A stretch of DNA of 64,000 nt. Source: Caldilineales bacterium (GTDB lineage Bacteria; Chloroflexota; Anaerolineae; J102). A program made the position numbers and the translations under genes. Shown here piece after piece: positions 1 through 64,000 of this stretch (positions are counted from its first letter, which is position 1; each line of letters begins with the position of its first letter). The notes under the pieces were generated by a model. It was not told where the DNA came from, did no database searches, and worked only from the letters and a program-made list of their open reading frames with translations. The DNA lies in assembly GCA_024102915.1 (NCBI GenBank), contig JAGFJG010000097.1, positions 1 through 64,000 on the forward strand. Direction: 5' to 3'.

Positions 1-143
1 CCACTCCCACACAGCCTTGGCGACCCGCCGCCAATCACCCCTGGCGAAGAATGCCAATCGGCAGGGCTCGCTTCAAACGTCACCTATCTTCAGCCCATGC
101 AAAAATCTGAATCACACCCAACAGAAAGCCGGATTGGGGCTGT

Positions 144-172
144 TTGACACTCTAGGCAAGCCCCCTTACAAT
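144..172 (+). promoter_or_regulatory. Candidate sigma70-type promoter for the polyphosphate kinase gene
   Basis: TTGACA at 144-149 and TACAAT at 167-172 are separated by exactly 17 bases, a near-consensus housekeeping promoter. Transcription would start near 179 and leave a leader of about 90 bases before the gene at 269. Nothing else recognisable lies in bases 1-143. Confidence 0.65.
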
Positions 173-268
173 CAGGGCGTTACTCAAACCGCATAACTCC
201 CTGGGCTCACGATACACGTCGTTGAGAGCGCAAAGGGATGTCTCATCTATTCCTTGTCGAGGTGAATC

Positions 269-1177
269 ATGTCAAAGAAGAAGGGTGAACCAAAACAGGG
301 GACGACGCCCGAAGTCGATGGAAAAACAGAAGAGGAGCAGGCGGTGGTTGAACCGGCAAACGAATCAGCCGAAGAGGTAGAGCCGCACCTCAAAAGCTCA
401 GGGAAGCTGAAGCGCAAATTTTACGAGCGTGAATTGGCCAGGCTGCAAGTTGAACTGGTGGTGCTGCAAGAATGGATCAAGCACGAGAAACTGAAGGTGG
501 TCGTCATCTTCGAGGGTCGGGACGCAGCCGGGAAGGGCGGGGTGATCAAGCGGATAACCGAGCGGTTGAATCCACGAGTTTGCCGGGTGGTGGCGCTGCC
601 CGCCCCCACGGAACGAGAACGCACGCAATGGTATTTTCAGCGCTATGTGCAGCACCTGCCCGCCGGCGGCGAGATGGTGCTCTTCGATCGCAGTTGGTAT
701 AACCGGGCGGGCGTTGAGCGGGTCATGGGTTTTTGCTCTGATGATGAATACTGGGAGTTTTTGCGCTCCTGCCCGTCATTCGAACGCATGTTGGTTCGAT
801 CCGGTCTGATCGTGCTCAAATACTGGTTTTCCGTCAGCGACGAAGAACAGGAGCGCCGTTTTCAGGCCCGCATCAAAGACCGGACCCGGCAATGGAAACT
901 CAGCCCAATGGATTTGGAGTCACGCGCTAGGTGGGTAGAGTATTCCCGGGCCAAGGACGAGATGTTTTCCTATACCGATATCAAACAGGCGCCCTGGTTT
1001 GTGGTCAATGCCGACGACAAAAAGCGAGCACGGCTCAACTGCATCAGCCACCTGCTCTCTCATATCCCTTACCAGGATGTGAACACAGAGCCGATCGTAT
1101 TGCCCCCGCGGCAGGATCGGCTCAACTATGTGCGAACGCCCATGGAATACCAGAATTTCGTGCCCGAAGTTTATTGA
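269..1177 (+). CDS. ppk2: Polyphosphate kinase 2 family protein (PPK2)
   Basis: PPK2 enzymes transfer phosphate between inorganic polyphosphate and nucleotides in the cytoplasm, usually to make NTP or NDP. The 302-residue protein has a charged, probably disordered N-terminus (about residues 1-45), then the P-loop fold with Walker A GRDAAGKGG at 83-91 and the Walker B/lid motif DRSWYNR at 140-146, both hallmarks of the family. Downstream Arg/Lys-rich segments (RIKDRTRQWKLSP) also match. The start is supported by GAGGTG upstream and the promoter at 144-172. The gene is monocistronic and converges on the next gene with a 7-base overlap of 3' ends. Direction of reaction and substrate (ADP, GDP or AMP) cannot be read from the sequence. 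Confidence 0.93.
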   Translation: MSKKKGEPKQGTTPEVDGKTEEEQAVVEPANESAEEVEPHLKSSGKLKRKFYERELARLQVELVVLQEWIKHEKLKVVVIFEGRDAAGKGGVIKRITERLNPRVCRVVALPAPTERERTQWYFQRYVQHLPAGGEMVLFDRSWYNRAGVERVMGFCSDDEYWEFLRSCPSFERMLVRSGLIVLKYWFSVSDEEQERRFQARIKDRTRQWKLSPMDLESRARWVEYSRAKDEMFSYTDIKQAPWFVVNADDKKRARLNCISHLLSHIPYQDVNTEPIVLPPRQDRLNYVRTPMEYQNFVPEVY

Positions 1178-2304
1178 GCGCCGACGAGCAATGTTCGGGC
1201 GACTTCCATCGGTCGAATCAGATTGTCCGCACGCCCGGACCCGGCAGAGGGCGGGCCGGTGTAAAGGCCCACAACCTGGCCCCTGGCGTTGAGGACCAGC
1301 GCCCCGACATTAGCCGCAGATAGATTGACCTCGCTCTGCAACCAGCCGGGCGATACGCCCAGGTTGTCGTCCGGCAGTGAGCCCGTGTAAGCGCCTTCGC
1401 TGACGGTGAGGACGCGACCGATATCCGAGGGCGCGCCGCTGCCCGAATCGACGGGATAGCTGATGGCGGCGAGCCGCTCGCCTGCGCGGAGGGCAGCTGC
1501 GCTGGCCAGCGGCGCGGGCTGAAGCCGAAAACTGTTGGGGAGAGGTGAGCCGTCATCCTGGGCGAAAATCTGCAAAACGGCCAGATCACGCTGGCGGTCG
1601 GCGCGCACCACGCGGGCCAGATACCACTGGTCTGGCGACTGACCTGATCCGCCGCCCAATCCCACGATTGCCTGGCTCTTACGGTTGTACGGCTGGCCCG
1701 TCAGCGGATCGTAGACCACGCGATAGGCGGTCAGTACGCGCCCGTTCTCACCGACGACCACGCCGGCGCCGCCGCTGGCCGTGCTCGTATCGCCGATCTG
1801 CGAAAGGATGAATGCCGAGGCGGCCACTGCCGGTTGGAATGCGGCATAGGGGTTCGGGGTGGCCCCGGCATTCTGGGCGTCGTCCATCAATGGCCGGACG
1901 AAGAGTAAAACGACGAGCGCCAGACCGGCCAGCCCCAACACCACGCCAATCAAAATCGCCCGCCAGATCTGGCCCGAAGTCAGCGATTTCGCTTCGGCTG
2001 GTTTCGGCGCTGCCGGCGGTTCGGCGGAATGTTCGACGCGGAAGCGAGTGCGGCCAATGCGGATGCGGTCGCCGGTTTGCAGGGTTTGCGGCGCGGCAAT
2101 GCGAACGTCGTTGACAAAGACGCCGTTGAAGCTCTTGCGGTCATACAACCAGGCATTCTGTTCGGAAATCTGGATGAAGGCGTGATGGCGCGAGACCTCG
2201 TCTTCGTTGAGGACGACGTCGTTGTCGGGTGCGCGGCCCAGGCTCAGCCCGGAAGGGCCGATGGGATAGCGATAACCGGTGGGGTCAATTAGAAACCAGG
2301 TCAT
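1171..2304 (-). CDS. FHA-domain membrane protein with an inactive trypsin-like domain
   Basis: Residues about 1-90 form a forkhead-associated phosphothreonine-binding domain (GRAPDNDVVL near 23, SRHHA near 38, NGVFVND near 60). Residues 113-137 are one membrane segment and 155-377 resemble an HtrA/trypsin-like serine protease. The FHA part would be cytoplasmic and the protease-like part outside. The usual catalytic His motif (TNxHVV) reads TAYRVV (192-197) and the GNSGGP serine motif reads NLSAANVGAL (327-336); only the Asp region (RDLAVLQI, Asp230) looks intact. It is therefore probably a pseudoprotease used for binding. It is the last gene of a leftward trio and overlaps the preceding gene by 4 bases (ATGA). 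The phospho-ligand is unknown. Confidence 0.8.
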   Translation of the reverse strand: MTWFLIDPTGYRYPIGPSGLSLGRAPDNDVVLNEDEVSRHHAFIQISEQNAWLYDRKSFNGVFVNDVRIAAPQTLQTGDRIRIGRTRFRVEHSAEPPAAPKPAEAKSLTSGQIWRAILIGVVLGLAGLALVVLLFVRPLMDDAQNAGATPNPYAAFQPAVAASAFILSQIGDTSTASGGAGVVVGENGRVLTAYRVVYDPLTGQPYNRKSQAIVGLGGGSGQSPDQWYLARVVRADRQRDLAVLQIFAQDDGSPLPNSFRLQPAPLASAAALRAGERLAAISYPVDSGSGAPSDIGRVLTVSEGAYTGSLPDDNLGVSPGWLQSEVNLSAANVGALVLNARGQVVGLYTGPPSAGSGRADNLIRPMEVARTLLVGAQ

Positions 2305-3266
2305 TTCTGCACCCAGCCGTCGATGCCGCGAATGGCGCGATGGGCGAAGTTGAGCGCGGGCGTGGATATGGCGGCGTCATAGGCGAGCCGCACCAAATCG
2401 CCTGCCAGATTCTCGATTTCAGTCTTGCGACCGATGGTGATGTCATGTAAAAGGTTGGTGCTGATATCGGTTTGACCGCTGGCCTCCAGCGCTTTGCCGC
2501 GAGCCGACAGGATGCGGATGCTCTGGTCGAATTGACCTGTAGTCAGGGTGAGCACGTTGATGCCTGGCAGGTCATACAATTCGACGCCATAGACCTTGGC
2601 TATTGTTCCAATCTCTCGCACCATTTGTACAAGCAAATACGCCAGATCCGGGCTTTGCAAAATCTGGTGGTAGGGCAGGCGCGTCAGCCCACTGAGCGCC
2701 GATACGGGCAGCAGGTACGCCAGCTTCGACCACTCGGCGGCCCGAATGTCGTCGGAGACCGCGGCGAGAAGCCCCGCCCTTTCCCAGACAGAGACGACCG
2801 CCTGTAAGCGCGGCGATGGCCGATTGTTCAACTCGCCAAACCAGGTGTGTCCAAACGAGGTGCAACGGGCATGTCCAGGCTCCATGATGCGAGCGCCGAC
2901 GACGCTCGTCGCCCCCATGACCGGGCCAGGGCCAAAACAGGCGATCAACGGCTCATCTTTGCGGATGCCATTTTGAAACGACACGACGATCTCCGGACGC
3001 AGATGGGCGACATCGGCCAGCGCCTGCGCCGTGTCAGGCCCGCGCACGCAGATCAACAATAGATCGGCCTCTCTCAAAGCCCTGGCGTCGGTCGTGGCCT
3101 GAACATCCGCCACAAACTCGTCCCGACCGGAAATCCGCAACCCTTGCCGGTTCACAGCCTGAATATGAGCAGAGCGTCCGACCAGTGTGACATCATACCC
3201 GGCTTTCGAGAGATAGCCGCCGTAGACCGAGCCGAGAGCGCCTGCGCCTAATGCCACGATCTTCAT
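2301..3266 (-). CDS. Ketopantoate reductase family protein (PanE/ApbA-like)
   Basis: The 321-residue protein has an N-terminal Rossmann dinucleotide site (GAGALGSVYGGYLSKAG from about residue 7) and the C-terminal helical domain typical of 2-dehydropantoate 2-reductases, which use NADPH to make pantoate for CoA synthesis. Length and domain order fit the family. The family is broad, and the neighbours (an M20 amidohydrolase upstream and an FHA protein downstream) are not pantothenate genes, so the substrate may be a different 2-oxo acid. It overlaps both neighbours by 4 bases, implying translational coupling within one operon. Confidence 0.8.
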   Translation of the reverse strand: MKIVALGAGALGSVYGGYLSKAGYDVTLVGRSAHIQAVNRQGLRISGRDEFVADVQATTDARALREADLLLICVRGPDTAQALADVAHLRPEIVVSFQNGIRKDEPLIACFGPGPVMGATSVVGARIMEPGHARCTSFGHTWFGELNNRPSPRLQAVVSVWERAGLLAAVSDDIRAAEWSKLAYLLPVSALSGLTRLPYHQILQSPDLAYLLVQMVREIGTIAKVYGVELYDLPGINVLTLTTGQFDQSIRILSARGKALEASGQTDISTNLLHDITIGRKTEIENLAGDLVRLAYDAAISTPALNFAHRAIRGIDGWVQK

Positions 3267-4480
3267 GGTCGCTCCCCTTGTTTCATGGACGAGCCCGTTC
3301 CCGATTGTCCCTGTTCGAGAAATCGCACCGCGGTCGCGGCCAGGATCGCCGCCGCCACGGGGAGTTGCGCTTCATCAATATCGAAGCGAGGATTATGATG
3401 CGTGCCGCGACCTTCTGTACCGGGGTCTGCGCCGACCATGATGTAGCAGCCGGGAACCCGATTCATGATTTCCGACATATCTTCGGCCACCATCAGCGGC
3501 GTGATCTGGAGCAATGCCTCCGCGCCGACCACCTCTGTCGCCGCCGCCAGGGCTATCCGCGTGGCGATGAGGTCATTGTCCACCGCCGGGGTGTAGTCGA
3601 AAAAGCGCAGGTCGAACGCGGCCTCATATGCCTGACAGACGCCCGCCAGAATCGCCTGCATACGCTCGATCAGACGGTCGCGCACTGCCGCGTCGAAGGT
3701 GCGCAACGTGCCGTCGAAAATCGCTTCTTCGGCGATCACATTGAACGCCTTGCCCGCATGAAAGGAGCCGACGCTGAGCACGGCAGTTTCCTGCGGCGGC
3801 AGATTGCGGCTGACGATGGTGTGCAACATGCCCACGGCTTCCGCCGCCACCAGAATGGCATCGACGGCCAGCTCCGGCTGCGCCCCATGCGCGCCCCGCC
3901 CCCGTATGCTCACTTCGAAATGATCGGCTGCGGCCATGAACGGCCCCGGCTGTACGATCACCCGACCGGCCGGGAGCGGGTTCCACAGATGCAGGCCAAA
4001 GCACATGTCGGGCGCGGGATTCTGCAAGACGCCGCTGGCAATAGTTGCCAGCGCTCCGCCCAATCCTTCTTCCGCCGGTTGGAACAGCAGTTTGACGCAA
4101 CCCGGCCAGTTTGCGGATGTCTCGGCCAGCATTTGGGCGACGCCCATGCCGATGGCGGTATGGCCGTCGTGGCCGCAGGCATGCATTTTGCCGGGGGTCT
4201 CGCTGGCGAAGGGCAAACCGGTCGCTTCGTGCACGGGCAGGGCATCCATATCGACGCGCAACAAGACGGTAGGCCCAGGCCTAACTCCTTCGATCAATCC
4301 CACCACCCCGGTTTTGCCCACGCCGGTCGTCGTCTCGATCCCTAACTTCTGCAGGTGTCCGGCGACGATGGCGGCTGTGCGATGCTCCTCAAAGCCGAGT
4401 TCCGGGTGTCGATGAAAATCGCGCCGCCAGGCCACGAGTTCGTCGCGCAAGTCTTGCGCCCGCAGCAGATAATCATTCAT
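3263..4480 (-). CDS. M20 family metallo-amidohydrolase
   Basis: This 405-residue protein belongs to the M20/amidohydrolase family that hydrolyses N-acyl amino acids, hippurate or related amides with two bound metal ions. Visible metal-site motifs are DMDALPVHE, HACGHDGHTA, PAEEG and the late GRGTHHNPRF. A lid/dimerisation domain is inserted in the middle third (RGRGAHGAQPE), as is usual. It is the first gene of the leftward operon with the PanE-like and FHA genes. A terminator-like hairpin lies in its upstream region (4504-4562). The exact substrate cannot be assigned. Confidence 0.87.
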   Translation of the reverse strand: MNDYLLRAQDLRDELVAWRRDFHRHPELGFEEHRTAAIVAGHLQKLGIETTTGVGKTGVVGLIEGVRPGPTVLLRVDMDALPVHEATGLPFASETPGKMHACGHDGHTAIGMGVAQMLAETSANWPGCVKLLFQPAEEGLGGALATIASGVLQNPAPDMCFGLHLWNPLPAGRVIVQPGPFMAAADHFEVSIRGRGAHGAQPELAVDAILVAAEAVGMLHTIVSRNLPPQETAVLSVGSFHAGKAFNVIAEEAIFDGTLRTFDAAVRDRLIERMQAILAGVCQAYEAAFDLRFFDYTPAVDNDLIATRIALAAATEVVGAEALLQITPLMVAEDMSEIMNRVPGCYIMVGADPGTEGRGTHHNPRFDIDEAQLPVAAAILAATAVRFLEQGQSGTGSSMKQGERP

Positions 4481-4503
4481 GACGACACCTCAAATTCTGG
4501 ACG

Positions 4504-4562
4504 CAAAAAGAGGACGGACAGGAACCGCATTGGGGGAATGCTGTTCATTCGGTCCGTCCTCT
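4504..4562 (-). terminator. Intrinsic terminator-like hairpin between lipA and the M20 gene
   Basis: AGAGGACGGAC (4509-4519) pairs perfectly over 11 bases with GTCCGTCCTCT (4552-4562). On the minus strand the stem is followed by a run of five T. A smaller internal stem (GCATT/AATGC) sits in the loop. It lies about 95 bases after the lipA stop and 24 bases before the M20 start, so it either ends lipA transcription or attenuates the M20 operon. Confidence 0.7.
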
Positions 4563-4656
4563 CTCGACCCTGTTGTTGGGCTGCAGCAGGGTCATACGGG
4601 GAGGTGTTGTCAAAGCAATGAACGGGTCGCATGCTAATATGCAGGCTTGAGCGGTG

Positions 4657-5610
4657 TCAAATTTTCAGAGCCATTTGAATAGGCGCGCGCCGGGTCAATC
4701 GAGCCTGACCGTCGGCATGATAGGACGAGCGCACCAGCGGCCCGGATTCCACCCAGCGAAAGCCCATTTCTTCGCCGATGACGCGAAGCTCTTCAAACTC
4801 GGCGGGCGTGTAATAACGCTCGATGGGGAGATGGAAACGGCTGGGTTGCAGATATTGGCCGAGGGTGAGGATGTCGGCGTCCACCGAACGCAATCCTTCC
4901 ATCACCTCGATTACTTCGTCCCAGTTTTCTCCCAACCCCAACATCAGGCCGGATTTGGTCAGCGCCTCCGGGTCCATCTCCTTGGCTCTCGCCAGCACTT
5001 GCAACGAGCGTTCGTAGATTGCCTGCGGGCGCACACGGTGATAGAGTCGGGGGACGGTCTCGGTGTTGTGGTTGAGGATTTCGGGCCGTTCGCGCATGAC
5101 CGTCTGCAAAGCGGCGGCGTCGCCCTGAAAGTCGGGGATCAGCACCTCGATCGTGCACTGCGGGGTGAACTCGTGTATCTTGCGGATGGTGGCAGCGAAG
5201 ATGAAAGCGCCGCCATCGGGCAATTCATCGCGATTGACCGATGTGAGGACCACGTGCTGCAAATTCATCATCTGCACGGTGCGGGCCACGCGCAGGGGTT
5301 CGAGGATGTCGGTCTTGGGCGGCTTACCCGTTTTGATTTTGCAAAACCCGCATGAGCGCGTGCAGGTATCGCCCAGCAGCAAAAAGGTGGCTGTGCCGCG
5401 TCCCCAGCATTCGCCGATGTTGGGGCAGCCCGCTTCTTCACAGACCGTGTTCAGGCTGTGATTGCGCATCAGCCCATGCAGACGCTGATATTCCGGGCTA
5501 TCACTGGATCGCACCCGCAGCCATTCGGGGCGACGACCTTTTGTGAGTTGCTCCTCGTGCCAGTTGTGTCGAGGGGGTGATGGGTCTAGTTCAATCGGGG
5601 TGATGGTCAT
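4657..5610 (-). CDS. lipA: Lipoyl synthase
   Basis: LipA is a radical-SAM enzyme that inserts two sulfur atoms into protein-bound octanoyl groups to make lipoyl cofactors for 2-oxoacid dehydrogenases and the glycine cleavage system. The 317-residue sequence has the auxiliary cluster Cys motif ([12 protein letters not shown], about residues 58-69) and the radical-SAM motif CTRSCGFC (about 83-90). The C-terminal RSSYHAD carries the conserved RSSY serine. It lies downstream of a DapB-like gene and lpdA, whose product acts on lipoyl groups, suggesting one lipoate-related leftward transcription unit. No lipB or lplA is visible in the window. Confidence 0.96.
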
Positions 5611-5635
5611 GAGATTCTGAAAACGTTTTTGGAAT

Positions 5636-5783
5636 GTAAGTTCAAAGTTCTAAGTGTCATGTTCGAGGTCAGGTCTTTTCGCACAGATAGAGTTGCATCA
5701 ATCAGCAATACTCGACCGATCTTTGCAGAAATGTTCGTGGTTGCGGTCAACTTCGAACCTCGAACTTTGAACTCCAAACTAAG
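5636..5783. repeat. Inverted pair of degenerate 7-base tandem repeats
   Basis: Bases 5636-5677 read as six consecutive heptamers related to CNAAGTT (GTAAGTT, CAAAGTT, CTAAGTG, TCATGTT, CGAGGTC, AGGTCTT). Bases 5749-5783 read as five heptamers related to AACTTCG (AACTTCG, AACCTCG, AACTTTG, AACTCCA, AACTAAG), which is the reverse complement of the first family. The two arms could fold over a loop of about 70 bases. The element fills the gap between lipA and the DapB-like gene. Confidence 0.7.
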
Positions 5784-5784
5784 G

Positions 5785-6774
5785 TTATGGGAAGGTTTGG
5801 ATCGGGGATGACAACATAGTATGCAGACCCGGCGTCAGGTCGCGCACCAATCTGGCCTGATTGAGCGCCAGCGATACGGTCGCCTGATCGCCCTGCAAAC
5901 CATCCAGGCGCAAACGCAGGCATTGCTGGCTGTCGATCAGGATTTCGTCCTGGCTGCCCCCCTCGACGTTGAGTTGCATGATCAGGGTGAGGAGGATGCG
6001 GGGGATGCCGGCAATAAGTCCGGTGACTTGCTGGCGGATGCCGATACAGGCCCCGGTGGGAACAGTCCCAAAAGCGCTCTCGGTGTCGGTATCGGCAACG
6101 ATGGGTCGATTTTCCAGGTCGAGGACGTCCAGCCGCCAACCCAGGCCCGCTGCCAACATCTGGGCGCTGGCGGCAAGACCGACATGCCCAAGCATTTCCA
6201 TCTCCAAAAGCTCTCGTACTCGCTCCGGCGATTCGCCGACGCCCATCTTGCGTTGGAGGGCCGTTCGGCGTTCGCTGAGATTGACGATGCGTTTGACAGA
6301 GACTGCTTCGATCTCGTCTGTCGCCCGGCTTAGCAACACCGGCAGGGTATCCATGACGAAGCCGGGGTTGACGCCGACGCCCAGAATCGCCACACCCGAC
6401 TTGCGGGCGGCATCATCAATTTCCGCTGCCAGTTCCGGGTGATCGGTCCACGGCCAGACCAATTCCTCGCAAGTCGAAACCACGTGGTGGCCGAGGGCGA
6501 TGGCAGACAAGAGTTGCGCCCTGGCGTCGGTCAGGCGCGAAACCGTCGCCTGCAACACGACCGCGCCGGGCTCGGTCTGCACATCGACCAGATTGGGGAC
6601 GACCGGCAACGGCGGCAGGTCGGCGTCGCAGATCTCGTTCAAAGGCCGATCCGCCAGCGCCGGATCGGTATCGACCGCGCCGACCGAACGAAAACGTCCG
6701 CTCTCGGCAGCCGCGCGGGCGATGGTGCGGCCAATCGGGCCCAGGCCCAGGTGAATAATCGGGATCTCACTCAT
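5785..6774 (-). CDS. DapB-like NAD(P)-binding dehydrogenase (2,4-diaminopentanoate dehydrogenase type)
   Basis: The 329-residue protein begins with a Rossmann segment (IIHLGLGPIGRTIARAA), followed by a middle region with the family-typical GVNPGFVMDTLPV. This resembles the dihydrodipicolinate-reductase superfamily branch that includes 2,4-diaminopentanoate dehydrogenase of ornithine fermentation. The classic DapB signature (EXHHXXKXDAPSGTA) is not seen, so lysine synthesis is unlikely. It sits 17 bases after lpdA and before lipA on the same strand. The substrate is unknown; an oxidative deaminase acting on a small amino acid is the family expectation. Confidence 0.7.
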   Translation of the reverse strand: MSEIPIIHLGLGPIGRTIARAAAESGRFRSVGAVDTDPALADRPLNEICDADLPPLPVVPNLVDVQTEPGAVVLQATVSRLTDARAQLLSAIALGHHVVSTCEELVWPWTDHPELAAEIDDAARKSGVAILGVGVNPGFVMDTLPVLLSRATDEIEAVSVKRIVNLSERRTALQRKMGVGESPERVRELLEMEMLGHVGLAASAQMLAAGLGWRLDVLDLENRPIVADTDTESAFGTVPTGACIGIRQQVTGLIAGIPRILLTLIMQLNVEGGSQDEILIDSQQCLRLRLDGLQGDQATVSLALNQARLVRDLTPGLHTMLSSPIQTFP

Positions 6775-6791
6775 CCTGATCCGCCAATCCT

Positions 6792-8186
6792 TTACATGTG
6801 AATGGCATGGCCGACAGCCGCGTGCGCCGCTTCCATGATCACTTCCGACAGGGTGGGATGAGCATGGACGTTGCGGGCGATTTCGGCGGGCGTCAATTCC
6901 ATCAGCTTAGCCAGACCGAATTCGGGCAACAGTTCGGTGACTTCCGGCCCCACCATGTGTGCGCCCAGGATTTCGCCATAACGGGCGTCGGTCACGATCT
7001 TGACGAAACCCTCTTTGTCGCCCAGGCCCAGGGCTTTGCCGTTTGGCTGGAAGGGGAATTTGCCGACTTGAATCTCGTAGCCCTGTTCCCGCGCCTGCGC
7101 TTCGGTGATGCCCATGCTGGCGACCTGCGGATGGCAATAGGTACAACGCGGCATGGCGCTGTAGTCTTCGATGGGCAATGTCTCCACCCCGGCGATGGTC
7201 TCGGCAGCGACGATGCCCTGGGCGCTGGCCACATGCGCCAACGCCATCTTCCCAGTCAGGTCGCCGATGGCGTAAATGCCGGGGATGTTGGTCTGCATGC
7301 GGTTATTGATCTGCACCCAACCGCGTACGGTTTCGACCCCGACCGCCTCCAATCCGATGCCGTCGCTGTTGGGTCGAATGCCCACAGCGATCAAAACCTG
7401 ATCGGCGGAAATGGTCTCGGTCTCGCCCGATGACAGGTCTTTGACCGTCACTTTCACGCCCGATTCGTCCGTCTTCACGCTTTCGGTGCGGGTATTTTCC
7501 AACAGCCGCACGCCGTCTTTGCGAAAGGCTTTGCTCACGACATCGACGACTTCCACGTCCTCGTTGGGCAGGACATGCGGCAGCATTTCGATCACCGTCA
7601 CATCCACGCCATAAGCACGGTAGACATAGGCGAATTCCATGCCGATGGGGCCGCCGCCGACGATCACCAGCGAATCGGGCAATTTGTCCTGCACGATCGC
7701 CTGGCGGTAATTGAGGATACGCTCGCCGTCGAACTCCATGCCCGGCAGGGATGCAGGGCGTCCGCCGGTCGAGAGGATGATATTGGCGGCGCTCACCGAA
7801 CGCTCACCGACCTGAATGGTTTGTCTGCCAGTCAGCGTGCCGAAGCCTTCGATCACGTCGATCTGATTCTTCTTCATCAAGAATCCGACGCCTTTGACCA
7901 GGCGATCGGAAACCTGGCGACTGCGTTTGACGGCGACGCCGAAATCCATTTGCAGATTGTCGAAACTGAAGCCGAATTCTCTCCCGCGCGCCAGCAGGTG
8001 TGCGATCTCGGCATTGCGGATCAGGGCTTTGCTGGGGATGCATCCCCAATTCAGGCAGACCCCGCCCAGGTGTTCTTTCTCGACCAGGGCTGTTTTCAAT
8101 CCCAACTGGGCCGAGCGAATCGCGGCGACATAACCGCCGGGGCCGCCCCCCAATACCAGCACATCATAATCAAATTGATTTGCCAT
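6792..8186 (-). CDS. lpdA: Dihydrolipoamide dehydrogenase (E3)
   Basis: E3 is a flavoprotein that reoxidises dihydrolipoyl groups with NAD+ in pyruvate, 2-oxoglutarate and branched-chain dehydrogenase complexes and in glycine cleavage. The 464-residue protein shows an FAD Rossmann motif (VLGGGPGGYVAAI), the redox-active disulfide GGVCLNWGCIPSK (about residues 41-53), a second NAD-binding GGGPIGMEFA and the C-terminal His-Glu catalytic region (HAHPTLSE). It is the first gene of a leftward unit with the DapB-like gene and lipA, and has an extended -10 promoter candidate about 100 bases upstream. Confidence 0.95.
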   Translation of the reverse strand: MANQFDYDVLVLGGGPGGYVAAIRSAQLGLKTALVEKEHLGGVCLNWGCIPSKALIRNAEIAHLLARGREFGFSFDNLQMDFGVAVKRSRQVSDRLVKGVGFLMKKNQIDVIEGFGTLTGRQTIQVGERSVSAANIILSTGGRPASLPGMEFDGERILNYRQAIVQDKLPDSLVIVGGGPIGMEFAYVYRAYGVDVTVIEMLPHVLPNEDVEVVDVVSKAFRKDGVRLLENTRTESVKTDESGVKVTVKDLSSGETETISADQVLIAVGIRPNSDGIGLEAVGVETVRGWVQINNRMQTNIPGIYAIGDLTGKMALAHVASAQGIVAAETIAGVETLPIEDYSAMPRCTYCHPQVASMGITEAQAREQGYEIQVGKFPFQPNGKALGLGDKEGFVKIVTDARYGEILGAHMVGPEVTELLPEFGLAKLMELTPAEIARNVHAHPTLSEVIMEAAHAAVGHAIHM

Positions 8187-8281
8187 TTGTTTTGCTTCCG
8201 TGATTTGGTGGAATCTTGTCCTGGTTGGCCTTAAGGCCGAACAAAATCCGTGCGACTTTGTGAATGTAATGGAATGGGGCG

Positions 8282-8290
8282 ATTATACCA
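8282..8290 (-). promoter_or_regulatory. Extended -10 promoter candidate for lpdA
   Basis: On the minus strand the sequence reads TGGTATAAT, an extended -10 element with a perfect TATAAT. No good -35 hexamer is present at the expected distance. It lies in the divergent gap between lpdA and the USP-DUF389 gene. Confidence 0.5.
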
Positions 8291-8360
8291 CAGGGAGGCC
8301 GGGTGGCGTGTAAGGCTGGAGCGATTTCTTTGTCCACGTTTCGCTCCGTGATACGATTCT

Positions 8361-10289
8361 GTGACACAGATTTGCTATGAATTCGCGCGCCCTTTTTACC
8401 AATCATTGATGTCTGGCGAGGAGTTGTCCAACCAGATTCTTGTACCCGCCGCTTCGGCAAGGCGGGCGCGACGGCTGCTGCCGCTGGCAATTCCGTTCGC
8501 CCATCATTGGCAGGCCGAAATAGTGTTGTTGCACATCGTCCTCCCCGGCGCGATGAATAGCAATACCGACGCTGAGAATTCGGAGAGGAATGGTTGGTTG
8601 CAGGATATCGCCGATGAATTGCAAGAAGCTGGGATCACGGCGACGACATTGATTCGGTCCGGCAGCAATGCTTATGGCGTCATCCAGGAAGTGGCCGCCG
8701 AAATCGAGCCGCGGCTGCTCCTGATGAGTTGGCGAGGGGAACCCGGTGGAAACGACGGTACGGGTCGAGTCAAAGTGTCGGATCTGATGCTGGACGTGCG
8801 ATGTGACCTGCTGGCCTGGCATGGCCCGAATCTGAAACCCAGACCGCTGCACATCTTGCTGCCCAGCGGCGGCGGCCCCAACGCCCAACTTGGCGTCGAG
8901 ATCGCCAGCGCCCTGATCGATGAATATGGCGGCGAGGTGACGGTCATCTCTGTATTGGGGCCTGACGCTGGCCCGGATGATATTGATCAGACCCAGACTG
9001 CATTGCAGGCCCAGGTCGACGAGCTATTCCCCGACAGACAGGAGCAGGTCGGGGTGCAGATCGTAACCGCGCGCAATCCCGCCAGCGGCATTCTCGATGC
9101 TGCCGCAAAGGATGACTTCGACCTGATCATGATTGGGGCCTCGCGGGAACACACGCTCTCGCAACTCGTGTTTGGGGTGGTGCCACAGCAAGTGATGCGC
9201 CATGCTGAAATCCCGGTTCTGGTGGTGCGACGACCGCCATCGCGCAGGGTGACCTGGAGTCGCAAAGCCTGGGCGCAGATCAAAGAACTGACGCCAACTT
9301 TAACGGAAGCACAGAAGGCCGAAGCTTATATTTCCATTCGGCGCAGCGCCCGATTCGACCCTGATTTTCTGACGATGATGGCGTTGTCAACGTTGATCGC
9401 CAGTCTGGGCCTGCTCCTCAACAGCACGGCAGTCGTGATCGGCGCCATGCTGGTCGCCCCTTTGATGGGTGCAATCGTCGCTCTGGGCTTGGGCGTTGTT
9501 CATGGCGATGCCAATCTGCTGAAACTGGCCTTCCTGACGACGCTAAAAGGGGTGATTCTGGCAATCCCCCTGGCGTTTGTGACAGGCGTTCTGTCCAGAT
9601 TGATCATCCCCGGCATCGCCATGACGCCGGAAATGTATGCGCGAGGTCAGCCGGGTCTGCTCGATCTCTTCGTCGCTATTTTCGCTGGCGCCGCCGGCGC
9701 GTACGCCCTCTGTCGCCAGAGCGTCAAAGCTTCATTGCCAGGCGTGGCGATCGCCGTCGCCCTGGTTCCGCCGCTGGCCACGGTCGGGCTCTCGCTCGCC
9801 CTGGGTGATTTCGGCAACGCTTCGGGGGCGATGCTGCTTTTCGTGACTAACCTGATCGGCATCGCCGCTACCGGCGGATTGGTGTTCCTGCTCATGGGCT
9901 TTCAGCCTGAGCCAAGCCGACCTGAGCGCATGCAATTATTTGTCAAGGGTTGGCGTGGATTGGGCATATTGGTGGCGGTCATCTTGCTTGTTTTGGTCTG
10001 GGCGACTGTCCAATCCGGCAAGACAACCTGTGAGCGTGAGTTCAGGGGCGGCGTTGGCAAGGAATTGTGCGCGCAGGTCGATAGTATGAAAGGGGGGACT
10101 CTACTTGATTTCAGCACTGCCACAACCGAGACCGGCGTTCTCACGGTCACGGTCGATCTGGCGGTATCTGAGCCCCTGTCGCAGGATAAGTTACAGCTTG
10201 TGCAGGAAAATATGGCGACAGCGCTAGGGCGACCTGTGGCGCTGGAAGTGCATGCGATCCCAACCTATCGGCTGACCCCTTCCCCGTAA
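8361..10289 (+). CDS. Tandem universal-stress-protein and DUF389 membrane protein
   Basis: Residues about 25-155 and 160-290 look like two universal stress protein domains; the second has the typical ending GASREHTLSQLVFG followed by IPVLVV. From about 330 the DUF389 membrane domain begins (TLIASLGLLLNSTAVVIGAM), with roughly six membrane segments to residue 545, then a soluble tail of about 90 residues with two Cys. The function of DUF389 is not established; the fusion suggests nucleotide-responsive control of a membrane activity. The GTG start at 8361 is used here, but ATG at 8409 is equally possible because neither has a clear ribosome-binding site. It is transcribed divergently from lpdA. 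Confidence 0.8.
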   Translation: MTQICYEFARPFYQSLMSGEELSNQILVPAASARRARRLLPLAIPFAHHWQAEIVLLHIVLPGAMNSNTDAENSERNGWLQDIADELQEAGITATTLIRSGSNAYGVIQEVAAEIEPRLLLMSWRGEPGGNDGTGRVKVSDLMLDVRCDLLAWHGPNLKPRPLHILLPSGGGPNAQLGVEIASALIDEYGGEVTVISVLGPDAGPDDIDQTQTALQAQVDELFPDRQEQVGVQIVTARNPASGILDAAAKDDFDLIMIGASREHTLSQLVFGVVPQQVMRHAEIPVLVVRRPPSRRVTWSRKAWAQIKELTPTLTEAQKAEAYISIRRSARFDPDFLTMMALSTLIASLGLLLNSTAVVIGAMLVAPLMGAIVALGLGVVHGDANLLKLAFLTTLKGVILAIPLAFVTGVLSRLIIPGIAMTPEMYARGQPGLLDLFVAIFAGAAGAYALCRQSVKASLPGVAIAVALVPPLATVGLSLALGDFGNASGAMLLFVTNLIGIAATGGLVFLLMGFQPEPSRPERMQLFVKGWRGLGILVAVILLVLVWATVQSGKTTCEREFRGGVGKELCAQVDSMKGGTLLDFSTATTETGVLTVTVDLAVSEPLSQDKLQLVQENMATALGRPVALEVHAIPTYRLTPSP

Positions 10290-10329
10290 CCGAATTGCGG
10301 GGAACGATGTGACCAAATCTTACATCGAT

Positions 10330-10359
10330 TTGGCAATCGCACTACCCTTACGATATAAT
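10330..10359 (+). promoter_or_regulatory. Promoter of the rpsB operon
   Basis: TTGGCA (10330-10335) and a perfect TATAAT (10354-10359) are separated by 18 bases. This would start a leader of about 135 bases ahead of rpsB. Confidence 0.7.
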
Positions 10360-10365
10360 CTTCGA

Positions 10366-10499
10366 TTGGGTCTTCACCGGCCCAAAAATAACCCCTATCT
10401 CACACGCCTTTCTTAAGTCCGACTTGGTCCCCTGCTTGCACGGGTGTCGGGTTAGCATGGAAGGGCGGAGGCAAAACCTAAAGGAGACCGTTAGACAGT
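10366..10499 (+). promoter_or_regulatory. Structured 5' leader of rpsB, possible S2 autoregulation site
   Basis: The untranslated leader contains a hairpin in which CCGAC (10419-10423) pairs with GTCGG (10446-10450), with an inner CCC/GGG pairing. A strong AAAGGAG ribosome-binding site follows close to the start. Ribosomal protein S2 is known to repress its own operon through the leader in several bacteria; that this leader does the same is inference. Confidence 0.4.
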
Positions 10500-11501
10500 A
10501 TGGCAACAGTTACTCTGAAGTCGTTGCTCGAAGCCGGTGTGCATTTCGGGCATCGCACAAAGCGCTGGAACCCGAAGATGCGTCCATACATCTTCACCGA
10601 GCGCAATGGCGTGCACATCATCGATCTACAACAGACCGTCGCCCAGTTGGAAAAGGCGAAGCAATTCGCGCAGGACATCGTGGCGGACGGAGGGTCTGTG
10701 CTTTTCGTAGGAACCAAGCGCCAGGCGGCGGATATCATCGTCACTGAAGCCGAGCGCTGCGAAATGCCCTACGTGAACAAGCGCTGGCTTGGCGGTACGC
10801 TCACAAACTTCCAAACGATTCGCACCCGTGTCGATCACATGGTCGAACTGGAGCGCCGCCGCGATTACGGCGAATTCGCCCGCCTGCCCAAAATCGAAGT
10901 GCTGAAACTGCACGAGGAGATCGAGCGTTTGAATCTTCGTGTTGGCGGTCTGCGCAATATGCAGGAACTCCCGGATGCGTTGTTCATCGTCGATGTACGC
11001 CGCGAAGACCTGGCTGTGCGCGAAGCGATCAAACTCGATATCCCCATCGTGGCGGTCGTTGACACGAACTGCGATCCCGACCCCGTGGAAATCGTCATCC
11101 CCTCCAACGACGATGCGATCCGCACTATCAAACTGATGACCAGTCAGATCGCCGACTCCATTGTCGAGGGTTCGGCTTTGCGCGAAACCCGCCTGGCCGA
11201 GGAAGAGGAAGAAGAACCGATCACGATTCGATCTCGCACTTCACGCGCCGATATGGTCTTCGATAGCGATAGCTCCATCGATGAACTGCTTGGCCCCTCA
11301 ACCCTGGCGAAATTGGAAGAAGGCATTGGTTCTGACGAAGAGGAAATCGAGCCGCGCCGCGGGAAGCGAACTGCAAAACCCGCGGTTGAGGTGATCGAAG
11401 AAGAAGAAGAGGAGGACGAAGTAGAGGAAGAAGAGGATGAGAAAGAGGATGAGTATGAGGAAGTTGAAGACGCTGACGAAGACGAGGGTGAGGACGACTG
11501 A
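10500..11501 (+). CDS. rpsB: 30S ribosomal protein S2 with a long acidic C-terminal tail
   Basis: S2 is an essential late-assembling protein of the small ribosomal subunit. Residues 1 to about 225 match the family (LEAGVHFGHRTKRWNPKM at the start, then FVGTKRQAADII and VPIVAVVDTNCDPD). Normal bacterial S2 is about 230-260 residues; this one is 333. The extra roughly 100 residues are highly acidic, ending in long Glu/Asp runs with a short basic island (RRGKRTAKP). The start follows a consensus ribosome-binding site. It is first in the run rpsB-tsf-pyrH-frr-uppS-cdsA, a very common bacterial order. Confidence 0.97.
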   Translation: MATVTLKSLLEAGVHFGHRTKRWNPKMRPYIFTERNGVHIIDLQQTVAQLEKAKQFAQDIVADGGSVLFVGTKRQAADIIVTEAERCEMPYVNKRWLGGTLTNFQTIRTRVDHMVELERRRDYGEFARLPKIEVLKLHEEIERLNLRVGGLRNMQELPDALFIVDVRREDLAVREAIKLDIPIVAVVDTNCDPDPVEIVIPSNDDAIRTIKLMTSQIADSIVEGSALRETRLAEEEEEEPITIRSRTSRADMVFDSDSSIDELLGPSTLAKLEEGIGSDEEEIEPRRGKRTAKPAVEVIEEEEEEDEVEEEEDEKEDEYEEVEDADEDEGEDD

Positions 11502-11547
11502 ATCAGGTGAGGCCAATTTGATACGGCCTCGATCATGAAAATCATTC

Positions 11548-11581
11548 AGGTGCGACGTTCTCTCATGAGGCCGTCGCACCT
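11548..11581 (+). terminator. Hairpin between rpsB and tsf
   Basis: AGGTGCGACG (11548-11557) pairs perfectly with CGTCGCACCT (11572-11581) over a 14-base loop. Only three T follow, so it is at best a weak terminator or attenuator that could lower tsf relative to rpsB, or an RNA-processing/stability element. Confidence 0.5.
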
Positions 11582-11623
11582 TTGACGAATCGAACTTATG
11601 TGAAAACCCAGGAGAAATAAAAC

Positions 11624-12217
11624 ATGGAAATCACGACTGCAATGGTTAAGGAACTGCGTACTGCCACCGGGGCAGGCGTTTTGGATTGTCGTAAAGCCCT
11701 GGAAGCGCACGACGGCGATTTCGATAAGGCCGTCGTCTATCTGCGCGAAAAGGGTCTTGCCGCCGCGGCCAAGAAAGCCTCGCGCGATGCCAACGAAGGC
11801 ATGATCGGTCATTACATTCACATGGGGGCGAAGATCGCCACCCTTGTTGAAGTGAATTGTGAAACCGATTTCGTGGCGCGCACGGATGAATTCCAGGAAT
11901 TGGCGCATGATCTGGCGATGCACGTCGCTGCGGCCAAGCCCCAATATCTCACCATCGAAGAGGTCCCGGCAGAGGTCGTCGAGTCGGAGAAGTCCATTTA
12001 TCGCACGCAATTGGCCGAGGACAACAAACCCGATCACATCAAAGAGCGCATTGTCGAAGGCAAACTCGGCAAGTTCTTCGAAGAAGTCTGTTTGATGGAA
12101 CAGCCTTTCGTCAAGGACCCCGGCATGACGATTTCCGAACTGATCACAGCAAACGTCGCCAAACTGGGCGAAAACATCCGCATTCGCCGCTTCGCGCGGT
12201 TTGAAATCGGCGGCTGA
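11624..12217 (+). CDS. tsf: Elongation factor Ts (short type)
   Basis: EF-Ts exchanges GDP for GTP on EF-Tu. The 197-residue protein starts with the UBA-like helix region ([20 protein letters not shown]) and contains the signature [11 protein letters not shown] that inserts near the EF-Tu nucleotide site. The length matches the short EF-Ts class seen in Thermus and Chloroflexota rather than the roughly 280-residue E. coli form. It has a ribosome-binding site (AGGAGA) upstream and lies 122 bases after rpsB, with a hairpin in between. Confidence 0.96.
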
Positions 12218-12244
12218 TCAATTCCCATTCCATAGGAGCGCTGC

Positions 12245-12961
12245 ATGACCGACATCAAATATCGACGCATCCTCCTGAAACTCGGCGGCGAGGCGCTGGC
12301 TGGCCCCGGCGGTTTCGGCATCGATCCTACCCAGGCTGAAGACCTCGCCCGCAAAGTCAAGATCGTCCACGAAATGGGCGTGCAGGTAGCCCTGGTCATT
12401 GGCGCCGGAAATCTCTGGCGCGGGAAGCAGGGTCTGGCTCACGGCATGGAGCAAGTGCGCGCCGATCACATGGGCATGCTGGCGACGGTGATGAATTCAC
12501 TGGCGCTGCAGGATGCCCTCGAACGCATCGGCGTGGTCACCCGCGTGCAAACCGCCATCGAGATGCGCTCGATTGCGGAACCCTACATCCGGCTGCGCGC
12601 CATTCGCCACATGGAAAAAGGCCGCGTCGTCATCCTGGGCGCTGGCACGGGCAACCCGTATTTCACCACCGATTCGGCGGGGGCGTTGCGGGCGATGGAG
12701 GTCGATGCCGAGGTGCTGATCAAAGCCACCAAGGTGGACGGCATCTATGACGGCGATCCCATGTTGAACCCGAACGCCAAACGTTTCGAGCGCCTCAGCT
12801 ACATCGAGGCAATCAACAAGCGCCTGGGCGTGATGGACAGCACCGCCATGACGCTCTGCATGGATCACGATGTCCCCATCATCGTCCTGAATCTCTGGCA
12901 AGAAAACAGCCTGAATCGAGCCGTACAGGGCGAGCCGGTGGGCACTCTGGTGTACCACTGA
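12245..12961 (+). CDS. pyrH: UMP kinase
   Basis: PyrH phosphorylates UMP to UDP and is a hexameric amino-acid-kinase-fold enzyme often regulated by GTP and UTP. The 238-residue protein has the family features [10 protein letters not shown] near the start, [10 protein letters not shown], the [17 protein letters not shown] loop and [13 protein letters not shown]. It lies 27 bases after tsf with an AGGAG site ahead of the ATG. A good terminator-like hairpin follows it. Confidence 0.97.
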
Positions 12962-12976
12962 TAGAAATCGACTGAC

Positions 12977-13015
12977 AAGCCGGATGTTCAAAACGCATCC
13001 GGCTTGATTGTTTTT
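12977..13015 (+). terminator. Intrinsic terminator after pyrH
   Basis: AAGCCGGATG (12977-12986) pairs with CATCCGGCTT (12996-13005), followed by GATTGTTTTT. It would separate rpsB-tsf-pyrH from frr-uppS-cdsA, at least partly. Confidence 0.75.
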
Positions 13016-13064
13016 AGGCATCTGTTTTACACTGTCGGCGTTACCGTTCTCACCGGAGGAAGTC

Positions 13065-13637
13065 ATGTCGGACGACCAAGTGCTGCAAGACATACAAGAC
13101 GAAGCTCGCGAACGAATGGACGGCGCCGTCAAATCCCTGAAGACCGATCTGGCGGCGATCCGCACCGGGCGCGCCAGCCCTGCCCTGCTTGACCATGTGC
13201 AGGTAGACTATTTCGGCACACCCACTTCCATCAATCAACTGGCGGTGATCACTGTGCCCGAACCCCGGCTTATCGTGCTGCGCCCGTTCAGTCCCAGTGA
13301 TATCGGACTGATCTCCAAAGCGATTCAGACTTCCGATCTGGGATTGAACCCAAACAATGACGGCAAGTTGATCCGGTTGAATATCCCGCAGCTCACCGAA
13401 GAACGGCGGCGGGATTTGAGCAGGCAGGTGAGCAGGCGCGTGGAAGACGCCAGAGTCGCCGTCCGCAATGTCCGCCGCGATGCCATTTCCGACATGCGAG
13501 ATTATGAGAAGGAAAGCCTGATCACGGAGGACGATCTGCGTTTGGGCTCCGATCTGATTCAGGAATTGACCGACGATTTCGTCAAGCGCATCGATGAGAT
13601 CGGCGAACATAAAACCGCTGAGATCATGGAAGTCTGA
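13065..13637 (+). CDS. frr: Ribosome recycling factor
   Basis: RRF, with EF-G, splits post-termination ribosomes. The start is placed at ATG 13065 because a GGAGGA ribosome-binding site sits immediately upstream and the family begins near this point. The resulting 190-residue protein is slightly longer than the usual 185. Signature segments are LAAIRTGRASPALLDHVQVDYFG and, in the C-terminal half, VRNVRRDAI. It follows a terminator-like hairpin, so it may also have its own promoter in the 50-base gap. Confidence 0.96.
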   Translation: MSDDQVLQDIQDEARERMDGAVKSLKTDLAAIRTGRASPALLDHVQVDYFGTPTSINQLAVITVPEPRLIVLRPFSPSDIGLISKAIQTSDLGLNPNNDGKLIRLNIPQLTEERRRDLSRQVSRRVEDARVAVRNVRRDAISDMRDYEKESLITEDDLRLGSDLIQELTDDFVKRIDEIGEHKTAEIMEV

Positions 13638-13655
13638 GGTCTGCGGCAGACGAAT

Positions 13656-14378
13656 ATGGCGGCGGACCAGGTGAATGAGGAGCGTGAGACGCCCAGGCAC
13701 ATCGGCATTATCATGGATGGCAATGGGCGGTGGGCGAAATCGCGCGGGCTGCCACGGATGGCGGGGCACAGGGCCGGGACCAAGAACATTCGCCGCGTGT
13801 TACGAGAGGCGGCAGATCTGAATATCGAAGTCCTGACCATTTACGCTTTCAGCACTGAGAACTGGGGGCGGCCGCAGGCAGAAGTCAGCCATTTAATGCG
13901 GCTGATCAGCCAGAGCATTCGTAATGAACTCGATGACCTGGATGCCAACGGCGTGCAGATCCGGCATAGCGGCAGGCTGGCTGGCGTTTCCAAATATCTG
14001 CAAAAACAGATACAGGGCGCGGTGGAACGTACCAAAAATAATAACAAGATTGTGTTGAATGTGGCCTTCAATTACGGCGGCAGAGCCGAGATCGTGGACG
14101 CCATCAGCCAGATTATCGCAGAGGGGACGAAGTCGGACGAGGTAACCGAGGATCTAGTCAGCCGCCATCTCTATACCGCTGGACTCCCCGATCCTGATAT
14201 GATCATCCGCACCGGCGGCGAATACCGGCTCTCGAATTTCTTGACCTGGCAGGCGGCCTATGCCGAGTATTACGCCACGCCCACCCTCTGGCCTGATTTC
14301 GATGAAGAGGAACTGCGGGCGGCGGTGGCGGTTTTTCAAGGACGCGACCGGCGGTATGGTCTGGTAAAGGATAGCTAA
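13656..14378 (+). CDS. uppS: Isoprenyl transferase (undecaprenyl diphosphate synthase family)
   Basis: UppS makes the long cis-polyprenyl diphosphate that becomes the lipid carrier for peptidoglycan and other wall polymers. The 240-residue protein has [20 protein letters not shown] with the catalytic Asp, FSTENWGRP, and near the C-terminus [20 protein letters not shown] and [14 protein letters not shown]. It is 18 bases after frr and its stop overlaps the cdsA start by one base, so the two lipid genes are probably coupled. Confidence 0.96.
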
Positions 14379-15175
14379 TGCTGCGTCAACGTGTTATCAG
14401 CGCCGCTATCATGGCGCCGATTGTGCTGGTTGGAGCCTGGCTGGGCGGCTGGTGGTTCACCGCCCTGATTGCAGTGATCGCAAGTCTGGCAACCTGGGAG
14501 GTGTACGGTTTGCTCGCCCGCACCAATCGAAAGCCGATGACTTATGTGGGGCTCGCTGCCGTGGCGCTCATCATCGTCGAAGGCAATCTTCCCGCTGATC
14601 CGCAACGCCTACAAATCCTGTTGGTGGTTTTTGTCCTGGCCTGTCTGACATTGGGGCTATTCTGGCGCAGCGACTTTCCGGCCAGCGATCTCACCCTCAC
14701 CATCGGGGCGGCGATCTATGTCGGCATGACCCTGCGCTTTGTGCCGCTGCTGCGCAACATGCCCGATGGCCTGGGCTGGATTGCGCTGACGGCTCTGGTC
14801 GTATGGATCACCGACTCCGGCGCTTATTTCATTGGCAGGCGTTTCGGCAAACACAAATTCGCCCCGCGGATTTCACCCAAGAAAACCTGGGAAGGTTTCA
14901 TCGGCGGCCTGCTGGTGGGGACCCTCAGCGCTGTCCTGCTCGCCCTGTGGCTGGCGCCAGGATTGGCCTGGTATTATAGCCTGGCGGTGGGACTTGTTGT
15001 CGGGCTGGTCGGCCCGCTCGGCGATCTCAGCGAATCCTTGTTCAAACGACAGGTTAGCATCAAAGACTCGTCGAACCTGATCCCCGGTCATGGCGGCGTT
15101 TTCGACCGTATCGATTCATTCTTTTTCGTTGCACCCTCTATCTATATCCTGATTCTCGTTCTGGGACTGAACTAA
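14378..15175 (+). CDS. cdsA: Phosphatidate cytidylyltransferase
   Basis: CdsA converts phosphatidate and CTP to CDP-diacylglycerol, the precursor of acidic phospholipids. The 265-residue protein has about seven or eight membrane segments and the C-terminal family signature around KDSSNLIPGHGGVFDRIDS. FGKHKFAPRISPKKTWEGF in the middle is also characteristic. It overlaps uppS by one base (TAATG). Confidence 0.95.
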   Translation: MLRQRVISAAIMAPIVLVGAWLGGWWFTALIAVIASLATWEVYGLLARTNRKPMTYVGLAAVALIIVEGNLPADPQRLQILLVVFVLACLTLGLFWRSDFPASDLTLTIGAAIYVGMTLRFVPLLRNMPDGLGWIALTALVVWITDSGAYFIGRRFGKHKFAPRISPKKTWEGFIGGLLVGTLSAVLLALWLAPGLAWYYSLAVGLVVGLVGPLGDLSESLFKRQVSIKDSSNLIPGHGGVFDRIDSFFFVAPSIYILILVLGLN

Positions 15176-15223
15176 CTCTAGCCCGCCCACTCTCCCCTGG
15201 GTTGGCCCGCAAGGAGAAATGCG

Positions 15224-16870
15224 ATGATGCCGCTGCGATATTTGTGGTCATTGCTCCTGCTGGCCGGTTTGCTGGCGGGATGCACCATACCACACCCCAT
15301 CTGTGATCTCGACCTTGTGCACTATCCCGATGGTGCGCAACTTGACGGTGGGCCGCTACGGCTGGGCGTGATCGACGCCAGCCGCCAGTTTCCATTCGAT
15401 CTGCCTGAGCCATTGCGTCAATCAGGCGCGGCCCTGGCTGTTTTGGATGATGTGCGTTGGGGCGTGATCGAGGCGCAGCCGCCCCAGGATGGCGTCCATA
15501 CCTACGATTGGGACGCGGAAGCCGTCTTGCTCGATACCCGGGTCGAAGCATATCAACGGGCGGGGTTCGATCTGGTTGTGGTGTTGCGAGCCTGGAATCC
15601 CTGGGCGCGGGCGGTCGCGCCGCAGGGCGGGCAGGCTGCGGTTGCCGCGTCGACGCCGCCCGCCGCCGAATACGCTGCCGATTACGCGAGTTGGGTGCAG
15701 GCGTTGGCCGAACGCTACGACGCGGATGGCCTGGATGATGCGCTGCTCGTCGACGTCGATGGTGACGGCGCGCCCGACCCTGTCCGCTATTTTCAGATTG
15801 AATCGCACGCGGCCGATGGCGTCGGCTGGCAGGGCACGACTGCAGAAGCGGCGACGCAGGAATACCTCGATCTCCTGGCTGCGGCTGCCGATGCCATCCA
15901 TACCGCCAACCCCGATGCCAAAATCATCCTGGCTGGTCCACCCGCCCTGGACTTATTGGACAGCTTCCCCGACGCCGCCGGGCTGCAGGATGTGGTCCGC
16001 AACATCGATCCGGCGGTCTGTGGCGGCATCCTGGCTTTCCACCAGATGATGAGCAGCACCGACACCTATGACATCGTCGCCGTGCAGAGCGTGGCCGATT
16101 ACACCGGGCTGCAAACCCTGGCGCAATGGACGGCGACCCTGGCCGGACGACCCGTGCCGGTCTGGATCACCGGCGCCACTTCGGCCCCGGCTCTCACCGG
16201 CGACCCGCAATCGTTCCAGGTGAATCCGCTCTACCCCGGCCAGGGTGAAGCGCTCTGGTCGAGTTTGCAGAACGGATTCGATCCGGCCCACACGCAGGTC
16301 GAGACCTGGTACCGGGCTGAACAGGCTCGTCTTTCCTTCAAAAAATGGGTGTATGCGGCTGCCAACGGTTTTTCGGCTCTGGTCATCGGCTACGAACAGG
16401 ATCGGCCCGCCTGGGAAAATGCGGCGTTGGGCCAGCGCGACCTGGCGTTTCAGGGGTTGTTGGATCCGGCGGACGGCTTCTCCCCGCCCGACCAGCGACC
16501 CGTGATCCCGGCTTTGGCGCTTGCCCAGGCTCAATTGGGCGGATACGGCAGCGTCGAGCGGCTCACCGGGTTGGGCGAGGGCGTCGAGGCGTTTCGATTC
16601 GTGGTGGAGGGATTGCCGGTGTTCGCACTCTGGTATAACGACGGCATCGCCCAGGAGCCGGAGGATGCGCCCGTATCAATTACCGTAAAGCTGCCATTGC
16701 GAGCGCCGCAGGTCACCCTGCTGACAATCCCCACCGAGCGTGGCCAGCCCGGCCCCACCGTGCAGATCGTGAACCCGGTCGATGGCGTTCTCACCCTGGC
16801 GTTGAGCAAGACGCCGGTCGTGATCCGCGGGGAACTGGCGACGCTTTACCTGCCAAGTCAGTTGCGCTAA
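15224..16870 (+). CDS. Lipoprotein with a glycoside-hydrolase-like (TIM-barrel) region
   Basis: The N-terminus is a lipoprotein signal (hydrophobic residues 6-16, lipobox LLAGC with Cys20), so the protein is probably anchored outside the membrane. The region from about residue 40 has features of clan-A glycosidases such as GH39/GH42: WGVIEAQPPQDGVHTYDWD, LVVVLRAWNPWARA, then VRYFQIESHA where the acid/base Glu would sit, and a segment resembling ANPDAKIILAGP of these enzymes. A second catalytic Glu is not clear. The C-terminal 100 residues may form a beta-sandwich. No sugar-use genes are adjacent; it follows cdsA by 48 bases. Enzymatic activity is uncertain. Confidence 0.6.
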   Translation: MMPLRYLWSLLLLAGLLAGCTIPHPICDLDLVHYPDGAQLDGGPLRLGVIDASRQFPFDLPEPLRQSGAALAVLDDVRWGVIEAQPPQDGVHTYDWDAEAVLLDTRVEAYQRAGFDLVVVLRAWNPWARAVAPQGGQAAVAASTPPAAEYAADYASWVQALAERYDADGLDDALLVDVDGDGAPDPVRYFQIESHAADGVGWQGTTAEAATQEYLDLLAAAADAIHTANPDAKIILAGPPALDLLDSFPDAAGLQDVVRNIDPAVCGGILAFHQMMSSTDTYDIVAVQSVADYTGLQTLAQWTATLAGRPVPVWITGATSAPALTGDPQSFQVNPLYPGQGEALWSSLQNGFDPAHTQVETWYRAEQARLSFKKWVYAAANGFSALVIGYEQDRPAWENAALGQRDLAFQGLLDPADGFSPPDQRPVIPALALAQAQLGGYGSVERLTGLGEGVEAFRFVVEGLPVFALWYNDGIAQEPEDAPVSITVKLPLRAPQVTLLTIPTERGQPGPTVQIVNPVDGVLTLALSKTPVVIRGELATLYLPSQLR

Positions 16871-16876
16871 ACGAAA

Positions 16877-16905
16877 AGCGGCCGGGTGTATGAGGCCCGG
16901 CCGCT
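16877..16905. terminator. GC-rich hairpin between convergent genes
   Basis: AGCGGCCGGG (16877-16886) pairs perfectly with CCCGGCCGCT (16896-16905) over a 9-base loop. There is no long T run on either side (AAAA precedes it on the plus strand, giving TTTT-like bases for the leftward gene). It probably serves as a two-way terminator between the lipoprotein and acyl-CoA synthetase genes. Confidence 0.6.
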
Positions 16906-16930
16906 GATTGTAGAAATCCGATTCGTTGTC

Positions 16931-18688
16931 TCAGGAAGCTGCCGGTTTGTCCTCGCCCGGACTTGCCGTGCCAGCCTGCTTCGCCATTTCCTCTTCCACC
17001 AGCACCCGGCGCAAGAATTTGCCCACCATCGACTTAGGCAGTTCCGAACGGAACTCGATGTCCTTGGGCACTTTGTATGCGGCCAGATTTTTCTCACAAA
17101 ACTCGCGAATCTCGGCCTCGCTGCAGAACATCTCTTCCTTGAGGACGATGTACGCCTTCACAGTCTCACCACGCTTGGCGTCGGGCACGCCGGCCACCAC
17201 AGCCTCGAGCACTTTGGGATGCTCGAACAGCACCTCTTCCACCTCGCGCGGCACGATGTTGTAACCGGAGGCGATGATCAGGTCCTTTTTGCGGTCCACA
17301 ATGTAGAAATAGCCATCCTCGTCCATCTTAGCGATGTCGCCGGTATAGAGCCAGCCCTCCTCATCCTTGGTTTTGGCCGTCTCCTCCGGCTTGTTCCAGT
17401 ACCCCACCATCACCTGCGGCCCACGCAAGGCCAGCTCACCCTCTCCGCCCTGGGCCAGTGGCGTGAATTTGCCGTTCTCGTCCGGTTCTAGCGAGACAAT
17501 CCGGGCTTCCACGTCAGGGAAGGGCAGCCCGATCGAACCGGCGCGGGATTCGCCGTAAATCGGGTTGGCGTGGGTGACGGGTGCGGCTTCGGTCAGGCCA
17601 TAGCCCTCGCGCAAATGACCGCCGGTCAACTCCTCGAATCGCTTCTGCACCTCGACCGGCAACGGGGCCGCGCCCGAAATGCAGGCTTTGATCGACCTGA
17701 GATTATACTCGCTCACCTTGGGATGATTGATGATGCCGATATACATGGCCGGGACGCCGGGATAAATCGTGCAGCCCTCGCGCTGGATCTGATCCATGAC
17801 AAAACCGATATCGCGCGGGTTGGGCAGCACGAATACTTCACCGCCCGCCTTGAGACCCAGCAGCATCCCCACCGTCATGCCGAAGACGTGGAAGAAGGGG
17901 ATCGCCCCCATGAACCTCTCTTTGCCCGGCTCCAGGTCGGTCAGCCAGGATTGGCATTGCAGCACGTTGGCCACAAGGTTGTGGTGACTGAGCATGGCGG
18001 CCTTGGGCACGCCGGTCGTCCCGCCCGTATATTGGAACAAGGCCACGTCATTCGTATCGATGCGGATGTCGGGCGGGTTCGGCGGATTGTTGGCGATCAG
18101 CGAAGTCATCTGGGAAACGCCCTTCCCCTCCGGCACATCCACCCAGGTTCCTTCCTTCTCTCGCGCGCTCTTGACGAGGTTGGCGAAGGGGAAGCCGATG
18201 AAGTCGTTGAGATTGTAGATCACGACATTCTTGATCGCCGTGTCGCCCTGGATTTCCTGAAGCTTGGGATAGAGCTCGTTCCAGATCAGGATCGTCTCCG
18301 CCCCGGAATCGGTGAATTGATGGCGCATCTCGCGCGGGGTGTAGATGGGGTTTGTGTTGACGACCACCGCGCCAATGCGCGTCGCGGCTAAAAACCCGAT
18401 CACGCCGCCGGGCGAATTCGGTGTTTGCACGGCGATGCGGTCGCCTTTTTTGATGCCCATCCCGGCAAACGCAGTCGCCAACCTGTCTACTTTGTCCTGC
18501 AATTCGCGATAGGTGAAACTCACGCCGATCTTGAGCCCAAGCGGCAGATAGCGCAAGGTCATCGTCAGCGCTTTGTTGCTGCTGTATTCATTGAAGGATG
18601 TCTTCAATAAGTCCCAGATCGATGTGTCGGGATAGGTGAGCGTTGACGGAACCCCGGACTCGTATTTGGCCAACCATGGTTTGTCCAT
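16931..18688 (-). CDS. fadD: Long-chain fatty-acid--CoA ligase
   Basis: The enzyme activates fatty acids to acyl-CoA through an acyl-adenylate. The ANL-family motifs are clear: YTGGTTGVPKAAMLSH (ATP loop), GYGLTEAAPVTHANP, YTGDIAKMDEDGYFYIVDRK and the late LPKSMVGKFLRR with the catalytic Lys. The start is set at ATG 18688 because AGGAGG lies directly upstream, giving 585 residues. An upstream in-frame start would add 17 residues without family support. It is divergent from guaB and could feed beta-oxidation together with the acyl-CoA carboxylase subunits nearby. Chain length is inferred from overall similarity only. Confidence 0.9.
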   Translation of the reverse strand: MDKPWLAKYESGVPSTLTYPDTSIWDLLKTSFNEYSSNKALTMTLRYLPLGLKIGVSFTYRELQDKVDRLATAFAGMGIKKGDRIAVQTPNSPGGVIGFLAATRIGAVVVNTNPIYTPREMRHQFTDSGAETILIWNELYPKLQEIQGDTAIKNVVIYNLNDFIGFPFANLVKSAREKEGTWVDVPEGKGVSQMTSLIANNPPNPPDIRIDTNDVALFQYTGGTTGVPKAAMLSHHNLVANVLQCQSWLTDLEPGKERFMGAIPFFHVFGMTVGMLLGLKAGGEVFVLPNPRDIGFVMDQIQREGCTIYPGVPAMYIGIINHPKVSEYNLRSIKACISGAAPLPVEVQKRFEELTGGHLREGYGLTEAAPVTHANPIYGESRAGSIGLPFPDVEARIVSLEPDENGKFTPLAQGGEGELALRGPQVMVGYWNKPEETAKTKDEEGWLYTGDIAKMDEDGYFYIVDRKKDLIIASGYNIVPREVEEVLFEHPKVLEAVVAGVPDAKRGETVKAYIVLKEEMFCSEAEIREFCEKNLAAYKVPKDIEFRSELPKSMVGKFLRRVLVEEEMAKQAGTASPGEDKPAAS

Positions 18689-18953
18689 GATGCGACCTCC
18701 TTGGCGCAAGAGTAAATGACGAATAATCGACGGCGACAACCAGAGACGATCCCGGATTCAGCGAATGGATAGCGTATCCGGTAGGAATTGTTACAGTCGT
18801 CACTGCGATTATACGATTGGGAACATGCAACGTCAACAGGGACGACCCTCCGTTTCGGCGAAAGCGCCCAGGTTATTGCCAGCCGGTACGAAACCCAGGC
18901 CATTTTGCGGTATACTTCTTGCATCCAACATCTCGCACAAGGAATCCACGATC

Positions 18954-20414
18954 GTGATAATTCGTCCCAACAAAGGCCTCACATTTGACGATGTGTTGCT
19001 GACGCCCCGCCGCTCGCCGGTGAGTTCGCGCAATGCCGTCGATACCGCCTCCTGGCTCACCCCCAGCATCCGCCTGCACATTCCCGTGGTCAGCGCCAAC
19101 ATGGACACCGTGACCGAGGCAAGGATGGCCATCGCTATGGCGCGCGAGGGAGGCATCGGCATCATCCACCGTTTCATGACGGTCGAACAGCAGGTGCGCC
19201 AGGTGAGCCGGGTCAAGCGGGCCGAGGGCTTCATGGTGGAACGCCCCTATGCCATCGCCCCGGATGCAAGCCTGGATGCAGCGCGTGAGATGATGAGACG
19301 CTACGATGTCGGCGGGCTTGTCGCGCTCGATGCGGATGATGAATTCGTGGGTCTGATCACGCGCCGCGATATTTTGCTTGCCCCCGACCGTTTGCGACTG
19401 GTGAATGAAGTGATGACGCCGCGGGCGAAATTGGTGACCGCCCGCGCGGGCGTGACTCCGGCGGAGGCGCAAGCCATCCTCTATGAACATCGCCTGGAAA
19501 AACTGCCGGTGATCGACGCCGCCGGAAAGCTGGCTGGCCTGATCACAGCGCAGGATGTGATGAAACCGGAAAGCCATCCTCACGCCACCAAAGATGAGCG
19601 GGGCAGACTCCGCGTGGGCGCTGCCATCGGCGTCACTGCCGGAGACCGGGAACGGGCCGGGGCGCTGTTGGAAGCCGGAGCCGATGTCCTGGTGCTGGAT
19701 ATCGCCCACGGCCACGCCGACCATTGCATCGACATGCTGCAATCTCTGCGGCGGGATTATCCCCAGGCGCAGATCGTGGCGGGGAATGTGGCCACACGCG
19801 CTGGCGCTCGTGAACTGGCCGAGGCCGGGGCGGCTGCCATCAAGGTAGGGATTGGGCCGGGCTCGATCTGCACCACGCGCGTGGTCACCGGCTTTGGCGT
19901 GCCGCAATTGACGGCGATCATGGACAGCGTGGATGGGGTGCGGGATAGCGGGCGGGATATCCCCATCGTCGCCGACGGCGGCATCAAGACATCGGGCGAT
20001 ATGGTCAAAGCCCTGGCCGCGGGAGCGAGCACGGTCATGATTGGCAGCCTGTTCGCCGGATGCGAGGAATCGCCCGGTTCGCCCGTCATCCGCGATGGCC
20101 AGAAATTCAAGGTTGTGCGGGGCATGGCGTCGTTGGGGGCGGCGATCGGCCGCCGCGAGGCCGAAGCCCTGGAAAACGAAAGCGCCGAGAGTCAGGAGGA
20201 TTGGGACAAGGTTGTGCCGGAGGGTGTGGAGGCGGTGGTTCCCTATCGCGGTCACGTGCGCGAAATCCTGTATCAAATGGTGGGCGGCCTGCGTTCCGGC
20301 CTGAGTTACGGCGGCGCTTTCACCATCCCCGAATTATGGGAGAACGCCGAGTTCATCGAGATCACCGCTGCCGGTGTGCGCGAAAGCCGACATCATGATG
20401 TGCAAAAGCTATGA
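18954..20414 (+). CDS. guaB: IMP dehydrogenase
   Basis: GuaB oxidises IMP to XMP with NAD+, the committed step of guanine nucleotide synthesis. The start is taken at GTG 18954 (AAGGAA upstream), because the family begins with residues like [16 protein letters not shown]; this gives 486 residues, the usual length. Longer upstream starts only add unrelated sequence. The barrel holds the catalytic loop [13 protein letters not shown] with the active Cys. Two CBS domains (about residues 95-210) are inserted as normal. The stop overlaps the next gene by 4 bases. Confidence 0.95.
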
Positions 20415-20812
20415 GCGATCACACAATCACTGAACGCAACGAAGCGAGCGGCAATTGGCTCACGAAAGCGCTGGCGAAGATGATCGTCTTCGCTCCGTGG
20501 GCGTGGTTGCTGGTGTTCGGGCTGTTTGTCGCGCTGGTCAGCCTGACATTTGGCGCTCCGCCCAGCTACGGCCAGCCTGACCCGAAAGACGCCGGTCTCG
20601 CCAGCATTCTCTATATCCCAACCATTGTGCTGATGCTGTGGACTTTGGCCAGCGTCCCCGCCGCCATTGTTCTTAGTGTGCTGGGCCGTATTTCGGGGCA
20701 GCCATCTCCCTTCGCTCGCCGCGATTGGCTCGTCTATGGCATCGGGTTGGCTCTGTACGCGCTGATCGCGTTCAGCAATGTTGGCGGATTGATGACCTGG
20801 CTGGCGGATTGA
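20411..20812 (+). CDS. Small integral membrane protein, function unknown
   Basis: The 133-residue protein has three predicted membrane segments: about residues 24-45 ([18 protein letters not shown]), 60-88 and 105-130. The N-terminal 20 residues are polar. It overlaps guaB by ATGA and precedes the carboxyltransferase gene by 33 bases, so it is probably cotranscribed. I do not recognise a family. Confidence 0.65.
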
Positions 20813-20845
20813 TGTAATCCGAAACCGATCCCGGAGGGCGACTGT

Positions 20846-22456
20846 ATGAGCGTACTGCCCACATTAGTCCGAACCCAAGACCCGAACTTCCGGGCCAATT
20901 ACGATCATCATCGTGGCCTGGCCGACGAACTGCGAGGACACATTGCCGCCGCGGTCAAAGGCGGACCGCCGCGAGCGCGCCAGCGTCATAATGAGCAGGG
21001 CAAGCTGTTCGTGCGCCAACGCATCGACCGCCTGCTCGACCCCGGCAGCCCGTTTCTGGAACTTTCGCCGCTGGCCGCCTGGGAGATGTACGAAGGCGAG
21101 GCGCCGGGCGCAGGCATCGTCACCGGCATCGGTCGAGTCAGCGGTCGCGAGTGCATGATCGTGGCCAACGACGCCACCGTCAAGGGCGGGACGTACTATC
21201 CCATGACGGTGAAAAAGCATTTGCGGGCGCAGACCATCGCCCAGGAAAACCGCCTGCCCTGCCTGTATCTGGTTGATTCCGGCGGCGCTTTTCTGCCCAT
21301 GCAGGACGAAGTCTTCCCGGACGTGGACGATTTCGGGCGGATATTCTACAACCAGGCCCGCATGAGCGCGCTCGGCATCCCCCAGATTGCCGTGGTGATG
21401 GGCTGGAGCACGGCGGGCGGGGCTTACGTCCCGGCCATGAGCGACGAGGCTATCATCGTGCAGGGCACCGGGGCGATCTTTTTGGGCGGGCCGCCGCTGG
21501 TGAAGGCGGCCACGGGTGAGGAAGTGACGACCGAAGAACTGGGCGGGGCGGATGTCCATACCCGCATTTCCGGCGTTGCCGACCATTTTGCCGTGGATGA
21601 CGACGACGCCCTGCAACAGGCGCGCGAGATCGTGGCCACGCTGAACGCGGTCAAGCGCGTGGATGTCGATTTGGCCCCGCCGGAAGAACCGCTGTACGAC
21701 CCCGACGAGTTGTTTGGCATCCTCCCCCGCACCTTTCGCGAGACTTACGATGTGCGCGAGGTGATCGCCCGGCTGGTCGATGGCAGCAAGTTCCGTGAGT
21801 TCAAGGCCCGCTATGGCACAACCCTGGTCACCGGCTTCGCCCGCATTCACGGCTATCCGGTCGGCATCGTCGCCAACAACGGCATCCTGTTCAGCGAATC
21901 GGCGCTGAAAGGCACGCACTTTATCGAATTGTGCGGCAGCCGCAACATCCCCCTTCTGTTTTTGCAGAACATCACCGGCTTTATGGTGGGGAAAAGCTAC
22001 GAGGCCGGAGGCATCGCCAAAGATGGGGCGAAGATGGTGCATGCCGTCGCCAATGCCGCTGTGCCCAAGCTGACGGTGATCATCGGCGGCTCGTTCGGGG
22101 CGGGGAATTACGGCATGTGCGGGCGAGCGTATCAGCCCCGCTTTTTGTGGATGTGGCCGAACGCTCGCATCAGCGTGATGGGCGGAGAGCAGGCCGCCAA
22201 TGTGCTCGCCACCGTCAAGCAGGATCAGGCGGAACGGCGGGGACAGCCGTTGATGACCGACAAAGAATTGGCCGAGTTCAAGCAGCCGATCCTCGACAAA
22301 TACGAGAGCGAGGGCAGCCCCTATTATTCGACCGCCCGGCTGTGGGACGATGGCATCCTGATCCCCACCGAAACCCGCCGCGTACTGGCCCTGGCGTTGT
22401 CGGTGTGCGCCAACGCGCCCGCGAAGGAGACGAAGTTTGGGGTGTTGAGGATGTGA
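20846..22456 (+). CDS. Acyl-CoA carboxylase carboxyltransferase subunit (methylcrotonyl-CoA carboxylase beta type)
   Basis: This subunit transfers carboxyl from carboxybiotin to an acyl-CoA. The 536-residue sequence carries two crotonase-fold carboxyltransferase halves: N-terminal with [17 protein letters not shown] and [17 protein letters not shown]-terminal with [25 protein letters not shown]. The segment [16 protein letters not shown] is typical of methylcrotonyl-CoA carboxylase beta, an enzyme of leucine breakdown, but geranyl- or other branched acyl-CoA substrates are possible. The matching biotin carboxylase and carrier genes lie 10 kb away (32475-34469). An upstream GGAGGG site supports the ATG. 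Confidence 0.88.
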
Positions 22457-22481
22457 AACAGATCGGAGCAGTGAGAACTCG

Positions 22482-24566
22482 CTATTCTCTTTGCGCCGTT
22501 AAGTCCGCCTCATAATGCTCAATCATCGTAACTGGGGGAACTGGTTTATCGATGACTGAGTAAATCTGTCTCCCGTTCGCATCAATCGCAGTTGAAATAC
22601 CTGCAGCCAGCTGCGTCTCAAGTCGAACGTGGAAATTATCGCATAGGTTACCAGTCTGTTCATATGGTTTATCGACGATAGTGGTGAGACCGCCGGTCAT
22701 CACTCGACGTTGGGAACCTGTATAAATGGTGACATTGGAGACCCTTACGGTCGAAGAATAAGCAGGTTCAATTGGAAGATCACTCACCTGTAATCTCGAC
22801 TCACACTCACCATCATGCTTACGCCAAAGATAATGCCTGTCCGTAAACGTTGTAGTACCTTGATTCATTGCTGCGAAATCTGAATCACTGATTACAAAGT
22901 AGGTGCCGTAGTTTTTGAAAGATATTCGATCTGGCTCAATGCGTTCAAACAGAATGCCCTGCGCTGTTCCCGTAAATTCATGATCTATGATTTGTGTCGA
23001 TACGATGTCTAGATGACTTTGTTGCTGGACAGAAGATGATCCCTGCCAGCGCCAGCAGCCTATGTTGTCCGCGTTCACGCGTGGAGCGAAACCAGGTGTA
23101 TTCCCCGATGAATGGGAGATCGTGATGATCATTTCCTGCACCCGGTCCACTTTCCGGTCGCGGCAGTAGAAGTTCTTGTCGTACACACTACGACCGGCGC
23201 TGTCTCGATGCACGCCTTCGGGTACTTCTTCCCAAACGTCATCTTTCTTTACACGTACCATTATGGCGGCAGTGCTGGCTGCTGGATTTACGCCAAGGGC
23301 AATGGACGGGGCATTGAAAGGATAGATGAGACCAACACCGCTTACAGTGTCATCCGGGAAGACAAGATGCACCTTGGTATACCAGCCCGTTTCCGGATCG
23401 GGCGGGATCTCGTACTGAAAAGCGCCAGTGCTATCCAGCCGAACATCTACAATTGGGCAGCGTGGAAGTTCATTAAATGATGGCACCTCGTTGCCAAGCA
23501 ATTGCATTTGTCGCTCGTAGCCAAGCACTAGGGCGATCTGTTCTGGATCACCGATTTTTCTATCCCAATCGAAATCAAAGCAAGGTTCGGCAGCTTTGCG
23601 AAGACAATTCTGCAATGCCGCTTCAGTCGCGGCACTTACTGCCGCCTGCTGCTCAGTATCATCACCCTGGCCCAAAAGCTGCATCTGTCTGGCCCAGCCG
23701 AGAGCCTGCTGAACGCTGGCGACACTCGGGCAGCCCTCGTGCATTGATACAAGAAGCGGCTTGATGAACTGATCGTAGTACTTATCAAATTCGTTCTGAA
23801 TCTGTTCGTCTAAAGAGGGATCCGGCGGCAGGCCTGCCTCTGTTCTTGTGCGCATTTCGTGGATGATATCGGCAATTGTCTGTTGCAACTGCGCTTCCGC
23901 AATAGCCGGCCGGTAGGTGGGTGCATTGGTAGGGCGAGACTTGCTGACCTGAAGCAAAGGTTGCTGACGGGCCAGACCATAGCTGCGCAATACTATCACC
24001 GGCAGCATCACACCCGGCTCATCTGGGAGTAGTGGGTAACGATGAAAGTCAGCGCCGCCTTCATAGAAGGAAAAAGACAATTCCTGGGCCACGGGCAGCG
24101 GGTGCGGCGGCTCGATGCTCAACCGGGCCGGCTGGTAGAGGAAGAGGTCGGCGGGTTCCAGCGTCACCGCCCCGATCAATTCATCAGCCGGAAGATCGGC
24201 GATAGCAGACAGCGGCGTCATGGTGATGGTCGTTGTGATCACCAAAGCATTGTTGGGGATACTCAACGTGAAGCGAACGCCGTTGGCGGCAATGGCGCTG
24301 ATCTCGCCGCCTGTCAGCGGTGTTTCCCGGCTGACTGCGCGGGATTCATCCAGAGTTGGTGTGACATTGAGCGGAGGAATAGTGGAATAACGTCTGGCTG
24401 CTAGAGGTAGAAAGGTTTGCCAGGTATTGGCGTCAGACGCGAAAACCGCCGCTTGCGTCAGCGGCGGCGGGTCCTGGCTACTAGCGAAAACAATGTCCGG
24501 TCCGATATTGCTCCCAAGAGCAATGAGGATCAATATCGTCGTGATGACATGCGAAATGCGTGACAT
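22482..24566 (-). CDS. Secreted protein of unknown function with a ZU5-like region and an internal repeat
   Basis: A signal peptide is clear (hydrophobic residues about 8-22, then SQDPPP after the likely cleavage site). ATG 24566 is preferred over GTG 24572 because GGAGGG lies five bases before it. Residues about 80-170 resemble a ZU5-type beta domain that begins with GGEISAIAANGVRFTLSIPN. Later the phrase LGWARQMQLLG recurs as LGYERQMQLLG some 65 residues on, marking an internal duplication in a Cys-containing helical segment. The C-terminal half looks beta-rich. The gene has visibly lower GC than its neighbours, which suggests recent acquisition. I do not recognise the whole protein. Confidence 0.7.
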   Translation of the reverse strand: MSRISHVITTILILIALGSNIGPDIVFASSQDPPPLTQAAVFASDANTWQTFLPLAARRYSTIPPLNVTPTLDESRAVSRETPLTGGEISAIAANGVRFTLSIPNNALVITTTITMTPLSAIADLPADELIGAVTLEPADLFLYQPARLSIEPPHPLPVAQELSFSFYEGGADFHRYPLLPDEPGVMLPVIVLRSYGLARQQPLLQVSKSRPTNAPTYRPAIAEAQLQQTIADIIHEMRTRTEAGLPPDPSLDEQIQNEFDKYYDQFIKPLLVSMHEGCPSVASVQQALGWARQMQLLGQGDDTEQQAAVSAATEAALQNCLRKAAEPCFDFDWDRKIGDPEQIALVLGYERQMQLLGNEVPSFNELPRCPIVDVRLDSTGAFQYEIPPDPETGWYTKVHLVFPDDTVSGVGLIYPFNAPSIALGVNPAASTAAIMVRVKKDDVWEEVPEGVHRDSAGRSVYDKNFYCRDRKVDRVQEMIITISHSSGNTPGFAPRVNADNIGCWRWQGSSSVQQQSHLDIVSTQIIDHEFTGTAQGILFERIEPDRISFKNYGTYFVISDSDFAAMNQGTTTFTDRHYLWRKHDGECESRLQVSDLPIEPAYSSTVRVSNVTIYTGSQRRVMTGGLTTIVDKPYEQTGNLCDNFHVRLETQLAAGISTAIDANGRQIYSVIDKPVPPVTMIEHYEADLTAQRE

Positions 24567-24681
24567 TTGCACCCTCCAAAACCGAAATCACACTTGTGTG
24601 CTATGAATATAAACGGGATTATCGCGCTGCTTTGAAAAAGCGCTAGATGCCAGATCACAATTGGTTAGTGACATCCACTTC

Positions 24682-25047
24682 CTACGCCGCTACAGTCCAT
24701 TCCTCCCGCTCTCGCCAACCCGGCTCCAACGATGGCAAATCCCAGGCGGCGCGGGCATTGTCGCAAAGGGGATTGGCCTGCCCGTCTTCCCACGAGGGCG
24801 TGAACTCGGCGCAGACGCTGGGGCGGGATTCGTAGATCGTGCAGCGCACCGCCTCGCCCACAGCGCCAAGCAGGGCCACACAGCGGGCCGGTTTGCTGCC
24901 TGTGCCGCGCATGCTCAGGCGATTGATGTCCATGCGCTCGGTCAGGGCGATGGGAACCGTGCCGCCGGCGTCGTCGGCTTCGGCCCAATAAAACGAGACA
25001 CGATAGTGGGCGCAGCAAGCGCCACAGGTAAGACAGGGATGGGTCAT
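24682..25047 (-). CDS. ykgJ: YkgJ family cysteine-cluster protein
   Basis: The protein starts [20 protein letters not shown], closely resembling the E. coli YkgJ N-terminus, and later has [15 protein letters not shown], the usual second Cys pair of UPF0153/YkgJ proteins thought to bind a metal or iron-sulfur cluster. The start is put at ATG 25047 because the family begins at this Met, giving 121 residues; longer starts add unrelated sequence. The biological role is not known. It is monocistronic on the minus strand. Confidence 0.85.
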
Positions 25048-25412
25048 GGATAGGATCAATGATGAACGCAAGGGCTTGGGCGTACTCACACCGGGAAAAT
25101 CCGAGGAAAGCAGGTTGCGCCCCGGATATTCCTTGACTCAATTCGTCGCCCCGTCCAACACAGGCCAGCGTCGGGCGACTGACGCAAGTGGCGTCTGACC
25201 TATCCCGGCGACGCGCCGTTTACGAATGTACCATCGACCCGCTTGATCATATGGCGGGATTATGATCGAGTCGGGCCAGACTCGCAAATCCATCGGGCTG
25301 ATAAGGTTTTTTCCACCTGCGTACGAGCGGGATCGCATTCATGAGAAAAGTGGTATGATTAGTGCAGCTACATGATTGCACTTTCCACCTATCCTATTTT
25401 CGAGTGTGAAAC
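25048..25412. other. Intergenic region without a gene
   Basis: This 365-base gap separates the divergent ykgJ-like and thermonuclease genes. A short minus-strand reading frame (25138-25338) has no family features or ribosome-binding site and is not called. The only signal I see is an extended -10 element for the rightward gene at 25351-25359. Confidence 0.6.
25351..25359 (+). promoter_or_regulatory. Extended -10 promoter candidate for the thermonuclease gene
   Basis: TGGTATGAT fits an extended -10 element (TGN followed by a TATAAT-like hexamer). It is 53 bases before the start codon at 25413. No convincing -35 is present. Confidence 0.4.
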
Positions 25413-25961
25413 ATGCCAGACCTAACCCCTGGGGAACTCAAACTAAAAACCCAACTTTATCATTACGCCGCAGTCGTCACCGACGTGTATGATGGCGACA
25501 CCATCACCGTCGATATCGATTTTGGCGTCGGCATTTGGCGGCGGGAACAACGCATCCGCCTGTGGAAGCTGAATACGCCGGAAGTGCGCGGCGAAGAGGC
25601 CGAGCGCGGCAAACAGGTGCGTGACTTTGTTTCCGGTTTGCTTCTGGGAAAGACGATCCTGCTGCGCACCATTCTCGATAAACGCGGCCAGGATGAAACC
25701 GAGAAATTCGGCAGGCTGTTGGGCGAGATCATGGTCGAAGATGAGACCGGCGTGATCGTCAATGTCAACGATTTGTTGCTCATGCGCGGGATGGCGATTC
25801 CCATGCGAGAAGATGGCACGATTGCCGGACTGGCCGGAGCGACCCCGGCTGCGCCCGATCACATCGCCTGTCCTTTATGCGGCGAGACCCGGGCCGTGGA
25901 TCAGGCGACGCTGGTGGTGGCTGCATGCCCCAACTGCTTCGACGAGGCTTATCGTCTTTGA
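25413..25961 (+). CDS. Thermonuclease-like protein with a C-terminal zinc ribbon
   Basis: Residues about 12-130 form an SNase (micrococcal nuclease) OB-fold: VTDVYDGDTITVDIDFG holds the metal-binding Asp, RIRLWKLNTPEVRGEEA contains the catalytic Arg and Glu, and EKFGRLLGEI carries the second Arg. The last 45 residues contain CPLCGE and CPNCFDEAY, a four-Cys zinc ribbon not part of the standard enzyme. There is no signal peptide, so unlike staphylococcal nuclease it is probably intracellular. It may act on nucleic acid bound by the ribbon; the target is not known. Confidence 0.83.
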   Translation: MPDLTPGELKLKTQLYHYAAVVTDVYDGDTITVDIDFGVGIWRREQRIRLWKLNTPEVRGEEAERGKQVRDFVSGLLLGKTILLRTILDKRGQDETEKFGRLLGEIMVEDETGVIVNVNDLLLMRGMAIPMREDGTIAGLAGATPAAPDHIACPLCGETRAVDQATLVVAACPNCFDEAYRL

Positions 25962-26062
25962 ATCGAGGTATACGGGCGGTCGGTATAACGGCGCGCACGG
26001 GAATCCTTTCGCTGGCGCTGGTTGAGACAAAATGAGTGCTAACATACCTCCCGTGGACATCC

Positions 26063-26662
26063 ATGCTCGATAACGCCCGACAGGCGGCTAATCACGAATC
26101 ATCCCTCGCCGAACTGCTCGCCGGAAACCGTCGATTTGTCAGCGGAAAAGCAGCGCATCCCCACCAGACGAGCGCTCGCCGTCAGGAAGTCAAGGATGTG
26201 CAGCATCCCATCGCCCTCATCCTCAGTTGCTCCGATTCACGCGTGCCGCCCGAGATTCTTTTCGACCAGGGCATTGGCGACCTGTTCGTGGTGCGTGTGG
26301 CCGCGCACATCCTGGACGAATTGGTCGTTGCCAGCATCGAGTTTGCCGCCACCAAATTCGAGATTCCGCTGGTGGTCGTGTTGGGCCATAGCCAATGCGG
26401 AGCGATTCAGTCGACGCTTTCCGGCGAAGAGCTCGGCGGGCACTTGCCGCATGTCGCCGCAGCGCTGCAACCTGTGATCGATCATGTGGGCGAGGTCGAT
26501 GGCGACCTTGTGCATGAAGCGGTATGCGCCAACGCCTTACGGGTGGCGCATACCTTGCATCATTCGGAGCCGCTATTGGCGGAGTTGGTGAGGACGGGGA
26601 AATTGAGGATAATTCCCGCTCACTACGACATCGCAAGCGGTGAAGTCACGTTGTTGACTTGA
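26063..26662 (+). CDS. can: Beta-carbonic anhydrase
   Basis: The enzyme interconverts CO2 and bicarbonate. Zinc ligands are visible: CSDSRVPPE (Cys, with the Asp-Arg dyad) and GHSQCGA (His and Cys). The start is set at ATG 26063, giving 199 residues, in the family range; an upstream start would add nine residues. The C-terminus shows the second conserved helix region. The next gene encodes PEP carboxylase, which consumes bicarbonate, and biotin carboxylase follows 6 kb later, so the local role is likely bicarbonate supply. Confidence 0.93.
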   Translation: MLDNARQAANHESSLAELLAGNRRFVSGKAAHPHQTSARRQEVKDVQHPIALILSCSDSRVPPEILFDQGIGDLFVVRVAAHILDELVVASIEFAATKFEIPLVVVLGHSQCGAIQSTLSGEELGGHLPHVAAALQPVIDHVGEVDGDLVHEAVCANALRVAHTLHHSEPLLAELVRTGKLRIIPAHYDIASGEVTLLT

Positions 26663-26777
26663 ACTCAACCGCTCAGGCTCGATGATTGAGGAGTCAAACC
26701 AGCCGCCGTGATCGGCCGCTTGTATGCGCGCCAACAACTCGTGACCTTGAGGCGAAGATCCGTCAACAGGCCAAAAA

Positions 26778-26795
26778 ACACTTTGCGACTTAGCG
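26778..26795. repeat. Fragment of a dispersed repeat also found at 45830-45896
   Basis: The bases ACTTTGCGACTTAGCG match ACTTTGCGTCTTAGCG of the longer inverted element at 45.8 kb with one difference. It lies in the gap before the PEP carboxylase gene. Confidence 0.4.
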
Positions 26796-26847
26796 TGCGA
26801 ACAATCTGCCTGATCTCCTTTCTATTCTTCTCAGACCCCTAACCACC

Positions 26848-29589
26848 TTGATAGTCCCTGGCGTCCGCGAAACCAATATTGACAAAATCTATAGCGATCT
26901 GGCCTTCCTATTGCAATGCTTCCGCGAGATGCTGCAAGAAGTGGGCGAATGGGAACTGGCGGAGCGTCTTCAGTGGTCGTACGAGGAATACGACGGGGAT
27001 ATGAAATACCCCAGACGCACGGCCCAGGCCTATTCCATCGCCTTCCAACTCCTGATCATCGCCGAGGAGAATGCCGCAGTGCAGATGCGGCGATTGCTGG
27101 AGACGGAACAAAATCTGGCTGAAGTTTCCGGGCTATGGGACCAGAACCTGCAACGGCTCCTGGCTCTCGGGCTTTCCGGCGAAACCATTGCCGAAGGTCT
27201 GGCGCAGATCAGCGTCGAACCTGTGTTGACTGCACATCCCACCGAGGCGAAACGAGCCAGCGTGCTCGCCCATCATCGCCAGCTCTACTTGCTGATGGTG
27301 AAGCGCGAAAACCAGATGTGGACGCCAACCGAGCAGGCTGATATCCGCGAGGACATCAAGGCGGAGATGGAACGGCTGTGGCGCACGGGTGAGATTTTTC
27401 TGGAAAAGCCCAACGTCGCCTCCGAGCGGCAGAACATCATCTACTATTTGCAGCATGTCTTTCCCGATGTGCTGCCCGCGCTCGAACAACGGCTGCTGCG
27501 GGCCTGGCATGCCGCCGGTCTCGACCCCGAACTGTTGGCCGATCCCCACCGCCGGCCTCGCCTCACCTTTGGCGACTGGGTGGGCGGCGACCGCGATGGT
27601 CATCCCCTTGTCACCGCCGCAGTCACCAAAGAGACTTTGGAAGCATTGCGCACGGGCGCGCTGGAATTGCTGGAAAAACAATTGACCGAACTGGCCGGCC
27701 GCATCAGCCTTTCCGCCCGCCTGCAACCCGCCCCGCTGGAATTGCGTACCCGCATTTCACAGATGGCCGAAGCCCTGGGCGAGAGCGGGCAGCAGGCCAT
27801 CATGCGCAATCCGGAAGAACCCTGGCGGCAACTGGTCAACCTGATGCTGGCAAAATTGCCGCTGCACGACACGTTACCGCATGTGGAATCGCCGTCGTAT
27901 CGAACCGCAGCCGAACTGTTGGCCGATCTCTGCCTCCTGCGCGATTCCCTGAACGAATGCGGCGCTGTGCGCCTTGCCGCCGCCGATGTCGAGCCGCTCA
28001 TTCGCATTGTGCAGACTTTTGGGTTCCATCTGGCCGCACTCGACATCCGCCAAAACAGCCGTTTTCACGACCTGGCTTTGGCGCAATTGATGGCCGCCGC
28101 GGGCATGGAGGGCGCTGATTTCGCCAATTGGGACGAGCCTACTCGTCTGGCCTTCGTCAACGAGGAGCTGCGCTCGCCCCGCCCCTTCTGTCGTCCGGGC
28201 ATCTCGGCCGGGCCAGAGGCGGTGGCCGTGCTGAATTGCTATCGGGTCATCGTCGAACATATCGAGAATCATGGACAGATCGGCCTGGGCGCGTTGATCG
28301 TCAGCATGACGCGCAGCCTTTCCGATCTTCTCGTCGTGTATTTGTTGGGGCGCGAGGCGGGGCTGGTTTTCAACACGAAGGCGGGGTTGATTTGCCGGCT
28401 GCCCGTGGTCCCGTTGTTCGAGACGATTGAGGATCTGCACCACAGCCCCGCCATCCTTGATGCGTTTCTTGCCCATCCCCTCACCAGAAATAGCCTGGAA
28501 TTTCAGCGCCAACAGGCTGGACATGCGAAGGCTGTGCAACAGGTGATGATCGGGTACAGCGACAGCAACAAGGATGGCGGCATTATGGCCAGCCTGTGGA
28601 ATCTGCATCGGGCGCAAGATGCCCTGGCCGAGGTCGGGCGGGATCATGGCGTCCGCATTCGCTTTTTCCACGGGCGGGGCGGCACGATCAGCCGGGGCGC
28701 TGGCCCCACGCATCGCTTCATCAACGCCATCCCGCACTCCGCGCTCGATGGCGACTTGCGTCTGACCGAGCAGGGGGAGACCATCGCCCAGAAGTACGCC
28801 AACCGTCTTAACGCCGCACACAACCTGGAATTGTTGGTGGCGGGCACGGCAGGCGCCACCCTGCGCCACTGGCACACTCCCAAACAGCCGCACGAATTGG
28901 AACCGACCATGGACAGGCTGGCGGAAACCAGCCGCCTGGCCTATGAGCGGCTCTTGCATAGCGACGGTTTTGTCACTTTCTTCCGCCAGGCCACACCCAT
29001 CGACGCCATCGAGGCCAGCCGCATCGGTTCTCGACCGGCGCGCCGCACCGGCCAGGCTTCTCTGGCGGATTTGCGGGCGATCCCCTGGGTGTTCAGTTGG
29101 AGCCAGGCGCGCTTCTATCTTTCCGGCTGGTATGGCGTGGGCAGCGCCCTGGAGGATTTGCTGGACGATGATCCATCCGCATTCGCCAAAGTCAAAGCCC
29201 AAAACCTGCACTGGCCGCCCCTGCATTACGTCATCAGCAATGCCGCCACCAGTCTGGCGATGGCCGATCTCGATGTCATGCGCCAGTATGCCGACCTGGT
29301 AGCGGATAGTGAAGTCCGAGAACGTATTTTCGCCTTGATTGCCGCCGAATTCGGTCGCACGCACCGCATGCTGGAGAACATCTATGATGGCCCGTTGCCC
29401 ATGCGCCGCCACACCCTTTACGAGTTATTGGCCGTACGCCAGCCGGGTTTACGCGTGCTGCACCGCCAGCAAATCGATCTCCTGAAGGAATGGCGCACCT
29501 CCGCCGACGCCGACAAGGACGAAGCATTGCTGGCCCGGCTACTGCTAACGATCAATGCTATCGCCAGCGGCCTGCGCACGACCGGTTGA
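26848..29589 (+). CDS. ppc: Phosphoenolpyruvate carboxylase
   Basis: PEPC fixes bicarbonate onto PEP to give oxaloacetate, refilling the TCA cycle. The 913-residue protein contains LTAHPTEAKRASVL with the catalytic His, GDWVGGDRDGHP, VMIGYSDSNKDGG and the glycine-rich FHGRGGTISRGAGPTH. The C-terminus ends in TINAIASGLRTTG, as is typical. The called start is TTG at 26848, chosen because no better codon lies upstream in frame; the N-terminus is slightly divergent, so the true start could be a little downstream. Carbonic anhydrase lies just upstream. Confidence 0.95.
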   Translation: MIVPGVRETNIDKIYSDLAFLLQCFREMLQEVGEWELAERLQWSYEEYDGDMKYPRRTAQAYSIAFQLLIIAEENAAVQMRRLLETEQNLAEVSGLWDQNLQRLLALGLSGETIAEGLAQISVEPVLTAHPTEAKRASVLAHHRQLYLLMVKRENQMWTPTEQADIREDIKAEMERLWRTGEIFLEKPNVASERQNIIYYLQHVFPDVLPALEQRLLRAWHAAGLDPELLADPHRRPRLTFGDWVGGDRDGHPLVTAAVTKETLEALRTGALELLEKQLTELAGRISLSARLQPAPLELRTRISQMAEALGESGQQAIMRNPEEPWRQLVNLMLAKLPLHDTLPHVESPSYRTAAELLADLCLLRDSLNECGAVRLAAADVEPLIRIVQTFGFHLAALDIRQNSRFHDLALAQLMAAAGMEGADFANWDEPTRLAFVNEELRSPRPFCRPGISAGPEAVAVLNCYRVIVEHIENHGQIGLGALIVSMTRSLSDLLVVYLLGREAGLVFNTKAGLICRLPVVPLFETIEDLHHSPAILDAFLAHPLTRNSLEFQRQQAGHAKAVQQVMIGYSDSNKDGGIMASLWNLHRAQDALAEVGRDHGVRIRFFHGRGGTISRGAGPTHRFINAIPHSALDGDLRLTEQGETIAQKYANRLNAAHNLELLVAGTAGATLRHWHTPKQPHELEPTMDRLAETSRLAYERLLHSDGFVTFFRQATPIDAIEASRIGSRPARRTGQASLADLRAIPWVFSWSQARFYLSGWYGVGSALEDLLDDDPSAFAKVKAQNLHWPPLHYVISNAATSLAMADLDVMRQYADLVADSEVRERIFALIAAEFGRTHRMLENIYDGPLPMRRHTLYELLAVRQPGLRVLHRQQIDLLKEWRTSADADKDEALLARLLLTINAIASGLRTTG

Positions 29590-29649
29590 GTGCGCACATC
29601 ACACCGTTCCCATCCACCGTCCTGAGCAGTTACCGTTCCACTTTATCCC

Positions 29650-32457
29650 GTGAGTAGAATGATGAACACATCCCCAACTCTAAATATCGACAATCAACAC
29701 TGGTATCAGCTTTCTGTGGAGGAAGCCGTCCGCCGGCTGCAAACCGATGCTGAAGCTGGCCTGGCTCAGGCTGATACTGCCGCAAGATTGCAGCAATTCG
29801 GCCCTAATGAACTGGAAGAACGAGCAGGCAGGTCACGTTGGCAGATCCTGTTTGAACAATTCGCCAATATTCTCACCCTGTTGCTGGTGGGCGCGGCGCT
29901 GGTCTCGTTCGGCCTGCGCGAATATATCGAGGCCGTGGTCATCTTACTGATCGTCATCCTCAACGGGCTGTTGGGGTACACGCAGGAGGCGCGGGCCGAG
30001 CAATCGATGGCGGCGCTCAAGCGAATGTCGGTCCCCACCGTGCGTGTGCGCCGCAACGGCAAAGTGCAGGAGTTATCGGCTCGTGACCTTGTGCCGGGCG
30101 ATATCGTCCTGCTGGAGACGGGCAATCTGGTGCCTGCCGATGGCCGGGTGCTGGGCAGTATGAACATGCGCGTGACCGAGGCGGCGCTGACGGGCGAATC
30201 GGAGCCGGTTGAGAAATCGCCTGAATTGGTTTTCGAGAGCGAGCGGGCATTGGCCGACCGCCAGAACATGGTCTATTCCGGCACCATCATCGCCTACGGC
30301 CACGGCGAGATGATCGTCACCGCCACCGGCATGTCCACCGAATTGGGCAAGATCGCCGACCTGATCCAATCGGTGGAGCAAGAGCCGACGCCGCTGCAGA
30401 AGCGTCTGGATCGTCTGGGCAAGGCGCTGGCTGTGGCGGCGATGTTGCTGGTCGCTGTGGTTTTCCTCCTCGGTATTCGCACTGCCGATACCCGCGAAGA
30501 GATATTCGAAGTATTGCTCACAGCCGTTAGCCTGGCTGTGGCGGCCATCCCCGAAGCGCTGACCGCCGTGGTGACGATTGCGCTGTCGTTGGGCGCTCAG
30601 CGCATGCTGCGACGACGGGCATTGATCCGCAAATTGCCGGCGGTCGAGACGCTTGGCTCGGTTAGCGTGATTTGTTCCGACAAAACCGGAACGCTGACGC
30701 AAAACCGGATGACGGTCACGGCGTTGGACGTGGCGAACCATCGCATCGACCTCATGCAACAACCTGAGGAAAGTCGACTGGCGCTGAGGTTGACGCAAAG
30801 CGGAGAACCGGCGGAAGCGCTGCTGCCGACGCTCGACCTGCTCCTGCTCAGCGGAGCCCTGTGTAACGACGCCGTGTTGGTGAAGGATGATGACAGCGAC
30901 GACTATCACACAGTCGGTGATCCGACCGAAGGCGCGCTGGTGCTCGGAGCCGCCACATTCAAAATCCTCAAGAATGATCTGGACAAAGCGTTCCCGCGTG
31001 TGGCGGAATTGCCCTTCGACTCGACCCGCAAGCGCATGACCACCGTGCATCGCAGCCCCCAAGCAGCCCCGGACATTCCCGCCAGCCTGATGCCGGTGTG
31101 GGAACGGAGGATGCCGAACGAGTTGCCCCCTTATCTGGCTTTCACCAAGGGCGCTATCGATAGCCTGCTGCCGCGTGTCAATGAAATTTGGGTCGAGGGC
31201 GAATTGCAGCCTTTCGATGCAACCTGGCGGCAGCGCGTGGTGGAAGACCATGATGATCTGGCCGGAAATGGCATGCGCGTTCTGGGCGTGGCGATCAAAC
31301 CGTTGGATAAAGCGCCCGCGCAATGGGAAATGGAAGAATTGGAAAAGGACTTGATTCTGGTGGGCATGTTCGGCATGATCGACCCGCCCCGACCAGAGGT
31401 GGCGGAGGCTGTCGCTACTTGTAAAGCGGCCGGCATCCGCCCGGTGATGATCACCGGCGACCATCCGCTCACGGCCCGCCACATCGCCCAACAGATTGGC
31501 ATCAGCGAAAACCGGCAGTTCATCACCGGCCAGGAACTCGACCAGCTTTCGGAAACTGAACTGCGAGACAAGGCGAATGAGATATCCGTTTTCGCCCGCG
31601 TTTCACCCGAACACAAACTGCGGTTGATCGAAGTTTTCCAGAAACAAAATCAGATCGTGTCGATGACCGGTGATGGCGTCAATGACGCGCCTGCCTTGAA
31701 GAAGGCCGACATCGGCGTAGCCATGGGCATTACAGGCACCGATGTTTCCAAAGAGGCGGCGGAAATGGTATTGCTGGACGACAACTTCGCCACCATTGTC
31801 TCCGCCATCGAGGAAGGGCGGATCATATTCGACAATATCCGTCGTTTCATCAAATACCTGTTGTCGTGTAATGCCAGCGAGATTGCAGTCATGTTATTGG
31901 GACCATTCTTCGGCTTGCCCTTACCCCTCTTGCCGCTGCAAATCCTGTGGATGAACCTGGTCACCGATGGTCTGCCGGCGCTGGCCCTCAGCGTGGAACC
32001 CGCCGAGAAAAATGTAATGAAGCGCCCGCCCTATTCATCGGAGGAAAGCATCTTCGGCCAGGGGATGGCGGCTTTCATTATCGTGATCGGCATCGTTATG
32101 AGCCTGATTTCATTGGGCATCGGCGTGTGGGCGTTCGGCAGCGGCGACCCCAATTGGCAGACGTTGTTGTTCGTCACGCTCATCTTCACACAGCTTGCAT
32201 TGTCACTCGAAGTTCGCTCGGAAACAACCTCGCTTTTCAAGATGAAGTTCCTCTCGAACCCCTACCTTGTGGGTGCTCTGATTCTTACGGTGCTCCTGCA
32301 AATCGTCGTCATTTACGTGCCCTTCTTCCAAAATATTTTCGACACCCGGCCTTTGCCGCTATTCGACCTGCTGCTCGCGGTTGCCGCCAGTATTGTCGTG
32401 CTGATCTCGGTGGAAATCTGGAAATGGGCGTGGCGGTGGCGAATGGCGAGGTCATAA
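29650..32457 (+). CDS. P-type cation ATPase, Ca2+-transporting type
   Basis: The 935-residue pump has all P2-ATPase landmarks: [11 protein letters not shown] (actuator), [17 protein letters not shown] with the phosphorylated Asp, [10 protein letters not shown] (nucleotide domain) and [23 protein letters not shown] (hinge). The ion-site residues resemble the sarco/endoplasmic-reticulum Ca2+ pump: VAAIPEAL in M4, CNASEIAVM in M5 and [12 protein letters not shown] in M6. About ten membrane segments are expected. Ca2+ export from the cytoplasm is the best guess, though Mn2+ or Na+ cannot be excluded. GTG at 29650 is used; ATG a few codons later would serve equally. Confidence 0.9.
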
Positions 32458-32474
32458 CACCGGCAAACCCACCG

Positions 32475-33977
32475 ATGAGTCACATTCGCAAAGTCCTCAT
32501 CGCCAACCGCGGCGAGATCGCCGTGCGAGTGATCCGCGCCTGCCAGGAAATGGGCATCGCCACCGTGGCCGTTTTTTCGGAGGCGGATGCGATGGCGATG
32601 CACACCACCCTGGCTGACGAAGCGGTCTTGCTCGGCCCGCCCCCGCCGCCGGAATCCTACCTGCGTGCTGATCTCATCCTGCAGGCGGCGCTCGACCGGG
32701 GCTGCGACGCCATCCATCCTGGCTATGGCTTCCTCTCCGAGAATGCTGATTTCACCGATGCCGTGCGGCGTGCTGGCCTGACTTTCATCGGGCCACCGGG
32801 CGAGGCGATGCGGGCGATGGGCGGAAAAATCTCCAGCCGGGAGATCATGCAAAAGGCCGGGGTTCCGGTGACGCCGGGGTATCATCCCCAAGGTGAGGCC
32901 AACGAAGAACTGGCCGTGGCCGCACGAGAGGTCGGGTTCCCGCTGCTGGTGAAAGCCACGGCGGGCGGCGGGGGCAAGGGTATGCGCATCGTCGAGAGCG
33001 CATCCGATTTGCCTGCTGCCATCACATCCGCCCGTCGCGAGGCTCAAAACGCGTTCGGCGACCCCACCATTTATCTGGAAAAGCTGATCGAGCATCCCCG
33101 CCACATTGAATTTCAGGTGCTCGGCGACCAGCACGGCCACATCATCCACCTGTTCGAACGCGAATGTTCGATCCAGCGCCGCCATCAGAAAATCATCGAG
33201 GAGACGCCATCACCCGCGCTCGGCCCGGAACTGCGAGCCGAGATGGGCGCGGCGGCCGTCGCTGCCGCCCAGGCTGTGGGCTATACCAATGCCGGCACCA
33301 TCGAGTTCCTGCTCGCCCCTGACGGCCGATTCTATTTTTTGGAGATGAACACCCGCCTGCAGGTCGAGCACCCGATCACCGAGCAGGTCACTGGCATCGA
33401 TCTGGTAAAGGCGCAGATCCGCATCGCCGCGGGCGAGCCGCTGCCCTGGCGACAGGAGCAGATCGGCCAGCGCCGCCACGCCATCGAAGCCCGCATTTAT
33501 GCCGAGGATCCGGCCAACGAGTTCCTGCCCTCCACCGGCAAAGTTTTGCTGGCGGCGGAACCAGCGGGGCCGGGCGTGCGGGTGGATGCGGGCGTGACCA
33601 CTGGCGACGAGATTTCGATTTACTACGACCCCATGATCGCCAAGCTGATTTGCCTGGGCGAAGACCGGGCCGACGCGGTGCGCAAGCTGGATTGGGCGCT
33701 GTCGCACTATGTCATCCTCGGCGTCACCACCAACATCCCCTATCTGCGAGCCATCGTCCGGCATCCAGCCTTTGCCGCGGGCGAACTCAGCACCGATTTC
33801 ATCGAAAGGCATCTGGCGGGCTGGTCGCCGGATATTCCGCCCATATCGGACGAGGCGTTGATCGCTGTGGCGTTGGCCGACTTATTGGATGATCGTCCCG
33901 CCGCCGCGACCGGGCCCAGGGTCGATTCTTTCAATCCCTGGGCTGTTCGCGACGCATTCAGAATAGGCGTCAGCTAG
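32475..33977 (+). CDS. accC: Biotin carboxylase subunit of an acyl-CoA carboxylase
   Basis: This ATP-grasp subunit carboxylates biotin on its carrier using ATP and bicarbonate. The start is ATG 32475, where the family begins (IANRGEIAVRVIRACQEMGI follows at once); the same reading frame runs upstream into the ATPase gene but that part is not coding. The 500-residue protein has KATAGGGGKGMRIVES and EMNTRLQVEHPITE, both diagnostic. The biotin carrier gene starts directly after its stop codon. Together with the carboxyltransferase at 20846-22456 it would form a methylcrotonyl- or propionyl-type carboxylase; use for acetyl-CoA carboxylase is also possible. Confidence 0.93.
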   Translation: MSHIRKVLIANRGEIAVRVIRACQEMGIATVAVFSEADAMAMHTTLADEAVLLGPPPPPESYLRADLILQAALDRGCDAIHPGYGFLSENADFTDAVRRAGLTFIGPPGEAMRAMGGKISSREIMQKAGVPVTPGYHPQGEANEELAVAAREVGFPLLVKATAGGGGKGMRIVESASDLPAAITSARREAQNAFGDPTIYLEKLIEHPRHIEFQVLGDQHGHIIHLFERECSIQRRHQKIIEETPSPALGPELRAEMGAAAVAAAQAVGYTNAGTIEFLLAPDGRFYFLEMNTRLQVEHPITEQVTGIDLVKAQIRIAAGEPLPWRQEQIGQRRHAIEARIYAEDPANEFLPSTGKVLLAAEPAGPGVRVDAGVTTGDEISIYYDPMIAKLICLGEDRADAVRKLDWALSHYVILGVTTNIPYLRAIVRHPAFAAGELSTDFIERHLAGWSPDIPPISDEALIAVALADLLDDRPAAATGPRVDSFNPWAVRDAFRIGVS

Positions 33978-34469
33978 ATGGAGCTTTCATTCACCCAGGC
34001 CACCGGCGATGTCACCGTCCGGGTCGAGCGGGCGGAAGATGGTTACTCGGCCACCATCCTGCGCCCTGGCCTTGCACCTGTCACCTACCAGGTCGAGGCG
34101 GCGATGCCGCAGCCAGGCCGCCTTATCCTCAGCCTGGGCGAGCGCCGGGTGCAGGCGTTCGTCGCCCGCGATGGCAATGTGCGCTATGTGGCGATGGGCG
34201 GGCACAGTTGGAAGCTAGAGCCGCCGCAACCGGTCGGGCGCAAACGGGAGGCAGGGGGCGGCAGCCTGACGGCGACAATGCCGGGCAAGGTGTTGGACGT
34301 GCTGGTCGAGCCAGGGCAGGAGGTCGAGGCAGGAACGCCGCTGGTGGTGTTGGAGGCGATGAAGATGGAATTGCGGGTGACGGCTCCGGGCGCAGGTGTA
34401 GTTGGACGCATTTTCGTTAGCCCAGGCGATGTGGTTGAGCGAGGGCAGATTCTGGTGGAACTGGCATGA
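33978..34469 (+). CDS. Biotin carboxyl carrier protein
   Basis: The last 75 residues are a biotinyl domain with the biotinylated lysine in LEAMKMEL and a preceding SLTATMPGKV strand. The first 85 residues are a less conserved beta-rich part of the kind seen between carboxylase and biotin domains in fused alpha subunits. It starts on the base after the biotin carboxylase stop, so the two are translated together. In methylcrotonyl-CoA carboxylase these domains are usually one chain; here they are split. Confidence 0.9.
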   Translation: MELSFTQATGDVTVRVERAEDGYSATILRPGLAPVTYQVEAAMPQPGRLILSLGERRVQAFVARDGNVRYVAMGGHSWKLEPPQPVGRKREAGGGSLTATMPGKVLDVLVEPGQEVEAGTPLVVLEAMKMELRVTAPGAGVVGRIFVSPGDVVERGQILVELA

Positions 34470-34475
34470 ATGCAC

Positions 34476-34504
34476 GTGCGACGCACCTCGCAGGTGCGTC
34501 GCAC
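34476..34504. repeat. Perfect 13-base palindrome (REP-like)
   Basis: GTGCGACGCACCT (34476-34488) and AGGTGCGTCGCAC (34492-34504) are exact inverse complements around a 3-base loop. It fills the gap between the biotin carrier and the acetyltransferase genes. There is no T run, so it is more likely a repeat element or RNA-stabilising hairpin than a terminator. The rpsB-tsf hairpin at 11548-11581 has arms with a closely similar core. Confidence 0.7.
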
Positions 34505-34515
34505 ATCACCCGACC

Positions 34516-35112
34516 ATGAACGAACTCATCCTGCACAGTGAACGCCTGACCATCCGCCCTTTCCGCGAGGACGATCTGGAAGCGATTCACCGCATCCTCA
34601 ACGAAGGTTTTGGCGAGGACGACCGCTTGGATGCCACCGCCGCATTGGCCGAACGCCGTTCCTGGCTGCGCTGGCAGATCGCCAGTTATGAATGGCTGGC
34701 GAAAATCCACCAGCCGCCCTATGGCGACCGCGCCGTTACGTTGAAGGAGAGCGGTGAATTAATTGGCTCGGTTGGCTTCGTGCCGCTGTTTAACGCCTTT
34801 TCTCAAATCCCCGAACTGCGTTGTGAACCCGGAGTTGATGGATTGTATCGGGCTGAGTTCGGCTTGTTCTGGGTGATTGCCGCCGAGCGCCAGGGCCAGG
34901 GTTTCGCCACCGAAGCCGGCAGGGTGATGATCGACTACGCCTTTCGTCAACTCAACCTGCATCGCATCTTGGCCTGCACCGAGTATGACAATCTGGCTTC
35001 GCAAGGCGTCATGCGCAAATTGGGGATGATGATCTTGCATAATCCCTCGCCCGATCCGCCGTGGTTGCAGGCGGTGGGGCTGCTGGAAAATCCCGTTCGC
35101 GTTTTAGAATGA
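34516..35112 (+). CDS. GNAT family acetyltransferase (RimJ/RimL-like)
   Basis: The start is ATG 34516, where the family-typical LHSERLTIRPFREDDLEAIH begins; an upstream in-frame start would overlap the palindrome. The 198-residue protein has the acetyl-CoA segment AAERQGQGFATEAGRVMIDYA and the later LHRILACTEYDNLASQGVMRKLGM, typical of the RimJ/RimL-like group that acetylates protein N-termini or small molecules. The substrate is not predictable. Confidence 0.85.
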   Translation: MNELILHSERLTIRPFREDDLEAIHRILNEGFGEDDRLDATAALAERRSWLRWQIASYEWLAKIHQPPYGDRAVTLKESGELIGSVGFVPLFNAFSQIPELRCEPGVDGLYRAEFGLFWVIAAERQGQGFATEAGRVMIDYAFRQLNLHRILACTEYDNLASQGVMRKLGMMILHNPSPDPPWLQAVGLLENPVRVLE

Positions 35113-35152
35113 ATACACCACTCCCCTCTCAACGGTTCGCCACAGTGAGATC

Positions 35153-35584
35153 ATGACCGAAAACTCCAACTTTTCCACCGACTTTGAGACTTTCCTAGCC
35201 CGCCCCTTGCTGGCTCGTCTGGGCACTGCCAATACGGAGACCAACCAACCGCACGTCACCCCGGTCTGGTATTTGTGGGACGGAGGCTGTCTTTGGATCA
35301 GCGTTTATAGCAGCACCCGCAAGGGCCGGGAATTGTTGGCCAATCCTCGTTGCTCGGTCGTCATCGACGTAGAGGATAGCGGTCTGTCTCTCAAGGCTGT
35401 CTTGTTCGAGGGTGCAGCGGAGTTGGTCACTGGCCCGAACGACTTCATGAGGTCCATGTTCACGCGTATCTACAGCCGCTATCTGGGGCCGGATGGCGTG
35501 CTGGCTGCCGAACCGCAGGAATGGATTCACTCGTCCGAAAACCTGCTGGTCAAGCTGACGCCGGAGAAAACCTACACCTGGTAA
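35153..35584 (+). CDS. Pyridoxamine-5'-phosphate-oxidase-like flavin protein
   Basis: The 143-residue protein has the split-barrel pattern of the PPOX family (FLARPLLARLGTANTETNQP, then HVTPVWYLWDGGCLWISV and STRKGRELLANPRCSVVIDV). Members bind FMN or F420 and act in small redox reactions; TxPVWY and the basic residues after it are usual cofactor contacts. Which cofactor is used here cannot be told. It is 40 bases after the acetyltransferase gene. Confidence 0.82.
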   Translation: MTENSNFSTDFETFLARPLLARLGTANTETNQPHVTPVWYLWDGGCLWISVYSSTRKGRELLANPRCSVVIDVEDSGLSLKAVLFEGAAELVTGPNDFMRSMFTRIYSRYLGPDGVLAAEPQEWIHSSENLLVKLTPEKTYTW

Positions 35585-35595
35585 GCATCATTTTT

Positions 35596-36465
35596 ATGAA
35601 GTATTGGCCATCCATACTTCACGGACTGAACCCCGGTCTCCACATCGTTCGGCGACGTTGCGCGTTCGTTATGTTTATCGCCGCGCTTGCACTTACGCTG
35701 ATCTCTGCCTGCACACCTTCGACTCTGCTAGCTCCTCCGGAATTGCCGCCGCAAGCTGGCGAAACAGTCATCGCCGCCTCAGATGGCATGACGCTGGTCT
35801 ATGTTCCCGGCGGGCCATTCGTCATGGGTAGCCAGGCAAGCGATCCCAATGCCCAGCCAGATGAATCGCCGCAACGTACGGTCACGCTCGATGGTTTTTG
35901 GATCGACCGCACCGAGGTCACAAATGAGCGTTATACCGCGTGCGTGAAAGCCGGAGTCTGTGCGCCCATCGTTTCGCCTCGATCCGATATGATTGATCGC
36001 CCCGACTTACCGGTGATCGGCGTGGCGTGGGGGGAAGCCAGCGCTTATTGCGCGTGGGTGGGGCGGCGCCTGCCCACCGAGGCGGAATGGGAGAAAGCGG
36101 CTCGCGGCGCCAATGCCCGCCTCTACCCCTGGGGCGATCAGCTTGATACAGCGATGCTCGTCAACATTGATTTTCGCGTGGGAGATTTCAATGACGTTGG
36201 GGCCAACTCGGACGATCGGAGTCCGTACGGCGTGATGGACATGGCCGGAAACGCGCCGGAGTGGGTGGCTGATTGGTATCAAAGCGACGCCTACGCTCAG
36301 GGGGATGTCGTCAATCCGCAAGGCCCGGCAAAGTCGATGGTACGCGTGCAGCGAGGAGGCGCCTGGAACGCCGCGCCGTCGGCTGCACGTGCAGCCAATC
36401 GCTTTTGGGCTTTCCCCGATCGCAACGACTTTACGGGGTTTCGTTGCGCCGGGAGTCAGCAATAG
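35596..36465 (+). CDS. Lipoprotein with a sulfatase-modifying-factor (SUMF1-like) domain
   Basis: ATG 35596 gives a 289-residue protein whose N-terminus is a lipoprotein signal (FIAALALTLISAC, Cys about residue 39). The rest is a formylglycine-generating-enzyme-like domain: LVYVPGGPFVMGS at its start, then GRRLPTEAEWEKAARG, GNAPEWVADWY, RVQRGGAWNAAPS and GFRCAG. True formylglycine-generating enzymes have two catalytic Cys just after the GG motif; here that stretch has none. It is therefore probably a binding or structural member of the family, held outside the membrane. Starting further upstream would run into the previous gene. Confidence 0.8.
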   Translation: MKYWPSILHGLNPGLHIVRRRCAFVMFIAALALTLISACTPSTLLAPPELPPQAGETVIAASDGMTLVYVPGGPFVMGSQASDPNAQPDESPQRTVTLDGFWIDRTEVTNERYTACVKAGVCAPIVSPRSDMIDRPDLPVIGVAWGEASAYCAWVGRRLPTEAEWEKAARGANARLYPWGDQLDTAMLVNIDFRVGDFNDVGANSDDRSPYGVMDMAGNAPEWVADWYQSDAYAQGDVVNPQGPAKSMVRVQRGGAWNAAPSAARAANRFWAFPDRNDFTGFRCAGSQQ

Positions 36466-36528
36466 GGCGGGTGGATACACTTTGGGGGGTGAGCAGAAAA
36501 TTTAATATTTTGGTCCGGGCAGGATGTC

Positions 36529-36585
36529 TTGACAAAATAAAATATACAATGTAAATTTATGATGTAAATTAACACCGTATATTTT
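36529..36585 (+). promoter_or_regulatory. Promoter and candidate operator of the TetR gene
   Basis: In an AT-rich gap, TTGACA (36529-36534) and TAAATT (36552-36557) are spaced 17 bases apart. The region is framed by a perfect inverted repeat AAAATATAC (36539-36547) and GTATATTTT (36577-36585). Inside it ATGTAAATT occurs twice as a direct repeat (36549-36557 and 36562-36570). The arrangement suits autorepression by the TetR protein encoded just downstream. Confidence 0.6.
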
Positions 36586-36599
36586 GAGAGTGATTTGCC

Positions 36600-37322
36600 A
36601 TGCCAAGACCAACCCAAGAGGAGATCATCGCCCGAGGCACGCAGGATATGAGCAGCGACATCAAGGCTGCAGCTCGCCAACAGATGGCTGAACGTGGCAC
36701 AGCCGGCTTATCGTTACGCGGTATCGCCCGCTCGCTGGATATCACGGCTCCGGCGATTTACAACTACTTTCCCCGACTGGACGATTTGATCACTGCCTTG
36801 ATCGTGGATGCCTTCACCGATCTGGCGGAAGCTATCGAGACGGCGGAATCGGCGGTGGTCGCCGAGGCCTGCGGGCCAAAGGTTGTCGCCATCTGTCTGG
36901 CCTATCGCCAGTGGGCTATTGCCCATCCGGTCGACTTTCAGCTCATCTATGGCAATCCCATTCCCGGTTATGAAGCTCCCGCAGAAATCACTGTTCCTCT
37001 CGCCCGCCGGCCATTTGATAGCCTGTTCCGCCTATTTCTCACAGCCCATGATACCGGCGAACTGGTGGTTCCGAGCGAGTACCAGCCTGTCCCAGCCAGC
37101 ATCATGGCCCATTTTGAGTCCTGGTTGCCGGAAGCAGGTTATGCTTTCCCCGATGCACTTCTATGCCTGCTGATGAGCGGTTGGGCCCGTATTCACGGCA
37201 TGGTCATGCTGGAGCTATTTGAACACCTGGGCCCGGTGGTCGGCGATCCTGCCGCCTTCTATCGTTACGAAGTCAATGCTTTTTGGGAGCAACTGAGCAG
37301 GCCCCGAACCGACAAACAGTGA
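36600..37322 (+). CDS. TetR/AcrR family transcriptional regulator
   Basis: Residues about 20-70 form the TetR DNA-binding helix-turn-helix (MAERGTAGLSLRGIARSLDI, then APAIYNYFPRLDDL). The remaining 170 residues are the ligand-binding helical domain, of the WHG type to judge from the spacing and motifs such as VAICLAYRQWAIAHP. An operator-like inverted repeat lies immediately upstream. The likely target is itself and perhaps the reductase gene that follows 91 bases downstream on the same strand. Confidence 0.92.
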   Translation: MPRPTQEEIIARGTQDMSSDIKAAARQQMAERGTAGLSLRGIARSLDITAPAIYNYFPRLDDLITALIVDAFTDLAEAIETAESAVVAEACGPKVVAICLAYRQWAIAHPVDFQLIYGNPIPGYEAPAEITVPLARRPFDSLFRLFLTAHDTGELVVPSEYQPVPASIMAHFESWLPEAGYAFPDALLCLLMSGWARIHGMVMLELFEHLGPVVGDPAAFYRYEVNAFWEQLSRPRTDKQ

Positions 37323-37413
37323 GGAAAGGAGACGATGAACTTCGTCCAGGTTCGTCTTTCCTTCACCAATAGAAATTTCCGAGTGAATCTACCCTTAGGA
37401 GTCCAACCCAACC

Positions 37414-38361
37414 ATGTCTAACCTCCACGTTGTATTCGGAACAGGCCCGCTTGGCCGCTCTGTCATGAACGCCCTCCTGCGCCGCGGAAAGACCGTACGC
37501 ATGGTTTGCCGCAGCGGCCAAATGGATGAAGCTCCCGCCGACGTCGAAGTTATCAGCGGCGATCTGTATAATCCATCCATCGTCCGCCAGTTGACCCAGG
37601 GCGCAGCCATCGCCTTTCAATGCGCCCAGCCTCATTATCACGAATGGCCGGAAAAATTTCCCCCCTTGCAAGCTGCCATCATCGAGGGCCTTGCTGGCAG
37701 CGGCGTCAAGCTGGTCATCGGTGAAAACATCTATATGTATGGTGATGTCAATGGCCGGCCGCAGACCGAGGATCTGCCCTACAACGCACACACCCGCAAG
37801 GGCAAAGTACGGGCGGCGATGAGCGAAGCGGCGTTGGCCGCGCATCGTGCCGGAAAAGTGCAGATTTCGCTCGGCAGGGGGTCTGATTTCTTCGGACCTT
37901 GGGTGCTGGGTTCCTCACATGGCGACCGTGTTTTCTACCCGGCGCTGGCAGGCAAGTCAGCCAGCTTCGCTGGCAAGCTGGATATCCCCCACACCGTCAC
38001 TTATATCGAGGACTTCGGCGAGGCGCTGGCCATCCTGGGAGAACGGGAGGAAGCTCTGGGCCAGGTTTGGCACGTACCCAATGATCAGCCTCGCATCAGC
38101 CAGCGGGAGTTTGCGAATCAGGTGTTTGCAAAGATTGACAAATCGCCAAAGGTGGGCGCTATAGGAAAAACGATGTTGCGCATCGGCGGCATCTTCATTC
38201 CAGCTGCGCGTGAGACAGTGGAGATGATGTATGAGTTCGAGAAGCCATTCATCGTCGATAGCGGCAAGTTTGAGAAAGCGTTCGGGATGAAAGCCACCCC
38301 CATGAGTGACGCGATTGCCGTTACCGTGGCCTGGTATCGATCTCACCCCAAGAGCGCTTGA
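37414..38361 (+). CDS. NAD-dependent epimerase/dehydratase-like protein
   Basis: The 315-residue protein is an extended short-chain dehydrogenase/NmrA-like protein: HVVFGTGPLGRSVMNALLRR is the nucleotide-binding loop, and a YxxxK-like catalytic motif is not obvious, the expected region reading ENIYMYGDVNGRPQTED. It may act as a reductase or epimerase on small carbonyl or sugar substrates. It follows the TetR gene and could be under its control. The substrate is unknown. Confidence 0.8.
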   Translation: MSNLHVVFGTGPLGRSVMNALLRRGKTVRMVCRSGQMDEAPADVEVISGDLYNPSIVRQLTQGAAIAFQCAQPHYHEWPEKFPPLQAAIIEGLAGSGVKLVIGENIYMYGDVNGRPQTEDLPYNAHTRKGKVRAAMSEAALAAHRAGKVQISLGRGSDFFGPWVLGSSHGDRVFYPALAGKSASFAGKLDIPHTVTYIEDFGEALAILGEREEALGQVWHVPNDQPRISQREFANQVFAKIDKSPKVGAIGKTMLRIGGIFIPAARETVEMMYEFEKPFIVDSGKFEKAFGMKATPMSDAIAVTVAWYRSHPKSA

Positions 38362-38386
38362 CTGTTTCGAGCCCATCTCCCCGTTG

Positions 38387-39250
38387 TTAACTGCCTTCCG
38401 CCCGCGCCAGCACCTGTTCCGCCGCCTTCAACATGGGCGCGTCCACCATTTTGCCGTCAAGCGTGAATACGCCCTGGCCCCTGGCCTGATATTCATGATA
38501 GGCATCGATCAAACGTTGGGCGGCGGCGATCTGATCAGGGTTGGGCGAGAAAGCTGCCCGGATGATGGGAACCTGGTCGGGATGGATCGCCATTTTGCCG
38601 CGATAACCTAGCTCGACCGCCTGCTCGCATTCCGCCCGCAAACCCGCCTCGTCCTTGATATCGACAAAAACCTGGTCGATAGCCTGCAAACCAAAGGCAG
38701 CGGCGTTCAGGGCTATCTTGCTGCGGGCATAGTGCACTTCTCGATTTGATTTTGTGCGCACCCCGCCGATGTCGCCGATCAGATCCTCCGCCCCAAAGAA
38801 CAGCGCCTCGCAACGACGGCTGGCCTGTGCGATATCCCGCACATTGACGACGCCCAACGCCGTCTCGATCAAGACCAATACTCGAATACTCCCCGGCTCC
38901 CATTCGAAGCGAGATTCGAATTGATCCAGCATGGCGTCCAGCCAGACCAGATCCGCCGAATTCCCCACCTTGGGCAGCAGATAGGCATCCGGCTTGCCTT
39001 CGATCGTACCTCTGAAATCCGCTACTTCCAGCCCCGATCCCACCGGGTTCAGGCGCACAACGCGCTCGGATGCGCCGAAATCCAGAGTCAGCAGACTATG
39101 CAGCGTCGTCTCCCGCGCAGCCTCCTTTTGCTCCCAGGCGACGCCATCTTCCAAATCCATCACAATGCAGTCGACGCCAACGGTTGCGGCTTTTTCGATT
39201 TTTCTCTGGCTATCGCCGGGCATGAAAAGTACGGTTCGTCGTGGTCTCAT
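38387..39250 (-). CDS. HpcH/HpaI aldolase family protein (CitE-like CoA-ester lyase)
   Basis: The 287-residue barrel enzyme begins RRTVLFMPGDSQRKIEKA and has DCIVMDLEDGV (metal-binding Asp/Glu), VLVLIETALGVVNV and GRGVFTL-like C-terminal sequence, as in citramalyl-, malyl- and citryl-CoA lyases. Such enzymes cleave or form C4-C6 hydroxyacyl-CoA with Mg2+. The next gene downstream of its promoter side is a MaoC hydratase on the same strand, a pairing known for C5 dicarboxylate (itaconate, mesaconate) CoA pathways. No citrate lyase subunits are near, so it is not citrate lyase proper. Confidence 0.85.
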   Translation of the reverse strand: MRPRRTVLFMPGDSQRKIEKAATVGVDCIVMDLEDGVAWEQKEAARETTLHSLLTLDFGASERVVRLNPVGSGLEVADFRGTIEGKPDAYLLPKVGNSADLVWLDAMLDQFESRFEWEPGSIRVLVLIETALGVVNVRDIAQASRRCEALFFGAEDLIGDIGGVRTKSNREVHYARSKIALNAAAFGLQAIDQVFVDIKDEAGLRAECEQAVELGYRGKMAIHPDQVPIIRAAFSPNPDQIAAAQRLIDAYHEYQARGQGVFTLDGKMVDAPMLKAAEQVLARAEGS

Positions 39251-39289
39251 GGTCTCCCTGCCTCAGTGATTCTCAATTCATGGTTCAAT

Positions 39290-39742
39290 CTAAGCGTCGT
39301 GCACCAGGAACAACGCTGTGCGCACAACTTCCAAGACGATTGTGCCATGTTGGTTGCGGCCAATGTGTTTCATTTGCACAATGCCTCGGCCAGGATTCGA
39401 GCGCGATAATCGTTTGTCCAGAATCTCGGTTTCGACGTAGAGCGTGTCGCCATGATAAACCGGATGCGGGTGACGCACGCCGTCGTAGCCGAGATTGGCG
39501 ACAATGGTGCCCTCAGTCAGGTCGGGAACTGTGATGCCGATAACCAGACCCAACGTAAAAATGCCATTGACGATGCGTTGCCCGAACTGGGTTTTTGCCG
39601 CAAAATCCTCATTGATGTGCAATGGCTGCGTGTTCATCGTCAACGCCGAGAACAGTGTGTTGTCCATTTCGGTGACTGTGCGTCCCAGGCCATGCTTTAT
39701 GCGCTCGCCGACGTTCAATTCATCGTAATATTTGCCTGACAT
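39290..39742 (-). CDS. MaoC-like hydratase
   Basis: This 150-residue single hot-dog protein has the MaoC signature region TMNTQPLHINEDFAAKTQFG, then GIFTLGL. Canonical (R)-hydratases have Asp in a GDxNPLH motif; here Asn is at that place (MNTQPLH), a pattern I associate with itaconyl/mesaconyl-CoA hydratase-type proteins. It is transcribed leftward with the CitE-like gene 39 bases downstream. Together they could hydrate and cleave a C5 dicarboxyl-CoA. Confidence 0.82.
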   Translation of the reverse strand: MSGKYYDELNVGERIKHGLGRTVTEMDNTLFSALTMNTQPLHINEDFAAKTQFGQRIVNGIFTLGLVIGITVPDLTEGTIVANLGYDGVRHPHPVYHGDTLYVETEILDKRLSRSNPGRGIVQMKHIGRNQHGTIVLEVVRTALFLVHDA

Positions 39743-39842
39743 TTTTCTGCTCGTAATAATTGGAAGGTTGAATCTTGAGATGATGGCGACCGTGATCTAA
39801 ACTGGTTTTCAATGAAAGTGAAATCCGATTCTTTCCAACCCC

Positions 39843-39851
39843 ATTGTAGCA
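39843..39851 (-). promoter_or_regulatory. Extended -10 promoter candidate for the MaoC-CitE pair
   Basis: The minus strand reads TGCTACAAT, an extended -10 element, about 100 bases ahead of the MaoC start. The same nonamer is found ahead of the sugar kinase gene (41323-41331). Confidence 0.45.
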
Positions 39852-39867
39852 GAAATAAGGAGTAAGT

Positions 39868-40335
39868 GTGATCATGGAAAAACTATCGATTGGCGATGTC
39901 GCCCCGCCCTTCACTGCCCAAACAGACGCCGGTGCTCAGATCCGGCTTGAGGATTTTCGCGGCAGACGCGTGATTCTCTATTTTTATCCCAAAGATGATA
40001 CGCCCGGATGCACCACGCAAGCCTGCGGATTTCGTGACAACTATCTTGATATCGAAGAGAAAAACGCCATCGTTTTAGGCGTTAGCCCCGATAACGTCAA
40101 GTCCCATCAAAAATTCAGAACCAAATACAACCTGCCTTTTACGCTGGTCGCCGACGAAGATCATAGCATCGCTGATGCTTACGGCGTGTGGGGCGAAAAA
40201 TCAACATTTGGCAAGAAATACATGGGCATCATCCGCAGCCATTTTGTCATCGACGAAGAAGGACGGCTGGCGGATGTCCAATATAAAATCAGCCCCGAGG
40301 ACAGCGTTAATGGGGCGCTGGCGATGTTGGCCTGA
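39868..40335 (+). CDS. bcp: Peroxiredoxin, Bcp/PrxQ type (thiol peroxidase)
   Basis: The enzyme reduces hydroperoxides using thioredoxin. The 155-residue sequence has DDTPGCTTQACGFRDNY, with the peroxidatic Cys and a resolving Cys five residues later, the PrxQ arrangement. GVSPDNVKSHQKF and FGKKYMGIIRSHFVIDEEG also match. AAGGAG precedes GTG 39868 by five bases, so that start is used; ATG 39874 is a possible alternative. It is divergent from the MaoC gene and convergent with the sugar kinase. Confidence 0.93.
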   Translation: MIMEKLSIGDVAPPFTAQTDAGAQIRLEDFRGRRVILYFYPKDDTPGCTTQACGFRDNYLDIEEKNAIVLGVSPDNVKSHQKFRTKYNLPFTLVADEDHSIADAYGVWGEKSTFGKKYMGIIRSHFVIDEEGRLADVQYKISPEDSVNGALAMLA

Positions 40336-40341
40336 GCGAAT

Positions 40342-41274
40342 TCAATTCTGTTCCCGAAGCAGCGATTCCACTTCCGTCAGCCACGGCATCGCTGGCATGG
40401 TGCCAAAGCGGCTGGCCGCGATAGCGCCGCAGGCATTGGCGAAGCGTACGGAGGCGCGTATCGATTGGCGCTGGCAAAGCGACCACACCAGCCCGGCCGT
40501 AAAAGCGTCCCCGGCTCCGGCGCTATCCTGCACTTCGATATCAAACGCCGGGTGGATTTCCCGCACCAGAGGCGTGCTTAGCAAAGCGCCGCGTTCGCCC
40601 AACTTGATCACGATCGATTGGGGGCCTTGCGAGCGCAGTCGGTCGCCGGCAGCGTGAGCGCTGGCATCGTCCCGGATGGCGTGCCCAACCAGCGCCTCGG
40701 TTTCCGGCTGATTGGGCGTCAGAACGGCGGCATGCCGCCACAGTTGGGACGAGTACGGGCGGTAGGGGCCAGCATCCACGTAGATTGGGACGCCGGCCAT
40801 ATGGGCCATGTCGGCGGCCAGGAGCAGGCAGTTTTCTGGGGACTCGAAATTAAAGAGCAGGCCATCCAGTTCGGGGAGCAGCGGCTCCAGGGCTGATCGC
40901 AGATCGTGCGGCTTGAGAGTCTGGTTTGCCCCCGGCGCAATCATGAAGGCCGTCTGACCATCGGGTTCGTTTAGTAGAATGCCAGCGCCGGTGGGATGAT
41001 CGGGGTCACGTCCCAAACCCGCCGTCTCCACGCCTTCAGCTTGCAGCGCCGCCCGCGCCTGTTCCCCAAATAAGTCATCGCCGGTGTTGCCTAACAAATG
41101 CACGCGCCCGCCCAATCGGGCGAAAGTGACGGCGGCGTTGGCCGCTTTACCGCCGATCATCGACTCGACACGGGTCACGTGCAAGTTTTCGCCGCTGCGG
41201 GGAAGGTGCTCGGTTTCTACGACGATGTCAGCGACGATTGAGCCGATGACGGCAATAGTGGGTTGTTTTTTCAT
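40342..41274 (-). CDS. PfkB family sugar kinase (ribokinase-like)
   Basis: The start is ATG 41274, where the family pattern begins (IAVIGSIVADIVVETEHLPR); it gives 310 residues. GGKAANAAVTFARLGGRVHLLGNTGDD is the N-terminal signature and QDSAGAGDAFTAGLVWSL the C-terminal one with the catalytic Asp. Ribokinase-like enzymes phosphorylate ribose, 2-keto-sugars, or nucleosides; which applies here is not clear. Its stop lies 6 bases past the peroxiredoxin stop in the opposite direction. Confidence 0.9.
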   Translation of the reverse strand: MKKQPTIAVIGSIVADIVVETEHLPRSGENLHVTRVESMIGGKAANAAVTFARLGGRVHLLGNTGDDLFGEQARAALQAEGVETAGLGRDPDHPTGAGILLNEPDGQTAFMIAPGANQTLKPHDLRSALEPLLPELDGLLFNFESPENCLLLAADMAHMAGVPIYVDAGPYRPYSSQLWRHAAVLTPNQPETEALVGHAIRDDASAHAAGDRLRSQGPQSIVIKLGERGALLSTPLVREIHPAFDIEVQDSAGAGDAFTAGLVWSLCQRQSIRASVRFANACGAIAASRFGTMPAMPWLTEVESLLREQN

Positions 41275-41322
41275 GGGTGAAAACGGGGCAGGAATTTGTG
41301 GGGGGGGGTGACGCGACGCAGC

Positions 41323-41331
41323 ATTGTAGCA
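41323..41331 (-). promoter_or_regulatory. Extended -10 promoter candidate for the sugar kinase
   Basis: The minus strand reads TGCTACAAT, about 49 bases before the kinase start. It is identical to the candidate before the MaoC gene. Confidence 0.45.
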
Positions 41332-41567
41332 CAGCAATTATCAGCTGGACGCAGGCACGAATGCGCCGCCGGGACGCAGCAGCAGGCTCTTGTCTGGCGG
41401 GCAAATCACCACTCCCTGTGCAGATTTGATCTATACGGGATTATCTGCTACAAATCTCTCATCGTCTAGCAAGTTTCACTTCGGCAACTGTTCCGTTTCA
41501 TTCATCGTTTGTGCTCGCTGGCTGCATACTTGGTTATGTCGCCTGCCGGGCGTAAAGGAGAAATCAC

Positions 41568-41918
41568 ATGACCCACATCATTACAGCCCTTTGTCTTCGC
41601 GATGGCGCGTGCGTGGACGTATGCCCGGTCGAATGCATTATCCCCGGCATTCCCGAACAGGAGTGGCCCTGGTACTTCATCGACCCCGACACCTGCATCG
41701 ATTGCGGCGCTTGCGTCCCCGAATGCCCATTCGAAGCGATCTTCCCTGAGGAAGACGTGCCGGATGCTTATGAAATGCCCGCCGGCGTCGAGTATGTCCC
41801 CTGGGATACCAAAGAGAAAGTCACTGCGGATGGCAGCGAAGTCGTCGATTTGACCGACGCTGTTCAGCCAAACTATGATTATTTCTCAGATGGTCCCGGT
41901 TATAGCGCCCTGGACTAA
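41568..41918 (+). CDS. fdxA: Ferredoxin, FdxA-like two-cluster type
   Basis: The 116-residue protein resembles 7Fe/8Fe ferredoxins. The first Cys set lies in ALCLRDGACVDVCPVECI and the second in CIDCGACVPECPFEAI. The C-terminal 50 residues are acidic. It carries low-potential electrons to undetermined partners. AAAGGAG upstream supports the ATG, and a textbook terminator follows 22 bases after the stop, so it is monocistronic and probably well expressed. Confidence 0.93.
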   Translation: MTHIITALCLRDGACVDVCPVECIIPGIPEQEWPWYFIDPDTCIDCGACVPECPFEAIFPEEDVPDAYEMPAGVEYVPWDTKEKVTADGSEVVDLTDAVQPNYDYFSDGPGYSALD

Positions 41919-41939
41919 ACAACGAGTCGCAGAAAATAG

Positions 41940-41971
41940 AAAGCCCCCTGTAAAACCAGGGGGCTTTTTTT
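41940..41971 (+). terminator. Rho-independent terminator of the ferredoxin gene
   Basis: AGCCCCCTG (41942-41950) pairs perfectly with CAGGGGGCT (41957-41965) and is followed by seven T. The six-base loop and GC-rich stem make it near ideal. It may also serve the converging gene because the A run upstream gives T on the other strand. Confidence 0.95.
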
Positions 41972-41987
41972 GTGGGTGAATCCCGGC

Positions 41988-42719
41988 CTAAGCGGAAAGA
42001 CGAGTCCGCAGCCAATTGACGAACGGTCGGGCGACAGGACGGTCCTTGATCATTCCTTCCAGTTGGGCGATGGCTTCGGCCAGGGCTGTTTCGGAGTCGG
42101 CTAGAACTTCGCCAAAGGCGGCTGCCGTCTCTTTCAGCGCGTACCGGATGGGCAGAGGCAATCCCACGAGCAGTGATGCCGCTTCCGCCGCCGCCGCATA
42201 CAGGACGGCATCATCGGCATAGGGTTGGTTGGGTTTCTCCAATTGCAAGGTCACGCGCTTTTCCGTGAGTTGGGCCAGTGCATTGGCAAACGCCATCACC
42301 ACGGCGGGGTTTTCGGTGCGTGCGGCCAGCATCGAAGCCTGGCTGAAGCAATAGTCGCCGGTAAGAATGGATACGCCGAGCATATACCGATTTTCGCGCG
42401 TGCGCGCCAGTTCGCCGCCGGGAATTCCGGCATGGATATTCGTGGCGAGGTGCAGCATCTCAATGGCCGCGGCCAGAGCGGTGCGCTGAGCGACGTCGGT
42501 ATGCCCCAACCGGCTTGTGCCCAATACGATGATCGCCCTGGGATAATGCGTGTGTAGATGCGCAGCCAGGATATTGTCCAGGAATGGATAACCGCTGGCG
42601 ATAGCATCTTGCATGTGCCCGCGCACCAATTCGAGATCAGCGCCCAACATCCATTCCAGATTGGATTCCACCACAGCGGTGGGCGATATGCGTTCGATGG
42701 CTGCTTTGTCGGGGATCAT
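41988..42719 (-). CDS. Polyprenyl-synthetase-like protein lacking the catalytic Asp motifs
   Basis: The order of helices and motifs follows trans-prenyl diphosphate synthases, but the first DDxxD motif reads HLATNIHAGIPGG (expected EXXHXXSLXHDDXXD) and no second DDxxD is found in the C-terminal part. GVSILTGDYCFSQASML matches the GDYL segment of active enzymes. Heteromeric prenyl synthases do have inactive small partners, so a regulatory subunit is one possibility; a lost-function paralogue is another. ATG 42719 gives 243 residues; upstream starts add 52 residues of unrelated sequence. No partner synthase is visible in the window. Confidence 0.75.
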   Translation of the reverse strand: MIPDKAAIERISPTAVVESNLEWMLGADLELVRGHMQDAIASGYPFLDNILAAHLHTHYPRAIIVLGTSRLGHTDVAQRTALAAAIEMLHLATNIHAGIPGGELARTRENRYMLGVSILTGDYCFSQASMLAARTENPAVVMAFANALAQLTEKRVTLQLEKPNQPYADDAVLYAAAAEAASLLVGLPLPIRYALKETAAAFGEVLADSETALAEAIAQLEGMIKDRPVARPFVNWLRTRLSA

Positions 42720-42903
42720 GTGAGGTTCTCGCTGGGATAGCTCGAAGATATGAGAATCATACCACGGTCGGGGGCTGTGACAAAGTGAACTTGTTTCCAA
42801 CTCGTGTAAGATTTTGCTCAAAGGTCTACATTCGTCGTCGGATTGCAAAGTGCGTGCTTGCGGGGTGGTTGCCAATCACAAATGACGCCGCACTCCACGC
42901 CTG

Positions 42904-42912
42904 TGCTAGAAT
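42904..42912 (+). promoter_or_regulatory. Extended -10 element at the mutM start, possible leaderless transcript
   Basis: TGCTAGAAT ends at 42912 and the ATG begins at 42919, so transcription would start at or next to the A of the start codon. No ribosome-binding site is present, which fits a leaderless mRNA. Confidence 0.5.
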
Positions 42913-42918
42913 GCGGCT

Positions 42919-43743
42919 ATGCCTGAATTGCCCGAAGTCCAAACCATCCTCGACGCGCTGGAACCGCTGGTGGTCGATCAGCCCATTAGCTCGGTAACCA
43001 TCCTGTGGCCGGGTGTGGTGGAGCGACCGGGCGCAGATGAATTTCAGGCTCGCATGCGAGGGCGGCGCGTCCTCAGTACAGGTCGGCGCGGCAAGTACAT
43101 GCTATTCAACCTGGATGACGCCAGTTGCCTGGTCATGCATCTGCGCATGACCGGCGAAATGCGGGTTGTACCTGCCGCCGAACCCTATCACAAACACGAT
43201 CGCCTGGCCTTCCGATTGGCGGACGGGCAGGAATGGCGTTTCAAGGATCAGCGCAAATTCGGGCGAGCCTACCTGGTCGAGGATTCAGCAGAGATTGTGG
43301 GCAAGTTGGGGCCGGAGCCTTTGGCCGAGAGATTTACCGGCGATTTTCTGCGCGGCCAGTTGTCGGGGCGGACGGCGGCGATCAAGTCGTTGCTGCTCGA
43401 TCAGCGCATCGTGGCCGGCATCGGTAACATCTATGCGGACGAAGCGCTATTCCGCGCCCGCCTCCATCCCCAACGTCAGGGCGGCTCCCTCACCCCATCC
43501 GAATGCGACGCCCTGGCTGCGGCGGTGAAAGCGGTCATCCGCCAGGCCCTGGCCGAACTGGGCACGACCTTGCGCGACTATCGCCGGCCCGATGGGTCGC
43601 CCGGCGAATTTCAAAATAGTTTACAGGTCTTCCAGCGCACCGGCGAACCCTGTCCTTCATGCGGGACGCCGATCAGTCGGATTGTGGTGGGCGGGCGCAG
43701 TACACACTTCTGCCCGAAAGAACAAGTAATCAGTCGTCGGTAA
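42919..43743 (+). CDS. mutM: Formamidopyrimidine-DNA glycosylase
   Basis: MutM removes 8-oxoguanine and formamidopyrimidines from DNA and cuts the abasic site. The 274-residue protein starts MPELPEVQT, where Pro2 is the catalytic nucleophile and Glu3 is essential. The helix-two-turn-helix LLLDQRIVAGIGNIYADEALF and the C-terminal zinc finger CPSCGTPISRIVVGGRSTHFC are complete. The last codons and stop run into a heptamer repeat array. It probably lacks a leader (see the -10 element above). Confidence 0.97.
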   Translation: MPELPEVQTILDALEPLVVDQPISSVTILWPGVVERPGADEFQARMRGRRVLSTGRRGKYMLFNLDDASCLVMHLRMTGEMRVVPAAEPYHKHDRLAFRLADGQEWRFKDQRKFGRAYLVEDSAEIVGKLGPEPLAERFTGDFLRGQLSGRTAAIKSLLLDQRIVAGIGNIYADEALFRARLHPQRQGGSLTPSECDALAAAVKAVIRQALAELGTTLRDYRRPDGSPGEFQNSLQVFQRTGEPCPSCGTPISRIVVGGRSTHFCPKEQVISRR

Positions 43744-43805
43744 TCAGTATGCAGTAATCGGTGATCAGGGCTTTGAAACTGACCACTGACCACTGCATAC
43801 TGACT
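43726..43805. repeat. Inverted pair of heptamer arrays between mutM and acsA
   Basis: Six heptamers GTAATCA, GTCGTCG, GTAATCA, GTATGCA, GTAATCG, GTGATCA (43726-43767) are followed after about 10 bases by ACTGACC, ACTGACC, ACTGCAT, ACTGACT (43778-43805), the inverse complement family. The two arms can form a hairpin of nearly 30 base pairs with some mismatches. It begins inside the last five codons of mutM and lies between the two convergent stop codons. Confidence 0.75.
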
Positions 43806-43814
43806 ACTATTTGC

Positions 43815-45725
43815 TTACGCCTCCAGCGTCGAAATATCCCCCACGTCCTGACCCAGGGCTTGAGCTTTCAATACCCGGCGCATGATCTTGCCCGACCGGG
43901 TCTTGGGCAGGCTGTTGACGAATTCGATCTTGGCGGGGACGGCGATTGGGCCGGTTTCGTGACGCACATGGTCCTTGAGTTGGTCGATCAGGCGTTCGTT
44001 GCCTTCGTAGCCGCTGCGCAGGATGCAATACGCCCAAATCACATTGCCGCGCAATTCATCGGGGATGCCAATAGCGGCGGCCTCGGCCACGGCCTCGTGG
44101 CTGACCAGAGCGCTCTCGATTTCGGCCGTGCCCAAACGATAGCCGCTGACCTTGATCACATCGTCGATGCGGCCAATCACCCAGAAATAGCCGTCATCGT
44201 CCTTGCGGGCGGAGTCGCCTGTGAGGTAATAGCCCTTCTCCTGGAAGCGCCTCCAGTATTGATCGATATAGCGATCCGGGTCGCCGTACACGGTACGGGC
44301 CATGCCCGGCCAGGGGTGTTTGACGATAAGATAGCCGTCCTCGTTGGCCGCGACCGGCTCGCCTTCCTCGTCCACGACATCGGCCTCGATACCGGGGAAA
44401 GGCCGGGTGGCCGAACCCGGTTTGAGGGGCACGGATGGCAGCGGCGTAATCATGAACCCGCCGGTTTCAGTCTGCCACCACGTGTCCATGATTGGGCATT
44501 TCTCTTTGCCGATGGCGCGATGATACCAGCGCCACGCTTCCGGGTTGATCGGTTCGCCCACGCTGCCCAATAATCGCAAGCTGCTGAGATCGTGGCGATT
44601 GGGCCAGGCGTCGCCGAAGCGCATCAACCCCCGGATCGCCGTCGGCGCGGTGTAGAGCACGGTAATGCCGTAATTCTCGATCATCTTCCACCAGCGATTG
44701 GGGTAGGGGTGCGTGGGCGCGCCTTCGTACATGAAACTGGTGGCGCCGAGGATCAACGGCGCGTAGACGATATAGCTGTGGCCGGTAATCCAGCCCGGAT
44801 CGGCGGCGCACCACCAGCGGTCTTCTTCTTTGAGATCGAAAACCCATTGCAGCGTAGTGCTCGTGTAAACCTGATAGCCGCCATGCGTGTGCAGCAACCC
44901 TTTGGGTTTGCCGGTCGTGCCCGACGTGTAGAGGATGAACAGCGGGTCTTCGGCGTCCATCACCTCGGTCTGGCAATTCGGTGAGGCGATGGGCAGCGTC
45001 ATCAATTCATCGTACCAGAAATCCCGCCCCGGCTCCATGTACACATCCTGGCCCGTGCGCCGCACCACAATCACGTGTTCCACCACGGGCGAACGATGGA
45101 TCGCTTCATCCGCCGTCTTTTTCAGCGCTACCGTCTTGCCGCGCAGCCACGCCCCATCCTGCGTGATCAGCACCCGGCTTTGCGCGTCCTCGATGCGGTC
45201 GGCCAGCGCCTGCTCGCTGAAACCGCCATACACCACCGAATGCACCGCCCCGATTTTAGCGCAGGCCAGCATGGCGATCGGCAGTTCGGGCACACGCCCC
45301 ATGTAGATCGTCACCCGATCGCCCTTTTTCACGCCCATGCTGCGCAGAACATTGGCGAATTTGCAGGTTTCCTGCCACAGCCGGTAATAGCTGAACGTGC
45401 GTTGGTCGCCTGGCTCGCCTTCCCAGATCAGGGCGAGTTTGTTCTTGCGCCAGGTTTTCACATGGCGGTCGAGGGAGTTGTGAGCGATGTTGGTTTTGGC
45501 CCCCACAAACCACTTGTAAAAGGGCGGGTTGGATTTGTCGAGCACCGTCTCCCAGGGTTCATACCAATCCAGCGTTTGCGCTCGTTCCGCCCAAAAAGCT
45601 GCGGGGTCCTGCACGGCCTTCTCATAAACCTCGTCATAATCCTTGATATACGCCTGCGCGACAACCTCGGCCGGTGGAAGATAAAGTTCGGATTCAGCGG
45701 CGAGGATATCTGATTCACGATCCAT
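43815..45725 (-). CDS. acsA: Acetyl-CoA synthetase
   Basis: AcsA makes acetyl-CoA from acetate, ATP and CoA. The 636-residue protein has the ATP loop [26 protein letters not shown] (acetate pocket Trp), [14 protein letters not shown] and the C-terminal TRSGKIMRR with the lysine that is often acetylated to control activity. AAGGAG sits before the ATG at 45725. It is a single leftward gene; acetate use fits a heterotrophic lifestyle. Confidence 0.95.
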
Positions 45726-46101
45726 GACAATTGCTCCTTGTGCGGTGGAAACGATGGGAAAATATCTGAAAACCGGTCAGTTCACTTGTCGAAAAGGTAC
45801 ACAGGTAACTGTTCATCTTGTTTATCGATCTCACGCAAAGGCGCAGAGACGCCAAGATGGTCTTGAAAACTTTGCGTCTTAGCGGCTTGGCGTGAGCCGT
45901 CTTTGAGGCCAGATGAATTCATACGTACACAGATTGCACAGATGCTGAAATATTGACGCAGACCATCTGAGAAAACAGTGGCAATCTGTCTCAATCAGTT
46001 GCACTTGCGTACCTATTGGATGGGCGTCAGCGAAGTCTAGTTTATCATGCCCGCCGAAGCGCCCGCCAATGCTTCTTCGCTTTGGCGTGAATTTTCGTCG
46101 T
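45726..46101. other. Intergenic region with dispersed repeats
   Basis: This 376-base gap separates acsA from the dCMP deaminase gene on the same strand. It contains the inverted repeat at 45830-45896 and a second pair ACAGATTGC (45929-45937) and GCAATCTGT (45981-45989). No open reading frame with family features is present. Confidence 0.6.
45830..45896. repeat. Imperfect inverted repeat
   Basis: The element starts with CTCACGC, ends with its inverse complement GCGTGAG, and has inner arms related to CAAAGGCGCAGAGACG and CTTTGCGTCTTAGCGGC. Part of it (ACTTTGCGTCTTAGCG) recurs at 26778-26795 with one change. Confidence 0.55.
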
Positions 46102-46599
46102 TTAGGATTCGCCTGGGTCGCCGCGTTCCGGGCGGTGCGCGACCGATTCCAGCAATTCATCCGGCAGCGAAAAATGTTGCAGCCCGACGCCCGCTTCCGC
46201 CAGGAATTGCTGAGCCAGATTATCGGGATATTTGCCGGCATAGACCACGCGGCGAATGCCGGCATTGATGATCATCTTGGCGCAGATCAGGCAGGGCTGG
46301 TGGGTGACATAAATGCTGCTGCCATGCACCGAGACGCCATGATAGGCCGCCTGGATGATCGCATTCTGCTCGGCGTGCAGAGTGCGAACGCAATGCCCTT
46401 CCACCAGCAGATGCCCGGCGTCATCGCAGTGCGGCAGGCCGGAGGGCGAGCCATTGTACCCGGTCGTGAGAATGCGCCGGTCTTTGACGATGATCGCCCC
46501 CACGTGCGCCCGGTCGCAGGTCGAGCGTCGCGCCACTTGCAGGGCGATGCTCATGAAGTACTCATCCCAGCTGGGGCGTCGATTCATACCGCTCATCAA
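46102..46599 (-). CDS. dCMP deaminase family protein (ComEB-like)
   Basis: The 165-residue enzyme has the zinc motifs HAEQNAI (His and catalytic Glu) and PCLICAKMI (two Cys) and the family pattern [14 protein letters not shown]. dCMP deaminases supply dUMP for thymidylate; ComEB is the name of the same family in competence operons. It overlaps the stop of upp by 4 bases, so the two pyrimidine-salvage genes are one unit. Confidence 0.92.
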
Positions 46600-47249
46600 C
46601 CCGTGCCGAACTGCCGATCCCCGGCGTCGCCCAGACCGGGTACAATGAACCCGGCCGGTGGATCGCCCGGCTTCTGTGGTTCCGGCGTCAGGTGATCGTC
46701 CAGCGCCGCCAGATGTATATCGACGTCTGGGTGCGCATCGCTCAGGGTTTTCACACCTTCAGGCGCGCCAATAATGCCCAGATATTTGATCCGCCCTGCC
46801 CCCCAACGCTTGAGCACGTCCACCGTGGCCGTCGCCGAACCGCCCGTGGCCAGCATGGGGTCGAGGATCAGCACCACCTGCACGGTCGGCGAGATCGGCA
46901 GCTTGTTGTAATACTCCACCGGTTTCAGGGTGCGTTCGTCGCGATAAAGCCCGATGTGCCAGACCTCCGCCTGCGGCATCAACTCCCAAATGCCGTTCAC
47001 CATCCCCAGCCCAGCCCGCAGGATGGGTACCAGCCCGATGCGTTCCTTCAACTCATAGCCATTGGCGATGTCGAGCGGGGTCTGCACTTGCAGTGGTGAC
47101 AGGGCCAGGTCGGCAGTCGCTTCGAATGCGAGGAGGATGGTGATCTCGCGTACCAGATCACGGAACTTGCGAGATTCGGTGGTGGCGTTGCGCAGGAGCG
47201 TGACCTTGTGTTGGATGAGCGGATGGGTCGAGACAAAAACGCGCGGCAT
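46596..47249 (-). CDS. upp: Uracil phosphoribosyltransferase
   Basis: Upp salvages uracil to UMP with PRPP. ATG 47249 has GAGGAG seven bases upstream and the family begins here ([20 protein letters not shown]), giving 217 residues; a longer frame upstream lies in the promoter. The PRPP-binding loop is [18 protein letters not shown] and the uracil-site region at the C-terminus is [13 protein letters not shown]. It is followed by the deaminase gene with a 4-base overlap. Confidence 0.96.
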
Positions 47250-47309
47250 AGCGGCTCCTCGGAAGTTGTAGAGGCGATTGGACGTTTCGCCGGTGGCTGG
47301 TGTCGCCCG

Positions 47310-47339
47310 ATTGTAAACCTTCGCCAATTAACCCGTCAA
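47310..47339 (-). promoter_or_regulatory. Promoter of upp
   Basis: On the minus strand TTGACG (47334-47339) and TACAAT (47310-47315) are 18 bases apart. A leader of about 55 bases precedes the upp start. Confidence 0.65.
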
Positions 47340-47463
47340 TGTCAAAACCGCTATCAGATGTGCGTCAAAGACGCACCGAGGCATGAATTGCCCGCGCTTC
47401 TAGACTGCGCCCCATGAATTGGGGCTGTTGCGTTTATCGATTCGCCCTTGCACCCCTGATATG

Positions 47464-47496
47464 AAAAGCGGCGAGTCTATGTTCTTAACTCGCCGC
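47464..47496 (-). terminator. Terminator after the DksA-like gene
   Basis: On the minus strand GCGGCGAGT and ACTCGCCGC (47468-47496) pair over 9 bases, followed by TTTT. It lies 23 bases after the dksA-like stop and before the upp promoter. Confidence 0.7.
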
Positions 47497-47518
47497 GGTT
47501 CATTCGCTTGAATGCGGG

Positions 47519-47926
47519 TTAATCTTCTTCTGGCTCACCCTCAAGTTCCAGCCCCCAACGCGGGCGCTGGACGACCATACCGCGCTTGAGCAGTTTTTCC
47601 ACCTCGGCCTGGCAGGTGACGCACAGAGTCGCCTCCGGTTTCACTTCCAGGCGTTCCGGCGGGATTGGGTTGCCGCAGCGCTCGCACATGCCGTAGGTGC
47701 CACGATCGATTGATCGCAAAGCATCTTCGATGGAGGCGATGCGCGCTTCCATCGCAGCCAGAAGCACGACGTTCTTCTCGCGTTCAACAACGTCCGGATC
47801 CCCTTCCTCAACATCCACATCCACTTCGCCCCGCAATGCTTCACGAAGGATTTCGATGTCCTCCTGTAGATCGTTCCGTTGTTGCGTCAATTGCTCACGT
47901 TCAATTTCTGTGCGGGTCGTATTCAT
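47519..47926 (-). CDS. DksA/TraR-type zinc-finger protein
   Basis: The 135-residue protein has a coiled-coil N-terminal half (TQQRNDLQEDIEIL and LLAAMEARIASIED) and the C4 zinc finger CERCGNPIPPERLEVKPEATLC followed by VTCQ. The family binds in the RNA polymerase secondary channel; DksA itself acts with ppGpp on rRNA promoters. Whether this copy has that role cannot be told from sequence. It is divergent from ruvB with a promoter for each strand. Confidence 0.88.
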   Translation of the reverse strand: MNTTRTEIEREQLTQQRNDLQEDIEILREALRGEVDVDVEEGDPDVVEREKNVVLLAAMEARIASIEDALRSIDRGTYGMCERCGNPIPPERLEVKPEATLCVTCQAEVEKLLKRGMVVQRPRWGLELEGEPEED

Positions 47927-47968
47927 ATCATTGCTCCAAATTCAGTCATCCAAAAAATGCGAGGCATT

Positions 47969-47997
47969 CTTTTACCATGATTGTTGACCGGCGTCAA
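47969..47997 (-). promoter_or_regulatory. Promoter candidate of the DksA-like gene
   Basis: TTGACG and TAAAAG on the minus strand (47992-47997 and 47969-47974) are 17 bases apart. The -10 is weak (4 of 6). Confidence 0.45.
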
Positions 47998-48024
47998 TTT
48001 TTGCATATCGCCTGCGAAACCAGC

Positions 48025-48053
48025 TTGGGCTGGCACAAATGTTCGGCTATAAT
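48025..48053 (+). promoter_or_regulatory. Promoter candidate of ruvB
   Basis: TTGGGC (48025-48030) and a perfect TATAAT (48048-48053) are 17 bases apart. The -35 is weak. Transcription would start about 32 bases before the ruvB ATG. Confidence 0.55.
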
Positions 48054-48091
48054 GACCGCACCCTTCCTGCCGCCGACGCAGCAATCTAGCC

Positions 48092-49120
48092 ATGAACGAC
48101 ACGCCACTTTCACCGCAGGCTCAGCCTGGCGATAATCTGGATGCGGCTTTGCGCATCAAACGTCTCGACGAGTTGCATGGACAGGACTACGTGCGCAACA
48201 ATCTCGACATCCTGATCTCGGCGGCGCGGCAGCGAGGGGACAGTCTGGATCATGTGTTGTTATATGGGCCGCCTGGGTTGGGGAAAACCACCGTGGCGCA
48301 CGTGGTGGCGAATGAGATGGACGTGAATCTCAAGATAACGGCGGGGCCGGCGATTGAGCGCACCGGTGATCTGGCGGCGATTCTCACCAATCTGCGCAAG
48401 GGTGACATCCTCTTTATCGATGAGATTCACCGACTTGGACGCGCCGTGGAGGAGATTCTTTACCCGGCAATGGAAGATTTCGCCCTCGACATCGTCATAG
48501 GCAAAGGTCCCAGCGCCCGAAACATCCGCCTCAAACTCCCCCGTTTTACCGTCATTGGCGCCACCACCCGGCTGGCATTGCTCACGTCCCCTTTGCGCGC
48601 ACGCTTCGGCGCGGTGCTGCGCTTCGATTTCTACGAAGTCAGCGCCATCGAAGGCATCATTCGCCGCGCAGCCGAGCTGACCAACACGCCCGCCACTGAA
48701 GAAGGCATCTCCGAGATCGCTCACCGCGCCCGCGGCACGCCGCGCGTGGCCTTGCGGCTTTTCCGGCGTGTGCGCGATTTTGCTGAAGTGCGTGCGGACG
48801 GCCAGATCACCGCTCAGGTTGCCGACGACGCCCTGGATTTGCTCGAAATCGACAACCTGGGTTTGGATGGACTCGACCGCATCGTCCTGGAATCGATCAT
48901 CCTCAAATTCGGCGGCGGGCCGGTTGGCCTCGAAACCATCGCCGCGTCCGTAAGTGAAGAATCTGACACGATCATGGATGTGGTCGAGCCATATCTCTTG
49001 CAACTTGGATTTCTGGACCGCACGCCGCGCGGGCGCATGGCCACACCGCGCGCCTACGAGCACATGGGCTTTGCTTACCAGGCTCCGGCATCGGAGCAGC
49101 CCACACTCTTCGAAGGCTAA
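48092..49120 (+). CDS. ruvB: Holliday junction branch-migration helicase RuvB
   Basis: RuvB is the AAA+ motor that drives Holliday junction migration with RuvA. The 342-residue protein has Walker [10 protein letters not shown], Walker [10 protein letters not shown], the arginine-finger segment [18 protein letters not shown] and a C-terminal winged helix ([21 protein letters not shown]). ruvA and ruvC are not adjacent. Downstream genes follow on the same strand with short gaps. Confidence 0.97.
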
Positions 49121-49151
49121 TTCGCCTGGAAAAGGCGTCATCAAATCGACA

Positions 49152-49886
49152 ATGACAAATCAGACTTCATCATCTCGCCCACGCATCGGCTTTACTTCAC
49201 GCGAAGAGAATATCGATTATTTTCTCAAATGGCAACGCGACTACTGGTTTGCCATCCAATCGGCCGGGGGCGAACCGGTGCGTTTGGTCCCGGAAGAAGT
49301 GCAGGATTTCGAATCGACCCTGGATGGGCTGGATGGTTTGTTGCTCACGGGCGGCGGGGATGTGCATCCCGCTTATTATGATCAGGACATCGATGGTGCC
49401 GACCCGGCCAGTATCTTTCCGGAGCGTGATCGCCTGGAGATCGGTTTGGTACGCGCAGCCGCGGCCAGACACATGCCGATCTTCGGCATCTGCCGCGGCT
49501 TTCAGGTATTGAACGTCGCATTGGGCGGCAGCCTGATCCAACATACCGAGGGTCATTCCGGCAAGACCAACAGCTTCGAAGGCCCCAGACCCCACGAAGT
49601 GAGCATCCGACCGGGCAGTCTGCTCGACCGCACATTGGCCTGCGGCCCCAGCGTTCTGGCTAACTCCTATCATCATCAGGCAGTGCGCCCGGCGAATCTG
49701 GCGGCGGGGCTTGCGGCCAGCGGTTGGGCCGAGGATGGCGTGATCGAAGCGCTGGAAAGCCCGAATGGCGGCTGGATTCTGGGCGTGCAGTGGCATCCCG
49801 AACGACTCTATGAGTTGGGAACCGAACATCGGCGGCTGTTTGATGGCTTCGTCGCCGCCTCTCGGAACGGCAAATCCCCCGATTAA
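49152..49886 (+). CDS. Class I glutamine amidotransferase (PuuD-like)
   Basis: ATG 49152 gives 244 residues and fits the family start; a longer frame runs back into ruvB. Visible motifs are LTGGGDVHPAYY, the nucleophile elbow GICRGFQVLN and the His-Glu pair in GVQWHPERL. PuuD-type enzymes hydrolyse gamma-glutamyl-GABA in polyamine breakdown; no other putrescine genes are near, so the substrate is not certain. It starts 31 bases after ruvB and ends 9 bases before queA. Confidence 0.85.
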   Translation: MTNQTSSSRPRIGFTSREENIDYFLKWQRDYWFAIQSAGGEPVRLVPEEVQDFESTLDGLDGLLLTGGGDVHPAYYDQDIDGADPASIFPERDRLEIGLVRAAAARHMPIFGICRGFQVLNVALGGSLIQHTEGHSGKTNSFEGPRPHEVSIRPGSLLDRTLACGPSVLANSYHHQAVRPANLAAGLAASGWAEDGVIEALESPNGGWILGVQWHPERLYELGTEHRRLFDGFVAASRNGKSPD

Positions 49887-49895
49887 GCGTCTTTT

Positions 49896-50996
49896 ATGAG
49901 TACGATTTCATTGGCTCCGGCGCTGAGCACTGCTGATTTCGATTACAATCTGCCGCCGGAGATGATCGCCCAGACGCCGGTGGAGCCGCGAGACCACGCC
50001 CGGCTGCTGGTTCTAGACCGCGCAACGGGCCAGATCGAACACCGTCATATCTACGATCTGCCCGATTATCTGGGCGCGAGCGACCTGCTCGTCCTCAACG
50101 ACACCAGGGTGATACCGGCCCGGCTGCTAGGGACGAAGGAAACGGGGGGGCAGGTCGAAGTGTTTTTGTTGCGGGCCTTGGAGAATGGCGAATGGCAGGC
50201 CCTGGTGGGCGGCAAGAATCTCACAGAGGGCAAACGCATCCGCTTCGAGACCAGTGATGCTGAATCTGTATGGGCGACCATCCTGAGCGCGGGAGAGGGG
50301 CCGCTGCGCCGGATCATGTTCGCGCCGCCCATCGACGACCTGCTCGACGAACTCGGCCAGACGCCGCTGCCGCCCTATATCCACACGCCTTTGGCTGACC
50401 CCGAACGCTATCAAACCATCTACAGCCGTCGTGAAGGCTCGGTGGCGGCGCCCACGGCTGGCCTGCACTTCACGCCCGAACTGCTGCTCACTTTGCGCGA
50501 TAAGGGCGTGCGATTTGCCTATGTCACGCTGCACGTGGGCCAGGATACCTTCCGCCCGGTGAGCATTCTAGACCCGACACAACACGATATCCACAGTGAA
50601 TGGCTGGAATTCAGCACCGAGACCGCCCGATTGGTCAATGAGACTCGGCTGGGCGGGGGCAGGATCGTCGCCGTCGGCACCACCAGCGTACGGGCGCTGG
50701 AAACTGCCGCTAAGATCGCCCTCGGCCTCAACCCCGCCGATCCCGCTCCGCCCGAGCTGATGTGCGGATGGAAAACCACCGCCGCCTTCACCGGCGACAC
50801 CGATCTCTTCATCCTGCCCGGCCACCAGTTTCGGGCCGTGGATGTGATGCTGACCAATTTTCATCTGCCGCGCTCGACCTTGTTGATGCTCGTATCCGCC
50901 TTTGCCGGTCGCGACCGCATCACGCAAGCTTACGACGAGGCAATCGAAAGCGGCTATCGTTTCTATTCCTTTGGCGATGCCATGCTCATCCTTTGA
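49896..50996 (+). CDS. queA: tRNA preQ1(34) S-adenosylmethionine ribosyltransferase-isomerase
   Basis: QueA adds the epoxycyclopentane ring in queuosine synthesis at tRNA position 34. The 366-residue protein shows the family segments FDYNLPPEMIAQTPVEPRDH, NDTRVIPARLLGTKETGG, REGSVAAPTAGLHFTPELL and LPRSTLLMLVSAFAG. It is the third gene of a likely ruvB-led transcription unit; no other queuosine gene is in the window. Confidence 0.97.
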   Translation: MSTISLAPALSTADFDYNLPPEMIAQTPVEPRDHARLLVLDRATGQIEHRHIYDLPDYLGASDLLVLNDTRVIPARLLGTKETGGQVEVFLLRALENGEWQALVGGKNLTEGKRIRFETSDAESVWATILSAGEGPLRRIMFAPPIDDLLDELGQTPLPPYIHTPLADPERYQTIYSRREGSVAAPTAGLHFTPELLLTLRDKGVRFAYVTLHVGQDTFRPVSILDPTQHDIHSEWLEFSTETARLVNETRLGGGRIVAVGTTSVRALETAAKIALGLNPADPAPPELMCGWKTTAAFTGDTDLFILPGHQFRAVDVMLTNFHLPRSTLLMLVSAFAGRDRITQAYDEAIESGYRFYSFGDAMLIL

Positions 50997-51040
50997 GCAT
51001 CATCCACCTTCAATCAAACCCACTCAGCCCGGCAATGATT

Positions 51041-51082
51041 TCTCCCCTTCCCAGGACGGGAGAAGGGGCCGGGGGATGAGGG
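51041..51082. repeat. REP-like palindromic repeat, copy 1
   Basis: The 42-base element is nearly identical (one substitution, one deletion) to the reverse complement of 59281-59323. Its core is an imperfect palindrome of CCCCTTC and GAAGGGG around a short GC-rich loop, with the tail CCGGGGGATGAGGG. It lies between queA and the glycosyltransferase gene. Confidence 0.75.
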
Positions 51083-51121
51083 CGACCATAGCCACAGACT
51101 TACCAAATCTCCACGCAATCC

Positions 51122-52084
51122 ATGAACAATAGCGCAAACCCCACGATTTCCATTGTGGCGCCCGTTTATAACGAAGAAGCGATCCTGCACGAGCTCTATC
51201 GCCGTATCGTCGCCACGATGGACGAACAGAGCGACACCTGGGAATTGGTTCTGATCAATGACGGCAGCCGGGATCGCTCATACGAAGTGATGCAGGAATT
51301 GCACGCCCAGGACGATCGTGTGCGCATTGTCAATTTCTCTCGCAATTTCGGTCATCAAATAGCGATCACAGCCGGGGCCGATTATGCCTCCGGCGACGCC
51401 ATTATCATCATCGATGCCGATTTGCAGGACCCGCCCAGCCTTATCCTCGATATGGTAGCTAAGTGGCGAGAAGGCTATGATGTGGTATACGCAATCCGAA
51501 AAGAGCGAAAAGGCGAAAGCAAATTCAAGTTGTACACAGCCAGCGCTTTTTATCGAGTGATAAACCGAATTACCGGATTCGCCATTCCGGTCGATACGGG
51601 CGATTTTCGGCTGGTGGATCGCAAAGCGATGGATGCGCTACGCAAATTGCGGGAACACCATCGCTTCATGCGCGGGCTGAGCGTGTGGGTCGGGTTTCGT
51701 CAGACCGGCGTCGAGTATGTGCGCGAGGAGCGCTATGCCGGCGAAACCAAGTATCCGATCAGCAAGATGCTGCGGCTGGCGCTGGATGGCATCACCTCTT
51801 TCTCCTATTTCCCCTTACAGATCGCTACCTACATGGGGTTTGTCATCGCCGCCATCAGCGTCATCGGGATTTTAGTGACGATTGCCCTGCGTCTTTCTGG
51901 CAGCCAGGCGTTCATCGGCCAAGCATCCACGCTGGTCATGGTGCTATTTCTGGGCGGAATCCAGCTTATTTCCCTGGGCATCATCGGCGAATATCTGGGT
52001 CGCATCTACGAGGAAGTGAAGCAACGCCCGCTCTACATCGTGGATGAGGCGACCGGTTTCGCGGAGAAACCCGACAGACGTTAG
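51122..52084 (+). CDS. Glycosyltransferase family 2 membrane protein
   Basis: The 320-residue protein has an N-terminal GT-A domain ([20 protein letters not shown] and the metal-binding [11 protein letters not shown]) and two C-terminal membrane segments (about residues 230-255 and 265-290). It resembles the dolichol/undecaprenyl-phosphate mannose, glucose or aminoarabinose transferases (DPM1/ArnC/GtrB group), which charge a polyprenyl-phosphate with a sugar at the membrane. The sugar is unknown. Its stop overlaps the converging DinB gene by 4 bases. Confidence 0.88.
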
Positions 52085-52668
52085 CTGGGCTGTCGCGCGG
52101 CTTTGGCCTGGCGCACGATTTCGGCGATCTGCTCAAGATGGCTGTCATCGTGGAATAAGCCGGCCGCCACGCGTTCCACACAGTTTTGCGGGCTTCTATA
52201 AGGCGTGAAGGTGATCTCGTAATGGGGCTCATCCGGCCAGGCGTTCAGGTATGCCAGGCGGATGCGGCGGCTTTCTTCCAGGCGGTGGCGCACGTCGGAT
52301 GCGGTGCGCATTAGCTGCCAGGGCTTTTCATAGCGATTCCGTCCCAGCACCTCGACACCGCGGGCGAGGGTAGCCGCCTGGGCGCAGGTTTCCTCGCCCG
52401 AAGCGGTGGTATGTGCAATCACATGACCCAGCGTCCAGGCCAATGATAAGTTCGTTTCATCCTCCGCATAGGGGTCTTCAGCATCGGGGTCGTCGGGCAC
52501 ATATATGACATCCGCATCGATGATGTCATGCGTCAGGGACAGCATGGTATCAATCATGGCGTTGGTTGCGTCGATCAGGCCGTAGCGGTCAAGCCCAGCT
52601 ACGAGATCGGTCAGCTTCATTTCGCGTCGCCGTACGGGGCCAAAGTCGATCATGATTTCAATCTCCAT
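52081..52668 (-). CDS. DinB-like metal-binding four-helix protein
   Basis: The 195-residue protein has the DinB/YfiT pattern with a metal-binding triad of histidines: [14 protein letters not shown] and, near the C-terminus, HDDSHLEQI. The family includes thiol transferases and enzymes of unknown role. It is a lone leftward gene. Confidence 0.75.
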
Positions 52669-53075
52669 AGGATGGCTGCAATGAGGTGACTGTCACCTGG
52701 CAATATTCTAATTGGATGTTATTGCACAGCGGAAGATTACATGCGCAGACTATTGTCAACTGCAATGGATGCTGGTATACTTTTCTCATCACACAACTTC
52801 GCACAGCCGCTCGTCTAGATCTGACAGTGGGGCCGCACTGGGATCGAAGAGAAACTACGACGCGCCAGGCTGCGCGATATGATAACGCACCCCAACGACG
52901 AGGATGACCAGAAAGCTCACACTGAAAACGACGCCCCAACTTTCTGCAAGATAATGTGGATCACGGCGCTGCGATTTCATGCTGCCATCGGAGCGAATGG
53001 ACTGATGTCGCAGTTGCGTGATTTCTCAACATACGTTCGCTCATAACCCATAAAATCTCCAACGAGGAATTTGAA
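52669..53075. other. Intergenic region holding one possible small gene
   Basis: This 407-base gap separates divergent genes. Apart from the small reading frame at 52855-52980 on the minus strand I see only unremarkable sequence. No clear promoter or hairpin stands out. Confidence 0.5.
52855..52980 (-). CDS. Possible small single-pass membrane protein (41 residues)
   Basis: From ATG 52980 to TAG 52855 the minus strand encodes a polar N-terminus (MKSQRRDPHYLAESWG) followed by a hydrophobic stretch VVFSVSFLVILVVGV and a short polar tail. That organisation is typical of real small membrane proteins and unlike the usual noise. Against it, no ribosome-binding site is visible and I know of no matching family. 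Confidence 0.4.
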   Translation of the reverse strand: MKSQRRDPHYLAESWGVVFSVSFLVILVVGVRYHIAQPGAS

Positions 53076-53750
53076 ATGCTTGTACGTGACGCGATGACCT
53101 CCGATCCGGTAATAGTTCTCGAAACCACGACGCTTCCGGAGATCACCCGCCTTTTTGAAGAAAAACACATTCGCCGCGTGCCCGTCGTGAACGCAAGCGG
53201 CCGACTCGTCGGCATCGTCTCCGACCACGATCTCATGTCAACGATGCCTTCGCCAGCGACAACCCTCAGCCGTTGGGAAATGAATACGCTGCTGGAAAAG
53301 TTGCCAGCCAGGGACTTCATGACCAGCCCCGTGTTTGTCGTTTCACCCAGTTGTCCGATTGAAGAGACCGCCCGTTTTCTGTTGGAAAAGAAAATCGGGG
53401 CGTTGCCGGTACTGGATGGCGATAAACTGGTCGGGATTGTGACGGAAAGCGATATTTTCCAAATGTTCGTCGCTATGCTCAGCGGCGGGGAAAAGCCTGG
53501 TCTGCGGTTTGTTCTGCGGGTCGAGGAAGGTCGGGGCGTTTTGGCTACGCTTGGTTCGATCATCAACGACAATGGCGGCTCCATCATCAGCATCGCCACC
53601 CTGGACGAGGGCGATGGCGTCCACAAAAAACTGATGGTGAAAGAGGAAGGCGCAAACGCTCAGGCGGTGCGCGCTGCCCTGGAAGCCGCTGATTTCGAGA
53701 TTCTGGAGGTGCGTGAACGGCGGCAATGTGCGATCGTAGCCATCAGCTGA
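53076..53750 (+). CDS. CBS-domain pair with C-terminal ACT domain (AcuB-like)
   Basis: Residues 1-65 and 80-135 are two CBS motifs (LVRDAMTSDPVIVLETTTL, then ARDFMTSPVFVVSPS and GDKLVGIVTESDIF), which bind adenine nucleotides. Residues about 145-224 resemble an ACT ligand-binding domain (LRFVLRVEEGRGVLATLGSI). The layout is that of AcuB-type regulators of acetate/acetoin metabolism in Bacillus, whose mechanism is not settled. A ribosome-binding site (CGAGGAA) is present, and a terminator follows. Confidence 0.87.
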   Translation: MLVRDAMTSDPVIVLETTTLPEITRLFEEKHIRRVPVVNASGRLVGIVSDHDLMSTMPSPATTLSRWEMNTLLEKLPARDFMTSPVFVVSPSCPIEETARFLLEKKIGALPVLDGDKLVGIVTESDIFQMFVAMLSGGEKPGLRFVLRVEEGRGVLATLGSIINDNGGSIISIATLDEGDGVHKKLMVKEEGANAQAVRAALEAADFEILEVRERRQCAIVAIS

Positions 53751-53773
53751 TCGCACACGGTATCAGCCTTTTC

Positions 53774-53810
53774 AGACCCGCGTGGGCCGTCCGCGCGGGT
53801 CTTGTTGTTT
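53774..53810 (+). terminator. Terminator of the CBS-ACT gene
   Basis: AGACCCGCG (53774-53782) pairs with CGCGGGTCT (53794-53802) and is followed by TGTTGTTT. The tail merges into the first unit of the 133-base repeat. Confidence 0.75.
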
Positions 53811-54100
53811 CACGGTGAGTTCGCGCGTTTCACGGCAGCCTCAACCTTATCGCCCCTATCCCACACTATCCCACATTATCCCACACGGCCTGAGATTGCC
53901 GCCATCGGATCAAGTATGATCTCATCGTGCACTTCGCCTGTTTCACGGCGAGTACGCGCGTTTCACGACGGCCTCCGATCGTTCGACTATTTCCCACACT
54001 ATCCCACATTATCCCATATGGATTCGCGGATAATCACACAACGTGAGCTGAGATCATCCTGACAAGAAACAGTTTCACAATAATATCGCGCGTTTCACGT
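53807..54100 (-). repeat. 133-base-period tandem repeat with MraZ-box-like triplets
   Basis: Units start at 53807, 53940 and 54073, exactly 133 bases apart; the third is cut short by the mfd 3' end. On the minus strand the first two each contain TGGGA-N5-TGGGA-N5-TGGGA (boxes at 53859-53883 and 53992-54016), matching the known MraZ operator design of three TGGGN direct repeats at 10-base intervals. All three units carry two copies of GTGAAAC 20 bases apart with a CGCGCG between. The first 82 bases of units 1 and 2 agree at about 65 positions. The whole lies between the convergent CBS-ACT and mfd genes and no mraZ or cell-wall gene is adjacent. Confidence 0.8.
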
Positions 54101-54120
54101 TAATATCTGCGCTATCGGCA

Positions 54121-57100
54121 TCAATTTCCAGCGCCAAGAATATCAAGCGCATGCAACAACTTTTGTTGCCACGCCCCTGCGGAATCCGCGACCACCCACA
54201 CCGCATTGCTGCCCACGATAGCGCTATCGCCAAGTTGGAATTGGAGGCGTTCCCGATTGAGACGTGCGACCGATTCGCTGCGCACCACAAGTTGATCATG
54301 ATCCCGACCGATGCTGCTCACCCGGGCGTGTTGGGCCAGAATCTTCACCTTAACCTGATACAGCAGGTGCGCCACCTCCGGCGGGGGCGGGCCAAAGCGA
54401 TCCTTCAATTCCTTGCTCATTTCGTCGATTTCGCCGGAAGTGTTCAGACTGGCAATACGCCGGTAGAGTTGCAATCGCAGGCGTTCATCGCTGACATAGC
54501 TGTTCGGCAGCCCGGCATTCAACGGCAAATCGAGTTGCACAGTGGGGGCCATAGGATCGATCAACATGCCAACATCGAGCGCTCCTTCCGGCAGGCCATT
54601 GCGGTCGCGCAGGTCTTCCACAGCCTGGGCCAGCAATCTCACATAGAGGTCGAAACCGATGGCAGCGATGTGACCATGTTGCCGGGCGCCCAGCAGATCG
54701 CCGGCGCCGCGTATCTCCAGGTCGTGCATGGCGATGCGGAAACCCGCGCCCAGATCACTGGCTTCTTGCACAGCCTCCAACCGTTGCAGCGCTTCCGGCG
54801 ACAATGATTTGTGCTTGTCATAAAGTAAATAGGCATACGCCCGCACCGCACCCCGGCCAACGCGTCCTCGCAATTGATAAAGTTGGGCAAGGCCAAATGT
54901 ATCGGCGCGGTTGATGATAATCGTGTTGGCGTTGGGGATGTCGAGGCCGCTCTCGATGATGGTGGTACAGACCAGCACGTCGAAATCGCCATCGGCGAAG
55001 GATTGCATCGTGCGTTCCAACTCGCGTTCGGGCATTTGGCCGTGCCCGACCCCGATCACCGCCTCTGGCAAGAGCTTGCGCAGGCGATTGGCGATCTGTT
55101 CGATCCCGCGCACCCGGTTGTGCACAAAGAACACCTGGCCGTTGCGATCCAGTTCGCGCAGGATGGCATTGCGCACCAACGTCTCGTCGTAGAATCCGAC
55201 CGTGGTTTGGATGGGCAGGCGTTCTTCCGGCGGCGTATCGATGGTGCTCAAATCGCGCACGCCGGTCAGGCTCATGTACAGGGTGCGGGGAATAGGCGTG
55301 GCGGTGAGGGTGAGCACATCGACCTGGGCGCGCATTTGCTTGATCCGCTCTTTGTGGCGCACGCCAAAGCGTTGTTCCTCATCGACGATCAGCAGGCCCA
55401 GTTGTTTGAACTCGACATCTCTGGACAGCAAACGATGCGTGCCGATCACAACGTCGATGCCGCCCACTTTCAGCTTTTCGATCGCTTCCGTTTGCAATTT
55501 GCGGCTGCGAAAACGCGACAGCATTTCCACTTGCACCGGGAAAGGCTTCATCCGCTCCAGGAAGGTCTGGTAATGCTGTTGGGCTAGCACGGTGGTGGGG
55601 ACGAGCACAGCTACTTGTTTGCTATCCATGATGGCCTTGAACGCGGCGCGCAAAGCCACCTCGGTTTTGCCATATCCCACGTCGCCGCAAATCAGGCGGT
55701 CCATGGGACGGGAGCGCTCCATGTCCTCCTTCACCGCTTCGATCGCGACCAGTTGGTCCTCGGTTTCGACATAAGGGAAAGCTGCCTCGAGTTCATATTG
55801 CCATTCGGTGTCGGGACTGAAGGCATGGCCGGGCAGGGCCTGCCTGCGGGCGTAGAGCGCCAGCAAATCCTCGGCGATCTCCTCCACCGCCTTTCTGGCC
55901 CTGGCCTTGACTAATCCCCAATCGGCAGTGCCTAGGCGATTGAGCTTCGGCTCAGCCTCGCCTGGCCCCACATAGCGCGCCAATCGATCGGCCTGGTGCA
56001 CCGGCACATACAGCTTATCGCTTTGGGCGTACTCCACATGTAGATAATCGCGTTGAACGCCGTCGATATCGATTTTGATCAGCCCCACAAAGCGACCGAT
56101 GCCGTGTTCCATGTGCACTACATAGTCGCCGGGCTGGATGTCCGCAAAGAAGGATTCGGGGGACGCAGCCCTGGGCTGCGGGCTACGCCTGCGCCGGGCT
56201 TTACCCCATCCGAAAATCTCGGCATCGCTCAGCAGGGCCAGACCGCCGTTGCCGTTGTTCATGCGCCAGCCTTCGTCGAACTGGCCCTGGATCAGGCTGA
56301 CGCTGCGGGCTGGCGGCTCGGTCTCGGATGAATCCATCACGGAAATGGGGTTGTCGGCCTCCGCAAAGAGATCGGCCAGTCGGCTCGCCTGCCGTGAAAC
56401 CATCACCACCCGCGCCCCGCCAGAGCGTATCGATTCGACCTGCTCGATCACCCGCTTGAGTTGTCCGCCCCAGCGCGGGCCGGGTTGGAACAGGCGACCC
56501 AGGGCGGAACCGACGCTGGTGCTGTGCCCGTCCAATTTTCCCTGCCCCAACACTACCGGTTGGCGCTGCTCCATCTGTGGACGCAATTCCTCCCAAACCA
56601 TGTGCGGGCGATCAAAACCGGCGGGGAGATCACCGCTTTTGATCAGATCCGCCTGTATTTGCAGGGCCTGGCCTTCCAGGTCGAGCGCCACCGCCGCCAC
56701 ATCAGCCGCCGCATCAATCAACAGCAGCGATTTCGCGGGCAAATAGTCGAGGATTGTGCTGGGCGGAGAGGCGAGGTACGGGATGTAGAATTCGACGCCG
56801 CGAAAGGCTGTCTCTCCGGCGAGTTGATCGGCGTCGCGCTCGAATTCAAACTGAGCGGGCGGGTGGCAGGCGCTGATGTCGAGAGCATTGAGAGCCGCCG
56901 CCGCCTGACTTCCCCGCTCCAGGATCGCCTCACTGCCGGGGCTGACCAGGGTGCGCTCAACGAACGCATCTGGCAACGTGCGCTGGCTGGCCGGATCGAA
57001 GCGCCTGAGGCTGTCGATCTCGTCGCCCCACAATTCGATGCGGATCGGGGTCGTCTCGTTGGGCGGCCAGATGTCGATAATGCCGCCGCGACGGCTGAAT

Positions 57101-57690
57101 GAACCCGGTTCCTCTACCAGCGTCTCGTGGCGATAACCGGCTTTTAGCCAGCGCGCCAATAATTCCTGAAAGTTGATAATGTCGCCGCGGCGCAACGCCC
57201 GCAGATATTTGCGGAAGAGGGCAGGTGGCGAGGTCAATTGCATCAACGCCCGGACCGAACTGACGACAACGGGCGGGGTGGTTGGGCCCATGGGACGATC
57301 CCACTGAGCCAGAGCGGTCAGGGCGGCGAGGCGCGCTTGGCGAGTCTCGCGCGACCAGAAGATGCGCTCGAACGATAACGCGTCGGGTTCGGCGAAAAGG
57401 TGGACGCGCTGCGGTTCGGTCAGCCAGACGCGCAACTGGTCCGCCAGCAGCCGGGCGGTCTCCACACGAGCGGTGACCAGCAGCAAGGGCTTGCCCTCAC
57501 CCGCCAGAGCCGCCGTCACATAGCTGCGCGCCGCGGCCGTGATGCCGAGCGGGTGGGCGGGATGCTCACCCGCAGCCAAATCTTGGGCCAAAGCCTGATA
57601 TGCGCTGTTCTGGTGCAGGATCGGCACAAGCCCGCTCAGGCGCAGGGCGGGGGACAGATCGGGCGGAGCGTTTGTGAGCGTCTCAATCAC
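54121..57690 (-). CDS. mfd: Transcription-repair coupling factor
   Basis: Mfd removes RNA polymerase stalled at DNA damage and recruits UvrA. The 1189-residue protein shows the UvrB-like N-terminal module (to about 400), the RNA-polymerase-interacting region ([21 protein letters not shown]), the helicase motor with [28 protein letters not shown] and [13 protein letters not shown], and the C-terminal TRCF domain. Length is slightly above the usual 1150. Its start lies 18 bases after the pth stop, so it is probably cotranscribed with pth. Confidence 0.97.
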
Positions 57691-57708
57691 GACGACATCA
57701 ACCTGATC

Positions 57709-58332
57709 TCAGCCATTGTACTCATTCATGGCGGCATCGAGGCCGTCGACCAACCAGCTTTCCACAGCCAGCCGCGCCTGGTCTCTCGTCTGCACCATGA
57801 TCTCTTCTTCCGCCGCCGTGAAATCCTGCAGGACATAGGCTGCCGGATCCATGCGGCCTGGGGGACGATTGATTCCCACCCGCAGCCGGGGAAATTGGTC
57901 GCTGCCCAAACGCTGGATGAGCGATTTCATGCCATTGTGCCCGCCCGACCCGCCAAAGGGACGAATGCGGATGGCGCCGGTGGGCAGATCGAGATCGTCG
58001 AAAATGACGATGATGTCCGAAATGTCGATTTTGTAGAAAGCGGCTAACGGCTGCACCGCTTCGCCGCAACCGTTCATGAATGTCTGCGGCTTGACCAGTA
58101 ACACGCGTTGCCCGGCTATCTGTCCATCGCCGAAACGCGCTTTGAATTTGCTCTTGTCGAAGCTGAGCCCGTGCGCGTTCGCCAGTTCATCCACGATCTG
58201 AAAGCCGATGTTGTGGCGGTTCCGGGCATAGCGCGGGCCGATGTTTCCCAAACCGACGATCATTTTCATGGGGCCGATTTCAGGCCGCTGTGGTCGCCGC
58301 ACCCACGCGCGCAAGCGGGAGAAAAGGGCCAC
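57709..58332 (-). CDS. pth: Peptidyl-tRNA hydrolase
   Basis: Pth releases peptides from dropped-off peptidyl-tRNA. Core motifs are KMIVGLGNIGPRYARNRHNIGF (catalytic His), KPQTFMNGCGEAV and FDDLDLPTGAIRIRPFGGSGGHNGMKS. The whole frame is 207 residues from GTG 58332; the usual family start corresponds to ATG 58269 (186 residues). A basic N-terminal extension occurs in some relatives, so the longer form is kept but uncertain. It lies 18 bases after the preceding gene and 18 before mfd. Confidence 0.95.
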   Translation of the reverse strand: MALFSRLRAWVRRPQRPEIGPMKMIVGLGNIGPRYARNRHNIGFQIVDELANAHGLSFDKSKFKARFGDGQIAGQRVLLVKPQTFMNGCGEAVQPLAAFYKIDISDIIVIFDDLDLPTGAIRIRPFGGSGGHNGMKSLIQRLGSDQFPRLRVGINRPPGRMDPAAYVLQDFTAAEEEIMVQTRDQARLAVESWLVDGLDAAMNEYNG

Positions 58333-58350
58333 GAAAACTGCGATTCCCGG

Positions 58351-59097
58351 TCAGGCAAGGAAGCGATAATAGAGCCATGTGAGAAGACTTTTGATGCCAA
58401 AGAAAACGCCGACGCCAATGAAGACGATAAGAACGGCGCGAGCGCCGCGCACAAAGCCGTTCGTCGCCTGATTCCCCAAATCTGCCAGAACGTCTTCGCT
58501 GCTCGTCTCTTGTTCGGCATCAGCAACGGCAACCGGTTCATCTTCGGTCGCGGCCACGGTGGCCACAGGCGACAGGGTAGGCGTGGGGATGTCGGGGGTG
58601 ATGACGACGGGTGTTGCTGTGGGCGGCTCGTTGGTCGGGGTGATGGTTGGCGTGGGGGATACTTCGGGGGTCGGCGTTGCTACTGGTTGCGAGTTCGCCA
58701 CCTGCACGCGTTGGGCGAACGATTCGTCGAAGTTCCCGTCCTGGCGCACCACTCGCAGGCGCAACGAATAAAGCCCATCTCCCACAGTCTGGGTGTTCCA
58801 TTGCCCCAAAACGCCATTAACGACCGGCGTTTCGCTGACGATGATGTTGAACCAGTTCTGTGTGCCGGTGGGGGCGGCGGCGATCTCGTATTTCCAGAAA
58901 TTAGGGTGTTGGGCGGTCCCCAGAATGGTGATGTTGTCGCGCACGACTTCGGTTTCGGGCGGATAGCTGATGCCAGAACCGCCTTGCGCGTTGACTGCAC
59001 CCGCGCGGGCGATGATCAGGGCCAGGGCGAGGCCGAGCGGTAAGCTGAGTGATAACAGTCGCTGAATAGCCAGGCTGTTGAATTGTAACAAAAGCAT
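58351..59097 (-). CDS. Membrane-anchored extracellular Ig-like protein
   Basis: ATG 59097 gives 248 residues; an earlier in-frame start adds 21 residues before the signal. A signal peptide (LLSLSLPLGLALALIIARAG) is followed by one beta-sandwich-like domain of about 90 residues (ISYPPETEVVRDNITILGTA onward), a Thr/Pro-rich linker (TPTPEVSPTPTITPT) and a C-terminal membrane segment with a short basic tail. Such proteins are common surface or envelope proteins in Chloroflexota. The function is unknown. It precedes pth and mfd in the same direction. Confidence 0.7.
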   Translation of the reverse strand: MLLLQFNSLAIQRLLSLSLPLGLALALIIARAGAVNAQGGSGISYPPETEVVRDNITILGTAQHPNFWKYEIAAAPTGTQNWFNIIVSETPVVNGVLGQWNTQTVGDGLYSLRLRVVRQDGNFDESFAQRVQVANSQPVATPTPEVSPTPTITPTNEPPTATPVVITPDIPTPTLSPVATVAATEDEPVAVADAEQETSSEDVLADLGNQATNGFVRGARAVLIVFIGVGVFFGIKSLLTWLYYRFLA

Positions 59098-59280
59098 GTT
59101 CGGGAATTGAAAGAGGTTAGGATTGCGCGGGGTTAGTGGCGCAATCTCACAGTCTAGCACAACGGCTTTGGCGAGAACAAAAGCCGCGAGTTCCGTTTGG
59201 TATAGCCGCTGGGATAAGAATCAGTTTATAGAATGGCCTGTAAATCGCCCTCGTTATCGATTGTGGCCGTTGTCGTGTTC

Positions 59281-59323
59281 CCTCATCCCCCGGCCCCTTC
59301 TCCCGCCCTGGGAGAAGGGGAGA
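59281..59323. repeat. REP-like palindromic repeat, copy 2 (inverted)
   Basis: CCCCTTCTCCC (59294-59304) and GGGAGAAGGGG (59310-59320) form a perfect 11-base palindrome with a 5-base loop. Preceded by CCTCATCCCCCGG, the element is the reverse complement of copy 1 at 51041-51082 with one substitution and one extra base. It lies in the gap between the Ig-like and aminopeptidase genes. Confidence 0.8.
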
Positions 59324-59356
59324 GCGCTCATGTTGATTGGGTGAACTGTATTCGCT

Positions 59357-60601
59357 TTAAACGTCGAAAACCCATTCGCCCCGGCGCATCACTGCCTCGG
59401 CCCGGCCATCCTGCGTGATCCCGTCCACATCCATCTCGCCCGAACCGATCATGAAATCGACGTGAACGGCGCTGGTATTGCAGCCGAACTCGTTGAATTC
59501 CTCGTCCGTCATCGCCTCCCCGTCGATAAGACTGACGCGATAGGCGCTGCCCAGGGCGATGTGGCTGGCTGCATTCTCATCCAGCAGCGTGTTGAAAAAC
59601 AATCGGCCCTGGCTGGCGACACGGGAACTATGCGGAGCCAGAGCGACCTCGCCCAAGCGACCGGCCCCATCGTCGCTTTCCACCAATCCCTTCAGCACTT
59701 TTTCCGCTTTGCTCGCTTTCAGATCGACCACCCGGCCTTCGTGGAAGGTGAGGGTAAAGTCCTCGATCAGTGAGCCGCCGTAACTGAGCGGCAGGCTGGC
59801 GCGCGCCACGCCTTCGGCTTTATAACGGTGGGGTGCGGTGAACACTTCCTCGGTTGGCATGTTGGGCACGAACTCGATGCCATTCTGAGAATCCTTGGCC
59901 CCGCCCAGCCAGATGTGCCCGGCCGGTAACCCCAGCGTCAGGTCTGTTCCCGATCCCTGAAAACGGAGAGCGTTGTATGCTTTGGCATTGAGATACTCGG
60001 ATCGTTTGGCCAGGTTTAGCTTGTGCGCTTGCCATGCCGCGACCGGGTCAGTTTCGGTCACGCGGCAAACATCGAACAGATTTTCCCACAGGCTGGAAAC
60101 GGCTTCTTCGACGGGCAGTTCGGGGTAAACCTTGGCCGCCCAGGCCGGCGTGGCAGCGCCGATCACCAGCCAGTTGATCGCATCCGCCCCTACAAAATCC
60201 AGTGTGGGGCGCAATTTCTGCCACGCGATTTTCTGGGTCAGGGCTGCGAGCTCGCCATCCTGATCCTTCAGCAGGTCGGGGTCGTCGCCGCGCACCGAGA
60301 TCAGCGCACCGCCACTCTTTACGTGATCATACATACCCTGCGCCTGCCAATCCGGGTACTCTTCAAACGAGTCGCGTGGGGCATATTGAAATCGGGCGAG
60401 TTTGACGCCTTCATCCGTCCACATCACGTCGACGAGTCTCGCCCCAGCTTCGTAGGCTTTGGCGGCGATCAATCGCACCAATGGCGCTGTATCCAGGGTC
60501 GCCCGCCAGATAATCAACTTTTGGCCCGGCTGGATATTGGCCCCGATTGTGACTGCCAGTTCGGCATAGCGTTCTAGTTTCTGCTCAAAGTCGTTTGTCA
60601 T
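59357..60601 (-). CDS. M29 family aminopeptidase
   Basis: The 414-residue protein is of the thermophilic aminopeptidase type (AmpS/AmpT), two-metal exopeptidases of the cytoplasm. Typical stretches are GANIQPGQKLIIWRATL near the start, LPLSYGGSLIEDFTL, GRLGEVALAPHSSRVA and VHVDFMIGSGEMDVDG, holding the metal-binding Glu, His and Asp. It is a monocistronic leftward gene with a terminator-like hairpin upstream that closes the envelope cassette. Confidence 0.92.
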   Translation of the reverse strand: MTNDFEQKLERYAELAVTIGANIQPGQKLIIWRATLDTAPLVRLIAAKAYEAGARLVDVMWTDEGVKLARFQYAPRDSFEEYPDWQAQGMYDHVKSGGALISVRGDDPDLLKDQDGELAALTQKIAWQKLRPTLDFVGADAINWLVIGAATPAWAAKVYPELPVEEAVSSLWENLFDVCRVTETDPVAAWQAHKLNLAKRSEYLNAKAYNALRFQGSGTDLTLGLPAGHIWLGGAKDSQNGIEFVPNMPTEEVFTAPHRYKAEGVARASLPLSYGGSLIEDFTLTFHEGRVVDLKASKAEKVLKGLVESDDGAGRLGEVALAPHSSRVASQGRLFFNTLLDENAASHIALGSAYRVSLIDGEAMTDEEFNEFGCNTSAVHVDFMIGSGEMDVDGITQDGRAEAVMRRGEWVFDV

Positions 60602-60648
60602 TTTGATTCTGTTGTTTAGCGTTTGCGCGGCGGATTTGTCGGCAATGG

Positions 60649-60685
60649 AAACCGGTTGGCCGAAGCATTCCGTCCAGCCAACCGG
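60649..60685 (-). terminator. Terminator-like hairpin after the SPFH gene
   Basis: CCGGTTGGC (60652-60660) pairs with GCCAACCGG (60677-60685) over 9 bases, with TTT after the stem on the minus strand. It lies 28 bases beyond the SPFH stop and before the aminopeptidase gene. Confidence 0.55.
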
Positions 60686-60712
60686 CTATTTGTGTGATAT
60701 TTGGCTGGATTG

Positions 60713-61759
60713 TCAGTCCATTTCTTCCAGGCGGCGTTGCCACTTGGCGGTGAGGGTGTTGTAAGTCGATTCGGAAATATCGCCGCTGGCAAGGCGCATG
60801 TCAAGGTTATCGAGAAGCGCCTGCACTTCGGCTTTGGTGGTGGGGTTTGCCGGGGCTGCTGCTGCCGCCGGTTGTTGCTGCGGCTGCATAGCGCCCTGCA
60901 TGGCTTGAGCGATAAGCCCGCCCATGCCGACGCCCAGCCCCATACCCGCACCGAGTCCGACGCCCGTACCCATCGCGTCTCCGGCCGCGCCGCCCTGGCC
61001 GCTTGATAGTGCGGCATCGCCCAGCGCCCGCGCCGCCTTGAAGCGCAGATAGGCGTTCATGTCGCCGATGGCGCCCATGGCCGCGCGTTCGTCGATCGCC
61101 TTAAGGGTCTCCTCGGTGGCGCTGATCGATTGCACGAACATCTGCTTGATGATTACGCCCGATTGTTCAAAGGATTCGGAGACCTTGGCTTTGAGGGCTA
61201 CGCCCAGTTCGTCCACCAGCGCGGGCAGGTCGAATAGGCCAGCCTTGGTTTCACCCAGCAGGTCGGTGAATCCGGCCACAATCTGGCTGCGCAGCCAGTC
61301 GGTGATCTCGCGGGTGCTATAGAAGCCGCGCTGGCCCACGATCTGGGCGACGAAGCGCTGCGCATCCTGCACATGGATGGAATAGGCGCCATTGGCGCGC
61401 AATCTCACCATGCCCAGGTCTTTGTCGCGCAGGGCGACCGGCTCGGCGGTTCCCCACTTCTGGTCGAGTAGGTCAACCATGTTGACGAAGTAGACTGACG
61501 CCTTGAAGGGCGATTCGCCATCGAAAGCCAGGCCCAGCAGATTGATCAGCAGCGGGATGTTGGCGGTTGTGAGCGTGTGGCGACCGGGGCCGAAGGTGTC
61601 GAGCGCTTTGCCGTCGCGGAAAAAGACGGCGTTCTGGCTTTCGCCGACGATCAATTGCGAGCCAAGGCGGATGTCGCCCCAGCCCTGGGCCGGAACTCGC
61701 AAGACGAGTTGTTCGGGCGGTTGATCGGGGGCCTGGATGATGTCAAAAATCCGAGCCAT
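60713..61759 (-). CDS. SPFH-domain protein with C-terminal SHOCT (YdjI-like)
   Basis: Residues about 25-240 are an SPFH/stomatin-like domain (RVPAQGWGDIRLGSQLIVGE, then GPGRHTLTTANIPLLINLLG). The region 260-300 is Gly/Ala-rich and may dip into the membrane, and the last 40 residues are a SHOCT-type helical hairpin (AEVQALLDNLDMRLASGDIS). B. subtilis YdjI, which works with PspA on membrane stress, has the same SPFH core. AGGAGG precedes the ATG. It is the last gene of the four-gene envelope cassette. Confidence 0.85.
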   Translation of the reverse strand: MARIFDIIQAPDQPPEQLVLRVPAQGWGDIRLGSQLIVGESQNAVFFRDGKALDTFGPGRHTLTTANIPLLINLLGLAFDGESPFKASVYFVNMVDLLDQKWGTAEPVALRDKDLGMVRLRANGAYSIHVQDAQRFVAQIVGQRGFYSTREITDWLRSQIVAGFTDLLGETKAGLFDLPALVDELGVALKAKVSESFEQSGVIIKQMFVQSISATEETLKAIDERAAMGAIGDMNAYLRFKAARALGDAALSSGQGGAAGDAMGTGVGLGAGMGLGVGMGGLIAQAMQGAMQPQQQPAAAAAPANPTTKAEVQALLDNLDMRLASGDISESTYNTLTAKWQRRLEEMD

Positions 61760-61792
61760 GTGGGTGTCCTCCTAGGTGGGAATGGCGGAATG

Positions 61793-61820
61793 AAGTGTCA
61801 AGTGTCAGGTGTCACGTATC
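61793..61820. repeat. Heptamer array, four copies
   Basis: AAGTGTC, AAGTGTC, AGGTGTC and ACGTATC follow one another without a break. The array fills most of the gap between the coiled-coil and SPFH genes and covers the stop codon of the former. Confidence 0.7.
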
Positions 61821-62379
61821 AGGCGGTTGGCTCTGCGTCGGGGGTTGGGGCGTCGCTGTCGCCGCCGAGGTAACTGATCATCTGCGCTCGCTGGTCGAAT
61901 AGCTGGTGTGTTTGCGCCAGGGTATCCATGAGTGCATCCAGTTCATCGCGGAAGGCGTCGGCGGCGTTCACAGCCTCGGCCAACACATCGACTTCTGATT
62001 CGATGGTGGTGACATGCGTGGCCAGTTGCTGGTCGAAGTTCAGTAATTGGTCAAGCTGGGGTTCGCGTACTTCATCGATATCCCAGAATGGCGCATAACC
62101 ATAACTGGCAGTCCTGATGCGGTCGATCAGCAATTGCAGTCTGCCCACAGCGCGTTCCATGCTGGGCAGGTCGCGCAGGTTGCCGGCGGAAACCATGTCG
62201 CGTTGCAAACCGGTCAGTTTACGTCGCGAGTTTTCGAGATACCTGGCGATCTGTTCGCGCAGGCGCTTGTCGGCGTCTCGGCGCATCTCTTTACTGCGGT
62301 ATTCGCTGATCACAGGCAGGCTGCTGATGGTAGCCTCCACTTTTGTCATGCCTTCCGCAGCACGATCATACAAATCCAT
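61819..62379 (-). CDS. Coiled-coil protein of an SPFH cassette
   Basis: The 186-residue protein is almost all helical with heptad-like hydrophobic spacing (MVSAGNLRDLPSMERAVGRL and LLNFDQQLATHVTTIESEVD) and no membrane segment or signal. It does not match the PspA/IM30 N-terminus that I know, although it holds the place that pspA has in related loci. It lies between the zinc-ribbon membrane protein (40 bases upstream) and the SPFH protein (59 bases downstream). A scaffold or PspA-analogue role is conjecture. Confidence 0.65.
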   Translation of the reverse strand: MDLYDRAAEGMTKVEATISSLPVISEYRSKEMRRDADKRLREQIARYLENSRRKLTGLQRDMVSAGNLRDLPSMERAVGRLQLLIDRIRTASYGYAPFWDIDEVREPQLDQLLNFDQQLATHVTTIESEVDVLAEAVNAADAFRDELDALMDTLAQTHQLFDQRAQMISYLGGDSDAPTPDAEPTA

Positions 62380-62419
62380 GTAAACCTCCGAAGGTGAGTG
62401 GGAAGTCAGATTCTAGTCG

Positions 62420-62950
62420 TCAATCCAAATGCAGGAACACTTCGGAACCGCACCAGGGACATTCGATGACGCCCTTGCCGGCGAGTTCCAATTCGCCGCC
62501 GCAATTGGGGCATTTGTGGTCGGCCTTGAGTTGGGAAGCCTCTTTCGAATAGAGGATGCCGTCGTTCCAATTGATGGCGCCAGTAAAGAGTTGTTTGCCG
62601 ACCAGGTCGCGCACGAGGTCTTCGGCTTCGTCGCGGGTTACGTCCAGTTCCAGGGCGACTTCGTTCAGGCTGACCTTGCCCTGTGTCAGCACCATGTTGA
62701 GGATTTTCTGCTCCTGGCGGGCTTTGTCCATCTTAGCCTCTTCGCCTCGCCCGCGCACCAGCAAATAGGCGCCGACGGCGGCGATGGGGATCACAACGAA
62801 TACGATCACCAAAACCAGGCCCAGAAGTTGGCCGCCCGCCGTGGCAGCCGATTCGGTCAATAGCTGTGTGCCAAGCAGCGAGATTGCCGCAATGCAGATC
62901 AGCGCCGCCACCACGAGCAAGATGATTCCTGAAATTCGTCCGGTATTCAT
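62420..62950 (-). CDS. Membrane protein with winged-helix-like region and C-terminal zinc ribbon
   Basis: The 176-residue protein has two membrane segments (about residues 8-28 and 42-64), then a 60-residue region resembling a small winged helix (VTRDEAEDLVRDLVGKQLFT), and a C-terminal zinc ribbon with CPNCGGELELAGKGVIECPW as its core. The soluble part would be in the cytoplasm. Bacillus YdjG of the psp locus is also a zinc-ribbon membrane protein. It is the second gene of the cassette. Confidence 0.7.
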   Translation of the reverse strand: MNTGRISGIILLVVAALICIAAISLLGTQLLTESAATAGGQLLGLVLVIVFVVIPIAAVGAYLLVRGRGEEAKMDKARQEQKILNMVLTQGKVSLNEVALELDVTRDEAEDLVRDLVGKQLFTGAINWNDGILYSKEASQLKADHKCPNCGGELELAGKGVIECPWCGSEVFLHLD

Positions 62951-62977
62951 ATGCAGATTGGGTTGAGAGGAGTTGAT

Positions 62978-63005
62978 GGGTATTGGATATTAGGTATCGG
63001 GTATG
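62978..63005. repeat. Heptamer array, four copies
   Basis: GGGTATT, GGATATT, AGGTATC and GGGTATG are contiguous. The array lies in the 133-base gap between the DUF2207-like and zinc-ribbon genes. Confidence 0.65.
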
Positions 63006-63083
63006 CTACGAGGTCACTGAAGATCGATGATTAAAGATTGACTCGGATACGGCTGGTGCAGGTCGGGATTAATCGATTAATCA

Positions 63084-64000
63084 TCATCCGAAACCGCCGC
63101 CACCGCCGCCGCCACCGCCGCCGCCAAAACTGCCGCCACCGCTCCATCCACCGCCCGACCAGCCGCCCCCACCCGAACTGCCGCGGCTGCTCGACCAACC
63201 GCCACCGCTGGGTTCGGGTTTGCTGGAGAGGGTGCGAGAGGCGGAGGAGAGCATGGAGGTCAGTCCGGCGCTCATTCCGGCCAGACCGGCGCTCATGCTG
63301 GTGCTGGCCTCGCTGAGACTGGGTTTGGGCATGGATGTTTCGGACGGGCGAGGCGCGGGCGAGGCATTTACGCCACCGCCACCGCCACCGCTGCTGCCGG
63401 CAATCGGCCCGCTGGGATAGCCATGATAGATCGGTCGGGGATAAGGCAGGTACCAGGGCGGGACGGGTGTGGCCGGGGTCTGTTCCCAACGCTTGAGATA
63501 GTTCTTTTCCAGGCCGAAAGCGATGGCGTATGGCAGGTAGCGCTCGAACAACTCGGTCGCCCGGTCCAATTGCGTGTATTTGTCGATGTCCTCAAGATAG
63601 GTGCGAAATGCTTTCCATCGCGCCGCCGTTTCCGCTCCTTCGGCGGTCTTGCGCGGCATGAAGCGCGCCAGGATGATCAGCCCGAACGAAAACGCGCCCA
63701 GGCCGATGGGAAGACATATAGCCAACTCGCTATAACTAGAGAGGATGGAGACGACAGCGCAGGCGAAGACGACTGTCAGAATCACCATGACGACGCCCAA
63801 TGCCCCCCAGCGGCTGCGTGTTCGTTCCGGGTTGGCGACGAACAATCCCGCATCGGTCACTTCGGCATAGATCGCAGTCTTAATCTTGGGCAGGTGTTTA
63901 TAGAATTTCGCCTTCAAGTCCGACAGATCCCGCTCCGACCCTTTGCCAAAAACGGCGGTGAGCAGCAATTGCTCATAGTTGCGCAGAGATTCGTCAGGGT
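63084..64000 (-). CDS. DUF2207-like membrane protein, 5' end beyond the window
   Basis: Reading continues upstream past base 64000 (LRNYEQLLLTAVFG directly before the visible part), so at least 305 C-terminal residues are seen. Two membrane segments lie at about 60-80 and 85-105 of the visible part (VVMVILTVVFACAVVSIL first). The end is a low-complexity tail of Gly, Ser and Trp. These are the usual C-terminal features of DUF2207/TPM-like membrane proteins. It is the first visible gene of the cassette with the zinc-ribbon, coiled-coil and SPFH genes. The function is not established. Confidence 0.75.
   Translation of the reverse strand, partial: PDESLRNYEQLLLTAVFGKGSERDLSDLKAKFYKHLPKIKTAIYAEVTDAGLFVANPERTRSRWGALGVVMVILTVVFACAVVSILSSYSELAICLPIGLGAFSFGLIILARFMPRKTAEGAETAARWKAFRTYLEDIDKYTQLDRATELFERYLPYAIAFGLEKNYLKRWEQTPATPVPPWYLPYPRPIYHGYPSGPIAGSSGGGGGGVNASPAPRPSETSMPKPSLSEASTSMSAGLAGMSAGLTSMLSSASRTLSSKPEPSGGGWSSSRGSSGGGGWSGGGWSGGGSFGGGGGGGGGGGFG

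Follow-up and report, generated by a model that had tools for sequence, protein, structure and literature searches.

The datA and DARS loci, with their DnaA boxes, are cases in which a few boxes lie at single chromosomal sites without any tie to a gene. MraZ is the only known protein that we can name with an operator laid out like the locus described here; its operators comprise four repeats of 7 nt separated by 3 nt, with a GTG motif common to distant bacteria, and the boxes usually lie behind the -10 element (PMC7761207). The window, by which we mean the whole 64-kb stretch of DNA that was analysed, carries on the minus strand of one intergenic region (53751-54120) two three-box arrays in alternation with three GTGAAAC pairs, as read directly from the sequence and its repeats (Table 1). 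An earlier note on this DNA had called the boxes MraZ-operator-like, and in architecture they are: at least three direct repeats with a GTG core and a 10-bp period (PMC7761207).

Table 1. Features of the intergenic region and its flanking genes, in window positions.
Feature	Position	Strand	Match
CBS-ACT domain gene, convergent left flank	53076-53750	+	
Intrinsic-terminator-like hairpin of the CBS-ACT gene, bordering the element	53774-53802	+	
GTGAAAC pair 1, 20 bp apart	53807-53833	-	exact
Array 1: three TGTGGGATA boxes, 10-bp period	53857-53885	-	TGTGGGATAATGTGGGATAGTGTGGGATA, 0 mismatches
GTGAAAC pair 2, 20 bp apart	53940-53966	-	exact
Array 2: three boxes, 10-bp period	53990-54018	-	TATGGGATAATGTGGGATAGTGTGGGAAA, 2 mismatches vs array 1
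GTGAAAC pair 3, 20 bp apart, without boxes after it	54072-54098	-	exact
mfd (transcription-repair coupling factor), right flank	54121-57690	-	

Neither the arrays nor the pairs in the window are due to chance. The expected number of box arrays per 64-kb window is 0.00, with zero shuffles giving a match, and GTGAAAC-N13-GTGAAAC occurs in three exact copies against 0.23 expected. The direct read and the shuffles bear out the two arrays of the earlier note, as the exact copies do its GTGAAAC pair in all three units, and the element does lie between two convergent gene ends, those of a CBS-ACT protein and Mfd. The units, given there as exactly 133 bases apart, are regularly spaced, but at 133 and then 132. 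All boxes fall +112 to +255 past the mfd stop, on the strand of mfd. Between units 1 and 2 the motif positions agree at 40/51 and 27/30, whereas the alignment score of the 52-bp stretch leading from the array to the next pair is inside the shuffle range; motifs some 80-90% alike, followed by an unlike stretch, are what would be expected if selection keeps only the motifs.

Within its own genome the locus stands alone. A DNA search found no second copy of the whole element there, and a genome-wide search for GTGGGA triples, allowing at most three mismatches, returned the window locus as the sole match, the remainder being background; these results rule out a high-copy repeat and agree with the claim that the array is an orphan. 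It had also been remarked that no mraZ lies nearby, which is true within the window, but the gene, whose absence had been named as a ground for giving up that reading, is encoded in the same genome on contig C26 (the array is on contig C61). Upstream of it, a -10-like TATACT is followed by GTGGCACAAT GTGGTAGAAA GTGGTGATAA GTGGTA; the promoter reads GTGGCACAATGTGGTAGAAAGTGGTGATAAGTGGTA, with boxes GTGGCA, GTGGTA, GTGGTG and GTGGTA, i.e. GTGG(C/T) four times. Period and core are alike in this operator and the array, but the fifth base is different and the flanks have nothing in common, and these differences exclude the proposal that the array is a duplicated fragment of the genome's own mraZ promoter.

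Nor is the array confined to this genome as a private duplication. It recurs repeatedly in relatives (DNA search, 61 genomes), and a pattern search found TGTGGGATA arrays in 49 of 199 genomes of the class and in 38 of 399 genomes of the phylum, while the reversed-pattern control matched 1/199 and 0, respectively. Array-bearing genomes usually have one locus each, mostly with 3-5 boxes. Successive boxes are 10 or 11 bp apart in 113/143 cases and 20-22 bp apart in 7, to be read with some caution since pattern-chosen seeds bias the search towards the consensus and a 10-bp spacing. A scan of 84,980 species gave 23 matches, all except two titled Chloroflexota or its members, with Chloroflexus, Roseiflexus, Oscillochloris, Herpetosiphonaceae, Caldilineales and Anaerolineae among those named. 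Matches from Parcubacteria and Moraxella were set aside. The former, a contig labelled Candidatus Parcubacteria (RFKD01000032.1), is probably mis-binned: its array and its Cas10-like gene closely resemble their counterparts in Chloroflexus islandicus, the two genes being homologous; the latter, nine tandem TATCCCACAT repeats adjoining an outer-membrane transporter-like gene in Moraxella oculi (L071:2764-2852), is a pure 10-bp repeat and probably an unrelated slippage tract. No plasmid matches to the array were found, and a literature search on the box string found nothing relevant.

The neighbours of the array change between lineages. In about ten genomes from at least five families (L016, L019, L020, L021, L022, L023, L028, L030, L047 and L050), whose Mfd identity goes down to 57%, it lies past the mfd stop, within about 480 nt and on the same strand. 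Other arrays of the class lie behind an AlbA_2/HTH gene (family f2 and others), and one (L022) is flanked by both genes. In Chloroflexia, copies precede a gene start or separate two divergent genes, the neighbours being gatD-like, moxR, class V aminotransferase and ruvX/aroB genes. The array is constant and its partner motif variable: GTGAAAC pairs adjoin it in the window lineage and in two relatives (L018, L020), TTATGTC/GACATAA repeats with GTGATCAC accompany it in genus g5, and in Chloroflexus, Roseiflexus and Oscillochloris GAAC and GTGT are invariant in 20 aligned rows, with TTGACA in most. The Chloroflexia element is longer and well conserved, and consists of a palindrome like GAACNNNNGTTC, a putative LexA box of the DinR-type SOS kind, then AAA, YTGACA (most rows), the boxes and GTGTNAA. 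Boxes also occur in viral contigs. A single one of these has four boxes, behind a promoter-like TTGACG-N18-TACAAT and with the look of an operator; in a set of related contigs (L357-L379) TGTGGGATAATGTGGGATA comes immediately after TTGACA, as would an operator within a promoter spacer. The two-box viral matches come mostly from one phage group with TTGACA-box-box, plus unrelated sequence.

Our leading explanation, to which we give about an even chance on sequence grounds, is that the array is a conserved stand-alone cis site with a chromosome-level role, at which a DNA-binding protein assembles into oligomers along one helix face. Such a protein would read TGTGGGATA boxes one helical turn apart, and in the window lineage a second protein, or a second mode of the same one, may read the GTGAAAC pairs two turns apart. 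The site would then act on the chromosome as a whole: it may hold or titrate the protein, or seed a nucleoprotein complex, and would not switch a flanking promoter. Arrays of the class lie between convergent gene ends, most often behind mfd, which argues that they are not operators of their present neighbours. The array is conserved and phased, usually at a single locus, and independent of what surrounds it, and the two units of the window share their motifs only; from this we infer a bound protein, its titration or assembly role and its possible identity. No gene for a binder is linked to the array. Counting against a stand-alone role, the Roseiflexus and Chloroflexus arrays lie ahead of a gene start, where they could control that gene, and the boxes of the viral contig follow a promoter-like sequence as an operator would.

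The strongest alternative, tentative but serious, is that the array is an orphan MraZ operator, where MraZ would be bound and titrated off the dcw promoter in the manner of a datA-like reservoir. Besides the shared operator architecture, with its 10-bp period and GTG core (PMC7761207), the distribution of the protein favours this reading: all 49 class genomes with an array have MraZ, which 15/199 genomes lack overall (p 0.012, kinship ignored), and 21/23 named array records have it. Moreover, three genomes, from families f16 and f50, have the TGTGGGATA pattern at the promoter and operator of mraZ itself (these matches were left out of the orphans), and the LexA-type GAACNNNNGTTC is common to mraZ upstreams and Chloroflexia arrays. 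However, the boxes differ in detail. Across the phylum, 63% of mraZ boxes have A just ahead of GTGG, but 94% of array seed boxes have T there, with T at 68% and A at 3% in the outer, less biased boxes, and position 7 is G/A in mraZ boxes and T in arrays. In family f1 the mraZ boxes have shifted to GTGGT or GTGGC while the arrays remained TGTGGGATA, within single genomes. Most MraZ-bearing genomes are without the array, and one genome (G223, a MAG that may be incomplete) combines a four-box array with the lack of a detectable MraZ. A binder other than MraZ is, in our view, somewhat likelier than MraZ. Six Chloroflexaceae genomes (G215, G219, G222, G227, G210 and G231) encode two MraZ paralogues, the second with far weaker profile scores.

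Exact GAACNNNNGTTC was found in 29/69 mraZ upstreams (L011, L109-L178) against 0.1 expected, mostly at -6 from the start and overlapping the start codon, with the GTTC half coding and the GAAC half upstream. By sequence, these palindromes suggest that the division cluster of Chloroflexota is under SOS control. Near Chloroflexia arrays there are 6 exact copies against 0.42 expected, many of the rows being kin, and TTGACA adjoins the palindrome. Together with the promoter-like sequence ahead of the viral boxes, this is consistent with the array serving an unannotated small RNA, or a small SOS protein, as its operator and promoter, LexA-controlled in Chloroflexia, a reading that we nevertheless regard as unlikely: in Chloroflexia arrays TTGACA is followed by no -10 at a fixed distance and by no conserved structure, and the array strand of the window holds no promoter-like site. 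The small-RNA promoter suggested in the earlier note left no sign either, as the window holds no promoter above chance and the element has neither a structure nor a match in Rfam. Zero consensus pairs in the aligned arrays and the lack of an Rfam match rule out a structured RNA, and the window fold is unremarkable (z = -1.56). The recurrent 7-codon frame does exist in each of the three pairs (VKRANSP, VKRAYSP and VKRAILL, with the TGA stop within the second GTGAAAC), but the peptide is not conserved, being of other length and sequence in L018 and L020, VKRA is a by-product of box spacing, and the element holds no ORF of note.

It is very improbable that the array is an RNA element of the mfd 3' UTR, its UGUGGGAUA repeats read by an RNA-binding protein; mfd-linked arrays do always lie on the mfd strand and close behind its stop, but the Chloroflexia copies precede gene starts or sit between divergent genes, and the box spacing tracks the DNA helix. 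We give almost no credence to the array being part of a replication origin or centromere, although it lies 43 kb from dnaA in the genome of the window, 33 kb from parS, about 2 kb from a DnaA-box cluster and near the skew-minimum plateau in G321, and three Chloroflexus-type genomes have it 133-420 kb from parS, since the distance to parS is 1.49 Mb in G370 and 1.84 Mb in G048, the canonical parS of the present genome is on another contig (C160, two exact), and in G329 (5,258,541 bp) the skew minimum (near 1.965 Mb), the DnaA-box cluster (1,966,770-1,967,051) and parS (1,969,325) lie together near 1.967 Mb with the array 183 kb away (2,150,552). Its proximity to the origin therefore holds for only part of the lineages; for G048 and G370, skew sampling was too noisy for origin placement. 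The G329 array has no DnaA box closer than 1 kb, contig C61 has no palindrome TGTTTCACGTGAAACA, and the window array is not a DnaA-box cluster at a GC-skew minimum; its identity as oriC or parS is largely refuted. The G329 region shared by the DnaA-box cluster, the GC-skew minimum and canonical parS (G329:C1:1966770-1969340) is distinct from dnaA and the start of numbering, at 1.5 kb. In addition to the array, the locus in Herpetosiphon has a second cluster (G321:C1:5568554-5568634) of TATCCCACA boxes with 9-/18-bp periods, adjoining a canonical DnaA box.

A short non-coding site that occurs about once per genome in several major lineages while its neighbours change probably has a chromosome or cell-cycle role. 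If MraZ binds the array, it would be a concrete target for what MraZ does beyond its own operon; if another protein does, a conserved Chloroflexota regulator could be fished with a 30-bp bait. We regard as rather doubtful the wider proposal of a phylum-wide, usually single-copy locus at which a helix-phased regulator array, with LexA in Chloroflexia, would form a self-standing nucleoprotein complex and so couple DNA damage or chromosome state to division, independently of its flanks.

Compared with known systems, the locus resembles several and coincides with none. Each GTGAAAC of the window equals half of TGTTTCACGTGAAACA, the parS palindrome with half-site GTTTCAC, but here the halves are direct repeats and form no palindrome, and canonical parS lies elsewhere in the genome. 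With the DinR-type LexA box the likeness is GAACNNNNGTTC beside Chloroflexia arrays and in mraZ upstreams, whereas no such palindrome stands beside the window array. Like datA, DARS and their DnaA boxes, the array is a single gene-independent locus, and its TTATCCCACA resembles TTATCCACA by letters; its box is, however, one base longer with a 10-bp tandem period, and canonical TTATCCACA clusters are found elsewhere than the array. Finally, although the array is stand-alone, far from mraZ and not behind a -10 box, and its consensus is TGTGGGATA where operators have AAGTGGGGA/AAGTGGTAGA, it is like the MraZ operator in repeating a GTG(G) core directly at least three times, at 10-bp intervals.
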